A stretch of 64,000 bases of DNA from Hymenobacter sp. 15J16-1T3B (lineage in GTDB: Bacteria; Bacteroidota; Bacteroidia; Cytophagales; Hymenobacteraceae), in contig NZ_JAJFAV010000009.1 of assembly GCF_020711235.1 (NCBI RefSeq), positions 62,001 to 126,000 of the forward strand, in the 5' to 3' direction. How positions within the stretch are numbered: position 1 is the stretch's first letter; each line of letters begins with the position of its first letter. Shown here one piece after another: positions 1 to 64,000 of this stretch. The notes beneath the pieces were generated by a model, which had not been told where the DNA came from, made no database searches, and was given only the letters and a program-made list of their open reading frames with translations. Position numbers and translations under genes: made by a program.

Positions 1-91
1 ATCGGCCAAAACGCGCCGCCGTGCCGCGCCGGGTGCCCATCTTTGCGTTCAGCTTCGCTTCTCCCCTTACCTACTGCTCTTACCGGGCTCC

Positions 92-1099
92 ATGAAACGC
101 TTTTTCCTCGCTGCCTTGCTGCTGCAGGCCACCCTGGCCTCGGCTCAAAAATCCGCTTACTCCGTGGTGCCGGTGACGCTGCCCCGGGAGCTAGCCGATA
201 AAAACAACCAGTTTTCGGGCCTGTTCCGCCGCGACAATCAGTTGCTACTGCTGTCGGAAAGCCGCTTGCAAGAGCGCGCCGAGGCCAAAGTGTACGCCCT
301 CGACCTACCCGCCATCGACGCGCAGATGGCCAAAAAACCGGGCGAACTGAGCTACCGGAAATACCCCATCGAGCGGCTGGACCGCATCAAGGCCCGCATC
401 GACAGCGCCTGCCAGGTGTACGAAGGTCTGGAGGCCATGACGCTGGTGGGCAACGAGGTGTACTTCACCATCGAAACCACCACGCCCTCCACGTACTGCT
501 ACCTCATCAAAGGCACGTTGGACGAGGGCCGGGCGGCTATTGTGCTCGATCCGGCGTACCTGGTGCCGCTGCCCAAGCCGGCCCTGACCAGCAACACGCA
601 CATTCACAACGCGGGCTTCGAGGCCATGGTCGCCGATGAAAAAGGCCTGTTGCTGCTGTTTGAATTCAACAGCTTCGGCCACGACAACCAGGGGCTGCGC
701 CTGCCCAGCGGCCCGCTGCTCCCGAACGACATTCTGCGCCCGGTGCCGCTGGCCCCGCTGCCCTTCCGCGTGACCGATATGGTGTACGAGGGCAAGAACC
801 GCTACACGGCCATCAACTTCTTCTACAAGGGCGACGAGGATGCCGTGTACCGCCCCGCCGCCGGGGACGCCAACGCCAAGCTGGTGCAGGACGGCTCCGG
901 CTACAAAAACTATTGCCGGCTAATCAGCTTGGAGTACAAAAAAGGCCAGCTGAGCTGGAAGCCCACCTTTGAGCTGCCCGCCGAGTACATGCCCTACAAC
1001 CTGGAGGGCCTTGCGGCCTACCGCGGCGGCTACTTCCTGATCAACGACAAATACGGCCCCTCCAACCAATCGACGCTGCTCTACCTGCAGAAGCAATAG
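92..1099 (+). CDS. Secreted beta-propeller-like protein of unknown function
   Basis: Encodes 335 aa. The N-terminus is a clear Sec signal peptide (MKRFFLAALLLQATLASA, cleavage before Q), so the product is exported. The body has repeated hydrophobic strand/turn segments such as LLLLSES, YEGLEAM (about residue 109) and NAGFEAMVADEKGLLLLFE (about 172). This pattern recalls the phytase-like or esterase-like propellers found in secreted bacterial proteins; that assignment is inference and no catalytic motif was identified. The ATG is the first in frame and directly precedes the signal peptide. The gene stands alone, is convergent with the next gene and ends just before a very strong hairpin. Confidence 0.75.
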   Translation: MKRFFLAALLLQATLASAQKSAYSVVPVTLPRELADKNNQFSGLFRRDNQLLLLSESRLQERAEAKVYALDLPAIDAQMAKKPGELSYRKYPIERLDRIKARIDSACQVYEGLEAMTLVGNEVYFTIETTTPSTYCYLIKGTLDEGRAAIVLDPAYLVPLPKPALTSNTHIHNAGFEAMVADEKGLLLLFEFNSFGHDNQGLRLPSGPLLPNDILRPVPLAPLPFRVTDMVYEGKNRYTAINFFYKGDEDAVYRPAAGDANAKLVQDGSGYKNYCRLISLEYKKGQLSWKPTFELPAEYMPYNLEGLAAYRGGYFLINDKYGPSNQSTLLYLQKQ

Positions 1100-1160
1100 C
1101 CCCGGCCGCCACACGGAGGTGGCACAACCTCCCTGTCGGCGCCTCACGGACCTAAGCAGC

Positions 1161-1218
1161 CCCGGTCAAGCAACGGCCCCGCACCAACGTATTGGTGCGG
1201 GGCCGTTGCTTGACCGGG
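1161..1218. terminator. Strong bidirectional hairpin terminator
   Basis: A perfect inverted repeat with 27-bp arms and a 4-nt loop (CGTA) fills the gap between two convergent genes ending at 1099 and 1236. It probably terminates transcription from both sides. There is no long T-tract on either side. Confidence 0.8.
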
Positions 1219-1235
1219 AAACGGAAGGCGGACGC

Positions 1236-2507
1236 TTACGGAATGGCCAGCCAGTCGAGCAGCAGCACTTGGTTCCAGTTGTTGGCGTCTACGCGTTTGA
1301 TGTTGACCTGAAAGCTCGCGGTACCGATGCTTTTCACCGTGGCAGCGAAGGTATCCGTGGCCGTTTGGCCGTTTTGGGTGCGCACCGTCACCAGCACCTG
1401 CCCGGGCGCGGCCCCGAAGGCTGTGGGAAACGTCACCGTGTACACGGCGGGGGCGGAGCCGCAGCCCGGGCAGGAGCTCAGCGTGGCGGTGCCAGCCTGC
1501 CCGTTGGCCAGGCGGCTGAGCAGGCCGGAGGTGGCGGCGAGGTTGCCGCTGGCGTCGGCCAGCACGGGGCGGCTGCCGCTGCCGGCCAAGCCGTTGACGC
1601 GCAGGCCGCCGGCCAGCTCCGTGCCGCCCTCGGCCCAGAGCTTCACCTTGCGGTTGCTGCCGCTGGTGCCGGCCCCCACCACATCGAGGGCATCGGCAGT
1701 GAAGGTCTGGTACCCGATTTTGCCGGCGTTGACTTCTTTGCCGCCGACGCCGTAGCCCAGTTCCAGGGTGCTGGTGCTGCCCACCGCTACGTTGCCCGCG
1801 TTGTCGACGCGCAGCCCTTCGCTGCCGCCGTCGTTGGAAAGCCAGTTGTTGCTCAGCTGCACATTCTGGCTGGCCACGTGGCTGCCCAGGTTGTCGGCCG
1901 AGGACGGAATAACCACGCTGGCGCCCGCGCCCGTAACGCCCGAAATCGTGACGGTGGTGCTGCCGGCCGCCGTGGTGGCCGCCAACGTCTGGCTGTCCGA
2001 ATCGGTGACGGAGCCGCCATCGGTTAGGCTGATGGTGCTGCCGGCTTTGCTGAGCTGTTGGTTATCGGAGTCCGTGACCGAACCGCTGCCGCCCCCGCCC
2101 AGGCTGATCTGCTGGCCGGTTTTGCTAAGCGTAACGGGCTGGTTGGGCGAGAGAAACTGCCAGCCCAGGGGGCCGCGCAGCCAAAAACCCGCCGAATCGG
2201 CCGCGGCCGGTGAACCGGTTTGGTACACCATCAGCCCCGGCTTGGGGTTGGCAATGGCCCGGCGCTGCGTGCGCGTCAGCCGCGGAATCAGCACGCCCTG
2301 GCTGGCCGACTGCACGTCCAGCGCCGCCGACGGGTCGGGGGTAGTGGTGCCGATGCCCACGTTGGTGACCCCGGCCGGCGTCCCCGGCGAAGGACCCGGA
2401 GCGCCCGGCCCCGACTGGGCGCGCACGGCAGCGGGCGCCAAGCTCAGCAGCCCCAGCAGCAAGGCTGCAGCAGGGCCGCGGTAAGTACAAGAACGAGTCA
2501 AACGCAT
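1236..2507 (-). CDS. Secreted tail-fibre-like repeat protein with H-type-lectin-like C-terminus
   Basis: About 423 aa from the ATG at 2507. An upstream GTG/TTG extension is possible, but the ATG directly precedes a signal peptide (AAALLLGLLSLAPAAVRA). After it comes the Bacteroidota motif NVGIGTTTPDPSAALDV followed by SQGVLIPRLT, typical of secreted proteins that resemble phage tail fibres. The middle is Gly/Ser/Thr/Asp-rich with repeated VTDSD segments. The C-terminus (TFPTAFGAAPGQVLVTV, ending in LLLDWLAIP) resembles an H-type lectin or fibre-tip sandwich. It lies 46 bp downstream of the giant T9SS gene on the same strand, so the two are probably co-transcribed. No T9SS sorting domain is visible, so how it is retained at the surface is unknown. 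Confidence 0.75.
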   Translation of the reverse strand: MRLTRSCTYRGPAAALLLGLLSLAPAAVRAQSGPGAPGPSPGTPAGVTNVGIGTTTPDPSAALDVQSASQGVLIPRLTRTQRRAIANPKPGLMVYQTGSPAAADSAGFWLRGPLGWQFLSPNQPVTLSKTGQQISLGGGGSGSVTDSDNQQLSKAGSTISLTDGGSVTDSDSQTLAATTAAGSTTVTISGVTGAGASVVIPSSADNLGSHVASQNVQLSNNWLSNDGGSEGLRVDNAGNVAVGSTSTLELGYGVGGKEVNAGKIGYQTFTADALDVVGAGTSGSNRKVKLWAEGGTELAGGLRVNGLAGSGSRPVLADASGNLAATSGLLSRLANGQAGTATLSSCPGCGSAPAVYTVTFPTAFGAAPGQVLVTVRTQNGQTATDTFAATVKSIGTASFQVNIKRVDANNWNQVLLLDWLAIP

Positions 2508-2553
2508 TGCGAAGAAGTCGAAGGAAAAAGAAAAGAAACCACCCAGCCGGTGC

Positions 2554-5500
2554 CTATTCGATGACCAGGCGCAGGGCCTGCTCGCCGGCACGCAGCACGT
2601 ACACCCCGGCGCCGAGGCCACCCAGCTCCAAGCTGGCCAGCCCGGCGGCGCTTAGGCGCTGGGTGCGCACGCAGCGGCCCAGGGCATCCAACACTGCCAC
2701 CTCAGCCCCGGCCGGACCGCTCAGGCGGCAGTTGCCCCGGGCCGGGTTGGGCCACGCCTGCAGGCGTGGGGCGGCTTGGGCGGTGGCCGTTCCGGTGACG
2801 GTGGCCGGTCGCAACACCAATTCCAGTTGGCCAGGGACCGGAGCAGTGCTCAGCGCGTACACGGGCGCGGTGCTCAGGTTCTGCAGCACGCCCCGCACCC
2901 GGTCGCGCAGCAGCACAGCCGTGCCGGCCGGAAAGTCGCTTAGGTCGGCGGTGAGGCTGAGGGCGCCCGCGGAGGTTGCATTCACGCTCAGGGGCACCAC
3001 TTGCTCGGGGCCGCCTGGCAGCAGGGCCGGCAAACCACTGATGCTCAGAAGCTCGGCCGCTCCGGGGGCCACCAAGGCCAGCGTCGGGCCGGCTTTGGGC
3101 AGCTTCCACGCGTCGAACTCCCGGTCGAAGGCCGCGGTGGCGCCGGCTTCACAGTACACGTGGGCTTCGTCGAGCGGGGTGGTGCTGCCGGCTGCGCGCA
3201 GGGTCAGGCGGGCAACGGGCCGGGCGGTGGCGGTGCGCTGAAACGCGGGCTGTGCCCCCCAGGTGGTGACGCGCTGGGCGTCGCGGAAGGTCAGGGAGCC
3301 GGCGCTGCCCGCCGTGGCCGTTCGCACGAAAAAGCCCTGCCCGGCCGGAATCAGCGGGGAATTGCCGGCCGGCACGCCGTTGACGTAGGCGCGGTATTGC
3401 CCGCTGTAGGCCCCGGTGCTCTGCACCACGTACAGGGCCGCTTCCAGCCCCGGGCGGTCGGCGGCCGTTACCAGGCTCCAGTCGAGCGGGGCCGGGTACG
3501 GATTGCCGAGCAGCTGCCAGCCGCTGTTGCTGCCGCTGCCCCGGCTCAGCCCGGTCAGGGACAGGGTGCCGGTGTTGAAGCTGCCTTTGAAGTCGACGCG
3601 CAGCCAGTTGGGCACGTTCAGGCTGAAGCCCTGCCCCGCGGGCAGGGTGCTGCTGGCCGCCGGTGAGCGGTAACCCGCCTCAAAGCTAGGGTCGGCGGGC
3701 CCGACGCGTGTCTCGTCGTAGGTAAAGAGCGTGGGGAATGGCACCGTCAGGCCGGGTTGCGCGGCCGTGTTGTAGGCCGGGTTGACCACTGGCGCGAAGC
3801 CCGGCTGAGCCAAAGCGGCCACCGTCAGAGCGGCTACCGGGGAGGCGTAGTGGCGGTACCCTTGACCGGCCGTGTTGTTGCCCGGGTCCAGGGCGCGTTG
3901 GAGCACGCCCCCATCGCCGCCTACCCTGCCGCCCAGCGCCGCCACCAGTGCCGTAGCGGTGGTGGTGGCATTGCTGAGCAGGGTAAGGGTGTGGCCGCTG
4001 GCAGCATCGGTGGCCAGTGTGCCGCTTTCGCAGCGCACCACGCGCTCCACGGCAGTGGCTTGGCTGAGCGCGACGCCGGCGGGGTTGGCAATGGTGAGGT
4101 TGCGCACGGTAGCGGGCAGGGCCGCGCCGGTTTGCTGCGCCGTCGTGCCCGCGTACACGTAGGTGGCGCCGGTGGCTAAACTTCGGTTGCCGCTCAGGCG
4201 GATGGCGCCCACGGCGCCGTTGGCCAGGCCCGCCGCGTCTTGCACGGCCAAGGTGGCATCGTCCTGTAGTTCAAAAGTGCCCGTGCCGGTAAGCGGGGCG
4301 TTCAGGCGCAGCTTGCCGCCGCTTTCCACGCGCACGGCGCCGTAAGCGTTGAGCGGGGCCGTCACGGTGGCGTCGCCGGTGCTCGTCACGGTCACGTTGC
4401 GGTAAGCCCCGCCCGGCACCGTACGCGTGGAGCTCACCACTAAGTCGCCGCCGCCTAGCACGTCGTTGCGGTGGCCCAGGTTCAGGCGCTGCGTGGTGGT
4501 GCTTACGGCCGCGCCGGTGTAGCCACCGGCGCACACCAGGTACACGCTGTCTTGCTGCACCAGCGGCGCCAGCTGCAGCACGTTGCTGACGCCTTCGAGC
4601 AGGTCGGGGCCCACCAGCCACTGGCTGCTAGCCAGGTCGTAGGCCCAGGTGCTGGTGGAGGTTTGGGCGCCGGAGCCGCTGGGGTCGCCGCCGGCGAAGA
4701 ATACCCGGGCAACTTGCCCGCTCGTCAGGGCCCCGACAGCCAGGCGGCCGATGGTGCCGCCAGGATAGGCCGGCAGTGCGGTCCAGCTGATGGTAGTGGG
4801 CGTGGCCGCGTCGATGGTGCCCAACCAAGCTTGGCTGAGCGAACTGCTGGCCGACTGGCTGTAGCCCCCCACCACCACTAGCTTGTTGTCGACAACGCCC
4901 GCGCGCAGCCCCGCGGCGGCAGTGCCGCCAAAAGGCGTCCCCGTCGCCCAGGTATTGGTGCGGGGGTTGTATACCTGCACCGTCGTCACGTCGCTGCCGC
5001 CGTTGTATCCGCCAATCAGGTACAGCAGCGAGTCTTGGTACACGACGCTGGCGTAGTCGCCCACGGCCGTGGGCAGGTTGGCGCCCTGGGCCCACGTGTC
5101 GGTGGCCGGGTTGTAGATGTCGAGACGGTTGGTGGGCGAAAACGAGCCGCTGTAGCCGCCCGCCACGTACAGCTTGCCGCCCAGCCAGTTCGCTGCCACC
5201 TGCGTGCGCGCCAGCGGAATAGCGGCGCGGGTGGTCCAGCTGCTGGTGGCGGGCTCGTAACGCACTACGCTGGCTTCGTTGGCGAACGAGCTGTTGCCCC
5301 CACTCACGGCGTAGAGCACGGTAGGGTCGGGCGAGAACATGGCGGGTTTGTCGCTACCGGCCAGGCCGTGGGCCCAGCGTCCGGCGGGCAGATTTACCCC
5401 GGCCCGCCACTTGGCGCCCGAAGCGGTGGCCACACTGCCATATACTGCCGCCGTCCGGCTGAGTTGATTGTCGCCGGGGGTGGCGTCGCCGGCCAGCTGG

Positions 5501-6312
5501 GCCACCACGGTGGCCGTGACAGGCCCAGTGGCGGTTGGCGTCCACGCATCGAAGCTCAGGGTCGTGCTGGCGTTTGGGGCGAGGGCCGTCACGGTGCGCG
5601 TGGAGGCGTAGGCACCGATGGTCAGGGCAACGGGGAAGCTTTGCGCTTGCCCCCCTATGTTGGTGATGGTGGCCTGGGGAACGTAACTCCGGCCCACTAC
5701 CAAGCCCCCCGGCAGCACCAGGCTGCTTACCACCACGTCGGCGTCAGGTTTGGTGCCCAGCGTGACGTCATCGAGGTAAAGCCCGTCGCCGTCGTTATTG
5801 GTATGACGAAACGCTACGTACACCTTCTGCCCGGCGTAGGCGCTCAACGAAATGGCGTAACGCGACCAGCTGGTGGCATTGCCGGGGTAGTTGACGCCCT
5901 CCTGCAGCCGCAGCAGCTCGGTGGTAAACGAGGCCGTAGCCGAGTCGGTAGTAGAGAGGCGGATGTTTAGTTCGTCGGGAGAATAGCCTTTGAAAGCCAG
6001 CCGCAACCAGAATGTCAGCGAGTCGCTAGCCGCCACGCGGAAGCGCGGCAGCACCAACCAATCTTCACCAGCCCCCGCGTTCTGGTAGCGGATAAACGCC
6101 GAGGCGCTGCCCGTTTTGGTTTGGGCCGTGCTGCGCACCCACGTTTGCGCGCCCGTGACATTGAGCTGCTGCCACCCGGCCGGCGGGAAAGTGCCGCCTT
6201 CGAAACCCTCTTTTAAATACCCGCTTCGCGGAATCTGCGCCAAACCCGAAGCGGCACATAACCACAACAGCATGAAGACCCACGGCCCCGGCCGTCGGCA
6301 AAGAGTAGACAT
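2554..6312 (-). CDS. Giant surface protein: MAM-like, CARDB-like and kelch repeats with T9SS type A sorting domain
   Basis: About 1252 aa. The ATG at 6312 precedes a signal peptide (WVFMLLWLCAASGLAQ); an ATG two codons upstream (6318) is equally possible. Domains in order: an N-terminal carbohydrate-binding or cleaved-adhesin-like beta-sandwich (EGFEGGTFPPAGW to LYLDDVTLG, about 35-185); a CARDB-like stretch (about 190-290); kelch-type repeats (about 310-620, for example LPTAVGDYASVVY, LYLIGGYN, LVVVGGYS); a long Thr/Ala-rich beta region; and a C-terminal type A sorting domain starting at LQAWPNPARG and ending GVYVLRAGEQALRLVIE. The sorting domain predicts export by the type IX system and attachment at the cell surface or release. 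Probable operon with the tail-fibre-like gene downstream. Confidence 0.88.
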   Translation of the reverse strand: MSTLCRRPGPWVFMLLWLCAASGLAQIPRSGYLKEGFEGGTFPPAGWQQLNVTGAQTWVRSTAQTKTGSASAFIRYQNAGAGEDWLVLPRFRVAASDSLTFWLRLAFKGYSPDELNIRLSTTDSATASFTTELLRLQEGVNYPGNATSWSRYAISLSAYAGQKVYVAFRHTNNDGDGLYLDDVTLGTKPDADVVVSSLVLPGGLVVGRSYVPQATITNIGGQAQSFPVALTIGAYASTRTVTALAPNASTTLSFDAWTPTATGPVTATVVAQLAGDATPGDNQLSRTAAVYGSVATASGAKWRAGVNLPAGRWAHGLAGSDKPAMFSPDPTVLYAVSGGNSSFANEASVVRYEPATSSWTTRAAIPLARTQVAANWLGGKLYVAGGYSGSFSPTNRLDIYNPATDTWAQGANLPTAVGDYASVVYQDSLLYLIGGYNGGSDVTTVQVYNPRTNTWATGTPFGGTAAAGLRAGVVDNKLVVVGGYSQSASSSLSQAWLGTIDAATPTTISWTALPAYPGGTIGRLAVGALTSGQVARVFFAGGDPSGSGAQTSTSTWAYDLASSQWLVGPDLLEGVSNVLQLAPLVQQDSVYLVCAGGYTGAAVSTTTQRLNLGHRNDVLGGGDLVVSSTRTVPGGAYRNVTVTSTGDATVTAPLNAYGAVRVESGGKLRLNAPLTGTGTFELQDDATLAVQDAAGLANGAVGAIRLSGNRSLATGATYVYAGTTAQQTGAALPATVRNLTIANPAGVALSQATAVERVVRCESGTLATDAASGHTLTLLSNATTTATALVAALGGRVGGDGGVLQRALDPGNNTAGQGYRHYASPVAALTVAALAQPGFAPVVNPAYNTAAQPGLTVPFPTLFTYDETRVGPADPSFEAGYRSPAASSTLPAGQGFSLNVPNWLRVDFKGSFNTGTLSLTGLSRGSGSNSGWQLLGNPYPAPLDWSLVTAADRPGLEAALYVVQSTGAYSGQYRAYVNGVPAGNSPLIPAGQGFFVRTATAGSAGSLTFRDAQRVTTWGAQPAFQRTATARPVARLTLRAAGSTTPLDEAHVYCEAGATAAFDREFDAWKLPKAGPTLALVAPGAAELLSISGLPALLPGGPEQVVPLSVNATSAGALSLTADLSDFPAGTAVLLRDRVRGVLQNLSTAPVYALSTAPVPGQLELVLRPATVTGTATAQAAPRLQAWPNPARGNCRLSGPAGAEVAVLDALGRCVRTQRLSAAGLASLELGGLGAGVYVLRAGEQALRLVIE

Positions 6313-6318
6313 GTACAT

Positions 6319-6776
6319 AGGCAGCTGTCCCGGCCGTGATGGTGGCATCGGCCCAAGGCAGGTCAAAAGTATCAGTAAAGCCAACTATATGAATACCTTA
6401 CTACATATTTTAATTACAACATGGCTGTTAATTGTACAACAAACATCTGCAAGGCCTCGTGGCTGATGGTACTGCCTTTCGGGACGTGGTTTGGCCTCGC
6501 CTGCGGCCTTGCAGGCTGGCTGCTTAATCCCGGTTCACCAGTAAAACATACTTCGCAGAGTTATTTTCAAGATCAGTTAGCTGCCTCAATAAAATTAGCC
6601 TGTAGCTCTTACAGGCACATTTTAAGAGTTTACTGCTCATTTTGTAAAGTCAGACCCTACCCGTTTATGTGAGTCGATAAAAATTCAAGAGCCGTAATCT
6701 TTGTCAGGCGGCAGCGGCCAACCCGCTGGAGCCGTAACGCCCTCATCCTCTCATCCCACTTGCTCATCCCAATCCC
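6319..6776. other. AT-richer intergenic region between divergent genes
   Basis: About 460 bp separate the leftward T9SS gene from the rightward YiaA gene. The sequence is visibly more AT-rich than its surroundings and has no coding-like codon use. It holds the -7 box at 6364-6371 and a near-match (TAATCTTTG, one base too long) at 6695-6703 facing the YiaA gene. No RNA gene or repeat was recognised. Confidence 0.6.
6364..6371 (-). promoter_or_regulatory. Bacteroidota-type -7 box upstream of the giant T9SS gene
   Basis: On the minus strand this reads TACTTTTG, matching TAnnTTTG. It lies about 50 bp upstream of the ATG at 6312. No clear TTTG box is seen at the usual 19-21 bp spacing, so the call is tentative. 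Confidence 0.4.
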
Positions 6777-7217
6777 ATGAACCGTCAACCCTCTTCCGCA
6801 TTCGTCGGGGCCTCCTGGGCCGCTTTGCTCATCGGCATGCTGGCTTACATCGTCGGGCTCTGGAATGCCCAGATGGCCCTGAACGAAAAGGGCTATTACT
6901 TTGCCGTGCTCATGTACGGGCTATTCGCGGCCATTTCGGTGCAAAAGAGCGTGCGCGACCGGCTGGAAGGCATTCCCGTTACCAACCTGTACTACGCCAT
7001 CAGCTGGTTTTCCACGGTGCTGTGCGTGGTGCTGCTGGTGGTGGGCCTATGGAATGCCACGCTCACGCTCAGCGAAAAGGGCTTCTACGCCATGTCCTTC
7101 GCCCTGAGTTTGTTTGCTGCCATTGCCGTGCAGAAAAACACCCGCGACAACCAGCAGCCCGCCACCGAGCAGCCCCAGCGCGCGGCCGAACGCCCGCGGG
7201 TGGAGCAGGAAGCGTAG
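6777..7217 (+). CDS. yiaA: YiaA/YiaB-family inner membrane protein
   Basis: 146 aa with four hydrophobic segments arranged as two similar pairs: [20 protein letters not shown] and [19 protein letters not shown], then [15 protein letters not shown] and [19 protein letters not shown]. The duplicated GLWNA and AVQK motifs are characteristic of the YiaA/YiaB domain, which spans the inner membrane. Its biochemical role is unknown in any species. The C-terminal 25 residues are charged and Gln/Pro-rich. It is monocistronic, with an AT-rich upstream region and a decayed gene downstream. Confidence 0.85.
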
Positions 7218-7423
7218 CCGGGTGCCTGGGAGGCGTCTTGCAGCCAGCCAACCCCCTATTGGGTTATGCCCGTTGCCCCCTAATTACTGCCGCTGCTAGC
7301 CATGCCCAGCCTAACGCCCGTCCGTAGCCAGGGCGTTTTCCTGCGAAGCCCCCATTACCCAAGACGCGGACGGTTACTCCAACGCGCAGACCCAACCACA
7401 CGGCTGGGCGGGCAAGTGCGGGC

Positions 7424-7905
7424 AAAGTTTTCCTGTACAATACCGAAGTCTACCCCTAGCTACGGGAATGGGTTAGCGTGAACGTGCCGCACAGTCGGCT
7501 TGCCGCGGGTAGCTTCCCCCAAGGCTACCCGCACCGCAACCGCATCGTCCGGTGTCCCGCTTGCCCAACTGCCCCCGGAACGGGTGTACAAGCCGGTGCT
7601 CGTGCCCTTCCGCCGAAAGCCCCGCATCGGCGCTACCGCTCCGCAACCGTCGGCTGGGTGGACTACATCGATGGCACGCGGCCGCGCACGGAAGCGGCCC
7701 GGCTACAGGTTGCAGTGGCAGACTGGTCCGTGAGCATTCCGGCTTTCCTATACCAGAATCGGTACAACAGTTCGGCGGCGTTTCAGGCCTAGCAAGTCGG
7801 CACCACTTACCGTGGTGTAGTGCAACGGCGAAGGGCCCGGCGGCTACGTCCGGGTCTGGGTGCTGAAACCGACTGGTCCCGTACAGCGGTGGACGCAGGT
7901 TTCTG
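7424..7905 (+). pseudogene. Probable decayed gene with stops and frameshifts
   Basis: No single open frame covers this stretch, but several adjoining fragments look protein-like. KVFLYNTEVYP (7424-7456) is followed by an in-frame TAG and then LREWVSVNVPHSRL in the same frame. A second frame gives GVPLAQLPPERVYKPVLVPF. Back in the first frame, GWVDYIDGTRPRTEAARLQV and FLYQNRYNSSAAFQ run to a stop at about 7790. QVGTTYRGVV follows, and a shift then gives GGYVRVWVLKPTGPVQRWTQ. At least two nonsense changes and two frameshifts are needed to join them. The family is not recognised. Remnant or chance is uncertain. Confidence 0.4.
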
Positions 7906-7929
7906 ATGACCCAAGCCGGCCAGTAACAA

Positions 7930-7964
7930 CCAGGCCCGCTACTGATGAGCAGTAGCGGGCCTGG
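7930..7964. terminator. Hairpin terminator downstream of prc
   Basis: A 15-bp perfect inverted repeat with loop ATGAG sits 30 bp beyond the prc stop codon. It is suited to ending leftward transcription and may also insulate the decayed gene from prc. Confidence 0.75.
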
Positions 7965-7995
7965 TGCGTTTGGCGCTTCCGGGGGCAGGGCTTGC

Positions 7996-10146
7996 TTACA
8001 GCTCGTCTTGAAGCACGGCCACGGCCTCGCGCAGGGTCAGGTCCTTGCGCAGCGGGGCGATGAAGCGCTGGGCACGGCTGGTTTGCACGCTGTCGGCCGA
8101 AGGGGCCGCGGCGGCCAGGGGCGTCACGTTCAGGGCCGCGGTTTGCTGCTGAATGGCCTTGAACTTCTCGTTCAGGGCGCGGGCTTCCTTCTGCTCGGCG
8201 CGGTAGCTGGCCAGGTTCAAGGACTCGCGGGTTTCCTGGCGGCGCTTGGCCATGCCCTGCACGGCGTCGGTGAGCAGGCCGAAGGAGGGGTTGGCAGCTA
8301 CGCGGGCGGCGCTGGCGGCCTTGAGCTTGGCCACGGGCGGGGCGGCGGCCCAGGGCTGGAACTTAGCCGGCGTGATTTCGTCCCAGGGCAGTGGGTAATC
8401 GGTATCCTGCTCGCCGTCGGCCAGGGAGCTGTAGGCATCCGGCACCATGATGTCGGGCGTGACGCCCTTGAACTGCGGGCTGGACCCCGTCACGCGGTAG
8501 TACTTCTGAATGGTCATTTTCAGCGAGCCGAAGGGCTTGTAGGCCGCCACTTCGGGGTTCATCATGTCGTCGAGCTCGAACACGCGCTGCACCGTGGCCT
8601 TGCCGTAGGTGGTGTTGCCCATGATGACGCCGCGCTGGTAATCCTGAATGGCGCCGGCCAGAATTTCGGACGCCGAGGCGCTGTAGCGGTTGACCAGCAC
8701 CACCAACGGCCCCTCGTACTGGGTTTTGCTGTCGGGGTCGCTGACCAGCTCGGCGGCGCGCTGCCGGCTTTTCACCTGCACCATCGGGCCCTCGGGCACG
8801 AAGAGGCCCGCCATTTCGGCCGCGTCGTAGAGCGAGCCGCCGCCGTTGAAGCGCAAGTCGAGCACCACGCCTTGCACGTTCTGGGCCTTGAGCTTTTCCA
8901 ACTCCTGGCGCACGTCCTGGGCCGAGCTGCGGCCGCCGTTGCGGTTGAAATCGGCGTAGAAGCTGGGCAGCAGAATGTAGCCGATTTTCTTGCCGCCCTC
9001 GTTGATGACGGCCGACTGCGCGTAAGTTTCCTCGATGACCACGATGTCGCGGATGATCGGAATGACTTTGACGCTGCCGTCGGGCTTTTTCACCGTCAGG
9101 CGCACTTCCGTGCCCTTTTTGCCCCGGATCAGTTGTACCACCTTATCCAGGCGCATGCCCTCCACGGCCACCGGCTCGGCGGCGCCCTGGGCCACGCGCT
9201 GCACCACGTCGCCGGCTTTCAGCTCGCCCTGCCGGTGCGAGGCTGAGCCTGGCACAATGTAAGTGACGACAATCTGGCCGTCCTTCTCCCCCATCTGGGC
9301 GCCGGTGCCTTCGAGGCGGCCGGTCACGGCCAGGTCGAAGTCGGTTTTCTTTTTGGGCGCGAAATACTCCGAGTGCGGGTCGAAGGTGTTGGCAATGGTG
9401 TTGGCAAACTCGGCCAGGCGGTCGGCCTCGTCGGTTTGCATCAGGTCGTTGAAATACTCGTCGTAGTACTTGAGCACTTGCTTTCGGGCGTCGGCCTCCA
9501 GCTGGGCGGTGGTGCGCACCGGGGCCGACATGGTGGCCTCGGAGGGCTTGGCGCCGGCGGCGGCCAGGGCCTTGGTCTGCTGCCGCTCCTGCTCGTCCAG
9601 CAGCTCGGCCAGGCGCGTTAGCGTCTGGTACTTGAGCAGGCGGCGCCAGGCCTCGCGGCGGGCGGCCTCGTCGGCGGGGTAAGCGAGCTTGTCGACGTCG
9701 GTTTCGATGGTTTCCTGCGCGGTGAAATCGAAGGGCTTGCCGAGCAGCTCGCGGTAAATGGCCTGGGCCTCGCGCTGGCGCTGGTTGATGAGCTTGGTGC
9801 TCAGGTCCAGAAACTCCGTTTTGCCTTGCTTCACCTCGTTGTCGATGCCGGTTTCGTAACGCTGCAGCTGCTTGATGTCGCTCTGCAGCAGAAACCGCTT
9901 GCCCGCATCCAGCCGCTTGAGGTAGAGCGCGTACACGCGACGCGAGAAGGCGTCGTCGAGCTGCTCGGGCTGCACGTGGGCCACCGTCATGCCCTGGGCC
10001 ACGGTGCCGAGCAGCACTTGCTTTTTCTGCAGCGGCACGCCGTCGGCCGGGGCCGCCGCGTGCGGGGTAAAGGAACTGGGAATGGCCAGCAAAAAGCCCG
10101 GCAGCAGCACCGAGAAGAAACCGAGGGAAGAGCGAAAAGGCGCCAT
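7996..10146 (-). CDS. prc: Tail-specific (carboxy-terminal processing) protease, S41 family
   Basis: 716 aa from the ATG at 10146, which precedes a signal peptide/anchor (FFSVLLPGFLLAIPSSF). Upstream in-frame codons are GTG/TTG only and lack signal features. Domain order matches Prc/Tsp: a helical N-terminal domain (about 40-230), a PDZ domain (about 250-340), the S41 peptidase core and a C-terminal DUF3340-like helical region. The catalytic Ser/Lys dyad is visible as NRYSASASEIL (Ser near 489) and NTTYGKATVQ (Lys near 514). The family degrades periplasmic proteins from exposed hydrophobic C-termini and trims cell-wall enzymes. It is a single-gene unit with a strong terminator. Confidence 0.93.
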   Translation of the reverse strand: MAPFRSSLGFFSVLLPGFLLAIPSSFTPHAAAPADGVPLQKKQVLLGTVAQGMTVAHVQPEQLDDAFSRRVYALYLKRLDAGKRFLLQSDIKQLQRYETGIDNEVKQGKTEFLDLSTKLINQRQREAQAIYRELLGKPFDFTAQETIETDVDKLAYPADEAARREAWRRLLKYQTLTRLAELLDEQERQQTKALAAAGAKPSEATMSAPVRTTAQLEADARKQVLKYYDEYFNDLMQTDEADRLAEFANTIANTFDPHSEYFAPKKKTDFDLAVTGRLEGTGAQMGEKDGQIVVTYIVPGSASHRQGELKAGDVVQRVAQGAAEPVAVEGMRLDKVVQLIRGKKGTEVRLTVKKPDGSVKVIPIIRDIVVIEETYAQSAVINEGGKKIGYILLPSFYADFNRNGGRSSAQDVRQELEKLKAQNVQGVVLDLRFNGGGSLYDAAEMAGLFVPEGPMVQVKSRQRAAELVSDPDSKTQYEGPLVVLVNRYSASASEILAGAIQDYQRGVIMGNTTYGKATVQRVFELDDMMNPEVAAYKPFGSLKMTIQKYYRVTGSSPQFKGVTPDIMVPDAYSSLADGEQDTDYPLPWDEITPAKFQPWAAAPPVAKLKAASAARVAANPSFGLLTDAVQGMAKRRQETRESLNLASYRAEQKEARALNEKFKAIQQQTAALNVTPLAAAAPSADSVQTSRAQRFIAPLRKDLTLREAVAVLQDEL

Positions 10147-10396
10147 ACGGTGGGCAGGAAAAGCAGAAACGAGGATACGAGCGGAAAACGGAGGGCCGCA
10201 ATAGTGGGCCGGCCACCCGTCTTCGGGTTGGGCCACAGGGGCGCAACGTAGCTCCAAGATAAGCTACTTCATGTAGACACGCGTTGCCGGGGCGGGTTGC
10301 ACCCCTCGCATGATGATGTGAGGCCGGCGCAAAGGGTTTCCAGAGGCTGGTGCGCTTCATGGGTTGGCAAGCCTGCCCCGCCTACCGTTCTTTCCC

Positions 10397-10633
10397 ATGA
10401 TTCTGCTCCAAGGCATGCTGGCCGCGCCTTTTATCTTCCCCTTGCTGGTGGCCGTGGCGTATCTGCCGCAGCTGCGGTTCCATTTCGTGAGGCGTTGGCT
10501 CAACGTCTATTTCCGGCGCCGCGTATGGCCCGTGGTACCGGCCCGGTGGCCGACGCGTACGAGCCTGCTGGCCGGCGCGCTGCTGTGCGCTTTTTTGGTG
10601 TACCTCCTCTCTACCGTAAAGCTGCTCAACTAG
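10397..10633 (+). CDS. Small two-helix membrane protein
   Basis: 78 aa from the ATG at 10397; the open frame continues upstream only through a TTG. Two hydrophobic helices are visible (GMLAAPFIFPLLVAVAYL and SLLAGALLCAFLVYLLSTV), separated by an Arg/Trp-rich basic loop. This predicts a hairpin in the inner membrane with a positively charged loop inside. No family was recognised. It ends 10 bp before the metallophosphatase start, so the two are likely co-transcribed. Confidence 0.6.
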   Translation: MILLQGMLAAPFIFPLLVAVAYLPQLRFHFVRRWLNVYFRRRVWPVVPARWPTRTSLLAGALLCAFLVYLLSTVKLLN

Positions 10634-10643
10634 TCCTCCGCCC

Positions 10644-11324
10644 ATGGAAACCTACGTGCTCGGCGACATTCACGGCGCGGCCCGCGCCCTGGCGCAGGTG
10701 CTGGAGCGCAGCGACTTCCGCCCCGGCATCGACCGGCTCATTCAGCTTGGCGACGTGTCGGACGGCTGGCCCGAAACTCCTCGCTGCGTGGAAATGCTGC
10801 TGGCCATTCCGAATAGCATCTGGCTGGTTGGCAACCACGACTGGTGGACGGCCGCGTGGCTGGCCACCAAGCCCGCCGCCGACCAAGTCAGCCCGAGCTG
10901 GCTGAGCCAGGGCGGCCGCGCCACCTACGACGCCTACCGCACCGGCCCGCCTGAGCGCCTCTACCGGCACTTCAACGAGTTTTTCGGCAAGCAGGAAACG
11001 TACCACGAGGACGAGCTGGGCAACCTGTACGTGCACGCCGGCTACGCCCCCGCCCTGCCAATTGACGAGCAGGATCCGTTCGACCTGTTCTGGACGCGCG
11101 AGCTGTGGCAACAGCACCAACGGGCCGCCGCCTACCACGAATGCTTTATCGGCCACACGCCCACCTGGCCCGGCCACCCCGCGCCCGAGCAGCGTCAAAA
11201 CGTGTGGAATGTGGACCAGGGCGCCGGCTTCGGCGGGCGGCTGACCCTGCTCAACGTGCGCACCAAAGCCTACGTGCAGAGCGACCCGGTGCCCGAGCTG
11301 TACCCGGGCGTGCAGGGCCGCTAA
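10644..11324 (+). CDS. PPP-type metallophosphoesterase (protein phosphatase-like)
   Basis: 226 aa. All calcineurin-like metal and catalytic motifs are present: GDIHG (7-11), GDVSDGW (36-42), GNHDWW (63-68), HAG (131-133) and GHTPTW (170-175). These ligate the di-metal centre of bacterial Ser/Thr or bis(5'-nucleosyl) phosphatases of the PPP group. The substrate cannot be told from sequence; GNHDWW with a short C-terminus resembles bacterial PrpA/ApaH-like enzymes. Cytoplasmic, with no signal peptide. It probably forms an operon with the small membrane protein before it. Confidence 0.88.
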   Translation: METYVLGDIHGAARALAQVLERSDFRPGIDRLIQLGDVSDGWPETPRCVEMLLAIPNSIWLVGNHDWWTAAWLATKPAADQVSPSWLSQGGRATYDAYRTGPPERLYRHFNEFFGKQETYHEDELGNLYVHAGYAPALPIDEQDPFDLFWTRELWQQHQRAAAYHECFIGHTPTWPGHPAPEQRQNVWNVDQGAGFGGRLTLLNVRTKAYVQSDPVPELYPGVQGR

Positions 11325-11560
11325 GAGGCAGGGCGCATTTTCTCTCTTTGCCGGCTGCCTATTCCACACATGCCCGCCATCAACAAGCCCCTGCGTGCGC
11401 AGCCAAGCGCCCCGGCCGGCGTGGGCAACTTCAACCCATCGGCGACGGTACTCGCACGGCCCGTCGATCCGTCCGCCCCGGCGGTAAGATAACCCAGGCG
11501 GCAGCGGCTACTGAAAGTCGCGCGCGGGCAGTAGCTTCGGGGCTTTCCCCGCCCCGCGCC

Positions 11561-11926
11561 ATGACCATCGAAGACCTGCAAACGCTTTGCCGCCAGCTGC
11601 CCGGCGTCACCGAAGACATCAAGTGGGACCACCACCTGTGCTTCAACGTGGGCGGCAAGATGTTTCTTATCACCTCGCCCGATGAGGTGCCGCCCACGGC
11701 CTCGTTCAAGGCCACGCCCGCGCAGTTCACGGAGTTGCTGGAGCAGCCCGGCTTTGCGCCCGCCTCGCACCTGGCCCGCTACCACTGGCTGCACCTCGAC
11801 GACATCGGCCGCCTGAGCCCGCAGCGCTGGCAACAGCTCATCCGCGAATCGTACCGCCTGGTGGTGGAAAAGCTGCCCCTGAAGCTGCGCAAGCAACTGG
11901 CGGCGGACGGGGCGCCCATTCAGTAG
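11561..11926 (+). CDS. MmcQ/YjbR family DNA-binding-like protein
   Basis: 121 aa from the ATG at 11561; the upstream in-frame extension crosses intergenic sequence with no coding character. The sequence carries the family's hallmarks: LPGVTEDIKWDHHLCFNVGG near the N-terminus, KMFLITSPDE, FKATPAQF, and YHWLHLDDIGRLSPQRW followed by ESYRLVVEKLP at the C-terminus. YjbR proteins have a CyaY-like fold with a double-wing arrangement and are often annotated as DNA-binding, though a physiological role is not established. It stands alone between the phosphatase and an unknown gene. Confidence 0.88.
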   Translation: MTIEDLQTLCRQLPGVTEDIKWDHHLCFNVGGKMFLITSPDEVPPTASFKATPAQFTELLEQPGFAPASHLARYHWLHLDDIGRLSPQRWQQLIRESYRLVVEKLPLKLRKQLAADGAPIQ

Positions 11927-12079
11927 ACGCTGCGCTCCAAACGTGCCCAATATCCGGGCTAGCACGGGTACAGTTCCCGGGCTGGCACGAATACCCCCGC
12001 GTTGACCTGGCTGGTACCTTGCGCCCGGTTGGGCCCGGCCTCGGCCGGGCTTTTTGTCCACCGGTTAGCGTTAGTACAG

Positions 12080-12775
12080 ATGTCTACCTACTCAGCCTAT
12101 TTTGCTAATTTCTTTACGACGCTGCCCGTCTCCCGCGTCCGCTTTCATGCGCTAGGCACCGCCGTGCTCACGGCCCTTGGGGCCGCCGAGCTACCGGCTG
12201 CGTTTGACCCTCACCTCGCGGAATTGCAAGCCGCCCTCAACGCCTTTGACGTTGACCTAGCCGAAGCCGGCCCCGCGCCGGCGGGCAACTCCGCGGCCTA
12301 CCGCGCCGCCCGCCGGGATTGGCTCACGTTCGTCGACGACACGATGAAGGATTACGTGACGCCGCACCTGCGCAAGCAGCCGGCGTACGCCGATTTCATG
12401 CGTCACCGCAAGAGTCGCCTGGCCCAGCTCGACCACGCCAGCCTGCTGCGGCAGTCCAAGCAGCTGCTGGCCCTCTACGACGTTCACCACGCGGCGCTGC
12501 AGTACCCGGCATTGCCCGCCGACGCCCGTGCCGTGTTCCAGCAGCTGACCCAAGCCGACAACGCGCGTACCATCACCGAAGCTATTCTCGACGCGGCCCG
12601 CGTGTCGGCGGCGGGCGACTGGCAGCGGCTGGCCCGCGCCCTGCGCCGCGTGAAGGCCCAGCTCGAGCTGCACTTCGACGAGCCGGCCGCCGTGTACCGC
12701 TTTTTCGATTTCGCGCCGGGCCGCAACTACAGCCTCCCCGCGGGCCAGCCCCTGGCCGACGCTACGGCCGCCTAG
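12080..12775 (+). CDS. Uncharacterised helical protein
   Basis: 231 aa from the ATG at 12080; an earlier GTG/TTG extension would reach into promoter-like sequence (TACCTTGC near 12015). It has no signal peptide or membrane segment. The protein is predicted mostly helical and Ala/Leu-rich, with conserved-looking segments DWLTFVDDTMKDYVTPHLRK, LYDVHHAALQYPALP and AVYRFFDFAPGRNYSLP. The overall architecture is reminiscent of the DUF6261-type proteins common in Bacteroidota, but I cannot confirm that. It is followed at once by a hairpin terminator, so it is monocistronic. Confidence 0.7.
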   Translation: MSTYSAYFANFFTTLPVSRVRFHALGTAVLTALGAAELPAAFDPHLAELQAALNAFDVDLAEAGPAPAGNSAAYRAARRDWLTFVDDTMKDYVTPHLRKQPAYADFMRHRKSRLAQLDHASLLRQSKQLLALYDVHHAALQYPALPADARAVFQQLTQADNARTITEAILDAARVSAAGDWQRLARALRRVKAQLELHFDEPAAVYRFFDFAPGRNYSLPAGQPLADATAA

Positions 12776-12801
12776 GCAGTATGTCGGGGTATCCTCCTAG
12801 G

Positions 12802-12833
12802 ACAACGGCCCGCGGGTATTCGCGGGCCGTTGT
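12802..12833 (+). terminator. Hairpin terminator
   Basis: A 13-bp perfect stem (arms 12802-12814 and 12821-12833) with a 6-nt loop GGTATT lies 26 bp after the stop at 12775. A short T-rich run follows. Confidence 0.75.
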
Positions 12834-13069
12834 TGCGTTTCGCGAAGCTTGCGCGTCTGCTCACACTGCGGAGCCACCAAGTGCTGAAGGCGTTTGCAGC
12901 ATTGGGCAAGAGGTCATCGAGCCGAATGAGGCGCTGGCAGGGTCGCGCCAGAATGCCGCGGCGAGCAATTGGCACCTGGGATTGCGGATATTCGGTGCGT
13001 ATGGCAGCCCGGTTCCAACCCCAAAGATGCCCAACGCATCAAAGACTTTGGTTGCTAGCATCCCTTATT

Positions 13070-13759
13070 ATGAAGCATCAATGGTTTCTTATCGGCGCGG
13101 GCCTGCTGCTCGGCGCGGCTGGCTGCGTCGAAAACGATGCGGACCTGGGCACTTGCCCGGGCAACTGCACCGTCGTGCGGGGCCGGCTGGTCACGGCGGG
13201 CGGCACCGAGGCCCTGGCGGGTATTCCGCTGACGGCGCAGTGGGTCGGCGGCCGCTACTACGTGCGGCAAAAAGCCGCCGCCACTACCGACGGCAACGGC
13301 AACTTTGAGCTCAGCTTCCTGCTCCGCGACGATGAGCTGGCCGCCGGTTATTTTCAGCTCCAATACGCCGTCAAAGCCGACGACTACTACCAACTCGACG
13401 ACAGCCGAATCAGCTTGCCCGATTTGGTGCGCGACACCGCCGTGACCATCGGCAATTACCTGGTGCCGCGCAAAGCCTTTGTGGAGCTGGCCATTACCAA
13501 CCGCCAGGCCATCGGCCCGAACGACTCGTACTGGAGCAATTTTGCCTCGCTCTACGGTTCGCACACCGTTATCGGCCCCTACGGCGGCGGCCCCGCTATC
13601 GGGTGGGCCTCGGAATTGCTCGACGCGGCCGTGCCCGTGCCCGGCGACCAGCCCATTGTGGTCAACCACGTCCGAAACCGCAACGGCATCCGCACCACTT
13701 CCGCCGATACGCTCTACATTCCTCACGGCACGCGGCGGCGCTACACGGTGACGTTCTAG
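13070..13759 (+). CDS. Putative lipoprotein of unknown function
   Basis: 229 aa from the ATG at 13070. The open frame runs farther upstream, but the ATG begins a lipoprotein signal sequence (FLIGAGLLLGAAGC, lipidation at Cys19). The mature part has an early Cys pair (TCPGNC) and a segment like a carboxypeptidase-regulatory or SusD-associated beta-sandwich: GRLVTAGGTEALAGIPLTAQ, then TTDGNGNFELSFLL. That suggests an Ig-like domain, by inference. The C-terminus ends with a strand (RRRYTVTF). The 236 bp before it hold no convincing gene. Confidence 0.75.
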   Translation: MKHQWFLIGAGLLLGAAGCVENDADLGTCPGNCTVVRGRLVTAGGTEALAGIPLTAQWVGGRYYVRQKAAATTDGNGNFELSFLLRDDELAAGYFQLQYAVKADDYYQLDDSRISLPDLVRDTAVTIGNYLVPRKAFVELAITNRQAIGPNDSYWSNFASLYGSHTVIGPYGGGPAIGWASELLDAAVPVPGDQPIVVNHVRNRNGIRTTSADTLYIPHGTRRRYTVTF

Positions 13760-13925
13760 GCTGTCCTCGGGGCCGAACGGCACCCCACGTGCCCCAGCCC
13801 GCAGGCGAGCCGCCAGCGCCGGCGTCGTACCGCCGAGCGGCTGCCCTGGCGGCTCGCCGTGCTCTTTCCCCCCCGAAGCGGGAAGTGCGTAAGTTGGCGG
13901 CTCCACTCCTACCGCGCATTCCCTT

Positions 13926-15599
13926 ATGACTTCCCCCACTTCCACCGCCGAAGCCGACGTGCTCATCATCGGGGCCGGGCTGGCCGGGCTGGTGGCCGCC
14001 TGCGAGCTGACCGAAGCCGGCCGCCGCGTGCTGCTGCTCGACCAGGAACCCGAGCAAAACCTCGGCGGGCAGGCCTTCTGGTCGTTTGGCGGCCTGCTGC
14101 TGGTCGATTCGCCCGAGCAGCGCCGCCTCGGCATCCGCGACTCCTACGAGCTGGCTTGGCAGGATTGGCTGGGCACCGCCGGCTTCGACCGCGAAGAGGA
14201 CCACTGGCCCCGCCGCTGGGCCGAGGCCTACGTGCAGTTTGCGGCCGGCGAAAAGCGCAGCTGGCTGCGGCAGCGCGGCATCAGCTTCTTTCCGGTGGTG
14301 GGCTGGGCCGAGCGCGGCGGCTACGGCGCCCAGGGCCCCGGCAATTCCGTGCCGCGCTTCCACGTGACCTGGGGTACCGGCCCGGCCGTGGTGGCGCCCT
14401 TCGCCGAGCGCGCGCGCGAGGCCGCCCGGCGCGGCCTGCTCACCTTCAAGTTTCGACACCGCGTAAGCGAGCTGCTGGTGCAGGGCGGGGCGGTGGTGGG
14501 CGCCAGCGGCGAAGTGCTGGCCCCGAGCCAGGCCGAGCGCGGACAGCCCTCCTCGCGCGAGGCCGTGGGCAGCTTCACGTTCCGGGCGCAGGCGGTCATC
14601 GTCACGGCCGGGGGCATCGGGGCCAACCACGACCTGGTGCGCCAGAACTGGCCCGCCCGCCTCGGCGAGCCGCCACGTCACTTGCTCTCGGGCGTGCCCG
14701 CACACGTCGACGGACGCATGCTCGGCATCACGGCCCGGGCCGGCGGCCGCATCATCAACCCCGACCGCATGTGGCACTACACCGAGGGCATTGAGAACTG
14801 GGCCCCGATCTGGCCACAGCACGGCATCCGCATTCTGCCCGGGCCTTCGTCGCTCTGGCTGGACGCGCGGGGCCGGCGCCTGCCCGGGCCGCTGTACCCC
14901 GGCTTCGACACCCTGGGTACCCTGCAGCACCTGCGGCAGACCGGCCACGACTATTCCTGGTTTGTCCTCACCCGCAAGATCATCCGCAAGGAATTTGCGC
15001 TGTCGGGCTCGGAGCAAAACCCCGACCTGACCAACAAAAGCGTGCTGCAAACCTTCGGGCGGGTGCGCGGCGGCGTGCCCGGACCGGTGGCCCCGTTTAT
15101 GCAGCACGGCGCCGACTTCGTGGTGCGCGACACCTTGCCCGAATTGGTCGAGGGCATGAACGCGCTGGTGGGCGGCGAGCCGCTGATTGAGCTGGCCGCG
15201 CTGGAGCGGGAAATCCGGGCCCGCGACTCGCAGCTGACCAACGCCTTCGGCAAGGACGGACAGATTACCGCTATCCGCGGGGCCCGGGCCTACCTCGGCG
15301 ACCGGCTCATTCGCACGGCCCCGCCCCACCGCCTGCTCGACCCCGGGGCGGGCCCGCTCATCGCCGTGCGCCTGCACATTCTGACGCGCAAAACCCTCGG
15401 CGGCCTGCAAACCGACCTGAGCAGCCGCGTGCTCGGCCCCGACGGGCAGCCGGTACCGGGTCTCTACGCCGCGGGCGAGGTGGCGGGCTTCGGCGGGGGC
15501 GGCATGCACGGCTACCGGGCGCTGGAGGGCACGTTTCTGGGCGGCTGCATCTTCTCGGGCCGGGCGGCGGGGCGGGCCGCCGCCGGAGCGGTGACCTAA
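13926..15599 (+). CDS. FAD-binding dehydrogenase (fumarate reductase/KstD-like)
   Basis: 557 aa. The N-terminal dinucleotide-binding motif DVLIIGAGLAGLVAACEL (Gly16/18/21) is followed by LLLDQEPEQNLGGQAFWSFG, which matches the FAD-binding dehydrogenases of the succinate dehydrogenase/fumarate reductase/ketosteroid dehydrogenase superfamily. The C-terminus has the second FAD motif, PGLYAAGEVAGFGGGGMHGY, then RALEGTFLGGCIFSGRAAG. Such proteins often oxidise or desaturate hydrophobic ketones, but the substrate here is unknown. It lacks a signal peptide and membrane helices. The next gene starts 22 bp downstream, so co-transcription is plausible. Confidence 0.9.
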   Translation: MTSPTSTAEADVLIIGAGLAGLVAACELTEAGRRVLLLDQEPEQNLGGQAFWSFGGLLLVDSPEQRRLGIRDSYELAWQDWLGTAGFDREEDHWPRRWAEAYVQFAAGEKRSWLRQRGISFFPVVGWAERGGYGAQGPGNSVPRFHVTWGTGPAVVAPFAERAREAARRGLLTFKFRHRVSELLVQGGAVVGASGEVLAPSQAERGQPSSREAVGSFTFRAQAVIVTAGGIGANHDLVRQNWPARLGEPPRHLLSGVPAHVDGRMLGITARAGGRIINPDRMWHYTEGIENWAPIWPQHGIRILPGPSSLWLDARGRRLPGPLYPGFDTLGTLQHLRQTGHDYSWFVLTRKIIRKEFALSGSEQNPDLTNKSVLQTFGRVRGGVPGPVAPFMQHGADFVVRDTLPELVEGMNALVGGEPLIELAALEREIRARDSQLTNAFGKDGQITAIRGARAYLGDRLIRTAPPHRLLDPGAGPLIAVRLHILTRKTLGGLQTDLSSRVLGPDGQPVPGLYAAGEVAGFGGGGMHGYRALEGTFLGGCIFSGRAAGRAAAGAVT

Positions 15600-15621
15600 C
15601 GCTGCATAAATCACCTACTTC

Positions 15622-16518
15622 ATGAGCCCCGACATACAAACCCTCATTAGCTACAGTGAACATCAGGACCTTCTGACGGCTTTGGCGCACGGACAAACCC
15701 AGCAGGCCCTTGCGCTGATTGAGGCCCGATTGCCCGCGGCCGCGCTTACTGGCTTGGGGCGGTTATGGTCCCGCGTAAAGCCCGGAAAGACGCCCGTTGC
15801 ACCGCTTTTCCTACGGGTGTTGCGCGAAGGGTTGGTGGGCAATGCTATTCCGGAGCTGGCGTTGCCGCTCCAAGCTGAATACACCGCCGATGTGGCAGAG
15901 CTCGGCCGGGCAATCCGGGTGCTGGAATATAGCAATGCCGCGCCATCGGTGCTTGCCCCGCTGGCCGCTGCCCTGCGCGACTGGCTGAAGGCCGGCGCAG
16001 CCCACATCCAACGCAATGCCGGTGACTACCCGCGCAACGGCATCAACGGCAAAATCTGGATGGACGGGGCGGTTTTGCAGGCCTGGGCCGGCGAATTGGG
16101 CCGGTATTACGCGCGGCAGCACGATGCTGCGAACGAGCACCGTGCCTGGCATGCCTGCGGCCAACTAACCATGGCCATCATGGCGCACTACCACCACATG
16201 GTCGGGCCGGTGATGATCAGCATGGGCCAGGTGCTGGAAAAGCTGAACCGCCCCGCCGAGGCCGCCGCCCACTACCGGGCGGTGGTGGCCGATTTTACGG
16301 TCTTGCTGGATGATCTAGAAGAGGTAACCCAAGCCGCCGGCGCCGCCGCTCCGGACGAATTTGCCACCGATTATTTAGCCCTGACTTCTCTGCGGGACGC
16401 CTACGCGGGGCTGCAGCGGACCGAAGCAGGTGATGAGGCTTCGCTGCGAGCCTTGCGCAGCCGGCTGGACCAAGCCCTGGCGCACTGGCCCCAGGAAACG
16501 GGCGGATTCCAGGCATGA
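15622..16518 (+). CDS. Uncharacterised helical (TPR-like) protein
   Basis: 298 aa, soluble and almost entirely helical. Segments such as LLTALAHGQTQQALALIEAR and MISMGQVLEKLNRPAEAAAH then YRAVVADF look like degenerate tetratricopeptide repeats (a small-Ala-small spacing is visible). No catalytic motif was found. It starts 22 bp after the FAD dehydrogenase and may be its operon partner. Function unknown; possibly a protein-binding scaffold. Confidence 0.65.
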   Translation: MSPDIQTLISYSEHQDLLTALAHGQTQQALALIEARLPAAALTGLGRLWSRVKPGKTPVAPLFLRVLREGLVGNAIPELALPLQAEYTADVAELGRAIRVLEYSNAAPSVLAPLAAALRDWLKAGAAHIQRNAGDYPRNGINGKIWMDGAVLQAWAGELGRYYARQHDAANEHRAWHACGQLTMAIMAHYHHMVGPVMISMGQVLEKLNRPAEAAAHYRAVVADFTVLLDDLEEVTQAAGAAAPDEFATDYLALTSLRDAYAGLQRTEAGDEASLRALRSRLDQALAHWPQETGGFQA

Positions 16519-16630
16519 GCTTGCCGCGGCTTTGTGGCCGGGATGCTCAAACATTTGCTGGCCCTGTCGCTTAGGTAGCTGCCGTCCTTTCCAGGATAAT
16601 CGGCTTTCTTCCGTCCTGCGCCTGTTCAAG

Positions 16631-17728
16631 ATGCCCCGTTTCGCTTTCTGCTGCCTGCTGCTGCTTGTGTGCCTGGCACCCGCCCGCGCCCAGCGCCTGC
16701 AGCCGGGCTTCGACAGAGCCGAGTACCTGGAGCTGCTGCGCCTGCACGCGCGCCTGGCCGACGACAGCTCGTTTTACGCCGGCATTGCCCCGCCGCAGCA
16801 GTTTCGGCGGGTTTACCGCTCCCCCGTCGTGGGGCTCGACAACCGCTGGGAGCTGTGGCACAACGGCCGCGGGGTGGCCGTGGTCAGCATCCGCGGCACC
16901 ACCATCAAGGCGGAAAGCTGGCTGGCTAATTTCTACGCAGCCATGCTGCCGGCCCGGGGCGAGTTGCGCCTGAGCAGCACCCAAACCTTCCGCTACGCCC
17001 TGGCCGACAACCCGCGGGCGGCCGTGCACGCCGGCTGGCTCGTGGGCACCGCTGCCCTGGCCCCCGACATCCTCGCCCGCCTCGACTCCTGCTACCGCCG
17101 CGGCACCCGCGACGTGCTGCTCATGGGTCATAGCCAGGGCGGCGCCATTGCCTTTTTGCTCACGGCCCACCTGCGGCAGCTGCAGCGCCAAGGCCAGCTC
17201 CCCGCCGACCTGCGCCTGAAAACCTACTGCAGCGCCGCGCCCAAGCCCGGCAACCAGTATTTCGCCTACGAATACGAAGCCGGCAGCCACACGCCGCAGG
17301 GCAGTTGGAGCGTCAACGTGGTCAATGCTGCCGACTGGGTGCCCGAAACCCCGGTTTCCATCCAGACGCTGCGGGACTTCAACCAAACCACCCCCTTTGT
17401 GGGGGCGCGCAAGCTGCTGCGCGGGCAGCCGCTGGGCAAACGCCTGGCCCTGGGCTACGCCTTCGGCCGCCTCGATAAGCCCACGCGCAAAGCCCAGCGC
17501 GTGTACCAGCGCTACCTAGGCACGCTGCTAGCCGGCCAGGTGCGCAAGTACCTGCCGGAATACCAGCCCGGCCCGTACTTTCCCAGCAACAACTACGCCC
17601 GCATCGGCCCCACCGTGGTGCTGCTGCCCGACGCGGCGTATTACCAGCGCCACCCCGATACCCCGGACAAGGTGTTTACCCACCACTTGTTCCAGCCCTA
17701 CCAGTACTTGGCCGAGCGGCTGCCGTAA
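16631..17728 (+). CDS. Secreted class 3 lipase-like alpha/beta hydrolase
   Basis: 365 aa from the ATG at 16631, which starts a signal peptide (FCCLLLLVCLAPARA, cleavage before Q). The nucleophile elbow is GHSQGG, with Ser168 as the predicted nucleophile. It is preceded by the oxyanion-hole-like AVVSIRGTT and an AAVHAGWL motif before the elbow, the pattern of fungal-type class 3 lipases. AADWVPETP contains a likely catalytic Asp. Predicted to hydrolyse acylglycerols or phospholipids outside the cytoplasm. It converges with the sensor kinase gene, with only 22 bp between the two stops. Confidence 0.85.
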   Translation: MPRFAFCCLLLLVCLAPARAQRLQPGFDRAEYLELLRLHARLADDSSFYAGIAPPQQFRRVYRSPVVGLDNRWELWHNGRGVAVVSIRGTTIKAESWLANFYAAMLPARGELRLSSTQTFRYALADNPRAAVHAGWLVGTAALAPDILARLDSCYRRGTRDVLLMGHSQGGAIAFLLTAHLRQLQRQGQLPADLRLKTYCSAAPKPGNQYFAYEYEAGSHTPQGSWSVNVVNAADWVPETPVSIQTLRDFNQTTPFVGARKLLRGQPLGKRLALGYAFGRLDKPTRKAQRVYQRYLGTLLAGQVRKYLPEYQPGPYFPSNNYARIGPTVVLLPDAAYYQRHPDTPDKVFTHHLFQPYQYLAERLP

Positions 17729-17750
17729 CCGGAGGCTGCTGCACCGCCCG

Positions 17751-19850
17751 CTACATCAGCACCGGGGCCACGGCGGGTACAGGCAGCGTCACCACCAGCT
17801 CGGTGAAGACGCCGGGCTCGGTGTGCAGCGTGAGCGTGCCGCCGAGGCTGCGCACGATGTCGCGGCTCAGGGCCAAGCCCAGGCCCGGGCCTTCGTCGGC
17901 GGGCTTGGTGCTGAAAAACCGCTCGAACACGAGCGGCTGCGCCTCGGCCGGAATGCCCAAGCCGTTGTCGCGCACCACGATGCGCACCTGCTGCGGCCCC
18001 GTACGCTCCGTCGTCAGCACCACTTGCGGCACGTACTCCGCGGCGTCGTCGGCCGCCGCATTGATGTGCTGACGACGCTCCTGCACGGCGTAAAACGCGT
18101 TGGCAAACAGGCTGATGAGCACGCGCCCCAGGTCGTGGCGCACCACGTCTACGGTGCCTACGGCCGGATCAAGGCGGGGCAGCAGGGCGGCGTGGAAGTT
18201 GCGCTGCTTGGCGCGCATGTCGTGGTACGTCAGGCGCAGGTAATCCTCGGCCAGGGCGTTGAGGTCGGTGGGCTGCTTGGCGGCGGGCTGCGAGCCGCCG
18301 TACTCCAGCATGCCGCGCACGATGCCGCCCGCCCGCTGGCTGTGCTGGTTGATTTTGGCCTGGTGCCGGGCCAGGGTCAGCAGCATTTCGTCTAGCAGTT
18401 CGAGGTCGGCGGGCTGCAGCTCCGGGCCTTTCACCAACTCCTGCCGCAATTCCTGGCACAGCTGCTCGCTCACGCCGGCGAGGTTGCGGATGGCCTGCGC
18501 GGGCTGCTGAATCTCGTGGGCCACGCCCGCCATCAGCTCGCCCAACGACGCCATTTTTTCGCGCAGCACCAGCTGTTGCTGGGCCGTGCGCAGTTCCTGC
18601 AGCATTTCGGCCAGCCGGTCGCGCTGGTTGGTCAGCTCCTGGCTCTGGTGCGTAACCTGGGCATTGAGGCGCTGCAGCTCGGCATTGGCCAAGCGCTGCC
18701 GGCGGTTGTAGTAGCCCAAACCGAGCACCAGCAACGCCAGCGCGCCCAATCCGCCCCACAGCGCGTAGCTGCGCAGGCGGGCGGCGTACTCGGCCCGCTC
18801 GTCCTCCAGCTGCTGCAGGCGCTGCTGCTCGGCAAAGCCGATGGCGTCGAGCTGCTTGATGCGCTGCGGGTTGTAGAGGCTGTCCTCGGCCGTCTGCTGA
18901 ATCAGGAAGTATTTCAGCGTGCTGTCGCGCTGCTGCCGGGCCCCAAACGCGTCGGCCAGCAGGCGACTAGTGCGCACCACGCCCACCACGTAGGGCAGCG
19001 TCTGGCCGGTTTGCAGGGCGCGGCGGGCATAGAAGATGCAGGAGTCGGTCTGGCCCCGGTCGCGGTACAGCTCGGCTAGGTATTGGTAGGCCCGGCAGGC
19101 ACTGCGCTGGTCGTTTTCGGGCCGGGCTGCCTGCACGCTGCGGCGGTAATAATCGATGGCGGCACTGGTGCGCCCTTGCGCCACGGCCAGCAGCCCCAGT
19201 TCGCGCAGCACGTAGGGCATAGGGTTGCCCCAAGGGCTTTTGTGGAGGTTACGCGAGTTGTTGGTCAGCTCGTAGGCCTGATTGAGGAAGTAAGTGGCGG
19301 AGTCCAGCTGCCCCCGGCCTACGTAGGTGGAGCCCAGATTGGTGAGCACGCTCACCACGCGCGAGTCGTCGGATTCGCTGATGCCCTCGTACAGGCGCTT
19401 GGCGCGGTAGTAGTAAGCCAACGCCGGCCGGTAATCGTCGAGGGCTTGGTAGAGCAAGCCGGTTTGGTTGAGGGTACGGGCCGCCCCCGCCGCGTCGTGG
19501 GCCGCCTGGTGAAGCGCCAGGGCCCGCAGGTCGGTGCGCAGGGCCTGGGGCAGGTTGCCGCGCTCGGCCTGCAGCAGCGCCAGCCGCGAAAGGCTGCGCC
19601 CTTCGCCCTTGGTGTACCCGATGCGGCGCGAGAGGGCCAGCCCCTCGCGGGCGTAGTACTGCACCGAATCAAAGCGCGAGTAGCGGAAGGTGGCGCTCAG
19701 GTCGGCCAGCAGCAGCGCGCGGGTGGTATCGGCCGTGGCGCGGGCCAAGGCCCGCCGCAGCACTGCCGTTTGCGGGCTTTGGGCGCGCCCAGGCACGCTC
19801 AGCCCGAGCACCAACAGCAACCCGGACAACAACGCGCGGCATGACTTCAT
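17751..19850 (-). CDS. TPR-containing sensor histidine kinase
   Basis: 699 aa. It has an N-terminal signal peptide (ALLSGLLLVLGLSVPGRAQ), then about six tetratricopeptide repeats (about 60-310), a short coiled coil, one membrane helix (about 360-380, YALWGGLGALALLVLGLGYY), a second coiled coil, and a kinase core. The H-box is MAGVAHEIQQPAQAIRNLAG with the phosphoaccepting His near 445. The ATPase domain shows the N-box (SLFANAFYAVQERR), VRDNGLGIP, FERFFSTKP and GPGLGLALS. The His is in a HEIQQP context instead of HELRTP. The periplasmic TPRs probably sense a protein partner. No response regulator lies beside it, so it is an orphan kinase. Confidence 0.92.
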   Translation of the reverse strand: MKSCRALLSGLLLVLGLSVPGRAQSPQTAVLRRALARATADTTRALLLADLSATFRYSRFDSVQYYAREGLALSRRIGYTKGEGRSLSRLALLQAERGNLPQALRTDLRALALHQAAHDAAGAARTLNQTGLLYQALDDYRPALAYYYRAKRLYEGISESDDSRVVSVLTNLGSTYVGRGQLDSATYFLNQAYELTNNSRNLHKSPWGNPMPYVLRELGLLAVAQGRTSAAIDYYRRSVQAARPENDQRSACRAYQYLAELYRDRGQTDSCIFYARRALQTGQTLPYVVGVVRTSRLLADAFGARQQRDSTLKYFLIQQTAEDSLYNPQRIKQLDAIGFAEQQRLQQLEDERAEYAARLRSYALWGGLGALALLVLGLGYYNRRQRLANAELQRLNAQVTHQSQELTNQRDRLAEMLQELRTAQQQLVLREKMASLGELMAGVAHEIQQPAQAIRNLAGVSEQLCQELRQELVKGPELQPADLELLDEMLLTLARHQAKINQHSQRAGGIVRGMLEYGGSQPAAKQPTDLNALAEDYLRLTYHDMRAKQRNFHAALLPRLDPAVGTVDVVRHDLGRVLISLFANAFYAVQERRQHINAAADDAAEYVPQVVLTTERTGPQQVRIVVRDNGLGIPAEAQPLVFERFFSTKPADEGPGLGLALSRDIVRSLGGTLTLHTEPGVFTELVVTLPVPAVAPVLM

Positions 19851-20050
19851 GCGTGAAAATTAGCTAATACCAAGCATTCCGTGCGCCTCCCGCCCAGACG
19901 CGGGGCGCAGCCGGCCGGCCGCGCCGTTTCTTCGTGCGTTGTCCGGCCGCCCAGCCGGCTCTAGCCGTAAGCAGGCAACGCCTAGCGCCGGTGCGCCGGG
20001 CCCACCGCCCGGCCGCCCCGCGCCGCCCGGTTTATTTCCCGCTTTTCGCC

Positions 20051-20986
20051 ATGCGCCTCTTCGTTTATTCCGCCCTCACCGACTCCGCCCGTTCCTACTT
20101 GCGCCGGCAGCTGCCGCCGGGCTTCGCGGTTGTTTTTCGCACCGAACAGCCGGCACCCGAGCACCTGGCCGCTTTTCAGGCGGCCGAGCTGCTGCTGGGC
20201 AACCCACCGCCGGCCTGGCTAAGTGAGCACCAGCCGCCCGGCCTGCGGTTCTGGCAAATCGATTCGGCGGGCTTCGACCAGTACGCGGGCCTTGTGCTGC
20301 CGTGCCCGGTGGCCAACGTCGGCGACTATTTTGCCTGGCCCTGCGCCGAAACCATCGTGGCCGGCATCCTGGCCCAGTACCGCCACCTCGACGAGCTGGC
20401 CGTGTTGCAGAGCCGCCAGGAATGGGTAGGCCCTCCTATCCGCAAGCGGCTGCGGCTGCTGCGCGGGCAGCGCGTTATCATCCTCGGCGCCGGCGCCATC
20501 GGCCTGGCCGTGCAGGAGCAGCTCCGCGGCTTCCGCTGCCAGGTGCGTCTATTGGCCCGCACCGACGCCCGCGCCCAGTTGCATTCCAAAGACCAGCTGC
20601 GCGCCGCCCTGCCCGATACGGACTTGGTCATCAACTGCCTGCCCGGCAGCGCCCGCGGCTTCTTTTCGGCCGACCTCATCGAGGCCATGCGCCCCGGCAG
20701 CGTGTACGCCAGCGTGGGCCGCGGCACCACCACCGACGAGCCCGCCCTCATCCGCGCCCTGCAGGCCGGCCACCTCGGCGGCGCCGTACTCGACGTGACG
20801 GCCCAGGAGCCGCTGCCGCCCGGGCATCCGCTCTGGACCATGCCCCGGGTGCTGCTCACCCAGCACAGCGCCGGCGGCCAGCCCCGCGAAGACGAAGGCA
20901 AAATCGACATCTTCCTCGGCAACCTCGAGCGGGTGCGCCGCGGCGAGGCGCCCGAGAACCTAGTGGAGCTGCGGCGGGGGTATTAG
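20051..20986 (+). CDS. D-2-hydroxyacid dehydrogenase (NAD-binding, GhrA-like)
   Basis: 311 aa from the ATG at 20051. A Rossmann motif, RVIILGAGAIGLAVQEQL, sits in the middle. The catalytic set of the D-isomer-specific family is visible: Arg in SVGRGTTTDEPAL, Glu in TAQEPLPPGHPLW and His in LLTQHSAGG. The N-terminal substrate domain is short, as in glyoxylate/hydroxypyruvate reductases (GhrA type). It likely reduces a 2-oxoacid using NAD(P)H in the cytoplasm. The substrate is inferred only. It is divergent from the histidine kinase and converges on fabI. Confidence 0.87.
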   Translation: MRLFVYSALTDSARSYLRRQLPPGFAVVFRTEQPAPEHLAAFQAAELLLGNPPPAWLSEHQPPGLRFWQIDSAGFDQYAGLVLPCPVANVGDYFAWPCAETIVAGILAQYRHLDELAVLQSRQEWVGPPIRKRLRLLRGQRVIILGAGAIGLAVQEQLRGFRCQVRLLARTDARAQLHSKDQLRAALPDTDLVINCLPGSARGFFSADLIEAMRPGSVYASVGRGTTTDEPALIRALQAGHLGGAVLDVTAQEPLPPGHPLWTMPRVLLTQHSAGGQPREDEGKIDIFLGNLERVRRGEAPENLVELRRGY

Positions 20987-21009
20987 CAAACCGCCCTTCA
21001 CCAAAAACA

Positions 21010-21040
21010 ACCGAGCCCGGCTAAAGTGGCCGGGCTCGGT
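21010..21040. terminator. Bidirectional hairpin terminator
   Basis: A 12-bp stem (arms 21010-21021 and 21029-21040) with a 7-nt loop lies between the convergent dehydrogenase and fabI genes. An A-run precedes it, giving a T-tract for leftward transcripts. Confidence 0.8.
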
Positions 21041-21062
21041 ACGTTAAGGCGGGTGCTGAAGC

Positions 21063-21893
21063 TTAGGCCTCCTTGCTGGTTGCCTGCGTGATGGCCTCTA
21101 CCATGGCCTCCGAAATGCCGGTGGTGCTGAAGCCGCCGTCGTGCATCAGGTTTTGCATGGTCACGTAGCGCGTCAGGTCCGAGAACAAGCTTACGCAGTA
21201 GTCGGCGCAGGCTTCAGCCGGGGCGTTGCCCAGCGGCGAAAGGCGGTCGGCGTACTCGTAGAAGGCGTCGAAGCCGCTGATGCCGGTGCCGGCCGTGGTT
21301 TTGGTCGGCGACTGCGACACGGTGTTAACGCGCACCTTCTTCTGGGTGCCCAGGCGCTGCCCGTAGCTGCGGGCAATGCTTTCGAGCACGGCCTTGGCCT
21401 GCGACATGTCGGTGTAGTCGAGGAAGGCGCGCTGGGCGGCGATGTACGAGAGGGCCACCACCGAGCCCCACTCGGCCAGCGCATCCTGCTTCTCGGCCAC
21501 GTGCAGCATCTTGTGGAACGAGAGAGCCGAGATGTCCAGCGTCTTCTGAAACCAGTCGTAGTTCAGCTCGCCGTAGTGCTTGCCCTTGCGGATGTTCGGG
21601 CTCATGCCGATGCTGTGCAGCACGAAGTCAATCTTGCCGCCGAGTTGCTCCACTGCGCCGCTGAACACTTTCTCCAAGTCCTCCACCACCGTGGCGTCGG
21701 CCGGAATGATGGGCGCGCCGCATTCTTCGGCCAGCTTGTTGATTTCGCCCATGCGCATGGCCAGCGGCGCGTTGCTGAGCACGAACGTGGCGCCTTCTTC
21801 GTGGCAGCGTTGCGCCACTTTCCAGGCAATGGATTGTTCGTTGAGCGCGCCGAAGATGATGCCGCGCTTGCCGGCGAGAAGGTTGTTGGCCAT
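21063..21893 (-). CDS. fabI: Enoyl-[acyl-carrier-protein] reductase (NADH)
   Basis: 276 aa from the ATG at 21893; the upstream in-frame codon is non-ATG and lacks similarity. It catalyses the last reduction of each fatty-acid elongation cycle. The glycine-rich cofactor start is GIIFGALNEQSIAW. The active-site pattern Y-x6-K is Tyr160-Lys167, with the second conserved Tyr at 150 (VVALSYIAAQRAF), exactly the FabI spacing. The C-terminus MHDGGFSTTGI is typical. The gene is separate from recN by 231 bp containing a long inverted repeat, so it is probably transcribed from its own promoter. Confidence 0.96.
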   Translation of the reverse strand: MANNLLAGKRGIIFGALNEQSIAWKVAQRCHEEGATFVLSNAPLAMRMGEINKLAEECGAPIIPADATVVEDLEKVFSGAVEQLGGKIDFVLHSIGMSPNIRKGKHYGELNYDWFQKTLDISALSFHKMLHVAEKQDALAEWGSVVALSYIAAQRAFLDYTDMSQAKAVLESIARSYGQRLGTQKKVRVNTVSQSPTKTTAGTGISGFDAFYEYADRLSPLGNAPAEACADYCVSLFSDLTRYVTMQNLMHDGGFSTTGISEAMVEAITQATSKEA

Positions 21894-21932
21894 AAAAAGC
21901 GAGTTGAGTCGAAGTCTGGGAAAAGGAACGGG

Positions 21933-21940
21933 CAAAAATA
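21933..21940 (-). promoter_or_regulatory. Putative -7 box for fabI
   Basis: Reads TATTTTTG on the minus strand (fits TAnnTTTG), 40 bp upstream of the fabI ATG. No TTTG box is visible at standard spacing. Confidence 0.4.
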
Positions 21941-21975
21941 GGGGTTCGGCCCGAAGTGCAGCCGAAATTAACAGA

Positions 21976-22098
21976 ACGTCGTTCCGAGCTGGGCGAGGAA
22001 TCTCGCGTGCTGATGTCCGATAGTAAAATCACCGTCAAACGAAGACATTACCTGTGGACGTCAGCACGCGAGATTCCTCGACCAGCTCGGAACGACGT
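21976..22098. repeat. Long REP-like inverted repeat
   Basis: Arms at 21976-22013 and 22061-22098 are 38 bp and reverse-complementary with one mismatch, with a 47-bp spacer. The core GAGGAATCTCGCGTGCTGA belongs to a dispersed repeat type that also appears in diverged form near 40.4 kb. It lies between the recN stop and the fabI promoter. Confidence 0.85.
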
Positions 22099-22124
22099 AA
22101 TTATTTTTTCCCCGACCGCCCTAA

Positions 22125-23804
22125 CTACGCCGCCACCAAGTCGCTTTCCCCGCGCAGCGCCAGCAGCTCCCGGGCACTTTGCACGGCGTTTTCGCTCACG
22201 CGGGCGCCCGAAATCATCTGGGCAATTTCGCGGATGCGTTCCTCCTCCGAGAGGCGGCGGATGCGGCTCACGGTGCGGTCGGCGCGGTCTTCTTTGTACA
22301 CGTAGAAGTGCGCGTCGCCGGCGGCGGCCATCTGCGGCAGGTGCGAAATGGCTACCAACTGGTGCTTTTTGGCCATTTGCTGCATCATGCGGCCCACCTT
22401 CACCGCAATTTCCCCGCTGATGCCCGTGTCGATTTCGTCGAAAACGATGGTGGGCAGGGCGGTTTTGTCGGCCAGCAGGTACTTCACGCACAGCATCAGG
22501 CGCGAGAATTCCCCGCCCGAGGCGGCCTTGCTCAGCGTCTGCGGCTGGGCGCCCTTGTTGGCCGTGAAGAGCAGGCTGATGACGTCGGTGCCGGAGGCGG
22601 AGGGCTGACCGGTGCTGTGCTGCACCAGCAGGCGGGCGTTGGGCATGCCCAGGTCGAACAGCAGATTGGCCAGCTCCTTCTCAAACTGCGGGAAGGCCTT
22701 GCGGCGCTGCTCCGAGAGGTGGGCGGCGCGCTTGTTCACGGTGGCCAGGGCCCCGTCGGCGTCGCGGCGCAGGCGGCTGATTTCCTTGTCAAGGTTGAGC
22801 ACCGAGCCCACTTTCTGGCGCAGGTCCTCGCGCACCAGCAGCAGGGCCGGCAGGTCGCGTACCTGGTGCTTGCGCTGCAGGTTGTAGAGCACCGTCAGGC
22901 GCTGCTGCAGCTCGTCAAGGCGCAGCGGCTCGGCCTCGGTGCGCTGCTGGGCCTGCTCGGCCTCGTCGGCCACGTCGCGCAGCTCGATCAGGCAGCTGTC
23001 GACGCGCTCCTTGAGCTGCCGGGCGCCTTCCGAGTAAGCGGCAATCTGCCCGAGCACGATGCTGGTTTCCTTGAGCGAGGCGGTGGCGCAGTACTCGCCT
23101 TCCGAGAGGCTCTGCAGGGCGTAGCCGAGCTTGAGCTTGATTTCCTCGGCGTGCTCCAGCTCCTTCAGCTCCTGCTCCAGGGCCTCCTGGTCTTCGCCGT
23201 CGAGGCGGGCATCTTCCAGCTCGTTGAGCAAAAAGCTGTGGTAGTCTAACTCTTTGTTGGCCTGCACCACCTGGTCTTCCAGCGCCTTGAGGTCGGCGGC
23301 GAGCTTGCGGTACTGGCGGAAAGCCGTGCCGTACTGCGTGCGCGTGGGCACCAGGCCGGCGTAGAGGTCGATGAGGTTGAGCTGAAACACCGGGTCCCCG
23401 AGCAGCAGCGTGTCGTGCTGGGAGTGGATGTCCATCAGGTTCGCCCCGATTTTGCGCAGCGTCTCCACCGTCACCGGCGTGTCGTTGACGAAGGCGCGCG
23501 ACTTGCCGGTGGGCGCAATTTCGCGGCGCAGAATGCACTGCGCGTCGTAATCCAGGTCCTCGGCTTCGAAGATGTCCTGGAGCTGGTAGCCCGAAATGTC
23601 GAACTGCCCCTCAATCACGCACTTTTTGGTGGTGTTGAAGAGCAGCTTGGAATCGGCGCGGTTGCCGAGCAGCAGGCCGATGGCGCCGAGCATAATGGAC
23701 TTGCCAGCGCCGGTTTCGCCCGTGATGATGTTGAGCTGCCCCGAGGGCCGCAGCTCCAGGGCCTCGATCAAGGCGTAGTTTTGGATACGAAGGTCAACCA
23801 GCAT
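22125..23804 (-). CDS. recN: DNA repair protein RecN (SMC-like ATPase)
   Basis: 559 aa from the ATG at 23804, giving the family's usual N-terminus MLVDLRIQNYALIEALEL. Walker A is GETGAGKS (29-36). Two coiled-coil arms rich in Leu/Glu/Arg flank a hinge. The C-terminal half has the ABC signature SGGEFSRLML and Walker B TIVFDEIDTGISG. RecN holds broken DNA ends together early in double-strand-break repair. It follows porD in the same direction after a 313-bp gap containing a terminator, so it is likely a separate unit in this genome. Confidence 0.96.
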   Translation of the reverse strand: MLVDLRIQNYALIEALELRPSGQLNIITGETGAGKSIMLGAIGLLLGNRADSKLLFNTTKKCVIEGQFDISGYQLQDIFEAEDLDYDAQCILRREIAPTGKSRAFVNDTPVTVETLRKIGANLMDIHSQHDTLLLGDPVFQLNLIDLYAGLVPTRTQYGTAFRQYRKLAADLKALEDQVVQANKELDYHSFLLNELEDARLDGEDQEALEQELKELEHAEEIKLKLGYALQSLSEGEYCATASLKETSIVLGQIAAYSEGARQLKERVDSCLIELRDVADEAEQAQQRTEAEPLRLDELQQRLTVLYNLQRKHQVRDLPALLLVREDLRQKVGSVLNLDKEISRLRRDADGALATVNKRAAHLSEQRRKAFPQFEKELANLLFDLGMPNARLLVQHSTGQPSASGTDVISLLFTANKGAQPQTLSKAASGGEFSRLMLCVKYLLADKTALPTIVFDEIDTGISGEIAVKVGRMMQQMAKKHQLVAISHLPQMAAAGDAHFYVYKEDRADRTVSRIRRLSEEERIREIAQMISGARVSENAVQSARELLALRGESDLVAA

Positions 23805-24117
23805 AATACGCGGTGGTTGCGTGAGACAGGTGAAGACGGCCAAACGCCCGCACTGCCGAGCAGCCGCGGGTGCGCCGTCTACAAACCTACTAAATCATTT
23901 AGCAGCCACGCAAGCCCTCACCCCAACCACCTTAGCACATTGCTAATCAAAACCGCATTCCTATTGCTTTCCGCCGCGATAATAAATTTTGTGGCTGCCA
24001 ATGGGTGCGGCATCGGGCCGGCAAGCTAGGCAGGGGCGGCGGCAAAACAAAAGGCCCGCACGAGCGCGCGGGCCTTGATCAGGAGTGGAAGCGGGCAATC
24101 AGCGCCGCAACCGCCGG
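23805..24117. other. Intergenic region upstream of recN
   Basis: 313 bp between the porD stop and the recN start. It holds the porD terminator at 24051-24076 and a short AT-richer stretch (about 23890-23990), including the small palindrome CTAAATCATTTAG, which may include the recN promoter. No credible gene was seen. Confidence 0.6.
24051..24076 (-). terminator. Hairpin terminator after porD
   Basis: A 9-bp GC-rich stem (arms 24051-24059 and 24068-24076) with an 8-nt loop. The A-run on its left gives a T-tract for leftward transcription from the bamD-porD block. Confidence 0.75.
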
Positions 24118-25056
24118 TTATTTGGGCTGCAAAATCACTTGGTACTTGGCCGAACTGGTTGGGTCCACTTCCTGCAGCAGGGCCACCACGCTCTGCTTGA
24201 GCTCGGCCGAGGTGCTGCTGCGGTAGAGGTTGGCAATTTCGTCGGCCTTGGTTTCGAAAAACGCTTTGATCAGCGTGGAGCCGGGGCGCCGCTCGGCTGA
24301 TTCCTTCACGCCCTGCAAGGCAATGAAAATAGACGTGCGGGCGTCTTCGGGCTTCTGAATAAAGACGTCCAGCCCCTGCCGGTAGTAAGAATATGAGGCC
24401 GAGCGCAAAGCCTGCAACTGCGGATCCTGCAGGCCCGAGAGCAGCCAGTAGCGGCTGCGCTGGTCGCGCTTGCCGTTGTCCTTCCAGCCTTCGTCACCGT
24501 CCTGGTTTTGGGCCGCGGCGGCCTGCATGATGTTGCGGGCACGGTCGAAAGTACGCGAGCCGCCCAGGGGAGCGAAGCTGTCCTGGTCCATGCCGATGAT
24601 GGTCAGCGCGTAGAAGCTCAGGATGGACGAGAGGTTATTGACGTAGCTGTTCTCGGAAAAGTCGAGGGGCTGGCCGGGCAGGTAGGTAAACTTCCACGAC
24701 TCGGCGTAGCTCATCAGCGTGGTTTCGTAGCTGGTGCCGTACACCGGGCGGCGGCTAAACACGCGGGCCGTGGCAATGTACTGGCCGTTGGTAGGAATGC
24801 TGGTAATGCCGATGTACACGCTGCACTTGATGCGCTCCTCGGGCTTGTACACGTCGTTGGTCCAGCGCCGGTTGTTGAGGAACTGCGACACGTCGTTTTT
24901 CATCGAGTTCAGCAGCTGCGGGTCGGTGATGGTCACGTTTTCGGCCTTCACCGTCACCTCGGCCAGCAGCTCCTGGGCCGCAGCGCGGCGGGCCGGCAAG
25001 GCCAGCAGCGCGGTGAGCAACAGGCTCAGACAGATAGCGGGGTAGTTACGCAACAT
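24118..25056 (-). CDS. porD: PorD-like type IX secretion protein (DUF4835)
   Basis: 312 aa from the ATG at 25056, which begins a signal peptide (AICLSLLLTALLALPARRAAA). The body matches the DUF4835 pattern: VTITDPQLLNSMKNDVSQFL, NRRWTNDVYKPEERIKCSVY, SYVNNLSSILSFYALTIIGM and QDSFAPLGG. DUF4835 is linked to the T9SS as PorD and is nearly always found beside coaBC and recN in Bacteroidota. It is presumably periplasmic or outer-membrane associated. The start overlaps the 3' end of coaB by 11 bp, evidence for translational coupling. This fits with the T9SS cargo protein at 2.5-6.3 kb. Confidence 0.9.
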   Translation of the reverse strand: MLRNYPAICLSLLLTALLALPARRAAAQELLAEVTVKAENVTITDPQLLNSMKNDVSQFLNNRRWTNDVYKPEERIKCSVYIGITSIPTNGQYIATARVFSRRPVYGTSYETTLMSYAESWKFTYLPGQPLDFSENSYVNNLSSILSFYALTIIGMDQDSFAPLGGSRTFDRARNIMQAAAAQNQDGDEGWKDNGKRDQRSRYWLLSGLQDPQLQALRSASYSYYRQGLDVFIQKPEDARTSIFIALQGVKESAERRPGSTLIKAFFETKADEIANLYRSSTSAELKQSVVALLQEVDPTSSAKYQVILQPK

Positions 25057-25705
25057 GGGGCTGGAGGCGGGCAAGGATGGCAGAAACAATGTCGCGGGCC
25101 ACGTCAGTTTTGGGCTTCAACTCAAAGGTAGTCACGCCGGAGGCTTCCACGAGGGTAATCTTGTTGGTGTCGTGGCGGAAGCCGGCTCCCGCGTCGCGCA
25201 GGGAATTCAGCACCACCAGGTCGAAGCCCTTGCGCCGCAGTTTGCCTTGGGCGTTCTGGAGTTCGTCCTGCGTTTCCAACGCAAAACCCACCGAAAATTG
25301 TTCAGGGCGCTTGGTTTGCCCCAGCGTGGCGGCAATGTCCACGTTCTTCACCAGCTCGATGGTGAGCGTCTCGTCCGTGCCGTCGTCGCGCTTCTTGATT
25401 TTCTCGGCGGCTACGGTGCGCGGGCGGTAGTCGGCCACGGCAGCGGCAAACACCCACACGTCGGCCTGGGGCGCCACGGCGGCGGCGGCCTCGTACATCT
25501 GCTGGGCCGTTTGCACGGGCAACACCGTCACCCGCGGGTGGCTGATGGTCTGGCTCGTGGGGCCGCTAATCAGCGTCACCTGCCAGCCCTGGGCGGCAAA
25601 CTCGGCGGCCAGGGCGTAGCCCATCTTGCCGGTGGAGTGGTTGCCGATGAAGCGCACCGGGTCGATGGGCTCGTAGGTGGGGCCGGCGGTGAGCAGAACG
25701 TGCAT
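25046..25705 (-). CDS. coaB: Phosphopantothenate-cysteine ligase (CoaB half, split from CoaC)
   Basis: 219 aa. CoaB joins cysteine to 4'-phosphopantothenate in coenzyme A synthesis. The start MHVLLTAGPTYEPIDPVRFI followed by GNHSTGKMG is the conserved beginning of the CoaB domain, and AAVADYRPRTVAAEKIKK is the conserved nucleotide/lysine segment. In most bacteria this is the C-terminal half of the fused CoaBC protein. Here it is a free-standing reading frame with its own ATG (25705), 81 bp after the coaC stop. The intervening DNA contains a REP-like sequence. Confidence 0.93.
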   Translation of the reverse strand: MHVLLTAGPTYEPIDPVRFIGNHSTGKMGYALAAEFAAQGWQVTLISGPTSQTISHPRVTVLPVQTAQQMYEAAAAVAPQADVWVFAAAVADYRPRTVAAEKIKKRDDGTDETLTIELVKNVDIAATLGQTKRPEQFSVGFALETQDELQNAQGKLRRKGFDLVVLNSLRDAGAGFRHDTNKITLVEASGVTTFELKPKTDVARDIVSAILARLQPHVA

Positions 25706-25749
25706 GGTGGCGGGAAGAAGGAGGAATGACTAAGGAAGCCGCAAGAACG

Positions 25750-25786
25750 TCATGTCTCGACAAGCTCGACAGGCCGTTCGACGAGG
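25750..25786. repeat. REP-like element between coaC and coaB
   Basis: Contains ATGTCTCGACAAGCTCGACA (25752-25771), identical to 40410-40429 in the repeat downstream of mutL. It abuts the coaC stop codon and ends about 45 bp before the coaB ATG. Confidence 0.75.
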
Positions 25787-26341
25787 CTACTGCTTATCAG
25801 CGAAAAACTGCTCCAGCACCCGCACAATATCTTCCGGCTCCAGCATGCGGCCGGGGCCAGAGAGGCCGCTGGCCAGCTCGCCGGCAGGCGAGTCGAGCAC
25901 CCGCACGCCATCCTGGCGCAGGCGCTCCAGGTTGCGCTGGGTGGCCGGGTGCTGGTACATATCCAGGTCCATGGCCGGCGCTACCAACGTGGGGCAGCGG
26001 GCCGAGAGGTACACGGCCATGAGCAGGTTGGGGCACAGGCCCTGGGCCAGATTGGCCAGGGTGTTGGCGCTGGCCGGGGCAATGAGCAGGGCATCGGCCC
26101 AGAGGCCGAGGTCGACGTGGTTGTGCCACACGCCGCCGACTTCGTCTTTGATGAAGCCCTGCAGCACCGCTCGTTTCGAGAGCGTGGCCAGGGTTAGGGG
26201 CGTCACAAAAGCCGAAGCCGAGGGCGTCAGGATAACCTGCACCTCGGCTTCGGCTTTGATGAGCAGCCGCACCAGGGCGGCCGACTTGTAGGCGGCGATG
26301 CTGCCGCTTACGCCCAGCACAATGCGGCGTCCGGCCAGCAT
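25787..26341 (-). CDS. coaC: Phosphopantothenoylcysteine decarboxylase (CoaC half)
   Basis: 184 aa, a flavoprotein that decarboxylates phosphopantothenoylcysteine to 4'-phosphopantetheine. It starts MLAGRRIVLGVSGSIAAYKS, the conserved FMN-binding segment. The catalytic His is in NHVDLGLWAD, and APAMDLDMYQHPAT corresponds to the PxMNxxMW motif with Asp for Asn. The position of the active-site Cys in E. coli CoaBC (ACGDIGPGRM) is Ser here (ASGLSGPGRM). The protein stops at the point where the fused form would enter the CoaB linker. It follows rpoZ after 22 bp, in the same transcription unit. Confidence 0.92.
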   Translation of the reverse strand: MLAGRRIVLGVSGSIAAYKSAALVRLLIKAEAEVQVILTPSASAFVTPLTLATLSKRAVLQGFIKDEVGGVWHNHVDLGLWADALLIAPASANTLANLAQGLCPNLLMAVYLSARCPTLVAPAMDLDMYQHPATQRNLERLRQDGVRVLDSPAGELASGLSGPGRMLEPEDIVRVLEQFFADKQ

Positions 26342-26363
26342 AGCAGCGTCGGGCTAACGGTAA

Positions 26364-26705
26364 TTACTCGGCTTTGTCGGCCGTGGGCTCCTCCAACTCG
26401 GGGGTGTGGAAGGTCACTTTGCCTTCCAGAAACTCCTCGATGGCCAAGTTCGTGGGCTTGGGCAGGCGCTCGTAGTGCTTGCTGATTTCGATTTGCTCGC
26501 GGTTTTCAAACACCTCTTCGAGGTTGTCGACCGTGGTGGCAAACTCCGACAGCTTGCCGTTGAGCTCTTCCTTGAGCTTCACCGAAATCTGGTTGGCGCG
26601 CTTCGAGATGATGGCAATCGACTCGTACACGTTGCCGGTTTCCTTCACGAAATCCGACAGGTTGCGCGTAACGATGGAAGCAGGAACGTTGCTCGGTACT
26701 TTCAT
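26364..26705 (-). CDS. rpoZ: DNA-directed RNA polymerase omega subunit (Bacteroidota type)
   Basis: 113 aa. The N-terminal MKVPSNVPASIVTRNLSDF and the YESIAIISKRANQISVKLKE segment match the Rpb6/omega fold as it occurs in Bacteroidota, where this small gene sits between bamD and coaBC. Omega stabilises the beta-prime subunit of RNA polymerase. The C-terminal 30 residues are acidic and variable. It is 97 bp downstream of bamD and 22 bp before coaC, so it belongs to the same leftward block. Confidence 0.9.
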   Translation of the reverse strand: MKVPSNVPASIVTRNLSDFVKETGNVYESIAIISKRANQISVKLKEELNGKLSEFATTVDNLEEVFENREQIEISKHYERLPKPTNLAIEEFLEGKVTFHTPELEEPTADKAE

Positions 26706-26802
26706 GGGATGAGGATTATCAAAGGCTGAGGGCGGCCTGGGGAGCGTGCCGGGAGTGGGATTCCACGCATCAGCGGCTCGCCAAGGTAGCCATTTTCAAA
26801 AA

Positions 26803-27648
26803 CTAGTTCGTAGCCGCGGCGGCGTTAGGCGCCCCGGTTGCGGCCGGGTGGTCTTTCAGGAATTTCTGGGCAGCGTCGTAGTACGTTTCGGCCTGCTTCA
26901 GGTTCTTGCTCTGCGGAAAAGTGTCAACGAAGTTCTGGTAAAAAGCCACGGCTTCCAGGTACCGGTCGCGCTGCTTTTCCTCCACCGACTCGCGGGCCAG
27001 CTCGTACTGCGACACGATGCGCAGGTACGCCGCTTCTTCGCCGTACACCGAAGACGGGTACTGCTGCTGAAACGTCTGCAGGGCCACCACGGCCGATTGG
27101 TAGTAGCGCAGCGAGTAGTAGAGCTTAGCGCCTTCAAACGCTTTCACCTCCATCTTCTTCTGCAGCTCATTCGACATGCTCTCGGCCTCCGAGCGGAACT
27201 TGCTTTCGGGGTGGCGGTTCAGAAAATCCTGAATGGCGGCCACGGCCTGCACGGTGTTGGTTTGGTCCAGCTCGTACTCGGGCGAGTCTTTGAACAGCGA
27301 CTTGGCGTGCATGAACTCGGCCTCTTCCACGAACGGCGAGGCGCCGTAGGTCGTGGCAAACTGGTCGAAGTAGTACGCCGCGAGGGTGTAGTTGCGCTGG
27401 CGGAAGTTGGTGTGGGCGAAGTAGAATTCGGCCTTTTCTGCCTCCGGGCGGCCTTTCAGCAACGGAATCAGCGGTTCCAGCAGGGTGCCGGCCCGGTAGT
27501 AGTCGTGCTTGTTCTCGTAGTAGTCGATGGCCGCGTTATACTTCTTGGTCACATCGGTGCTCTTGAGCAGCTTCTGGTAAGAGCTGCAAGCACCCAACGA
27601 GAGAGTGCAGATCAGCAGGGCAACGATGCGGAGACGGAATGCGGGCAT
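26803..27648 (-). CDS. bamD: Outer membrane assembly lipoprotein BamD
   Basis: 281 aa from the ATG at 27648. It has a lipoprotein signal sequence (IVALLICTLSLGAC, lipidation at Cys21) and then TPR units: YNAAIDYYENKHDYYRAGTL, FYFAHTNFRQRNYTLAAYYF, LYYSLRYYQSAVVALQTFQ and EAVAFYQNFVDTFPQSKNL. BamD is the essential TPR lipoprotein of the BAM complex that inserts beta-barrel proteins into the outer membrane. It is the first gene of the bamD-rpoZ-coaC-coaB-porD block, with a textbook promoter whose -7 box is only 8 bp from the ATG. Confidence 0.94.
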   Translation of the reverse strand: MPAFRLRIVALLICTLSLGACSSYQKLLKSTDVTKKYNAAIDYYENKHDYYRAGTLLEPLIPLLKGRPEAEKAEFYFAHTNFRQRNYTLAAYYFDQFATTYGASPFVEEAEFMHAKSLFKDSPEYELDQTNTVQAVAAIQDFLNRHPESKFRSEAESMSNELQKKMEVKAFEGAKLYYSLRYYQSAVVALQTFQQQYPSSVYGEEAAYLRIVSQYELARESVEEKQRDRYLEAVAFYQNFVDTFPQSKNLKQAETYYDAAQKFLKDHPAATGAPNAAAATN

Positions 27649-27656
27649 AAGGGGGG

Positions 27657-27688
27657 CAAAGGTAAGGATTTGGCGCGGGCGGCGCAAA
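27657..27688 (-). promoter_or_regulatory. Textbook Bacteroidota promoter of the bamD block
   Basis: On the minus strand: TTTG (27688-27685), 20 bp, TACCTTTG (27664-27657). This matches the TTTG-N19-21-TAnnTTTG consensus exactly. The predicted transcription start falls only a few bases before the ATG at 27648, implying a nearly leaderless mRNA. Confidence 0.75.
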
Positions 27689-28066
27689 GCCGCTCAACGT
27701 CAGGAGGCCGAGGTAGCCGGAAAGGTTGCGCTCTTAACACGGCGAGCCGCGGTTTAGTGCACCGCTTTTTGCGCGGGCGGGGCCCGTTGGCGCGGTGTCG
27801 CGTTAGCCAACGGCAAACTTACCGTTAGCATTGCATTTGGGAAGACGCTACAGCCTTGCTGCCGCGGGCAAGTGCCCGCACTTGGTCAACCAAAACCGGA
27901 CACCTGTACATTACCGGACGCTTTTACAGCAACGTCAACAGCCCAGATCATGCCTAACGAACTATAAATCAACACGCCGCCTGCCTGGCACGGCCCTTGA
28001 ACCTTGCCGGGTGCCCACCACCCCACACTGTCCGCAGCCGGACAACCATCTTACGCTCTACAATTC
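27689..28066. other. Intergenic region between divergent bamD and DUF5694 genes
   Basis: About 380 bp beyond the bamD promoter. I see no reading frame with protein character and no repeat array. CGTTAGC occurs twice (near 27802 and 27824) around a weak AACGG/CCGTT hairpin. The promoter for the rightward gene must lie here but no good box stands out. Confidence 0.5.
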
Positions 28067-28984
28067 ATGTCCCCCGATTCCCGCGCCACTTTTTGCCGCC
28101 GCTTATTCCTCGCGTTGCTGTTCGTGGGCAGCGCCTACTGCAGCCTGGCCCAGTCCAGTAGTGGCCGCACCGCCGTCATGGTGGTGGGCTTCGACCACTT
28201 AAACCAACTCTACAACAAGCAGCCGCAATCCGACGTGCTCGGTGCCAAAAAGCAGGCCGAGCTAGCCAAGCTGCGGCAACAGCTGCGCCGCTTCCGCCCC
28301 GACGCCATCTTGGTGGAAGCGGAGCGGCCGGAGCAGGGGCGCCTCGACAGCCTGTACGCCCGCTACCAGGCCGGGCAGCTGGAGTTGGCGGCGTTGCCCG
28401 ATGGCCGCCGCGAACTGTACCAAATTGGCTTTGCGCTGGCCAAGGAACTGCAGCTACCCGGCGTCAGGGCCGTGGATTATTACGCGGCCACTTCGCAGTC
28501 CTTGCTGCAGTCGGGTGCCAACATCGACGCCTTCACCCGGGACCTGCGCCTGCTGCAGACGACCTCCCGGCCGCTGCGGGCGCTGGTGCAGCACGACAGC
28601 CTGTCGGTGTACGACTACATAGCCCTGGCCAATCAGCCGGCTATGATCAACCTGGTGCACCGCGCCATCTTCAACACGCCGGCTCTGGTGACCGAGGGCG
28701 CCTTCTCGCCCACTGCCACCAACACCGTCGACCTGGGCGCGGTGGATGCGGCGTATATCGGGGCGCACTATATCACCCTGCACTACAACCGCAACCTGAA
28801 AATCTACTCCAACATCCTGCGGGCGCAGCAGCAAACCCAGGCCAAACGGGTGCTGGTGATATTCGGTGTGGCCCACGTGGGCGTGCTGCAGGAGCTACTG
28901 GCCGCCAACCCGGCCTATCAGGTAACGCCCGCGGCTACGTACCTGAAGACTAATCAGAAGCAGCGACTCCAAGCTATTCGGTAA
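28067..28984 (+). CDS. Secreted DUF5694-like protein
   Basis: 305 aa from the ATG at 28067, which starts a signal peptide (LFLALLFVGSAYCSLAQ). The mature sequence begins AVMVVGFDHLNQLYN and continues with LRRFRPDAILVEAERPEQ, SVYDYIALANQP and VLVIFGVAHVGVLQELLA. The arrangement (an initial G-x-x-H loop, a conserved Glu, and a late GVAHVGVL) resembles the DUF5694 family and, more distantly, TraB/ChaN-type folds. That relationship is inference. Its role is unknown. It converges with the OstA-like gene, 43 bp between the stops. Confidence 0.75.
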   Translation: MSPDSRATFCRRLFLALLFVGSAYCSLAQSSSGRTAVMVVGFDHLNQLYNKQPQSDVLGAKKQAELAKLRQQLRRFRPDAILVEAERPEQGRLDSLYARYQAGQLELAALPDGRRELYQIGFALAKELQLPGVRAVDYYAATSQSLLQSGANIDAFTRDLRLLQTTSRPLRALVQHDSLSVYDYIALANQPAMINLVHRAIFNTPALVTEGAFSPTATNTVDLGAVDAAYIGAHYITLHYNRNLKIYSNILRAQQQTQAKRVLVIFGVAHVGVLQELLAANPAYQVTPAATYLKTNQKQRLQAIR

Positions 28985-29027
28985 GTCAGTTGCACGCGCA
29001 GCAGCTTCTGTTCAGCCGGAAAATCGG

Positions 29028-30701
29028 CTACTTCTTCGCCGCTCCGGCCACTGGCTTGGCAACTGGTTTGGGCGCGGGCTTGGTGGTTTTCTTCACCGGT
29101 TTTTTGGCCTTGGGCTTGGCTTTCTTCACCGGGGCGAAGTGCTTGCCGAGCACCTGTCGGCGGGTGGGCTTCTGCTCGATCAGCCACTGAAAGCCCTTGA
29201 GCTTCTGGTCTTCGGGCTTGAACTCGTGGGGCGGAATAAAGCTGGCGTCAGGTTCGGTGAGGAAGCTGATGGTCTGCAGCTTGTTGTCGGCGAAGCGCAT
29301 GACCATGTTGGCCGACACGGCCTTGTTCAGGCCGGTGGTGGCCGTGTCGTTGTCGAGGGCGTAGTAGAGGCTTTCGGCGTTGCCGAGTACGTTCACCTTG
29401 CGCAGCTTGCTGTCGACAAAGTACGCCACCATGTTGCGGCCCTTCACCTGGTTGAAGTTCAGCAGGGTATCCTGCCCGATGATGAACGAGTTGGCATAAA
29501 GCCGCATCTGGTCAATCTTCTGCCGGCGCAGGCGCACTTCCATCGAGTCGGCGGTGAGCTGGTTTTTCTGGCTCCACAGCACCGGGTTGCGGTTCAGGTA
29601 AATCACCGAGTCGCGCCGGTTGTAGGTCAGCGAATCGCAGCGGCCCTGCAGGTCGCCGCGCCAGATGCGCACCTTGCGGTAGGCGTAGACGATGCCCGGG
29701 TCGGTTTCCGACTTGCTTTCCACGTTCACCAGCGTATCGGCGGCCAGGTACATGGTGTCGCGGTCCGAGATGTTGCGCATCACCGGCGAGCCGTACACCT
29801 TGGCCCGGCCCAGCCCGCGCCAGTAGCGGCCCACGTCGCCGCGGATGACCACGTTGTCCTTCTTGGCCGTCATCGACACATTGCCAGTGGCCACGCCGTA
29901 CTGCCGCGTCTCGTCGTACACCAGCTTGTCGCCGCCAAGCAGGTAGTTGGGCGTCTCGATCTTGGCGTTGCGCTGGAAGTCCGACACCCGGGTGCGGGTG
30001 TTGTAGGTGCCCTTCTCGGCGTAGATGTTGCCCTGCTTGCCCACGATGCGCGTCGGGCCGAAGAAGTAGGCCACCTTCGACTGCGTGTTGTACTGCAGCG
30101 TGTCGTTGGTGATGGTGTAGTCCTTGGTCACCAGCTTCACGTTGGTGCGGAAGCTGAACACCTGCGTCTCCGTGTTGTAGTAGCCGCGCTGCGAGTCCAG
30201 CGTGTTTTCGGGGTCGGTGAGGTGGCCGCCGGTGCTGTAAAAGGCCGTTTTGCGGTTCAGGTCGTAGTCCAGCGTCTGGGTAGTCAGCGTCATGCGCGGG
30301 TCGCGCATCACCACGTTGCCGGTCATGCGCGCCGTGCGGGTGTCGCCGTTGTAGGCGCCCCGGTCGCCGGTGATGGTGATGGTGTCGTTCTGCACCACGC
30401 GCACGTTGCTGAACGCCTCGATGGCGTTGCGGTCGACGTACTGGTAGGCCGAGTCGCAGAACAGCAGCGCGTCGTCCTGCCGGAAGCTCACGTTGCCGAT
30501 GACCTTGCGGATCTGCTGGCCGTTGAACGAGCCGCCCACCAGCTCCCGCGCGCCGGGCAGCAGCTCCACCTTCGAGGCTTTGGGCGCGGGCTGGCCTTTG
30601 GCGGCGGGGCGCGGAGCGGGCTGGGCACCCGGGCGCTGGGCCCACGCCAGCGGCGCGGTCAGCAGCAAAAAGAAGAAACAGAAGAGTATTCGGAGGCGCA
30701 T
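29028..30701 (-). CDS. OstA/LptA-like LPS transport protein
   Basis: 557 aa from the ATG at 30701; the codon giving a longer frame is TTG. It has a signal peptide (ILFCFFFLLLTAPLAWAQ) and then multiple OstA-type beta-jellyroll units: VIGNVSFRQDDALLFCDSAY, TARMTGNVVMRDPRMTLTT, YGVATGNVSMTAKKDNVV and VRIWRGDLQGRCDSLTYN. These form the continuous groove that shuttles lipopolysaccharide across the periplasm in LptA/LptD. Bacteroidota carry a long OstA-like form of this type. The C-terminal 45 residues are an unusual Lys/Pro/Ala-rich tail. A -7 box lies 7 bp before the ATG. Confidence 0.88.
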   Translation of the reverse strand: MRLRILFCFFFLLLTAPLAWAQRPGAQPAPRPAAKGQPAPKASKVELLPGARELVGGSFNGQQIRKVIGNVSFRQDDALLFCDSAYQYVDRNAIEAFSNVRVVQNDTITITGDRGAYNGDTRTARMTGNVVMRDPRMTLTTQTLDYDLNRKTAFYSTGGHLTDPENTLDSQRGYYNTETQVFSFRTNVKLVTKDYTITNDTLQYNTQSKVAYFFGPTRIVGKQGNIYAEKGTYNTRTRVSDFQRNAKIETPNYLLGGDKLVYDETRQYGVATGNVSMTAKKDNVVIRGDVGRYWRGLGRAKVYGSPVMRNISDRDTMYLAADTLVNVESKSETDPGIVYAYRKVRIWRGDLQGRCDSLTYNRRDSVIYLNRNPVLWSQKNQLTADSMEVRLRRQKIDQMRLYANSFIIGQDTLLNFNQVKGRNMVAYFVDSKLRKVNVLGNAESLYYALDNDTATTGLNKAVSANMVMRFADNKLQTISFLTEPDASFIPPHEFKPEDQKLKGFQWLIEQKPTRRQVLGKHFAPVKKAKPKAKKPVKKTTKPAPKPVAKPVAGAAKK

Positions 30702-30707
30702 GCGGCG

Positions 30708-30715
30708 CAAAAGTA
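30708..30715 (-). promoter_or_regulatory. -7 box immediately upstream of the OstA-like gene
   Basis: TACTTTTG on the minus strand, matching TAnnTTTG, ends 6 bp before the ATG. If used, the mRNA would have almost no leader. No -33 TTTG is visible. Confidence 0.45.
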
Positions 30716-30729
30716 CGGAACCCGCAGCC

Positions 30730-31680
30730 CTAACGCAGCGGTCCAGCTTTTGGTGCGCCCGCGTGCGCCTGGGGCGCGGCCTCGGCCGGGCGCCCGCGGC
30801 GGCCCAGCAAACTCAGCAGCTGGGGCACGTTGTCGACCTCGATGCCGTCGGGGCGGCAATTGAGCAGGCGCTGAATGGCTTTTCTGGAGCGCCCGCCGAA
30901 CACCACGACCTGCAAGCCCTTGGCGTGGGCCTGGGCCACCCGCTCCGGCGTGATGACGTACTTCGACAGCACCACGGCCTCCACCTGCGCCGCCGCGGCC
31001 TGCGCCAGCCGCTCCTCAAATTGGTCGGTGATTTCCAGCCCCAAGGCTGCGCCGGGAATTTCCCGGCGCAGCTGGCGCAGGCTGGGCTCGTACTGCGTCA
31101 GGATGAGCAGGCGGGCGGGCGGTACGTGGTGACGGCGCAGCACCCGGGCTATGGCGCGAATCAAGGCCGGGGAGCGGACGTAGGGCTGGGCAAAGTTGGC
31201 GTCGTCGTGCTCGTGCAGGTCAAGGTGCAGGTACGGGAACGTGGGGCGCGTGGCCAGCTCGGTCAGCAGTTCGTCGAGGGTGGCCACGCGCTCGTGCTGC
31301 AGCCAGTCATAGGGCCAGCCGCCGGTGTAGCGCAGCCGCGTCAGCTCGGCGGCCGGGTGCTGGCTGACATAGCCCTGGGCGGCGGTGCGGTTGGTCAGGT
31401 CCTCGTCGTGAAAGAGCATGGGCACGCTGTCCTGGCTGAGCTGCAGGTCGATTTCGACGCCGTCGGCGCCGCGGTCGAGGGCGTGGCGGATGCCGCCCAG
31501 GCTGCTCGGCGGCAGGGCGTTGAAGGGGCTGATGGGCGTGAAAAAGCCCGAGCCGGCGTGGCCCAGCACCTGCGGCCCGCGCCCGAAGCCGGTGTCGACC
31601 CGCGCCGGGCCGGAGCGCGCGCAGGCGGCCAGGCTCAGCAGCCCCAGCAGGTAACAGGCCCGAAGTATCCGTTTGTGCAT
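30730..31680 (-). CDS. Lipoprotein glycerophosphodiester phosphodiesterase-like protein
   Basis: 316 aa from the ATG at 31680. It has a lipoprotein signal (YLLGLLSLAAC, lipidation at Cys20). The core resembles GDPD TIM barrels: ALDRGADGVEIDLQLSQD, VPMLFHDEDLTNRT, VATLDELL, LHLDLHEHD, and a late VFGGRSRKAIQRLLNCRPDG then IEVDNV. The family hydrolyses glycerophosphodiesters. The first motif differs from the canonical HRG...ENT: here it is GHAGSGFF followed by ISPFNALPPSSL, with no Glu at the ENT position, so activity or metal binding may differ. It is 14 bp upstream of the OstA-like promoter region in the same direction. Confidence 0.82.
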   Translation of the reverse strand: MHKRILRACYLLGLLSLAACARSGPARVDTGFGRGPQVLGHAGSGFFTPISPFNALPPSSLGGIRHALDRGADGVEIDLQLSQDSVPMLFHDEDLTNRTAAQGYVSQHPAAELTRLRYTGGWPYDWLQHERVATLDELLTELATRPTFPYLHLDLHEHDDANFAQPYVRSPALIRAIARVLRRHHVPPARLLILTQYEPSLRQLRREIPGAALGLEITDQFEERLAQAAAAQVEAVVLSKYVITPERVAQAHAKGLQVVVFGGRSRKAIQRLLNCRPDGIEVDNVPQLLSLLGRRGRPAEAAPQAHAGAPKAGPLR

Positions 31681-31851
31681 CGCCCCCACTGCGTTAAAAG
31701 GCCCTCAACGGCGGCGGTAGCCGCTGCTCTCCGCTGTAATACTGCCCGCGGCCGCCGGGGGTTTGCCCAACGGGGTTTCCGACGAGAAAGCGGCTCCGGC
31801 GGGCCACAACGCCGCGCCTGCCCGGCGCCACCGTGGCCGGCGCTTCCCTCC

Positions 31852-31859
31852 TACCTTTG
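31852..31859 (+). promoter_or_regulatory. -7 box of tilS
   Basis: TACCTTTG, a perfect TAnnTTTG, 25 bp upstream of the tilS ATG. No clear -33 TTTG. Confidence 0.6.
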
Positions 31860-31884
31860 CGAGAGCTTTTTGTGCCTTCCCGTT

Positions 31885-33219
31885 ATGCTCCCCGACCTCG
31901 TCCGCCGCTTTATCCTCGACCACCAGCTTTTTGATCCGGCCACCGACCAGGTGCTCGTCGCCGTCAGCGGCGGCCTCGATTCGGTGGTGCTGCTCGACGT
32001 GCTGCACCAGCTGGGCGTATCGGTGGCCGTGACGCACTGCCACTTCGGCCTGCGCGGCGAGGAGGCCGATGCCGACGAGGAATTCGTGCGCAAGCTGGCC
32101 AAGAAGTACAACGCGCCCTACTTCGCCGAGTTTTTCGACACCAAGGGCTTTGCCCAGCAGGAAGGCCTCTCGACGCAGATGGCTGCCCGCGTGCTGCGCT
32201 ACCAGTGGTTTGAGCAGCTCCTGCGCACCCAGGGCCTCGACTACGTGGCCACCGCCCACCACCAGCGCGACGCGGCCGAAACCATGCTGCTCAACCTCAC
32301 CCACGGCACCGGCCTCTCGGGCCTGCACGGCATTCCCGCGCGCCAGGGCCGGGTGGTGCGCCCGCTGCTGGGCGCGGCCAAGGACGATTTGTTCGACTAC
32401 GTGGTGGAAAAGCACCTCGTCTGGCGCGAAGACTCCTCCAACGACAGCACCCTCTACCAGCGCAACCGCCTGCGCCACGACGTGCTGCCCGTGCTGCGCG
32501 AGCTGAACCCGGCCCTCGACCAAACCCTGCAGCACACCGCCGAGCGGGTGCGCGGGGCCGAGCTGCTGGTGCAGCACCTGGTGGACCAGACCGCCCAGCA
32601 GGCCCGCCGCGACGAGGCCGAAGCCACCTACATCAACATCGCCGTGCTCCAAGCCACGCCCGCCACGGCCGTGATGCTGCACGAGCTGCTGCGCCCCTTC
32701 CACTTTTCCTGGCCGGTCACCAAGGACATCGTGGAGTCGTTCCGCGCCGTGTCGGGCAAGCAGTTCGACTCGCCCACGCACCGGCTGGTGAAGGACCGCG
32801 ACCAGCTGGTCATCACGCCCAAAAACCTCAGCGGCTTCGGCACCCACCAGTGGCCGGAGGGCCAGGCCGAGCTGCAGGTGGAGGGGCTGCGCTTGACGGC
32901 CCAGGAACGCGCGGTGGACGGCTACGCCGTGCCCAAAGCCAAGGACGTGGCGGCGCTGGACCTCGACAAGCTCAAGTTTCCGCTCACGCTGCGGCGCTGG
33001 CGCGAGGGCGACTGGTTTATGCCCATCGGCCTGAAGGGCAAAAAGAAAATCAGCGACTTCCTCATCGACCAGAAAGTGCCCCTCAACCTCAAGGACCAAG
33101 TATTGCTGCTCACCTCGGCCGACGGCAAGGTGGTGTGGGTGGTGGGCATGCGCCCCGACGACCGATTTAAGGTGACCGAGGAAACGCAGCGGGTGCTGGA
33201 GCTGCGCCGGCAGAAATAG
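31885..33219 (+). CDS. tilS: tRNA(Ile)-lysidine synthase
   Basis: 444 aa from the ATG at 31885. The PP-loop AVSGGLDSVVLLDVLH (SGGLDS at 28-33) binds ATP. HCHFGLRGEEADADEEFV, TAHHQRDAAETMLLNLTHGT then GLSGLHGIP, and REDSSNDSTLYQRNRLRHDV are the TilS-specific segments. The C-terminal domain (LRRWREGDWFMPIGLKGKKK then ISDFLID) binds tRNA. The enzyme attaches lysine to cytidine 34 of tRNA-Ile(CAU), letting it read AUA. An essential housekeeping gene with its own promoter; a periodic repeat array follows it. Confidence 0.96.
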   Translation: MLPDLVRRFILDHQLFDPATDQVLVAVSGGLDSVVLLDVLHQLGVSVAVTHCHFGLRGEEADADEEFVRKLAKKYNAPYFAEFFDTKGFAQQEGLSTQMAARVLRYQWFEQLLRTQGLDYVATAHHQRDAAETMLLNLTHGTGLSGLHGIPARQGRVVRPLLGAAKDDLFDYVVEKHLVWREDSSNDSTLYQRNRLRHDVLPVLRELNPALDQTLQHTAERVRGAELLVQHLVDQTAQQARRDEAEATYINIAVLQATPATAVMLHELLRPFHFSWPVTKDIVESFRAVSGKQFDSPTHRLVKDRDQLVITPKNLSGFGTHQWPEGQAELQVEGLRLTAQERAVDGYAVPKAKDVAALDLDKLKFPLTLRRWREGDWFMPIGLKGKKKISDFLIDQKVPLNLKDQVLLLTSADGKVVWVVGMRPDDRFKVTEETQRVLELRRQK

Positions 33220-33724
33220 CCCCGTAGTGCCCCGGCTCCTGAAGTCGTGGCGCCGCTACGGTTAAGGTGCCCCGCCGAAAGCGGCAACGCGCATAACAGA
33301 GGGGTTGGCCCCCGTGGCCGCCGCCTTTCCAGGCCGATCCGCCGGCTTTCCGGTCGTGGCCGGCGCGTGTCCATTGATGTGGGCGACGTTTCCAGCCGTG
33401 GCCGGCGCGTTTCTATCTGTTCGGCTGACGTTTCTAGTGGTGCGCGACCGGTTTCCACGCGTGCGCGGCGCGTTTCCAGGGGTAACCGACTGCCTCCCGG
33501 CCCAACCGATTCGCGCCCCGCTCAACAGGGCTTCGGCACGCCCAACCGACGGCCGCTGCGCTCAACCGACTTTCTCCGTGGTCAACCGGGCAGCTCGGCG
33601 GGCAAGTGGCTTTCCAGGGCTGAACGGGCTTGGTGCTAAAAACTACGCGGCAAGCACCACCCTCTAAGCACTGGTGCTTACCTTGCGGGCCAGAACCCCA
33701 TCATCAATTCCCAACGACCACCCC
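33220..33724. other. Intergenic region carrying a short-period repeat array
   Basis: 505 bp between tilS and mdh. Most of it (33326-about 33620) is the 20-21-bp direct-repeat array described separately. Its right end holds a TACCTTG sequence (33679-33685), a plausible weak -7 box for mdh. Confidence 0.7.
33326..33622. repeat. Degenerate direct-repeat array, 21-bp then 20-bp period
   Basis: Sub-array 1: eight units of exactly 21 bp beginning at 33326, 33347, 33368, 33389, 33410, 33431, 33452 and 33473, each starting TTTCCA or a close variant (TTTCCG, TGTCCA, TTTCTA) and usually ending GGCGCG or similar. Sub-array 2: the word CAACCGA or a variant recurs every 20 bp at 33483, 33503, 33523, 33543, 33563, 33583 and 33603. 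There are no unique spacers of CRISPR length, and the change from 21 to 20 bp rules out an intact repetitive reading frame. Confidence 0.85.
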
Positions 33725-34669
33725 ATGAAAGTAACCGTTGTAGGGGCCGGTAACGTGGGCGCCACTTGCGCCGACGTACTCGCCACCCGCGAAATTGCCA
33801 ACGAAGTAGTTCTGGTTGACATCAAGGAAGGCATTGCTGAAGGCAAAGCCCTCGACATCTGGCAGAAAGCCCCCATCATCGGCTACGACACGCGCACGGT
33901 GGGCGTGACGGGTGACTACTCCCGCACCGCTGGCTCCGACGTGGTGGTCATCACCTCGGGCCTGCCCCGCAAGCCCGGCATGAGCCGCGACGACCTTATC
34001 GCCACCAACGCCGGCATCGTGAAATCGGTGACCGAGCAAGTGGTGAAATATTCGCCCAACGCCATCATCATCGTCGTGTCGAACCCGCTCGACGTGATGA
34101 CCTACCAGGCGCACCTGACCTCGGGCCTGGACCGCACCAAGGTGTTTGGCATGGCCGGCATTCTGGACACGGCCCGCTACCGCGCCTTCCTGGCCGAGGC
34201 CCTGAACGTGAGCCCCAAAGACATTCAAGCGGTGCTGATGGGCGGCCACGGCGACACCATGGTGCCGCTGCCGCGCTACACCACGGTGGGTGGCATCCCC
34301 GTCACCGAGCTGATCGGCAAGGCTGAGCTGGACGCCATCGTGCAGCGCACCGCCGTGGGCGGCGGCGAGCTGGTGAAGCTGATGGGCACCTCGGCCTGGT
34401 ACGCCCCCGGCGCCGCCGCGGCCCAGATGGTGGAAGCCATTGTGCGCGACCAGCGCCGCGTGTTCCCGGTGTGCGTGGAGCTGAAAGGCGAGTACGGCAT
34501 CGACGGCGTGTACCTGGGCGCCCCGGTTATCCTCGGCAAAAACGGCATTGAGCGCATCATCGAGCTGCAGCTCAACGACGAGGAAAAGGCACTGCTGGAA
34601 ACCTCGCGCGGCCACGTGAAAGAGGTAATGGACGCGCTGGACAAGATGGGCCAGCCCGCCAGCGCCTAA
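33725..34669 (+). CDS. mdh: Malate dehydrogenase (LDH-like type)
   Basis: 314 aa from the ATG at 33725. NAD-binding VVGAGNVGATCADVL opens the protein (GxGxxG at 7-12). GLPRKPGMSRDD carries the Arg that selects dicarboxylic malate over lactate. Catalytic Asp148 (GILDTARYR) and His175 (MGGHGDTMV) are in place. It interconverts malate and oxaloacetate in the TCA cycle and belongs to the tetrameric LDH-like MDH group typical of Bacteroidota. Monocistronic; the upstream intergenic region contains the periodic repeat array. Confidence 0.97.
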   Translation: MKVTVVGAGNVGATCADVLATREIANEVVLVDIKEGIAEGKALDIWQKAPIIGYDTRTVGVTGDYSRTAGSDVVVITSGLPRKPGMSRDDLIATNAGIVKSVTEQVVKYSPNAIIIVVSNPLDVMTYQAHLTSGLDRTKVFGMAGILDTARYRAFLAEALNVSPKDIQAVLMGGHGDTMVPLPRYTTVGGIPVTELIGKAELDAIVQRTAVGGGELVKLMGTSAWYAPGAAAAQMVEAIVRDQRRVFPVCVELKGEYGIDGVYLGAPVILGKNGIERIIELQLNDEEKALLETSRGHVKEVMDALDKMGQPASA

Positions 34670-34733
34670 TTCGGCCTAGCCGACGCACAGACCTTCGGGC
34701 CGCTCCGCACTGCGCGGGGCGGCCCGTTGCGCG

Positions 34734-34763
34734 TTTGGCAGCTGGCTGTTGCGCAGTACCTTG
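34734..34763 (+). promoter_or_regulatory. Promoter of the macro-domain/AlkD pair
   Basis: TTTG (34734-34737), 19 bp, then TACCTTG (34757-34763), a one-base-short match to TTTG-N19-21-TAnnTTTG. It lies 17 bp before the ATG at 34781. Confidence 0.6.
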
Positions 34764-34780
34764 CCGCAGAAGCCCCTTTC

Positions 34781-35413
34781 ATGCACCTTAACTTAATCGA
34801 CACCAACCCCGAGGTGGTGGCCGCCTGGCAACGCGTGTTTGCCGATGTGCCGCAGGTCACCGTCCGCCACGCCTCCATTTTCGACCACCCGGCCGACGCC
34901 CTCGTCAGCCCCGCCAACAGCTTCGGCTTCATGAACGGCGGCATCGACTTCGCCATTTCCAAGCACTTGGGCTGGCACCTGGAAAAAGACCTGCAGCGCC
35001 TGATCCGCGAGCAGTATTACGGCGAGCTGCTGGTGGGCCAGGCCGCCATCATCGAAACCGGCCACGCCGGGTTTCCCTACCTGATTTCGGCCCCCACCAT
35101 GCGCACGCCCATGACCATTACGCGCGGGCCGAATGTGTACCTGGCCATGAAGGCCATCTTGGTGCTGTTGCGCCACGGTCGTTTGAGCCCGGGCGAACCG
35201 GTAGCCGAGAAGGTGCAGACGGTGGCCATTCCGGGCCTGGGCACCGGCGTGGGGCAGGTGCCGCCGCTGGTGTGCGCCCGGCAGATGCGCCTGGCCTGGG
35301 AAGACGTGACGCGGGAGCAGTACGCCACCAAGCAGGGTTGGGAAGAGCTACGCTCCAACTACGCCTACTTCTACACCCACGACCCCAAGCACATCACCTA
35401 CGACATTCCCTAA
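34781..35413 (+). CDS. Macro-domain-like protein
   Basis: 210 aa from the ATG at 34781. The segment DALVSPANSFGFMNGGIDFA matches the ADP-ribose-binding loop of macro domains (NPAN...GGGI in canonical members), and AIPGLGTGVGQVPP fits the second phosphate-binding loop. Macro domains bind or remove ADP-ribose from proteins, nucleic acids or metabolites. A C-terminal extension, WEELRSNYAYFYTHDP, is not part of the core fold. The next gene, AlkD-like, begins only 2 bp after the stop, so they are translated from one message and probably act on related DNA or nucleotide damage. Confidence 0.78.
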   Translation: MHLNLIDTNPEVVAAWQRVFADVPQVTVRHASIFDHPADALVSPANSFGFMNGGIDFAISKHLGWHLEKDLQRLIREQYYGELLVGQAAIIETGHAGFPYLISAPTMRTPMTITRGPNVYLAMKAILVLLRHGRLSPGEPVAEKVQTVAIPGLGTGVGQVPPLVCARQMRLAWEDVTREQYATKQGWEELRSNYAYFYTHDPKHITYDIP

Positions 35414-35415
35414 CC

Positions 35416-36132
35416 ATGCCCGCCGCTGCTTCCTCGGCCGCCGACCTGCTGGCCCGAATCCACGCCCTGGCCGACCCCGCGCGGGCCGTGCTGGTGGCGC
35501 GCTTCTTCAAAACCGGTCCCGGCCAGTATGGCGAGGGTGACCAGTTTCTGGGCCTGCCCATGCCCTTGCAGCGGCAGTTGGCCCGCGAATTCCGCGCGCT
35601 GCCGCCCGACGAGGTAGAGCAGCAACTGGTGCGCAGCCCTTGGCACGACTGCCGCTCCATCGGCCTGATCATCTGGACGCTGCAATTCGCCAAAGCTGGG
35701 CCCGCCGGGCGGCAGGAACTCTACGAGCGGTACCTGGCCAACCGGCGCTTCGTCAACAATTGGGACCTGGTCGACATCAGCTGCCCGACTATTGTGGGCG
35801 GGTCTCTGCTGCAGCGCGACCGGGCGCCGCTCTACGCGCTGGCGGCCGAAGACCACCTCTGGAGCCAGCGCATGAGCATCGTGAGCACGCTGGCCTTCAT
35901 CCGCAAGGGGCAATTTGCCGACACCTTCGCCCTGACCGAACAGCTGCTCTCCCACCGCCACGACCTGATCCACAAAGCCGTAGGCTGGATGCTGCGCGAA
36001 GTGGGCAAGCGCAACGAAGCCGCCCTGGAAGAGTTCTTGGCCGACCATGCCCGGCAGCTGCCGCGCACCACCCTGCGCTACGCCATCGAGCGGTTTGCCC
36101 CGGCCCAGCGCCAAGCCTACCTGCAGAAATAA
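35416..36132 (+). CDS. AlkD-like DNA alkylation repair protein
   Basis: 238 aa. A HEAT-like all-helical repeat protein; the order FFKTGPGQYGEGDQFLGLPM, SPWHDCRSIGLIIW, FVNNWDLVDISCPTIVGG and SQRMSIVSTLAFIRKGQF is the DNA alkylation repair family. AlkC/AlkD glycosylases excise bulky or cationic N-alkyl purines without base flipping. The segment NNWDLVD contains the catalytic Asp and neighbouring Trp of the family. It follows the macro-domain gene by 2 bp and ends just before a perfect palindromic terminator. Confidence 0.92.
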   Translation: MPAAASSAADLLARIHALADPARAVLVARFFKTGPGQYGEGDQFLGLPMPLQRQLAREFRALPPDEVEQQLVRSPWHDCRSIGLIIWTLQFAKAGPAGRQELYERYLANRRFVNNWDLVDISCPTIVGGSLLQRDRAPLYALAAEDHLWSQRMSIVSTLAFIRKGQFADTFALTEQLLSHRHDLIHKAVGWMLREVGKRNEAALEEFLADHARQLPRTTLRYAIERFAPAQRQAYLQK

Positions 36133-36133
36133 C

Positions 36134-36165
36134 ACCGGCCCGCCAGACTAGTCTGGCGGGCCGGT
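36134..36165. terminator. Perfect palindromic terminator
   Basis: A 32-bp perfect palindrome centred on CTAG lies between the convergent AlkD-like and rhomboid genes and is likely bidirectional. Confidence 0.8.
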
Positions 36166-36184
36166 TGGTGCAGTTGCGTTGGGG

Positions 36185-37072
36185 TTACTGCTGGCTGGCT
36201 TTGAAGAGCTTCTGCTTTTCCTCTTTCGAGAGGCTTTCGTAGCCCGAACGCGAAATCTTTTCCAGAATCCGGTCGATTTCCTCCTGGGCGGGCTGGGCCA
36301 GCGGGCCGCGCTTGCCGTTTGGGGCGGCCTGGGCGCTGCGGTGCGACACGCGCAGGCGCGGCCGGCCGTGCAGCAGCGCATTCACCCACTCGCCCATGGC
36401 AATGATGGGCCGGCCCAGGTCGCGGCCGCGCTGCAGCTGCCGGATGTACACGAAGCCGAGCAACGCCCCGCCCAGGTGGGCCAGCTGCCCACCGGTGTTG
36501 TCGCCGCTGATGCCGGCAATGGAAACGACCACCACCACAGCGGCAATGTACTTGATGCGGACCGGCCCGATAAAAATCAGGTTGAAGGTGTAATCGGGCA
36601 GCAAGGTGGCGGCGGCCACGATGATGGCCGTGACGCTGGCCGACGCCCCGTAGAGCATGGCCGACTGGTGCCGCATGGCGGGCAGCAGATTGTAGCAGGC
36701 CAGGTAGCAGGCCGCGCCGGCAACGGCCCCCAGCACGTAGAGGCTGATCAGGCGTCGGTCGCCGAGGTACTCGCGCACGAGCGTGCCGAACCAGTACAGG
36801 TTCAGCAGGTTGAAGAGGATGTGAAAAAAGGAAAACTGCGTGAAGCTATACGTCAGCAGCGTCCAGGGGCGCACCAGGAAGGTCAGCGGCGCGGAAGGCA
36901 CCGCCAGCCACTCCAGCACCAGCATGTGCCCAAAGGAATTGCCGGTGGCCAGGTAAAAGACCGCCCGCAACAGGTTCAGCGCCACGAACACCAGCACGTT
37001 GATAACCAACAGCTGGTTGAGGGCGTTGTCGCGGCGGCTGAAAGTGGACCGGATATCGGCAAGAATGCTCAT
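36185..37072 (-). CDS. Rhomboid family intramembrane serine protease
   Basis: 295 aa with six hydrophobic segments. Catalytic Ser144 in YGASASVTAI and His199 in QLAHLGGALLGF form the rhomboid dyad; FHILFNLLNLYWFG is the conserved H-x-x-x-N region of TM2. The C-terminal 70 residues are cytoplasmic and charged (RILEKISRSGYESLSKEEKQ), as in Bacteroidota rhomboids encoded beside mutL. It starts 16 bp after the second rhomboid gene, so the two form an operon. Confidence 0.93.
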   Translation of the reverse strand: MSILADIRSTFSRRDNALNQLLVINVLVFVALNLLRAVFYLATGNSFGHMLVLEWLAVPSAPLTFLVRPWTLLTYSFTQFSFFHILFNLLNLYWFGTLVREYLGDRRLISLYVLGAVAGAACYLACYNLLPAMRHQSAMLYGASASVTAIIVAAATLLPDYTFNLIFIGPVRIKYIAAVVVVVSIAGISGDNTGGQLAHLGGALLGFVYIRQLQRGRDLGRPIIAMGEWVNALLHGRPRLRVSHRSAQAAPNGKRGPLAQPAQEEIDRILEKISRSGYESLSKEEKQKLFKASQQ

Positions 37073-37088
37073 GAGGGGCGGGGTGGGA

Positions 37089-37880
37089 TTAGTAGGGGCG
37101 CGTGCTGTTCCGTTCCCAGTATTTCAACAGCAGGAAACCGAACAACATTCCGCCGAGGTGGGCGAAGTGGGCCACGTTGTCGCCGGGAACCGGGTGGGTG
37201 CCTTTGTACAATTCCAGCGCCCCGTACAGGAATACGAGGTATTTGGCCTTGATGGGCACCGGCAACGGGAAGAGGACCAGCTCGGTATTGGGGAAAAGGT
37301 AGCCAAAAGCAAACAGAATGGCGAATACGGCTCCGGACGCCCCCACCATGCCCGCGTACGGGGAGTTGACGCTGTCGTCGTACATGGCCCGCAGCTGGGC
37401 CTTGGCCGACTCAATCAGGCGCTGGTCGTCGGGGTGCTGCTGGATGGCGCGGGCTACCGTGGTGTAGCCCTGGGCGCCGGGCAGGTTGTGCTCGTAGAAA
37501 TCGGCGTAGCCCACGCCCGAGGGGGCAGCCACAAAGGCTTCCACGTCCTGGTGCATGCGGTTGAGCTCGTAGTGCCGCACGCTCGCGTACAGGAACCCCG
37601 CTCCCACCCCGCAAATCAGCCAAAAAGCGAGGAAGCGCTGCGCGCCCCAATGCTTCTCCAGCATCGGCCCGAACACCACCAGGGCCAGCATGTTGGAGAA
37701 AATGTGCCCCAGCCCGCTGTGCAGGAACATGTACGTGACGTGCTGGTAGGGCCGGTAGCGCTCCGAGATGAACGGAAACAGCGCCAGCATCTCCAGCAGT
37801 TGCGGCATAACCCCGACCAAAAACATCATCCCCACGTTGACGAGAATGAGGTTGCGCACCATGGGCGTGAATTGGAACAT
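37089..37880 (-). CDS. Rhomboid family intramembrane serine protease (second copy)
   Basis: 263 aa from the ATG at 37880 (MFQFTPMVRNLILVNV); an upstream non-ATG extension of about 30 residues is less likely. TM2 carries MFLHSGLGHIFSNMLALVVFG without its last residue changed, with the expected His and Asn. The catalytic pair is Ser182 (GMVGASGAVFAILFAF) and His241 (HFAHLGGMLFGF). A 75-residue soluble loop (about 100-175) between TM3 and TM4 distinguishes it from its neighbour. Tandem rhomboids next to mutL are a recurrent Bacteroidota arrangement; substrates are unknown. Confidence 0.92.
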   Translation of the reverse strand: MFQFTPMVRNLILVNVGMMFLVGVMPQLLEMLALFPFISERYRPYQHVTYMFLHSGLGHIFSNMLALVVFGPMLEKHWGAQRFLAFWLICGVGAGFLYASVRHYELNRMHQDVEAFVAAPSGVGYADFYEHNLPGAQGYTTVARAIQQHPDDQRLIESAKAQLRAMYDDSVNSPYAGMVGASGAVFAILFAFGYLFPNTELVLFPLPVPIKAKYLVFLYGALELYKGTHPVPGDNVAHFAHLGGMLFGFLLLKYWERNSTRPY

Positions 37881-38124
37881 AAGCCGCTGAGTAAAGCTGG
37901 GTTCAGGGAAAAAGCCGCGGATGCTCCGCGGCAGCCCGGCCGGCACCGGGGCCGGCCGGGGCAGCGGCCCCAACGACGAAGGTAAGCCTTACGGCCCAAG
38001 CGCCGCCGCGGGTTTGGCCGGTTGCGGCCCCGCCGGCTGCCCGCTGCCAGCTATTGTCGCGGCCCGGGTCCGGGCCGCTGCTTCCCCGCCGAGGAACAAG
38101 CGTGCCGGCTCGGTTGCGCGGCGC

Positions 38125-40209
38125 TTAGCGGGCGAAGAAGGCCTGCAGCTGATCCAGCTCCAGCATCACCAGCGTGCGTTGGCCGTCGGGGGTGTAGCCG
38201 GGGGTTTCGCAGGCGAAGAGCCGGTCGACCAGGGCCGTCATTTCCAGCTCGCTGAGGCGGGCGGGCACTCCGGCGGCCACGCGCCGCGCCAGGGCCCGGG
38301 CCAGCTGCTCGCGGCGGTCGAGGCGGGCGCGGCCGCCGGGCACGCGAAACTGCTCCAGCAGGCCCTCTAGCAGCTCTTTTTCGTTGCTACGGTGCGGCAC
38401 GTCGGCGGGCAGGCCCTGCACCACGATGGTGTTCGGACCGAATTCCTCGAAGTGGAAGCCCAGCGCGTGCAGCTCGGCGGTGACTTCGCGCAGCACAGCA
38501 AAATCGGCGGGCGTGAAGGACACGGTGCGCGGAAACAGCAGGGTCTGCGCGGTGCTGGTTTCCTGGCTGCTGTTGCGCTGGTACTGCTCGTAGAGAATCC
38601 GCTCCCGCGCCGCCACGTGGTCGATGAGCATCAGGCCCGACTTGACCGGCACCAATACGTACTGCTGCACCTGCACGGCGCGCCGCCCCGGCACGGCGGC
38701 CTCGGCGCCGGCCGAAGCAGCGGAGCCGGCGTGGGTGAGCGGCAGCTCCGGCGCGGGCGCCGGGGCCGCGGCTACCGGGGGCGCCGTGGGCAGGGCCGGC
38801 ACCGTAGCGGCGGCCCCCAGGTCGATTTCGAAGCCGGCCGTGGCAGCGGGCATGATGGGGAGGGCGGGCAGCGGCTCGGGCTTGGCGTCGGGCGCTTCGG
38901 CTTCGAGGTCGTCGAGGGCACCAGGCTGACTCAGGGAGCGGTAGAAGTCTTCGAGGGCGCGCCGGGCCTGCTCGGTGGGGCGCGGGGTGAGCGGCTTTTC
39001 GTCGGCGGCCGGGCGGCTGGAGCCTTCCCCGCGGGCGGGGCGGACCGGCGTGGCGGCCGCCGCCATAGCCGCGGCCAGCGCGCCGCCCTCGCGGCCGCGG
39101 TCGAGCAGGTCGGCGCGGTCGGTGCCGGGGTTGTCGTCGAAGTCGGAACGGGCGCTGGTGCGCAGGCCAGCCAGCGGGGCAAAGTTCACGTCGCTTTCAA
39201 AGTCGAGCGAGGGCGCCATGTTGTGCAGCCCCAGCGCCTGCTTCACGGCGGCGCGCACGATGGCGTACACGGTTTTCTCGTCTTCGAACTTGATTTCCGT
39301 CTTCGTGGGGTGCACGTTGATGTCGATGGCCTTGGGGTCCAGTTCAAGAAAAAGCACGTAGAACGGGTGCGTTTCCTTGGGCAGCAGGCCCTCGTAGGCG
39401 GCCAGCACGGCGTGGTTGAGGTAGGCCGAGCGGATAAAGCGGCCGTTGACGAAGAAAAACTGGTCGCCGCGGCTTTTCTTGGCCGAGGCCGGCTTGCCGA
39501 TGTAGCCTTTCACGGAAATGAACGGCGTGACTTCCTCCACCAACGCCAGCTGCTCCTTGTAGGAATTGCCGAGCAGCTGCACCACGCGCTGGCTGAGCTT
39601 GCCGGCGGGCAGGTTGAAGACTTCCAAATCGTTCTGGTACAGCGAAAAGCTCACACCGGACTTCGACAGGGCCACGTGCTGAAACTCGTCGAGGATGTGG
39701 CGCATTTCCACCGCGTTGCTCTTGAGGAAGTTGCGGCGGGCGGGTACGTTGTAGAACAGGTTCTTGACGCTGATGCTGGTGCCGTCGGGGGCGGCGGTGG
39801 GCTGCTGGCGCACCACCTGCGAGCCTTCCACCAGCAGCTGGGTGCCAGTGTCTTGCTGGCGCAGCTTGGTTTTGATTTCCACCTGGGCCACGGCGGCAAT
39901 GCTGGCCAGTGCCTCGCCGCGGAAGCCGAGGGTGCGAATCTGAAACAGGTCCTCGGTCGTGCGAATTTTGCTGGTGGCGTGGCGCTCCAGGCTCATGCGC
40001 GCGTCGGTGGCCGACATGCCCGAGCCGTTGTCGACGACCTGCACCAATTGCTTGCCGGCATCTTTCACAATGAGCTGTATCTGAGTAGCTCCCGCGTCGA
40101 CGGCGTTTTCCAGTAGCTCCTTCACCACCGACGCCGGGCGTTGGACGACCTCGCCGGCGGCAATCTGGTTGGCCAGGTATTCGGGTAGCAGTTGAATGAT
40201 ATCGGACAT
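38125..40209 (-). CDS. mutL: DNA mismatch repair protein MutL
   Basis: 694 aa. The GHKL ATPase N-terminus is intact: LANQIAAGEVVQRPASVVKE, LLENAVDAGAT (catalytic Glu/Asn), VDNGSGMSATDA, HATSKI and LGFRGEALASIA. A transducer domain follows. About residues 345-510 form a low-complexity Pro/Ala linker, and the C-terminal dimerisation domain contains LMLIDHVAARERILYEQY and a late CETPGYTPDGQRTLVML. No DQHA(x)2E(x)4E endonuclease motif is obvious: DHVAARERILYE replaces it. MutL couples MutS mismatch recognition to strand removal. It has its own -7 box and is followed by the two rhomboid genes. Confidence 0.96.
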   Translation of the reverse strand: MSDIIQLLPEYLANQIAAGEVVQRPASVVKELLENAVDAGATQIQLIVKDAGKQLVQVVDNGSGMSATDARMSLERHATSKIRTTEDLFQIRTLGFRGEALASIAAVAQVEIKTKLRQQDTGTQLLVEGSQVVRQQPTAAPDGTSISVKNLFYNVPARRNFLKSNAVEMRHILDEFQHVALSKSGVSFSLYQNDLEVFNLPAGKLSQRVVQLLGNSYKEQLALVEEVTPFISVKGYIGKPASAKKSRGDQFFFVNGRFIRSAYLNHAVLAAYEGLLPKETHPFYVLFLELDPKAIDINVHPTKTEIKFEDEKTVYAIVRAAVKQALGLHNMAPSLDFESDVNFAPLAGLRTSARSDFDDNPGTDRADLLDRGREGGALAAAMAAAATPVRPARGEGSSRPAADEKPLTPRPTEQARRALEDFYRSLSQPGALDDLEAEAPDAKPEPLPALPIMPAATAGFEIDLGAAATVPALPTAPPVAAAPAPAPELPLTHAGSAASAGAEAAVPGRRAVQVQQYVLVPVKSGLMLIDHVAARERILYEQYQRNSSQETSTAQTLLFPRTVSFTPADFAVLREVTAELHALGFHFEEFGPNTIVVQGLPADVPHRSNEKELLEGLLEQFRVPGGRARLDRREQLARALARRVAAGVPARLSELEMTALVDRLFACETPGYTPDGQRTLVMLELDQLQAFFAR

Positions 40210-40256
40210 AGCAGCACACGAACCGCCGGGGCGGCGGCGTTTGTTTTCAAGCGGAG

Positions 40257-40264
40257 CAAAGGTA
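40257..40264 (-). promoter_or_regulatory. -7 box of mutL
   Basis: TACCTTTG on the minus strand, 47 bp before the mutL ATG; a perfect TAnnTTTG but with no visible -33 TTTG. Confidence 0.55.
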
Positions 40265-40329
40265 CGGCAGCCGGCCGGGCCTTGCTGCTATATAGGCACG
40301 AATGGCGGGCGCAGCTAGGCCAAGAAGAA

Positions 40330-40434
40330 CGTCAGGTCGAGCGCAGCCGAGACGTCTCGCTGGATAGTAATTTCTCCTTTGAAATTGCTCTTGGGCGTCA
40401 GCACGCGAGATGTCTCGACAAGCTCGACATGACG
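40330..40434. repeat. REP-like imperfect palindrome
   Basis: The left arm (about 40330-40361) and right arm (about 40394-40434) are reverse-complementary over the segment GTCGAG...CGAGAC...TCTCGC, with several mismatches. The spacer holds a small AATTTC/GAAATT hairpin. It shares the GTGCTGAC/TCTCGCG words with the element at 22.0 kb and 20 nt with the one in the coaC-coaB gap. Confidence 0.75.
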
Positions 40435-40792
40435 GGCTGGTACGTTCGTCTCGCCGGGCGGAATGCAACCCAGCGCTACATAGCACTTTGCCTATAACCA
40501 GCTTCGAACATTTCCGGAACCTGCCGGCGGGCGGAACCCGTACACGGCGCCGACTGTACTGGTAATGAGCTTTGCACCAATCCCGCGCGGGAAATAATGC
40601 GTAAGTTTGTGGTCAGCTTCTGCTTGCGGGCTTTTGCCCGTGGCAGAGCCGGCCGCCGTCTTCCGGGCTTCGGCCGGTTATTTCCGCCCCGCGTGCTAGC
40701 GCCCTTCCCCGTGGCTTCGGCCCCGCTGAAGGGCGTCGGCGCAGAAAGCGGACCTGACCAACTTCACCATACGCGACACGATTCAGAGGCCA

Positions 40793-43768
<2,976 letters not shown>

Positions 43769-43843
43769 GCTACCGCGAACCGCCATTGGTTGACTTGAGG
43801 GGAAGCCTTTCTATGTGGTGTGGAACAAGCAACCCCTTGACCG

Positions 43844-43872
43844 ACGCCCCGTCCCTGACCAGGACGGGGCGT
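43844..43872 (+). terminator. Hairpin terminator after the GH3 fusion gene
   Basis: An 11-bp stem (43844-43854 with 43862-43872), loop CTGACCA, followed by TCTTGTTT. Flanking GAACAAG/CTTGTTT extends it with a mismatch. Confidence 0.75.
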
Positions 43873-44046
43873 TCTTGTTTAGGCAATAGCCCGCGTTAAC
43901 CCCGAACGCCAGCCATTCCTATCCACCCCGCCGCCGGATTACGTAGCTATTAAGCCCGGCAGATTTTTCGCGGTTTCGCCAACTTGCTGCCCGTTGTCTG
44001 GTTTAGCTGCAAATTCTCCTCCCTCCTCTCCAGCCGCCCCACCCGT

Positions 44047-45186
44047 ATGAACATTGGCATTGTCTGTTATCCCACCTTCGGCGGCTCGGGCGTCGTGGCC
44101 ACCGAGCTAGGCAAAGCCCTGGCGGAAAAAGGGCACCGCGTCCACTTCATCACCTACAGCCAGCCGGTGCGGCTCAGCTTCGTCAACGAAAACCTGTTCT
44201 ACCACGAGGTATTCGTGCCGTCGTACCCGCTGTTCCAGTTCCCGCCCTACGAGCTGGCGCTGGCCTCCAAGATGGTCGACATCGTGCAGAACGAGAAGCT
44301 GGACGTGCTCCACGTGCACTACGCCATTCCGCACGCCTCGGCGGCCTACATGGCCAAGCAGATTCTGCGCACCAAGGGCATCAATATCCCGGTCATCACC
44401 ACCCTGCACGGCACCGACATCACGCTGGTGGGCAAAGACGCCTCGTTTGAGCCGGTCGTCACGTTCAGCATCAACCAGTCGGACGCCGTCACGTCGGTGT
44501 CGGCGGATCTGAAAAAAGAAACTTACGAGTACTTCGCCGTCGAGAAAGACATCGAAGTCATTCCGAACTTCATCAACCTAGAGCGCTTCAAAAAGCAGCC
44601 CAAGGAGCATTTCCGCGCCGCCATTGCCCCCGACGGCGAGAAGCTGCTCATCCACACCTCCAACTTCCGCTCCGTCAAGCGTGTGGAGGACGTGGTGCGC
44701 ATCTTCGACGGGGTGCGCCAGCAGATGCCGGCCAAGCTGCTGCTCGTCGGCGACGGGCCCGACCGCCCGCGCATCGAGAAGCTGTGCCGGGAACTGGGGC
44801 TAGGCAGCTACGACGTGCGCTTCCTGGGCAAGCTGGAAGCGGTGGAAGAAGTATTGAGCGTATCGGATCTGTTTCTGATGCCCTCGGAAAAGGAAAGCTT
44901 CGGCTTGGCCGCCCTGGAGGCCATGTCCTGCGAAGTGCCCGTCATCAGCACCAACGCGGGCGGCATCCCGGAGCTGAACGTGGACGGCGTCACCGGCTTT
45001 GTGAGCAACGTGGGCGACGTGGCCGAAATGGTCAAAAACGCCCTCACCGTGCTCGACGACGCGAATCTGCCGCGCTTCAAGGCCGCGGCCCGCGCCCGCG
45101 CCGAAGAGTTTGCCGTCGACAAGATTGTGCCGCGCTACGAGGCCTGCTACCAGCGCGCCATCGACGCGGTCATGGCCGAGGCGTAA
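44047..45186 (+). CDS. bshA: N-acetyl-alpha-D-glucosaminyl L-malate synthase BshA
   Basis: 379 aa from the ATG at 44047; MNIGIVCYPTFGGSGVVATE is the diagnostic start, whereas the longer frame is untypical. It is a GT4 glycosyltransferase with two Rossmann domains; the C-terminal EX7E element is ESFGLAALEAMSCEVPVI. HVHYAIPHASAAY and TLHGTDITLVG are also BshA-like. BshA joins UDP-GlcNAc to L-malate in the first step of bacillithiol synthesis, the low-molecular-weight thiol of many Bacteroidota. bshB and bshC are not in the window. Confidence 0.95.
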   Translation: MNIGIVCYPTFGGSGVVATELGKALAEKGHRVHFITYSQPVRLSFVNENLFYHEVFVPSYPLFQFPPYELALASKMVDIVQNEKLDVLHVHYAIPHASAAYMAKQILRTKGINIPVITTLHGTDITLVGKDASFEPVVTFSINQSDAVTSVSADLKKETYEYFAVEKDIEVIPNFINLERFKKQPKEHFRAAIAPDGEKLLIHTSNFRSVKRVEDVVRIFDGVRQQMPAKLLLVGDGPDRPRIEKLCRELGLGSYDVRFLGKLEAVEEVLSVSDLFLMPSEKESFGLAALEAMSCEVPVISTNAGGIPELNVDGVTGFVSNVGDVAEMVKNALTVLDDANLPRFKAAARARAEEFAVDKIVPRYEACYQRAIDAVMAEA

Positions 45187-45208
45187 ATAGCTCAACGCCC
45201 AGCGCCAG

Positions 45209-45448
45209 CCGCGCTGGCCGTCAGTGCGAGCGAAGCGCGGCAATCTTTCCTCTAGCAGTAGAAACGCAACAACACCTACTACCCGAAAACGGCCCCGCCC
45301 TAACCAGCGTCACTTGGTTTCGGGCGGGGCCGTTTCGTTTTGAGCAAATTTTGGTTTCTACCAGCTGTGGCGGCGTGCCGCGAGAAGAAGGGTTGACGCC
45401 GCTTAATGCGCGGAATGTCGTGCCTTCTCGCACTGACGGCCAGCGCGG
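45209..45448. repeat. REP-like arms flanking the bshA terminator
   Basis: A 22-bp perfect inverted repeat (45209-45230 with 45427-45448) brackets about 195 bp that contains the terminator hairpin at 45287-45335. The word GTCAGTGCGAGCGAAGCG next to the left arm is a typical dispersed-repeat sequence. Confidence 0.75.
45287..45335. terminator. Nested hairpin terminator
   Basis: A 14-bp stem (45287-45300 with 45322-45335) encloses a second AACCA/TGGTT pairing in the loop. T-rich sequence follows. It lies between convergent bshA and the membrane protein gene. Confidence 0.8.
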
Positions 45449-45473
45449 CCGTTGCCGCAAGCTAAAGTCAGGG

Positions 45474-46007
45474 CTAAAACAACCCTACGGCCTCGCGCTT
45501 CACGGTTTCGATGGCCGCAGTGGTCGGGTCGGCTTCGTCGGTGAGCAGGCTTTCGAGCACGCGCTTGGCCAGCTCGGTGCCGCGGGCCTGTTGCTGGTTG
45601 GGCAGGGTTTGGTAGGCTTTGTTGATGAGCGTGACGATGCTTTCCTTGGCCTGGCGCACCTGCGCCCAGGCTTCGGGGCTCATGTAAAGCTGCTGAGACA
45701 GGTTGTGCTCGTACTCGGCGCGGATTTCCTGAATGAGCAGGCGGTGGTACTCGGGCGCCGTTTGGCCGGCGGAGCTCAGGCGCACCAGCAAGTTGTTGGG
45801 CGTGATGCGCTCCAGCAGCAGAATGACCCGCTCGTAGGCCTGCAAACGCAACGGCAGAGTGGTTTTGGAGCTTTCCAGGCGCAGTTCGATGAGGCGGCGC
45901 TGCTGCTCCTTGTTGAGGTACTGCTGGAGGAGGTAGTAAACGGTGCCAGCCACGATGAGGGCCGGCAGGGTGATTTTGAGCAGGTCGATGAGCAAAGCGG
46001 AATCCAT
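45474..46007 (-). CDS. Membrane-anchored protein of unknown function
   Basis: 177 aa. One N-terminal membrane helix (LLKITLPALIVAGTVYYLL) is followed by a basic/acidic helical domain with the conserved-looking segments KTTLPLRLQAYERVILLLER, LLIQEIRAEYEHNLSQQLY and WAQVRQAKESIVTLINKAYQ. The pattern LRLQAYERVILLLERI is familiar from small membrane-anchored proteins widespread in Bacteroidota, for which no function is known. It stands alone between two terminator-bearing intergenic regions. Confidence 0.75.
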   Translation of the reverse strand: MDSALLIDLLKITLPALIVAGTVYYLLQQYLNKEQQRRLIELRLESSKTTLPLRLQAYERVILLLERITPNNLLVRLSSAGQTAPEYHRLLIQEIRAEYEHNLSQQLYMSPEAWAQVRQAKESIVTLINKAYQTLPNQQQARGTELAKRVLESLLTDEADPTTAAIETVKREAVGLF

Positions 46008-46170
46008 GCGGAGACGTAAGGCGGGCCGGCGGGAGCGGCCACGCGGGAATTAAACAAAAGCCGCGCGAACGGGTAATACCCCCAACTCCGTGCGGCCGGC
46101 AAAGATATACGTGAACCGGACGCGCGGAGCTACTGTTACGGGAATGATACGGCGAATGGCCACCGGGCAG

Positions 46171-46178
46171 TATCTTTG
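46171..46178 (+). promoter_or_regulatory. -7 box of the Fe-S carrier gene
   Basis: TATCTTTG, a perfect TAnnTTTG, 57 bp upstream of the ATG at 46236. Confidence 0.55.
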
Positions 46179-46235
46179 TCGTCCGGGCCGCCAAGCCCTT
46201 CCAAACGGAGACTCTACGCAACTTCTTTTTCAACT

Positions 46236-46592
46236 ATGGCAACTGCCACGGCTTCCACCAAATTGGCCCCCATCGCACTCACGCCCCGTGCCCTGGAGGA
46301 AGTAAGAAACATTCTGCGCGAGAAGAACGTCCCGGCCGAATACGGCCTGCGCGTGGGCGTGCAGGGCGGCGGCTGCTCGGGCCTGAGCTACCTGCTCGGC
46401 TTCGACAAGGCCAAGGAGCAAGACGAAACCTTCGACCTCGACGGCGTCAAGCTGATCATGGACAAGAAGCACGCGATGTACGTGATGGGCATGGAAGTCG
46501 ACTTCCAGGACGGCCTGAACGCCCGCGGCTTCATCTTCAACAACCCCCAAGCCAAGAGCACCTGCGGCTGCGGCTCGTCGTTCTCGGCGTAG
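46236..46592 (+). CDS. A-type iron-sulfur carrier (IscA/ErpA/HesB family)
   Basis: 118 aa from the ATG at 46236. The three cluster-ligating cysteines are present: VGVQGGGCSGLSYLLGF (one) and the C-terminal STCGCGSSFSA (two). The HesB core (TPRALEEVRNILREKN, VDFQDGLNARGFIFNNP) is complete. A-type carriers accept Fe-S clusters from the assembly scaffold and deliver them to apo-proteins. Its exact subtype cannot be fixed from sequence alone. No isc/suf genes are adjacent; it is monocistronic with a strong terminator. Confidence 0.94.
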   Translation: MATATASTKLAPIALTPRALEEVRNILREKNVPAEYGLRVGVQGGGCSGLSYLLGFDKAKEQDETFDLDGVKLIMDKKHAMYVMGMEVDFQDGLNARGFIFNNPQAKSTCGCGSSFSA

Positions 46593-46616
46593 TTTCGCGC
46601 GGGCCTCGGCCCCACA

Positions 46617-46654
46617 AAAAAGCCCCGGTAACTCCGAAGTTACCGGGGCTTTTT
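46617..46654. terminator. Strong bidirectional terminator
   Basis: A 17-bp stem with loop CCGA and A/T runs on both flanks, a classic intrinsic terminator for both the Fe-S carrier gene and the convergent DUF2071 gene. Confidence 0.9.
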
Positions 46655-46702
46655 GCGTCCGGGTGGTTTCCAACGGGTAAGCGGGCGGGGCGCTAAGCCG
46701 GC

Positions 46703-47425
46703 CTAACCGATCCGCTCCCCGCCCATCACCTTCACGGCCGAGCCGTCGGCCATGAACACCGATTTCGGCGCCTGGCTGAGCGCGTCGACGAAGGCTTCGC
46801 CGTAGAGCTGCGCCACGCTGCAGTGCATCTGGTACTCGAGCACGTGGTGGGCATTCCAGCGCGGGTGCACCACCTCGTACTGCCCGGTGCGCCGCTCGCC
46901 CAGGCGGGTGTAGCCCCAGTAGTGCTCGGTGATGAATTCGGCCTCGCTGCCCGCGGCAATGGGCGCCGAGGCCTGTTCCACGGTGGCCTGCAGGTAGTTC
47001 CAGCGGCCGCCCACCTGCCAGCCATAGTCCACGTCGAGCCGTCCCTCCCCCACCGGCCGCCAGTGGTGCCGCATGGGCAGGGCCAGGTATTTCTCCCCGT
47101 AGAAGGTATTGGCCACGGCCGCAATCATGGCCCGCGGCACGATTTCCTTCACGAACACCACCCCGCGCCGCCAGCCGTGCTGCGGGTCGCGGTGGCGCAC
47201 GTAGAAGCGTAGGTTAACTTCCTCGAAGTGCCGGTGCCAGGGCACGCTGAAGCCCCGCACCCGGGTGTGCTCAAACATAAAGCCCACCATGCTCGCGTAG
47301 TGGGTGCCGTACCAGTCGTCCAGCTCGGTGCCGTAGGGCAACAACGGCCGAAGCGCGGCGGGGTCCACGGCGTAGTTGGCCATGAGCAGGTTGCGCCATT
47401 CGGCGGTCAGGAAGGTAGTAGGCAT
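46703..47425 (-). CDS. DUF2071 (YqjF-like) protein
   Basis: 240 aa from the ATG at 47425. The pattern FLTAEWRNLLMANYAVDPAA, LRPLLPYGTELDDWYG, VNLRFYVRH and VVFVKEIVPRAMIAAVAN is typical of the DUF2071/YqjF fold, an acetoacetate-decarboxylase-like beta-barrel. No enzymatic activity is established for this branch. Cytoplasmic. The gene starts 44 bp after the previous stop and the pair is probably co-transcribed. Confidence 0.88.
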   Translation of the reverse strand: MPTTFLTAEWRNLLMANYAVDPAALRPLLPYGTELDDWYGTHYASMVGFMFEHTRVRGFSVPWHRHFEEVNLRFYVRHRDPQHGWRRGVVFVKEIVPRAMIAAVANTFYGEKYLALPMRHHWRPVGEGRLDVDYGWQVGGRWNYLQATVEQASAPIAAGSEAEFITEHYWGYTRLGERRTGQYEVVHPRWNAHHVLEYQMHCSVAQLYGEAFVDALSQAPKSVFMADGSAVKVMGGERIG

Positions 47426-47469
47426 ATGAAGCAGCAACCAGGTTGAGCGCCGACGGGTTGGCCGCGGTT

Positions 47470-48108
47470 CTAGCTAAAGTTGTAGGGGTAGCCGATTTCC
47501 TGCAGGTCGGTTTCCAGCTGCGTCCAGTCGTCGAGTTCTTCGTTGAGGCGCTGCACCACCTCGCGGGTCAGGGTTTCGCCGCGGTACACCCGGGCCACGT
47601 CGGCTACATCGATGAGCGGGCGGCCGGTGTCTTCCACAAAATACTCGTTGGCCCATTCGGCGTAGGATTCGGGGCGGGCGTCGAGCAGGTAGAGCATTTC
47701 TTCCGAGCCGTCGTCGGCGTTTTCGTCGACCACGCCGGTTTGCCAGCCCTGCTCGGGCGTGTACCACAGGCAGAACGTGGTGCCGATGGACGCCACCGGT
47801 TCTCCGAACACGAATTCTTCGAAGGCCGCGGGCAGCCCGCGCGTGACGGCCGCCTTGTCGGGCTGGGCGTAGGTGTCCACGTAGCCGTTGATGCAGCAGC
47901 CCTCGGGGCGGAACAGGATGAGCATTTCGTCGCCCTCGCCGGTGTTGAGCTGAAACACGGCCTCGTCCTCGCCCCAGGCCAGGTCGTAGGAGTGGTAGCG
48001 GTAGTCCCAGTCGGGGGAGTTGATGGCGTCGAGCACGGCCATGGCCTTGCAGAGTTGCTGCAGGGCAGCGGCGTCGGGCAGAGCGGCGTAGTTCTGGGTT
48101 GAAATCAT
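47470..48108 (-). CDS. Uncharacterised acidic protein
   Basis: 212 aa from the ATG at 48108. Strongly acidic and soluble, with motifs such as LDAINSPDWDYRYHSYD, MLILFRPEGCCINGYVDT, FCLWYTPEQGWQTGVV and LLDARPESYAEWANEYFVED. The layout loosely recalls SMI1/KNR4-like immunity-type proteins, but no family match can be asserted. Upstream CAAATTA sequence near the ATG may belong to its promoter. Confidence 0.7.
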   Translation of the reverse strand: MISTQNYAALPDAAALQQLCKAMAVLDAINSPDWDYRYHSYDLAWGEDEAVFQLNTGEGDEMLILFRPEGCCINGYVDTYAQPDKAAVTRGLPAAFEEFVFGEPVASIGTTFCLWYTPEQGWQTGVVDENADDGSEEMLYLLDARPESYAEWANEYFVEDTGRPLIDVADVARVYRGETLTREVVQRLNEELDDWTQLETDLQEIGYPYNFS

Positions 48109-48329
48109 GGGCAAATTAAGGTCAGTGGGAAGATACGCTCATTCCCGGCGGCATTCCGTCGGTTGGCACTAGCGGGCGGCGCACGGGTATTTCGTGGCCC
48201 AAGGCCAGAAAACTGTTTCGGCCCCGTGACGTCATCCCGCGTGCCCAAACGCCGCGCTGGCATGCAGCCGCAACGTGAATTGCTTAAGCGTTGCTTGGGA
48301 AGGCCCCTCAAATAAGAGGAACCGGCTGA

Positions 48330-49229
48330 CTAGTAGGTCTTGGTCATGTCGCTGGGCACCACCAGCACGTAATCGGCCTTCTTCAGGTTCTCTTTGTCCA
48401 GCTTGCCGAGCTGCTCCTGCGTGACGGTACTGATGGTGAGGATGCGCAGCCCGGGCTCGGCCTGGCGCAGGTACCACACGATGCCGTCGTGGTTGTCGGA
48501 GTGGTAGCTGCCGTTGACGTGCAGCAGCAGCTGGCCGGGCTGCCGGCTCTGGCGGATGAAATGGGCCATGGTGGCGTCCTTCAGCGCCTGGGCCTGGATG
48601 ATGTTCTGCACGCCGGCGGCGTGGCTGGCGTCGCCGCCGAACATCTGGGCCATGCCCTTGTAGCCGGGCAGCTCGTAGTTGACGCGGATGGGCAGCGGGG
48701 CCAGCCAGGCTTTTTCGGCGGCGGGCAAGGCGTCGAGGGCGGTCAGGGAGCCTTTGGCCACCTGCTGGGCGTAGCGGCGCGGCACGTTGGTGCCCACCAC
48801 GCGCAGTTTCTGCTGCCGGGCCAGCTCCAGTAGGGGCTTGTAGTCGGTGGCGTAGTTGGGCCAGGGGCGGCTCTGCTCCTCGAAGGCCTTGGCGTCCAGC
48901 TCGCCCACGTTGTACTGCTCCACCAAGGGCTGCACGTCGCGCTCAAACATTTCCAGGCCCAGCACCACTTGCCCGGCCTTGCGCTGGGCCAGCTCCCGGG
49001 CCACCTGCAGCTCGAGCCAGTGCGCAATAGGGTCGTTGTGCTGCTCGCCGAAGAGCACCACCTCGGCCGCCGCCAGCTCCTTGGCCATCTTGCCGAAGCT
49101 GACGGGTTTGCCGTCGGCGGTGAAGAGGTGGTAGGCGGGCCGCTCGTCGTCGGCGGGCAGCGCGGGCGGGGCGGCAAGGGCGGGCATGGAAGTCAGCAGG
49201 GCGAAAACGACGGCAAGCAGGGTACGCAT
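48330..49229 (-). CDS. ChaN-like (haem-binding) protein
   Basis: 299 aa with a signal peptide (TLLAVVFALLTSMPALAA). Conserved features of the ChaN/TraB-like fold are AAEVVLFGEQHNDPIAHWLE, VVLGLEMFERDVQPLVEQY, a Pro/Trp-rich WPNYATDYKPLLELAR segment and QLLLHVNGSYHSDNHDGIVW. ChaN family proteins bind haem and are implicated in iron uptake; here there is no lipobox. A -7 box only 4 bp upstream of the ATG predicts a leaderless mRNA. No haem uptake genes are nearby. Confidence 0.88.
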   Translation of the reverse strand: MRTLLAVVFALLTSMPALAAPPALPADDERPAYHLFTADGKPVSFGKMAKELAAAEVVLFGEQHNDPIAHWLELQVARELAQRKAGQVVLGLEMFERDVQPLVEQYNVGELDAKAFEEQSRPWPNYATDYKPLLELARQQKLRVVGTNVPRRYAQQVAKGSLTALDALPAAEKAWLAPLPIRVNYELPGYKGMAQMFGGDASHAAGVQNIIQAQALKDATMAHFIRQSRQPGQLLLHVNGSYHSDNHDGIVWYLRQAEPGLRILTISTVTQEQLGKLDKENLKKADYVLVVPSDMTKTY

Positions 49230-49233
49230 AAAC

Positions 49234-49241
49234 CAAAGATA
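49234..49241 (-). promoter_or_regulatory. -7 box abutting the chaN-like start codon
   Basis: TATCTTTG on the minus strand, 4 bp before the ATG at 49229, so transcription would begin at or inside the start codon. No -33 TTTG at normal spacing. Confidence 0.45.
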
Positions 49242-49278
49242 GGCCCCGGGCCCGGCTCCGACCCAGGCGGCCGCAAAC

Positions 49279-49315
49279 GCCGACGAGGCCGAACCCCGGT
49301 TCCGGCCTCGTCGGC
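49279..49315 (-). terminator. Hairpin terminator
   Basis: A 13-bp perfect stem (49279-49291 with 49303-49315) and 11-nt loop, 22 bp beyond the stop of the small lipoprotein gene. Confidence 0.75.
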
Positions 49316-49337
49316 ATTAGCAGGTCAGCCGAGCAGC

Positions 49338-49832
49338 TTAGTCGTCCCAGTCGCCGCCGGAGCCGCCGACGCCGCCCACCAGCACCAGGTAGGGCGTGGC
49401 CGAGCAGCTGATGGTGCGCGCGGCGGTGCGGTTCAGCTCCACTTCGTCGATCTTGAGGCCGTTGGCCAGGATTTCAGCTTTCAGGTAACTGTTGGCCCCG
49501 AGTTGGGTGGCCGCGTTCTGGCAGGTCACGTTGCGCATGGCCAGGGTCACTTCCAGCGCGTCGTAGGCGCCGTATTCGCCCAGTTCGTAGATCGTGTCGG
49601 CGCGCACGGCGTAGGTGTCGCGGCCGCTGGGGCCGGGCTTAGGGTCGGTGAGGGTGTTGCGCACGGTGGCGTAGCTCATTTCGGCGCCCAGCCCGGTGAG
49701 GTTTTCGCCCCGGACGCGCACCTGCACCTTGTAGCGCAGCTTGCCCTTAAGCGGGTCGTCGTCTTTGCTGCAGCCGGCCAACAGGCCCACCACCAGCAGG
49801 AGCAGCAACGGGAATCGAAACGAGAATTTCAT
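49338..49832 (-). CDS. Small putative lipoprotein
   Basis: 164 aa. Lipoprotein signal sequence with LLLLLVVGLLAGC (Cys21), then an acidic linker and a beta-rich domain: LRYKVQVRVRGENLTGLGAE, YDALEVTLAMRNVTC and LKAEILANGLKIDEVELNRT. Two Cys (in NVTCQ and ISCSA) could pair. It ends in a Gly/Asp-rich tail (VGGSGGDWDD). Family not recognised; monocistronic between two terminators. Confidence 0.75.
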   Translation of the reverse strand: MKFSFRFPLLLLLVVGLLAGCSKDDDPLKGKLRYKVQVRVRGENLTGLGAEMSYATVRNTLTDPKPGPSGRDTYAVRADTIYELGEYGAYDALEVTLAMRNVTCQNAATQLGANSYLKAEILANGLKIDEVELNRTAARTISCSATPYLVLVGGVGGSGGDWDD

Positions 49833-49874
49833 GCCGACGAAGGTAGGTGTTACGGAAGCTTACCCGGCATACAA

Positions 49875-49910
49875 AAAAAGGCTGCACCTGACTTCAGGTG
49901 CAGCCTTTTT
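49875..49910 (-). terminator. Strong hairpin terminator of the ABC transporter unit
   Basis: A 16-bp perfect stem with loop ACTT and A/T-run flanks, directly downstream of the permease stop at 49929. Confidence 0.85.
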
Positions 49911-49928
49911 CAGCTTAGCAAGCCACGC

Positions 49929-51263
49929 TTAGCCTTTGTAGAACAGCCACTTCGACAGCTCGCCGTAGGTAACTTTCTTGCCGTACATCAGAATGCCCAC
50001 GCGGTAGATGCGGCCGGCAATCCAGATGGCGCCCACGAAGCCGGCAATGAGCAGGGCCATCGAGAGCAACAACTGCCAGGTCGGCACCCCGCCGAAGGGC
50101 AGGCGCATCATCATGGCAATGGGCGAGGTCAGCGGAAACATCGACATCCAGAAGGCCACCGTGCCGTTGGGGTTGGTCGTCAGAATGGCCTGCGACACCA
50201 CAAACGTGAGCACCAAGGGCATCGTGACGGGCATCATAAACTGCTGGGTGTCCGTTTCGCTGTCGACGGCCGAGCCAATGGCCCCGAACAGAGCGCCGTA
50301 GAACAGGTAGCCGCCGAGGAAGTAGAACAGGAAGCAGCCCGCCAGCAGGGGCACGTTCAGGTCGGCGCTTTTCAGGGCCTGGGTGAACTTGGCGGCCACG
50401 TTTTCCTTTTTGGCGGCTTCGTCCTTGCTCGTCGTCGGGCGCATCACGGCGGTGGTGCGGGCGGCGCGGTCCTGGGCAATCTTATCGGGGCTGATGGAGC
50501 CGGCCATAACCGAGCTGATGCCCATCGAAAGAATCACCCACAACGCCAGCTGCGTGAAGCCCACGCCGGCAATGCCGAGCACCTTGCCCATCATCAGCTG
50601 GAAAGGCTTCACCGAGGAAATAACCACTTCCACGATGCGGTTGGTTTTTTCCTCCATCACCCCGCGCATGATCTGCACGCCGTAGATGAAGATGAAAATG
50701 TAGATCAGGAAGCCGAAGGTGTAGGCCACCACCGTGCTGATGCCAGTGCTCGAGCTTTTCTCGCCGTCGTCGCTCAGGCTCACCGTCTGCAGGTCCACGT
50801 TCACCTTCAGGTTGTCGAGCACCGCGCGGTTGATGCCGGCCTGCTGCAGGCGCCGGCTTTCAATGGCGTTGTTGACGGCCCGGTTGATGTCGTTTTCCAG
50901 CGACATGCCCAAGCCCTTGCGCGAAAAGACCTGGAAGCCGGCCGGGTTGCTGATGTCGAGCTTCGGAATGAAGAGCAGCGCATCGTACTTGCTTTTCTTG
51001 AATTCCGCCTTGGCCGTGGCCAGATCCGGCGAGACGCGGGTGAAGCTGATGTCGTCCTTGGGGTCGGGCAGCTTGTCGGCGAAGAGGCCCCCGGCGTCGG
51101 CTACGGCCACCACCTTGTCGTTGTCCGACATTTTGGCGATGAGCACGGGCACCGCGAACAAGGCCACCGTCAGCAGCGGCCCGATCAAGGACATGATGAT
51201 GAAGCTCTTTTTGCGCACGCGGGTGAGGTATTCGCGCTGCGCGATAAGCCAAATTTTAGACAT
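49929..51263 (-). CDS. ABC-2 type transporter permease (NatB-like)
   Basis: 444 aa. N-terminal LIAQREYLTRVRKKSFIIMS followed by a first membrane helix, then a large extracytoplasmic domain (about 50-175), and five further helices (for example YTFGFLIYIFIFIYGVQIM, LGIAGVGFTQLALWVILSM, FFYFLGGYLFYGALFG-like region). The cytoplasmic motif MEEKTNRIVEVVISSVKPFQ is the hallmark of NatB-type permeases. With the ATPase encoded just upstream it likely forms an exporter for sodium or another small substrate; the substrate is not determinable from sequence. Confidence 0.92.
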   Translation of the reverse strand: MSKIWLIAQREYLTRVRKKSFIIMSLIGPLLTVALFAVPVLIAKMSDNDKVVAVADAGGLFADKLPDPKDDISFTRVSPDLATAKAEFKKSKYDALLFIPKLDISNPAGFQVFSRKGLGMSLENDINRAVNNAIESRRLQQAGINRAVLDNLKVNVDLQTVSLSDDGEKSSSTGISTVVAYTFGFLIYIFIFIYGVQIMRGVMEEKTNRIVEVVISSVKPFQLMMGKVLGIAGVGFTQLALWVILSMGISSVMAGSISPDKIAQDRAARTTAVMRPTTSKDEAAKKENVAAKFTQALKSADLNVPLLAGCFLFYFLGGYLFYGALFGAIGSAVDSETDTQQFMMPVTMPLVLTFVVSQAILTTNPNGTVAFWMSMFPLTSPIAMMMRLPFGGVPTWQLLLSMALLIAGFVGAIWIAGRIYRVGILMYGKKVTYGELSKWLFYKG

Positions 51264-51313
51264 GGGTTGGGTTGACAGTTGTCAGTTCTCGGTTATCAGT
51301 CGCTTTCCCGCCG

Positions 51314-52267
51314 CTAGGCCAGCACCGAGTCCGTGTCGGGCACGTAGTCGGGCTGGGTTTCCTGCACCCGCCGGATAAAGATTTCGTTGATGCTCGGCAC
51401 CCGCTCGCGGAAGGCATGCACCTCCACGTTGCCCGGCCCGATGAGGTAGCGCAGCAGGTCGTTGGGCGTGGCGCCGGCGTGCAGCTTTACCAGCACGCGG
51501 AAGTGCTCGTTCTCCCGCTTCGATTGCTCCAGCTCCTCGAAATCGGGGTGGGTAATCATCAGGTGGCCCTTGCCTTCCACCTCGTAGGTCTGGGTGCGGT
51601 AAGCGTCGCGCACCTGGCGCACGGGGCCGTCGAGCACTTTCCGGGAGCGGTTGATCAGGGCAATGTAGTCGCACATTTCCTCCACCGATTCCATGCGGTG
51701 GGTGGAGAAGATGATGCTGGCGCCCCGGTCGCGCATGGCCAGGATTTCGTCCTTGAGCAGGTTGGCGTTGATGGGGTCAAAGCCGGAGAACGGCTCGTCG
51801 AGGATGACCAGCTTGGGGTCGTGCACGACGGTGGCAATGAACTGCACCTTCTGCTGCATGCCCTTGGAGAGGTCTTCGATGTTCTTGTCGGCCCAGCTCT
51901 TGATGTCGAAGCGCTCCAGCCAGTGCTTGATTTTCTGGCGGGCCTCCTCCTTGCCGATGCCCTTGAGTTGGGCTAGGTACATGAGTTGCTCGCCCACCTT
52001 CATCTTTTTGTAAAGGCCGCGTTCCTCGGGCAGGTAGCCGATCTGGCCGATGTGGCTCGGGTTCAGCTTTTCGCCGCGGAAGCGAATTTCGCCCGAATCA
52101 GCTCCGGTAATCTGGGTGATGATGCGGATGAGCGAGGTTTTGCCGGCGCCGTTGGGCCCGAGCAACCCGAAGATGGAGCCTTCGGGCACCTCCAGGCTCA
52201 CCCCGTCGAGGGCGGTATGGTTGGCGTACTGCTTGCGTACGTCGATGGCCTGTAAGATTGGAGTCAT
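51314..52267 (-). CDS. ABC transporter ATP-binding protein (NatA-like)
   Basis: 317 aa from the ATG at 52267; the upstream frame extension is non-ATG. Walker A GLLGPNGAGKTSLIR, Q-loop QIGYLPEERGLYKKM, signature LSKGMQQKVQF, Walker B LVILDEPFSGFDP and the H-loop FSTHRMESVEE are all intact. The last 90 residues form a DUF4162-like extension found in NatA/drug exporters. The partner permease follows after 50 bp. Confidence 0.94.
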   Translation of the reverse strand: MTPILQAIDVRKQYANHTALDGVSLEVPEGSIFGLLGPNGAGKTSLIRIITQITGADSGEIRFRGEKLNPSHIGQIGYLPEERGLYKKMKVGEQLMYLAQLKGIGKEEARQKIKHWLERFDIKSWADKNIEDLSKGMQQKVQFIATVVHDPKLVILDEPFSGFDPINANLLKDEILAMRDRGASIIFSTHRMESVEEMCDYIALINRSRKVLDGPVRQVRDAYRTQTYEVEGKGHLMITHPDFEELEQSKRENEHFRVLVKLHAGATPNDLLRYLIGPGNVEVHAFRERVPSINEIFIRRVQETQPDYVPDTDSVLA

Positions 52268-52324
52268 AGCTGTCGAAGAGCTGATTGTGGTTGCCAAGGT
52301 AGAGAGTTCCGGCACACGCCGCCG

Positions 52325-52369
52325 CAGGCCCGCGGGTAATCTTAGACCAACGGTCGTTCCGCGGGCCTG
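52325..52369 (-). terminator. Hairpin after the sigma-factor operon
   Basis: 11-bp arms (52325-52335 with 52359-52369) and a 23-nt loop with a nested GACC/GGTC pairing, about 45 bp beyond the stop at 52415. It separates the sigma unit from the ABC operon. Confidence 0.6.
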
Positions 52370-52414
52370 AACCGGCGAAAAGCTGGCCCCAACGGCGGGG
52401 CCGACCCGCCCGGA

Positions 52415-53050
52415 TTACTCCAGTTCGCGCAGCGTAGCCTCCAGCTGGTCGAGGTACTGCCCGTAGCGGCGCTGGCGCTGTTGTTGGCCGGCGCGGTACA
52501 GCCACGCGCCCATGCCCACCGCGGCCAGCAGCCCCGCGCCCACCACCAGAGCGTGCTCGAACTGCTGCCCTTCGGCCTGCAGGTAGCCGAGCAACGCGTG
52601 GCGCTTCAGGTAGAGCGCGGCCAGCAGCAGCAGCCCGTACCAGCCCACGCCGTACACCTGGCGCAGCCGCAGCACCTGCTTTACCTGCCCGGTGAGGCGG
52701 CCGAGCTGCTGGCGCAGGTTGTCGTCGGCGCGCTCCATCTGCCGAAACAGCCACAGCTGCCAAAGCAGCGACGCAACCAGCAGCAGAAAGCCAGCCAGCA
52801 GCAGGCCGCGCATCAGCGGCTCGTGCATCACGCCGTGGGCGGAGCCCTGCCCCAGCACGGTGCGCATGTTGATGGCCAGAATCAATACCGCCACGCTCAG
52901 GTTGCGGCGGACGTTGTGCTTCATGTGGCTGAGCGGGGTATCGGGGGTGTGGGCAAGCATGGCGCGAAGGGTTTGTTCGGTGGATTCGGGGGAAGTGGCG
53001 GGGCCCACGGGCTGCGTCTGCCAGCGGCGGCGGAGGTCGTCGAGTTCCAT
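52415..53050 (-). CDS. Membrane protein, probable anti-sigma partner
   Basis: 211 aa. An N-terminal cytoplasmic segment (MELDDLRRRWQTQPVG) precedes four hydrophobic helices in two pairs (about 50-95 and 130-185), and an Arg/Gln-rich C-terminal helix. The start ATG overlaps the sigma factor stop by one base (TGATG), indicating translational coupling. ECF sigma factors are commonly encoded with a membrane anti-sigma factor; that role is inferred from this arrangement, since no zinc-binding anti-sigma motif (HxxxCxxC) is present. Confidence 0.75.
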   Translation of the reverse strand: MELDDLRRRWQTQPVGPATSPESTEQTLRAMLAHTPDTPLSHMKHNVRRNLSVAVLILAINMRTVLGQGSAHGVMHEPLMRGLLLAGFLLLVASLLWQLWLFRQMERADDNLRQQLGRLTGQVKQVLRLRQVYGVGWYGLLLLAALYLKRHALLGYLQAEGQQFEHALVVGAGLLAAVGMGAWLYRAGQQQRQRRYGQYLDQLEATLRELE

Positions 53051-53559
53051 CAGGCGGGGTGGGTTAGCAGGTGGCGAAGCTTGTCTTGCACGCGGTGCAT
53101 TTTCACGCGCACGTGGTTTGGGGTGAGGCCGAGGATGTCGGCCATTTCCTCATAGCTGCGGTCTTCAAGGTAGAGCAGCACGAAGGCTTTTTCCACGCTG
53201 CTCAGCCGCTCAATGGCCCGGTAGAGCTGGGCTAGGTCGTCGGCGTCGGGGCCCTCGGGCGGCGGGGCGGCGTAGGGGGCCTCCGGGTCGAGGGGGCCGG
53301 GTGCGGGGTGGCGGCTGCGCCGCCGTAGGTCCGACACGGCCACGTTCAGCGCCACCCGGTACAGCCAGGTGCTCACCTTGGCCGCGCCGGGCCGGTACTG
53401 CGGCCAGGCCCGCCACAGCTGCAGCACGATTTCCTGGTAGAGGTCCTGCCGGTCGTCAGCGTCGGCGCAGTACATGCGGCACACGCGCAGCAGCAGGGGC
53501 TGGTTGGCGCCGACGAGGGCGGTAAAGTCGGCGGAAACGGGCGGGGTGGCAGGGCTCAT
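53050..53559 (-). CDS. ECF-type RNA polymerase sigma factor
   Basis: 169 aa from the ATG at 53559 (an earlier TTG would add six residues). Region 2 is ADDRQDLYQEIVLQLWRAWP plus KVSTWLYRVALNVAVSDLRR; region 4 is LSSVEKAFVLLYLEDRSYEE then MADILGLTPNHVRVKMHRVQ. The linker between is Pro-rich. ECF sigmas direct RNA polymerase to stress or transport promoters. It lies at the head of a two-gene unit; the repeat array at 53.7-53.9 kb sits 130-350 bp upstream. Confidence 0.93.
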   Translation of the reverse strand: MSPATPPVSADFTALVGANQPLLLRVCRMYCADADDRQDLYQEIVLQLWRAWPQYRPGAAKVSTWLYRVALNVAVSDLRRRSRHPAPGPLDPEAPYAAPPPEGPDADDLAQLYRAIERLSSVEKAFVLLYLEDRSYEEMADILGLTPNHVRVKMHRVQDKLRHLLTHPA

Positions 53560-53686
53560 GGTGGCGGAGTCAGGCAATTAATCGCCGAAGCCGGCGCGGC
53601 ATTACAGCCCGAGCGAAAAAAAGATTGCCGCCGGCCGTTTGCCCCGCGCAAACGAGCCAAACGCCCTCCTGCCGGCGCAGAAAGCC

Positions 53687-53916
53687 TTACTATTCCGTTT
53701 CACTTGCTACTAGCCGCGCCGCCTGCATTACTAGCGGCGCCAAACCAGCTGCTAGGCAAGCAACCCGCATTACTGGGCACGCTCAACCGACTACTAGGCA
53801 GGCCAAACGTGCTACTAGCCGCTCATCCGCAACTGCTGGGCACGCGCAACCATATACTAGCCCTGTTACCCCAACTGCTAGGCAGGGCACCGCGTTGGCT
53901 CGGCCCGCCGCACTGC
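53687..53916. repeat. Degenerate direct-repeat array, 21-bp period
   Basis: About ten 21-bp units beginning at 53707, 53728, 53749, 53770, 53791, 53812, 53833, 53854, 53875 and 53896, plus a partial unit upstream. The consensus is CTRCTAGGCANGCNCAACC plus two variable bases. CTACTAG, CTGCTAG or TTACTAG starts most units and CAACC or a variant lies near the end. The word GCTCAACCGACT (53781-53792) is also present in the array at 33.5 kb. No unique spacers exist. Confidence 0.85.
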
Positions 53917-53989
53917 CCGGTACTCGGGCCCACCACCGTCCAGCCCGGCGCCGCTGTTTGTCCCCCTCTCCTACTGCCCCCCCAATGAA

Positions 53990-54018
53990 AAAGCCACCCC
54001 GGCAATCGGGGTGGCTTT
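53990..54018 (-). terminator. Terminator of the grpE-dnaJ operon
   Basis: A 12-bp stem (53990-54001 with 54007-54018) with loop GCAAT and a flanking A-run that gives a T-tract on the minus strand; 32 bp after the dnaJ stop. Confidence 0.85.
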
Positions 54019-54050
54019 CGTTTCACACAGCTGCAAAATCAGCAGCTGGC

Positions 54051-55202
54051 TTACTGGAAGTACTCCTTCACTTTCTCGAAGAAGCCTTTTTCGTTTTTGC
54101 CGGGGCTCGGGGTGAAGTTGGGCGAGGTGCGCAGCTTCTCCAGCGCGGCGCGCTCCTCGGCCGTCACGTTCTTCGGCGTCCACACGTTGATGTGGATGAG
54201 CTGGTCGCCCTTGCCGTAGCCGTTCAGGTCCGGAATGCCCTTGCCGCGTAGGCGCAGAATCTTGCCGGCCTGCGTGCCCGGGTCGATTTTCACTTTCACC
54301 TTGCCCTCGATGGTAGGCACTTCCAGCGAGGCGCCCAGGGCGGCGTCGACGATGGAAATGTACTGGTCGAGCACCACGTTGTTGCCGTCGCGCTTGAGCA
54401 GTTCGTGCGGCTCCTCCTCGATCTGAATGAGCAGGTCGCCGGGCACGCCGCCGCGCTCGGGGTAGTTGCCCTTGCCCGACATGGAGAGCTGCATGCCCTC
54501 GGCCACGCCCGCCGGGATGTTGATCGGAATGATTTCCTCGGCCAGCTGCCGGCCTTCGCCGTGGCACACGTCGCACTTGCTGGTCACCACCTTGCCTTCG
54601 CCGTGGCAGGTGGGGCAGGTCGAGGAGCTGACCATTTGGCCGAGCATGGTTTGCACCACGCGCTTCACCTGGCCCTGGCCGTGGCAGGTGGCGCAGTCGC
54701 GCTGTTCGGTGCCGTTTTTGGCGCCGGTGCCCGAGCAGGTGTTGCAGGCCGTGTAGCGCTTCACCTTGATTTTCTTCTCGACGCCGTTAGCGACTTCCTC
54801 CAGGTCGAGCTTGAGCTTGATGCGCAGGTTGGAGCCCTTGCGCACGCGCCGGCCCTGGCTGCGGGCCCCGCCGCCGAAGAAGCTCTCGAAGCCGCCGCCC
54901 CCGCCGCCGAAGATGTCGCCGAACTGCGAGAAGATGTCCTCCATGCTCGGGCCGTGGCCGTTGCCGGCCGCACCGCCCACACCCTGGTGGCCAAACCGGT
55001 CGTAGCGGGCGCGCTTCTGCTCGTCCGACAACACTTCGTAGGCCTCGGCGGCTTCCTTGAATTTGTCCTCGGCCGTGGGGTCGTCGGGGTTTTTATCGGG
55101 GTGAAACTTGATGGCCACCTTGCGGTAGGCCTTCTTAATCTCGTCGCCCGACGCGTTTTTGGCTACGCCCAGAATTTCGTAATAATCTCGCTTGGTCGAC
55201 AT
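54051..55202 (-). CDS. dnaJ: Chaperone DnaJ (type I Hsp40)
   Basis: 383 aa. J domain with HPD in [10 protein letters not shown], then a Gly/Phe-rich region ([14 protein letters not shown]), four CxxCxGxG zinc motifs ([32 protein letters not shown]), and the substrate-binding C-terminal domains. DnaJ delivers unfolded proteins to DnaK and stimulates its ATPase. It follows grpE by 60 bp; dnaK itself is elsewhere, which is common in Bacteroidota. Confidence 0.97.
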
Positions 55203-55262
55203 AGTCGTATTCGTCTGTCATGCGTCGCCAGCCGCAGCATGACGTGCTTTGTTCTCTCTTCT

Positions 55263-55856
55263 CTACTGTCCGAGCACCACCTTGGCGTGCCGAATTACTT
55301 TGTCGCCGAGGTAGTAGCCTTTTTCCACTTCGTCGACCACCTTGCCCTTCAGGTCTTCCGACGGGGCCGGAATCTGGGCAATGGCCTCGTGCAATTCCGG
55401 GTCGAAGGCGCCGCCCTTGGCGTCCATGGTTTGCAGGCCTTTCTGCTGCAGGGCCTTGGTCAGCTTGCCGTGGATGATGTCGATGCTCTCGCGCACCACG
55501 TTGGCGTCTTCGGTGCCCTGCGTGTGCTGGCGGGCGCGGTCGAAGTCGTCGAGCACCGGCAGCAGCACGGTCATCAACTCCTGGTTGGCCGTTTTGAACA
55601 TATCGGCGCGCTCCTTGGTAGTGCGGCGCTTGTAGTTTTCGAACTCGGCCGCGAGGCGCAGGTACTTGTCTTTCAGATCGGCCACTTCTTGGTCGGTGCG
55701 GGAGGCTTCGGCTTTGGGGGCGCCGCCGTCGGGGGCGGAGCCGGTAGAGCCTTGCTCGTCAAACATTTCGCCGGCTACGTGGTCGGCGCTATTGCTGGTG
55801 GCGGCAGTGTTCGGGTCCTGCAGCTCGTCGGGGTTCGGGAAAGTCGCGTCAGCCAT
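55263..55856 (-). CDS. grpE: Nucleotide exchange factor GrpE
   Basis: 197 aa. A long acidic, disordered N-terminus (about 1-65) leads into the dimerisation helix LKDKYLRLAAEFENYKRRTT and the conserved VLLPVLDDFDRA segment. The beta-wing near the C-terminus ends GYYLGDKVIRHAKVVLGQ. GrpE releases ADP from DnaK. It is the first gene of the grpE-dnaJ unit. Confidence 0.96.
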   Translation of the reverse strand: MADATFPNPDELQDPNTAATSNSADHVAGEMFDEQGSTGSAPDGGAPKAEASRTDQEVADLKDKYLRLAAEFENYKRRTTKERADMFKTANQELMTVLLPVLDDFDRARQHTQGTEDANVVRESIDIIHGKLTKALQQKGLQTMDAKGGAFDPELHEAIAQIPAPSEDLKGKVVDEVEKGYYLGDKVIRHAKVVLGQ

Positions 55857-56115
55857 TCCTAAGCGGTAAGTATTTCAGGGTATGGAAGTTCAGTTTCGGA
55901 AACTCGGGCAACTCAAAGGTACTGCCAAAGCCCCGCCGCGTGACATAGTGGCACAGAAACCGCGGGCTGCGGCCGTTTAGTTCAGACGCCCCGGCAGAAG
56001 CACCCGTCGCCACCGACCAGTTTGGCATTTGCCGGCGCGGCTTCTGGTATATTGCGGAGTCTGCGCTGGACTTTCCATTTTTTACCCGTTGCCAAGGCCG
56101 CGCCGCCCGTTTGCC

Positions 56116-56595
56116 ATGAATACCTCTGCCCACTCCATGCAGCGCGAAATCGACGAGTTTAGCGCCGTCCTCACCCAACAAGGCGTGGCGGCGGCGCTCA
56201 AGTACTTGAACAACCGCACGCCGCACCGCTACACCGGCATTTTTCGCTTCGACGGCGACACCTTGCGCAGCGAAGCCCTCTACGACCGGTTCGACCCGAA
56301 CGTGGCGAAGGGCGCCGACGTACCCATGCGCGTGACGTACTGCTCCCTGGTGGGCCGGCAGCAGGCGCCGCTGGAAATCAACGACGCCGCCACCGACGAG
56401 CGGGTACGGGGCGTCGTGGAAACGCCGGTCGTGTCTTACTGCGGCGTGCTCATCCGCGACGCGGCGGGCCGGGCCTTCGGTACGCTGTGCCACTACGATA
56501 TGCAGCGCTGCCAAGAACGCACGTCCGACGTGCCGCTGCTGGAAGCGGCCGGGCAGTTGCTCTACCAGCACCTGCCGGCCGCCGGCAGCGCTTAA
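56116..56595 (+). CDS. Small GAF-domain protein
   Basis: 159 aa from the ATG at 56116. One GAF-like domain: [20 protein letters not shown], the conserved [20 protein letters not shown] (Cys in the sensing loop), [20 protein letters not shown] and [11 protein letters not shown] domains bind small ligands such as cyclic nucleotides or haem; no output domain is attached, so it may act by protein interaction. Its stop overlaps the obg stop (TTAA) in a tail-to-tail arrangement. Confidence 0.85.
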
Positions 56596-57704
56596 TCGAA
56601 CTGGTCTTCCGACAGCTCGTCTTCGTCGTCGAATTCGGCTTCGTCTGCGTCGTCGCTGCTGCCTTTCTGCACCCAGATGCTGTGGCGCAGGGGCTTGGGG
56701 TCGTCGCGGCGGGCATCCTGAATCTGCTGCCAGAGCAGGTCTTTCAGCTTCTGGATATTTTTCTGCGTGATGCTGGAAATGAACACGTGCGGCACGTCGG
56801 CCGGCAGCGTCGCCGTGATTTCAGCTTCCAGCTCCTCGTCGAGCATGTCCGACTTGGTAATGGCCAGCACCCGGCGCTTGTCCAGCAGGTCGGGGTTGAA
56901 CTGCTCCAGCTCGCTCAGCAACACCTGGTACTCGGCGGCAATGTCGGGCGAGTCGGCCGCAATCATGAAGAGCAGCGTGGCGTTGCGCTCGATGTGCTTG
57001 AGGAAGCGCAGGCCCAGGCCCTTGCCCTCGGCTGCGCCCTCGATGATGCCCGGAATGTCGGCCATCACGAAGCTTTGGTACTCGCGGTAGCCCACCACGC
57101 CCAGGTTGGGCACCAGGGTGGTGAAGGCGTAGTCGGCAATCTTGGGCGTGGCCGCCGACACCACCGACAGCAGGGTGCTCTTGCCCGCGTTGGGGAAGCC
57201 CACCAGGCCCACGTCGGCCAGCAGCTTTAGTTCCAGCACGTTCCACACTTCTTGGCCCGGCTCGCCGGGTTGGGCGTAGGTCGGCGCCTGGTTGGTGCTC
57301 GACTTGAAGTGGTCGTTGCCCAGGCCGCCGCGGCCGCCGCGGGTCAGGATGATCTTCTGGCCGTCCTCGGTGATTTCCGCCCGGATTTCGCCGGTTTCGG
57401 CGTCGCGGGCGATGGTGCCCAGCGGCACGTCGAGGATGATGTCTTCGCCCTGGGCGCCGGTGCGCAGGTTTTCGCCGCCGTTTTCGCCGTGGCCGGCAAT
57501 GACGTGCTTTTTGTACTGCAAGTGCAGCAAGGTCCAGAGCTGCTTGTTGCCGCGCAGGATGATGTGGCCGCCACGGCCGCCGTCGCCGCCGTCGGGCCCG
57601 CCCATGGGTCGGCCTTTGGCGCGGAACATGTGGTGCGAGCCCGCCCCGCCCCGGCCCGAGCGGCAGCAGATTTTGACGTAGTCGATGAAGTTATTGGAGG
57701 CCAC
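56592..57704 (-). CDS. obg: GTPase Obg/CgtA
   Basis: 370 aa starting with GTG at 57704, chosen because [20 protein letters not shown] is the standard Obg N-terminus and the next in-frame Met is at residue 26. Glycine-rich Obg domain (about 1-158), G1 motif GFPNAGKST (169-177), G3 DIPGIIEGA and G4 ITKSD, then an acidic C-terminal tail ([11 protein letters not shown]). Obg couples GTP status to late ribosome assembly and stress responses. It lies downstream of adk with a long hairpin in the 200-bp gap. Confidence 0.96.
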
Positions 57705-57771
57705 CTTGGGAATTCTGAATTATGAAGGTTGAATTCTGAATTCGCGCGGTCGGCGTCTTCAGAAAAAAGCC

Positions 57772-57867
57772 GTCATCCTGAGCAACGCGAAGGACCTTGT
57801 CAGGATGGGACGAGTTGGAATAACATCGTTCCAGCGTGATAAGGTCCTTCGCGTTGCTCAGGATGAC
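57772..57867. repeat. Perfect 27-bp inverted repeat with 42-nt loop
   Basis: Arms 57772-57798 and 57841-57867 are exact reverse complements; the core GTCATCCTGAGCAACGCGAA followed by GGACCTT is of the dispersed CATCCTGAGC type. It lies between adk and obg. Next to it a duplicated AATTCTGAATT sequence occurs at about 57710-57742. Confidence 0.85.
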
Positions 57868-57906
57868 ACTTGAGGTCAGTTGCCAGCTCCAGCTGGCCCT
57901 GCAAAG

Positions 57907-58530
57907 TTACGCTTTTACTTCGTCAGCGGCCTTGGAGCCGTCGGTAACGGTGGCGGGCTGGTGCTGGTCGATGATGCGGCAGAGCTGGGCGAAGATGTCG
58001 TCGATGGCGCCGATGCCGTAGATGGAGTGGAACTTGTCCTGTTGGGCGTAGTAGCCGGCTACCTGCGCGGTTTCGGTGTTGTACACTGTCACGCGCTTGC
58101 GGATTTTCTCTTCGTTCTGGTCGTCGGGGCGGCCGGAGGTTTTGCCGCGCTCGAGCAGGCGAGTCACCAACTCGTCCTCGGTTACTTCCAGGGCAATCAT
58201 GCAGTTGATGCCCGTGTCGTAGCGCTGCATCAGGGCGTCGAGGGCTTCGGCCTGGGGAATGGTGCGCGGAAAACCGTCGAAGATGAAGCCAGCAGCTTCC
58301 TTGTTGCCGGCCAGTTGCGACTCAATCATGCCGATGACCACAGCGTCGGGCACCAGCTCGCCGGCATCCATGAGTTTTTTGGCCGTCAGGCCCAGCTCGG
58401 TGCCCTGGGCAATCTGCGAGCGGAGCAGGTCGCCGGTCGACAGGTGCACCAGCCCGTAACGCTGGATGAGCTTTTGGCTTTGGGTTCCTTTGCCGGCGCC
58501 GGGCGGGCCGAACAACACGATATTCAGCAT
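57907..58530 (-). CDS. adk: Adenylate kinase
   Basis: 207 aa. Walker A/P-loop GPPGAGKGT (8-16), AMP-binding FDGFPRTIPQAEAL and the adenine-binding VTVYNTET region. The lid is the short form (ERGKTSGRPDDQNEEKIRKR) without the zinc-binding Cys cluster. The enzyme balances AMP, ADP and ATP. It follows hpt by 81 bp in the same direction; a C-terminal acidic/Ala extension is variable. Confidence 0.96.
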   Translation of the reverse strand: MLNIVLFGPPGAGKGTQSQKLIQRYGLVHLSTGDLLRSQIAQGTELGLTAKKLMDAGELVPDAVVIGMIESQLAGNKEAAGFIFDGFPRTIPQAEALDALMQRYDTGINCMIALEVTEDELVTRLLERGKTSGRPDDQNEEKIRKRVTVYNTETAQVAGYYAQQDKFHSIYGIGAIDDIFAQLCRIIDQHQPATVTDGSKAADEVKA

Positions 58531-58611
58531 GAGGAGAGGTAAGCGGGGAGGTGAGTGAAGCAGGGGAACTGTAGAAAGGTAAGAAAGAATCGGACAAGCC
58601 GTATCCTGCTC

Positions 58612-59151
58612 TTACACGGCCTGGTACAGGTCGCGGTAATTACGGCCGAGGCCGTCGTAATCGAGGCCGTAGCCCACCACGAACTTGTTCGGAATGGCTA
58701 TGCCCTGGTATTTGATGGAGAGCGGCACCTCCAGCGCGTCGGGTTTAATCAGAAACGTGGCCACTTCCAGCGAAGCCGGGTTGCGGGCGCCAAGCTGCTC
58801 GAGCAGCATCTGCATGGTGTGACCCGTGTCGACGATATCTTCCAGAATAACCACGTGGCGTCCTTCTACGGCGTCTTGCAGCCCGAGGATTTCCTTGACC
58901 TGCCCGGAGCTGCTGGTGCCCTGGTACGAGGCCACCCGGATAAAGCTAATTTCGCAGTCGATGCTGACTTCCTTCATCAGGTCGGCGGCGAACATGAAGG
59001 AGCCGTTGAGCACGGCCACGAAGAGCGGGGTTTTGCCGGCGTAGTCGGCGCTCAGCTGCTGGGCCACGCGGCGCACGGCGGCGGCCAACTCGGCTTCGGT
59101 CAGGTAGGGAGTAAACGCTTTGTTGTGCAGCGAGATAGTGGCCTGAGACAT
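58612..59151 (-). CDS. hpt: Hypoxanthine phosphoribosyltransferase
   Basis: 179 aa. The PRPP-binding motif is VVILEDIVDTGHTMQMLLEQ, preceded by FVAVLNGSFMFAADL and SYQGTSSSGQVK (flexible active-site loop) and followed by FLIKPDALEVPLSIKYQGI and FVVGYGLDYDGLGRN, all diagnostic for HPRT. It salvages hypoxanthine and guanine to nucleotides. With adk it makes a purine-salvage/energy pair. Confidence 0.95.
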   Translation of the reverse strand: MSQATISLHNKAFTPYLTEAELAAAVRRVAQQLSADYAGKTPLFVAVLNGSFMFAADLMKEVSIDCEISFIRVASYQGTSSSGQVKEILGLQDAVEGRHVVILEDIVDTGHTMQMLLEQLGARNPASLEVATFLIKPDALEVPLSIKYQGIAIPNKFVVGYGLDYDGLGRNYRDLYQAV

Positions 59152-59203
59152 ACCGGGGAAAAGTGGGCCGGGGCGAAAGTGGGGCGAAGGTACGACAAAA
59201 AAG

Positions 59204-59234
59204 AGCAGCCCTCCCGGCGGGCGGAAGGGCTGCT
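59204..59234 (-). terminator. Hairpin terminator downstream of hppA
   Basis: 9-bp outer stem (59204-59212 with 59226-59234) enclosing a second CCC/GGG pairing; A-run on the left supplies a T-tract on the minus strand. Confidence 0.7.
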
Positions 59235-59361
59235 TGTGGTGGCTAGCCGGCAGCGGCCGGCCGTAGCGCGGCCTGTTTTGCTGACTAGCAACGCGTTAAA
59301 ATGCCATTGTTTGCAGTTTAAATGTAGTGCCGCTCCCGCGCAGGGCGAGTATTACGCGGCG

Positions 59362-61620
<2,259 letters not shown>

Positions 61621-61751
61621 AAAGCGGTGTTAGGAGGTTGAGGAAAGATTTGGGGAGAGTAGACGCAGTTTGGTGCGTGTAAAATAGAGGTTTTACCCGC
61701 GGGGCCAAGCTTTTTACTCGCCTTGCCGACTATTCTCTTCCGCCCAGCCGC

Positions 61752-62666
61752 CTACAACTCCTGCATCAGCACTTGGTAGAGCCGCAACATGCTGTCGATG
61801 TCGGCCTTATGCACCAGCTCGTCGGGCGTGTGTACGTGGTCTTCGGGGGCGCCCACGAAGCACCAGTCCCAGGGCTGGGCGCCGTGCTGCAGCTCCTTGC
61901 CGTCGGAGCCGCCGCTGCCCTCCACTTCCAGCTGGTAGGGCACGCCCGAGGCCGCGGCGATGCGCCGGATGCGCTCCACGTAGCTGCGGCGCGGGATGAG
62001 CGAGTCGCGCAGGGAAATGACGCAGCCCTGGCCGGCGTGCACGCCCTCCGTGACCCAGGTAATGTCGCAGACGAGGGCCTGGCGCACCTGGTATTGCTCG
62101 TAGATGCGCTTGGCCAGGTACTTCACCGAGCCGCCGCCGTGCTCTTCCCAGCAGCTGAAGGCCACGATGCCGTGCTCCAGCGTTTCGCACAGGCGCAGGG
62201 CCGTCCACACGCCCAGGCGGTTGTCGAGGTAGCAGCTCTGTACCGACTCCTCTGTCTCGCGGAAGTCGCACTGGTAGGTCAGCTCGGTGCCCCGCTCGAT
62301 GTCGCGGGTGAACTCGTAGCCCAGCGCGCCGGTTTCCTCGTCGACGGTGAGGGTGCACTCGATGCTGCCCTGCCCGTCGCGGCCGACGAGGCGGGCACCG
62401 GGCTCGGCCGCCGGCCCGCCGATGCGCACCAGCTGCCGGCCGTAGCGCACCGTGTACCCAATGGAATCGATATGCGCAAACACGGCCGTGCGCGGCTGCC
62501 CAAACACGAGCATGATGCAGTCCTGCAGGTCGTCGCCGGCCAGCACCTGGGGCTGCACCCGCCAGCCCGGCGCGTGCTGGTGAATGTAGTTGAGCAGAAA
62601 TTCGGTGAGCGGGGCTTCGTGGCCCGACGGGGCCTGGATTTCGCAGAGGGTGCGTAGCAGCTGCAT
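61752..62666 (-). CDS. M42/M20-type metallopeptidase
   Basis: 304 aa. Start [19 protein letters not shown]; metal ligands appear in order: His/Asp of [12 protein letters not shown], Asp of [13 protein letters not shown], Glu-Glu of CWEEHGGGS, Asp in [11 protein letters not shown] and a final His in DHVHTPDE. This is the co-catalytic two-metal aminopeptidase/deacylase architecture, closest in layout to M42 (also called M20/M25/M40 in broad surveys). It likely trims peptides in the cytoplasm. It is divergent from the membrane-protein gene. Confidence 0.88.
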
Positions 62667-62771
62667 GGGGTACGGGTAGGTGTCGGGCCCAATATCCGAC
62701 CTAAATGGCGTATTTTAGCCTTTCGTTAAGGCGGCGCGGGCCCGGCGGCCCGTGTTCCTAACCCGCTTCTT

Positions 62772-64000
62772 ATGGAATTAACTGACCTGCTTCTAGCGCC
62801 GCTGTACCTGGCCTTGTTCTACGGCCTGGCGCTGTGGGTGCGCCCGATGGTCACGAACGTTTACACCAAGCCCTACTACCTGCCGGCCCTCACGCTGAAG
62901 TTTGTGGGCGCTATTGCCCTGGGCCTGATCTACCAGTTTTACTACGGCGGCGGTGACACGTTCAACTACTTCGTGCACACGAAGGTCATCAGCAAGGCCT
63001 TTTCCGATTCGCCGGCGCTGGGCTGGAAGCTGCTCACCGCCAGCGAATACGAGCCCGACATTGCCCGCTACATCGCGTACATGTTCTGGTTCTATGCCAA
63101 AACGGAGTATTTCGTGGTGCGCATTGCCGCGTTTATTGGCCTGTTCTGCTTCAACAACTACTCCGTTATAGCCCTGACCTTCGCCCTAATCAGCTTTAGC
63201 GGCATCTGGGCCATGTACATCACCTTTGCGCGCCTGTACCCGGCGGCTTACAAGGAGTTGGCTGTTGCGGTGTTTTTCCTGCCCTCGGTGTTTTTCTGGG
63301 GCTCGGGGCTGATGAAAGACTCGCTGTGCATGGGCGCGCTGGGCTGGATTTTCTACAGCTTTTACCACCTCTTCATTGAGAAGCGCCGCATCGTGCTGTC
63401 GGTGGTGATGGGCGGGCTGAGCATGTACCTGCTGGTGATGGTGAAGGTGTACATCCTGATGTCGTTTATGGCGCCGGCGCTGCTGTGGGTGTTCAACGAG
63501 AACAACCGCCGCATCAAAAACGCCACCCTGCGCCTGCTGCTCAAGCCGCTGTTTTTGGGCATCGGCATACTGGTGGGCGTGGTGGGCGCCACCAACCTGA
63601 CGGCCGGCGACGAACGGTTCGACGTGAACAACATCGGCGAGCGGACCAAGATCAACCAAAGCGCCCTTTACGAGCGGGCCCGCGACAAAGGCTCGGGATA
63701 CAACATCGGCACCATCGACGGCAGCGTAGGCAGCATTCTGCGCGTGGCCCCGCAGGCGGTGGTGGTGTCGCTGTACCGGCCGTTTCTGTGGGAGGCGCGC
63801 AACCCGGTGATGCTGCTTTCGGCCCTGGAAGCGCTGTGGTTTACCATCGTAACCGTCCGCATCTTTGTACGAACGGGCCTGCTTCGGACCCTGCGGCTTA
63901 TTGCCGGCCAGCCCTTGGTCACGCTGTGTTTTATTTTCAGCATCATCTTCGCCATCGGGGTGGGCACCAACAGCGGCAACTTCGGCACGCTGGTGCGCTA
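62772..64000 (+). CDS. Polytopic membrane protein, truncated by the window edge
   Basis: At least 409 codons with no stop before the end of the window. Roughly nine hydrophobic segments (for example LLAPLYLALFYGLALWV, LKFVGAIALGLIYQFYYGG, AVAVFFLPSVFFWGSGLMKD, VVMGGLSMYLLVMVKVYILM). Charged loops contain TAGDERFDVNNIGERTKINQ. The repeated YRPFLWEARNP region looks like the polymerase/flippase-type membrane proteins next to polysaccharide genes, but no family can be named from the visible part. Confidence 0.75.
   Translation, partial: MELTDLLLAPLYLALFYGLALWVRPMVTNVYTKPYYLPALTLKFVGAIALGLIYQFYYGGGDTFNYFVHTKVISKAFSDSPALGWKLLTASEYEPDIARYIAYMFWFYAKTEYFVVRIAAFIGLFCFNNYSVIALTFALISFSGIWAMYITFARLYPAAYKELAVAVFFLPSVFFWGSGLMKDSLCMGALGWIFYSFYHLFIEKRRIVLSVVMGGLSMYLLVMVKVYILMSFMAPALLWVFNENNRRIKNATLRLLLKPLFLGIGILVGVVGATNLTAGDERFDVNNIGERTKINQSALYERARDKGSGYNIGTIDGSVGSILRVAPQAVVVSLYRPFLWEARNPVMLLSALEALWFTIVTVRIFVRTGLLRTLRLIAGQPLVTLCFIFSIIFAIGVGTNSGNFGTLVR

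Follow-up and report, generated by a model that had tools for sequence, protein, structure and literature searches.

Intergenic arrays with a 21-bp pitch and mostly locus-specific words in Hymenobacter

The window, a 64,000-nucleotide stretch of the Hymenobacter sp. 15J16-1T3B genome, holds between tilS and mdh a tandem array of short units (array 1). What keeps a spacing when the sequence being spaced is free to drift? The first-pass annotation had taken the retained period as a sign of selection on spacing, and its observation that the period is kept while the units diverge is borne out here. It had named as possible roles a phased binding platform, curved DNA, or the source of a structured RNA. 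We re-examined array 1, searched the window and related genomes for further arrays with this period, and weighed what could have made them.

The tilS–mdh array and its neighbours

Array 1 extends over positions 33303–33623, with diverged units, and ends about 100 bp before the mdh ATG (Table 1). Eight TTTCCA-like words start 21 bp apart from about 33326, and seven CAACCGA-like words follow at a 20-bp spacing between about 33483 and 33609, with poor matches at the third and the seventh. In the 21-bp section, the units contain a second word about one turn later. In particular, the unit at 33471–33491 contains both TTTCCA and, about one turn on, TAACCGA. Hence, the two repeat sections of the first-pass annotation, whose counts of eight and seven words stand, belong to one array. 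Its upstream units show the TTTCCA-type word and its mdh-proximal units the CAACCGA-type word; on the way to mdh, a single array thus changes both its pitch and the word that is better kept. An inverted repeat, AAGCACCA...TGGTGCTT, lies at 33640–33700 between array 1 and mdh and, judged by eye, is partly kept in relatives.

Table 1. Positions of the two arrays and their neighbouring genes in the window
Feature	Position	Strand	Remarks
tilS	31885..33219	+	upstream neighbour of array 1; ORF and codon-usage gene call; relatives by tblastn; name from the first-pass annotation
array 1, 21-bp section	33303..33491	+	eight TTTCCA-type units after a weak leading unit
array 1, 20-bp section	33483..33623	+	mdh-proximal end; seven CAACCGA-type words, 20-bp steps
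mdh	33725..34669	+	downstream neighbour of array 1; ORF and gene call; name from the first-pass annotation
sigma-factor-like gene	53050..53559	-	beside array 2; named by reading the translation
array 2	53696..53926	-	eleven 21-bp units; + strand TACTAGGCA..., - strand GGTTGAGCGTGCCTAGTA...
dnaJ-like gene	54051..55202	-	upstream neighbour of array 2; named by reading the translation

Autocorrelation over 33301–33500 gives z values of 6.5 at lag 21 and 8.0 at lag 42, and over 33491–33630 a z of 5.6 at lag 20. None of 1000 first-order resamplings reached the observed values at any lag from 5 to 59, so the signal is significant at all three lags. The best run of eight 21-bp units (33303–33491) has a mean pairwise identity of 0.583 and the best run of six 20-bp units (33485–33623) one of 0.593, compared with 0.376 and 0.407 as the best values among 2000 shuffles. 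Both measures place the array, with its 21-bp and then 20-bp steps, far beyond chance, and the 21/42-bp part was also called by Tandem Repeats Finder.

We then compared tilS loci from relatives, 26 from Hymenobacter(-aceae) and four distant ones. The comparison of orthologous gaps, proposed at the outset, revealed 21-bp arrays related to array 1 in four species, H. gummosus (L021), H. jeollabukensis (L022), H. edaphi (L024), and H. busanensis (L025). None was detected in the tilS–mdh gap of L023, L026, and 20 other Hymenobacter loci, and, among the latter 20, that of L037, L040, and L043 has repeats of other kinds. The AACC words nearest mdh follow each other in steps of 19–20 bp (or 40) in all five species with the array, namely 20, 40, 20, and 20 in the window, 20 and 19 in L021, 19 and 19 in L022, 19 in L024, and 20, 19, 20, and 19 in L025. 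The period switch is therefore a feature of the tilS–mdh locus. The 20 scanned loci of Hymenobacter outside the window's genus showed no such 21-bp array; some gaps there have repeats of period 7/14 (L034, L035, L037, L038, L040, L043, and L044). Among the eight loci L021–L028 and the window, a gene that looks lipoprotein-like by eye sits between tilS and mdh in L022 and L024 (about 11380–12080) and in L027 and L028 (about 11350–11830), and is missing from L021, L023, L025, L026, and the window.

Array 2 lies between the dnaJ-like and the sigma-factor-like gene, and was detected by both Tandem Repeats Finder and a model-free column score. Its words are unrelated to those of array 1. A terminator-like hairpin, seen by eye, occupies about 53988–54019 between array 2 and the dnaJ-like gene, and the sigma-factor-like protein has 73–91% identical matches in four of the five relatives' loci examined. 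Besides the window, H. edaphi and sp. CRA2 have an array in this gap, that of H. edaphi lying next to an additional gene. No array was detected there in L120, L122, and L123, the last of which has no sigma factor at that place. The CRA2 array is unrelated to the window and G002 arrays of the same gap (z 0.1 and 0.8), so turnover or independent origin occurs. It starts with a long perfect palindrome (L121, about 988–1039).

A lack of other copies in the genome had been put forward as an argument against array 1. As far as the words are concerned, the lack is real: neither those of array 1 nor those of array 2 recur clearly elsewhere in their own genome, the best off-site matches being of 26 bp (E 0.003) and 33 bp (E 0.1). 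In terms of period it is not, as arrays with the same period exist elsewhere in the window and in relatives. Array 1 has no match in a plasmid collection.

One period, many words

The survey covered 2.86 Mb, including the window, drawn from five genomes of the window's genus, with genes called by codon usage. Repeats of period 10 to 63 were scored in 1346 gaps of 110 to 3000 bp (397 kb). Gap–period pairs with z > 6 numbered 172, compared with four after one first-order resampling per gap, and their counts peak at periods 42, 21, and 63 (24, 22, and 15), every other period having at most 10. With z > 10, 20 of the 26 gaps are best at period 42 (17) or 21 (3); because the score favours longer periods, a best period of 42 does not exclude 21. 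The remaining six gaps either have heptamer or octamer repeats or resemble coding sequence that the gene calls missed. Nine of the 20 arrays come from 400 kb of G002, seven from 400 kb of G003, two from 200 kb of G001, and two, both in the window, from 1.66 Mb of the window's own genome (G000), while 200 kb of G006 yielded none. Gaps without a called array also have a raised lag 21 (z 3.7 to 8.9 by genome), to which we give no weight because other multiples of three are raised as well, as missed coding sequence would cause.

Fourteen arrays, with at least seven 21-bp units in register (7 to 13 each), were used for pooled statistics, and six shorter ones were set aside. Pooled autocorrelation reaches a z of 32.1 at lag 21, with −0.8 at lag 20 and −1.8 at lag 22. 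Each array's matrix was scanned freely over its own gap, and 124 of the 161 steps between core matches are exactly 21 bp. The others comprise 19 sub-steps of 7–14 bp, eight steps of 16, 19, or 20 bp, and ten of 32 bp or more; the 20-bp section of array 1 falls outside its step matrix, which models the first word.

The gaps that hold the 20 arrays are co-directional in 13 cases, divergent in five, and convergent in two. This matches the background of 151 gaps of 300–1400 bp in the same contigs (97/41/13), and there is thus no sign of a link to promoters, array 1 itself being upstream of mdh. Of the 40 proteins flanking the 20 arrays, 19 were scanned with Pfam; seven of these have no family, and no regulon theme was seen among the 19. 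A chromosomal domain around tilS–dnaJ, suspected from early matches, was rejected, as arrays with related cores lie on other contigs of G002, G003, and G006. Neither an origin nor a terminus stood out clearly in the GC skew.

To compare words, the unit matrices of 16 arrays, including two outside the set of 14 (the CRA2 dnaJ-gap array and the L021 array), were aligned in all rotations and on both strands. Among the 16 orthologous pairs, z lies between 2.7 and 10.5 in 13 and is 1.9, 0.8, and 0.1 in the rest; the 104 non-orthologous pairs do not exceed 2.3. Orthologous arrays with like units have the same orientation with respect to the genes, the one exception being a pair of palindromic arrays. 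Hence, the period is shared and the words are mostly locus-specific, most of the compared arrays having a word of their own. Related arrays in G001, G002, and G003 occupy the gap between a GHMP-kinase and a sugar-transferase gene, and these alone, three of the 14, show palindromy within the unit at z > 3; the other 11 range from −2.1 to 0.6, with −2.1 for array 1 and −0.2 for array 2.

A few cores occur at more than one place. A profile of the tilS–mdh core identified a second array at G003:C3:184316-184516 and G002:C43:54608-54749. A profile of a CCCACC-type core from G002:C36 has matches in 21-bp register in G002:C11, G003:C5, four G006 places, and G000:C11:454326-454403, with registers computed by hand from the match table and coding possibly underlying those places; it has single weak matches (E 0.04 to 0.1) in G001, G004, and G007, and none in G005. 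Since cores recur at further loci, one word can serve a few loci.

Some arrays have a pitch of 42 bp. Palindromic words of the GAGTACTC type, with spacers largely unlike each other, are repeated at this pitch in G002:C36 at about 211600–211880 (L143) and in G003:C22 at about 431680–431960 (L189). The two are at orthologous places in two species, and look like a four-turn version of the same idea. Palindromes of the GCCGCCTGGGCGG type recur at the same pitch in G003:C22 at about 443037 (L190).

Unit anatomy and divergence between two species

Column conservation is more uneven than uniform star decay would leave it in 10 of the 14 arrays at p < 0.05, with a combined p of 2e-13 in which three orthologous pairs are not independent. 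In array 1 alone, the unevenness is not significant (p 0.22). The units are composed of conserved core columns and free spacers. Their likeness is flat over distances of one to six units (0.58–0.61; 0.582 at distance 1 and 0.584 at distance 6), and declines beyond six to 0.494 at distance 10.

The first-pass annotation had equated 20–21 bp with two helical turns, and the A/T content by phase agrees with it. Both the 10.5-bp and the 5.25-bp components are raised, with a joint column permutation p of 0.0005 for 11 non-redundant arrays, that is, the 14 minus three orthologous G003 copies. Compared with other gaps, the two components have p values of 0.06 and 0.01 for the 11 non-redundant arrays, and of 0.013 and 0.003 for all 14. 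No 7-bp or 3-bp excess is found in the long arrays relative to control gaps: the 3-bp share is 0.088 versus 0.125, and the 7-bp share 0.060 versus 0.107 (n = 14). At lags 7 and 14, pooled autocorrelation likewise has z values of −1.8 and −2.9. The 21-bp period therefore fits two helical turns, and not three heptads or seven codons; an origin from three 7-bp heptads was rejected for want of a 7-bp component.

Four orthologous gaps were aligned between G002 and G003, of which three were tested. The tilS–mdh array aligns over 218 bases with 28 substitutions and no gap. The substitutions cluster by 21-bp phase (heterogeneity p 0.0014), and CAA at phases 1–3 (TTG on the gene strand) is unchanged at 33 of 33 positions. 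The phase test gave p values of 0.34 and 0.059 in the other two arrays, and is thus significant in one of three. The A/T bases next to CAA differ in parallel between G002 and G003. Accelerated evolution of the core, suggested by these parallel substitutions, was rejected because H. gummosus (L021), which is outside the pair, has the G003-like words TTGTCAGG/TTGTGAGG. On a simpler reading of the alignment, A/T bases outside the kept CAA were probably lost in G002.

Insertions and deletions are few within the aligned blocks. The block of gap 72073 has one 1-base gap, and the three array blocks together have one indel per 74 substitutions, compared with 200 per 3767 in 99 of 125 other gaps, those with more than 30% substitution having been dropped. 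The deficit is only weak, since about four indels would be expected at the rate of the other gaps, and the block of gap 47881 was chosen to leave out a length difference inside the array. That difference amounts to 79 bp between G002 and G003, and the G003 array has one 16-bp step; array length changes therefore do occur.

Candidate explanations and known systems

Repeats that code, or once did, would keep a 21-bp period through a heptapeptide of seven codons. The peaks at 21, 42, and 63 are all multiples of three, and one or more stop-free frames are present in every one of the 14 arrays, though such frames are common in GC-rich DNA. However, array 1 and the tilS–mdh arrays of relatives have steps of 19–20 bp, the A/T content has no 3-bp component, substitutions in the tilS–mdh array are spread 11/8/9 over the three codon positions (hand count), and other multiples of three are less favoured in gaps. 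With the frame broken and a codon pattern absent, a peptide repeat was rejected, in agreement with the first-pass annotation that the array is not a gene, and we consider a coding past very improbable. A structured or regulatory RNA made from the gap is, if anything, harder still to credit. tilS, array 1, and mdh are on one strand, so read-through is possible, but the arrays fold no better than shuffles. Specifically, z is +2.0 for each of the two strands of array 1 and +0.9 for the minus strand of array 2, and the 14 arrays on both strands have a mean z of −0.25. An Rfam scan of the window found no family at the gathering threshold, arrays also lie in two convergent gaps, and the RNA source named among the initial suggestions is not supported. 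Intrinsic bending or wrapping fares somewhat better and is still improbable. Here, helix-phased A/T steps would curve the gap for a nucleoid protein or RNA polymerase, and words would matter only through bending. The 10.5-bp and 5.25-bp components are in line with this, and a wedge model gives array 1 a strong curvature (1.24 degrees per bp), a value reached by 0.3% of column permutations made alike in all units. The early suggestion of curved DNA thus holds for array 1 in this model and does not extend to the class: the curvature ranks of the 14 arrays are uniform (KS p 0.70), array 2 lies below the mean of its own permutations, and general curvature was rejected because array 1 alone stands out. 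Besides, bending alone does not demand words kept across species.

The main rival is neutral. Amplification or template switching in this lineage would copy 21-bp steps whatever their sequence, producing satellites whose core is homogenised by short-tract conversion. Unrelated words sharing one period at different loci are what such a process would leave, and so are the unrelated CRA2 array in the dnaJ gap, the 42-bp super-units of several arrays, and the uneven density, with 9 and 7 arrays per 400 kb in G002 and G003 versus 2 in 1.66 Mb of G000. On the other hand, unit likeness does not fade out to six units, columns divide into core and spacer, the tilS–mdh arrays of G002 and G003 align over their 218 bp without a gap, and related arrays persist in the GHMP-kinase/sugar-transferase gap of three genomes. 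We know of no process with a two-turn ruler of this kind, and regard neutral satellites as unlikely, though a serious competitor.

Direct repeats of about 20–22 bp on one face are typical of plasmid iterons and partition sites, which sit beside a replication or partition gene. In contrast, the Hymenobacter arrays are found at many chromosomal loci beside housekeeping-type genes, and the 19 Pfam-scanned of the 40 proteins flanking the 20 arrays include no replication-initiator or partition family. Bacterial minisatellites (VNTRs) are also tandem non-coding units, but the period here is held across unrelated arrays. As to variation in unit number, the one species pair compared (G002/G003) is gapless in the tilS–mdh array and differs by 79 bp at gap 47881. 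LytTR (AgrA-type) proteins bind direct repeats about 21 bp apart with a nonamer consensus; we found two matches to this consensus on both strands of the 14 arrays versus 1.06 expected by shuffling, and rejected such sites. REP/BIME elements were rejected as well, because the units of arrays 1 and 2 are not palindromic and their words do not clearly recur in their own genome.

Among the matches listed from open-access full text, a scope that most subscription papers fall outside, no description of such arrays was found. The nearest published item found, as far as the cited passages go, is the TAACTGA heptamer, a direct repeat of Beggiatoaceae, Cyanobacteria, and some Bacteroidetes (PMC4679880). 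It has in common with the Hymenobacter arrays short direct repeats in gaps, an occurrence in some Bacteroidetes, and no functional theme among neighbours. It differs in being one fixed 7-bp word that in Beggiatoaceae is mostly just before start codons, whereas the Hymenobacter arrays have a period of 21, mostly locus-specific words, and no raised 7-bp component. The geometry recalls the BvgA arrays, for which the cited passages describe six dimers bound to weak sites along one face at 22-bp intervals (PMC7250471). Many weak, diverged sites with a pitch of two helical turns on one face are common to both, and 124 of the 161 steps, at 21 bp, conform in spacing alone to this two-turn arrangement. 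In contrast to the BvgA pitch of 22 bp, head-to-head sites, and last site abutting the −35 element, the Hymenobacter arrays have a pitch of 21 bp, units that are mostly not palindromic (an inverted head-to-head site per unit is absent in 11 of the 14 arrays), and no evident promoter link. The lack of an inverted site weighs only against placing the arrays in the BvgA type. The arrays also differ from what these passages describe in the 7 to 13 units of the long arrays and the many unrelated words per genome (PMC7250471).

The pitch, the one-turn component, the division into core and spacer, and the flat likeness together fit sites on one face better than an RNA, a peptide, or a decaying satellite. 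We favour the reading, and give it about an even chance, that the arrays are platforms for proteins of several specificities bound on one face two helical turns apart. The phased binding platform of the first-pass annotation thus remains the best reading; its proteins are putative, and it is now widened to a class at many loci with mostly locus-specific words. Each array would be a double-stranded DNA platform carrying a row of short putative protein-binding sites, each with a core of about 7–15 bp (by eye) within the 21-bp pitch and, in some arrays, a second word about one turn on. Bound protomers would line up next to each other along a single face of the DNA and could thereby bind cooperatively. 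The same pitch with different words may reflect several structurally alike proteins that bind in one geometry and differ in specificity, and cores recurring at two or more loci in a genome may be several targets of one protein. The outcome might be a neighbourhood that is locally coated, silenced, or tuned, and not a plain promoter function, because the gap orientations match the background. Protein binding, selection on pitch, and this local effect are all three what we infer from the sequences. A separate protein for each word family is a costly assumption of the platform reading.

More tentatively, and with less confidence than in the platform itself, the arrays may represent a class of bacterial DNA elements found genome-wide and defined by pitch instead of sequence, in which different words are set two helical turns apart, orthologous places are kept, and words drift together. 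Behind such a class could stand a family of cooperative proteins that coat one face of the DNA and have many specificities, or copying with a two-turn ruler; if true, either origin would be new. Repeats are usually classed by sequence, and here the spacing is fixed at two helical turns while the sequence varies by locus. Most of the class would therefore escape a search by word, and is found by a search for the period. If the arrays are neutral, they reveal amplification with a helical ruler, a process that to our knowledge has not been described in bacteria. If they bind proteins, their 7 to 13 units would make them natural baits for cooperative DNA-binding proteins of Bacteroidota, and natural experiments on the strictness with which evolution preserves helical phase.
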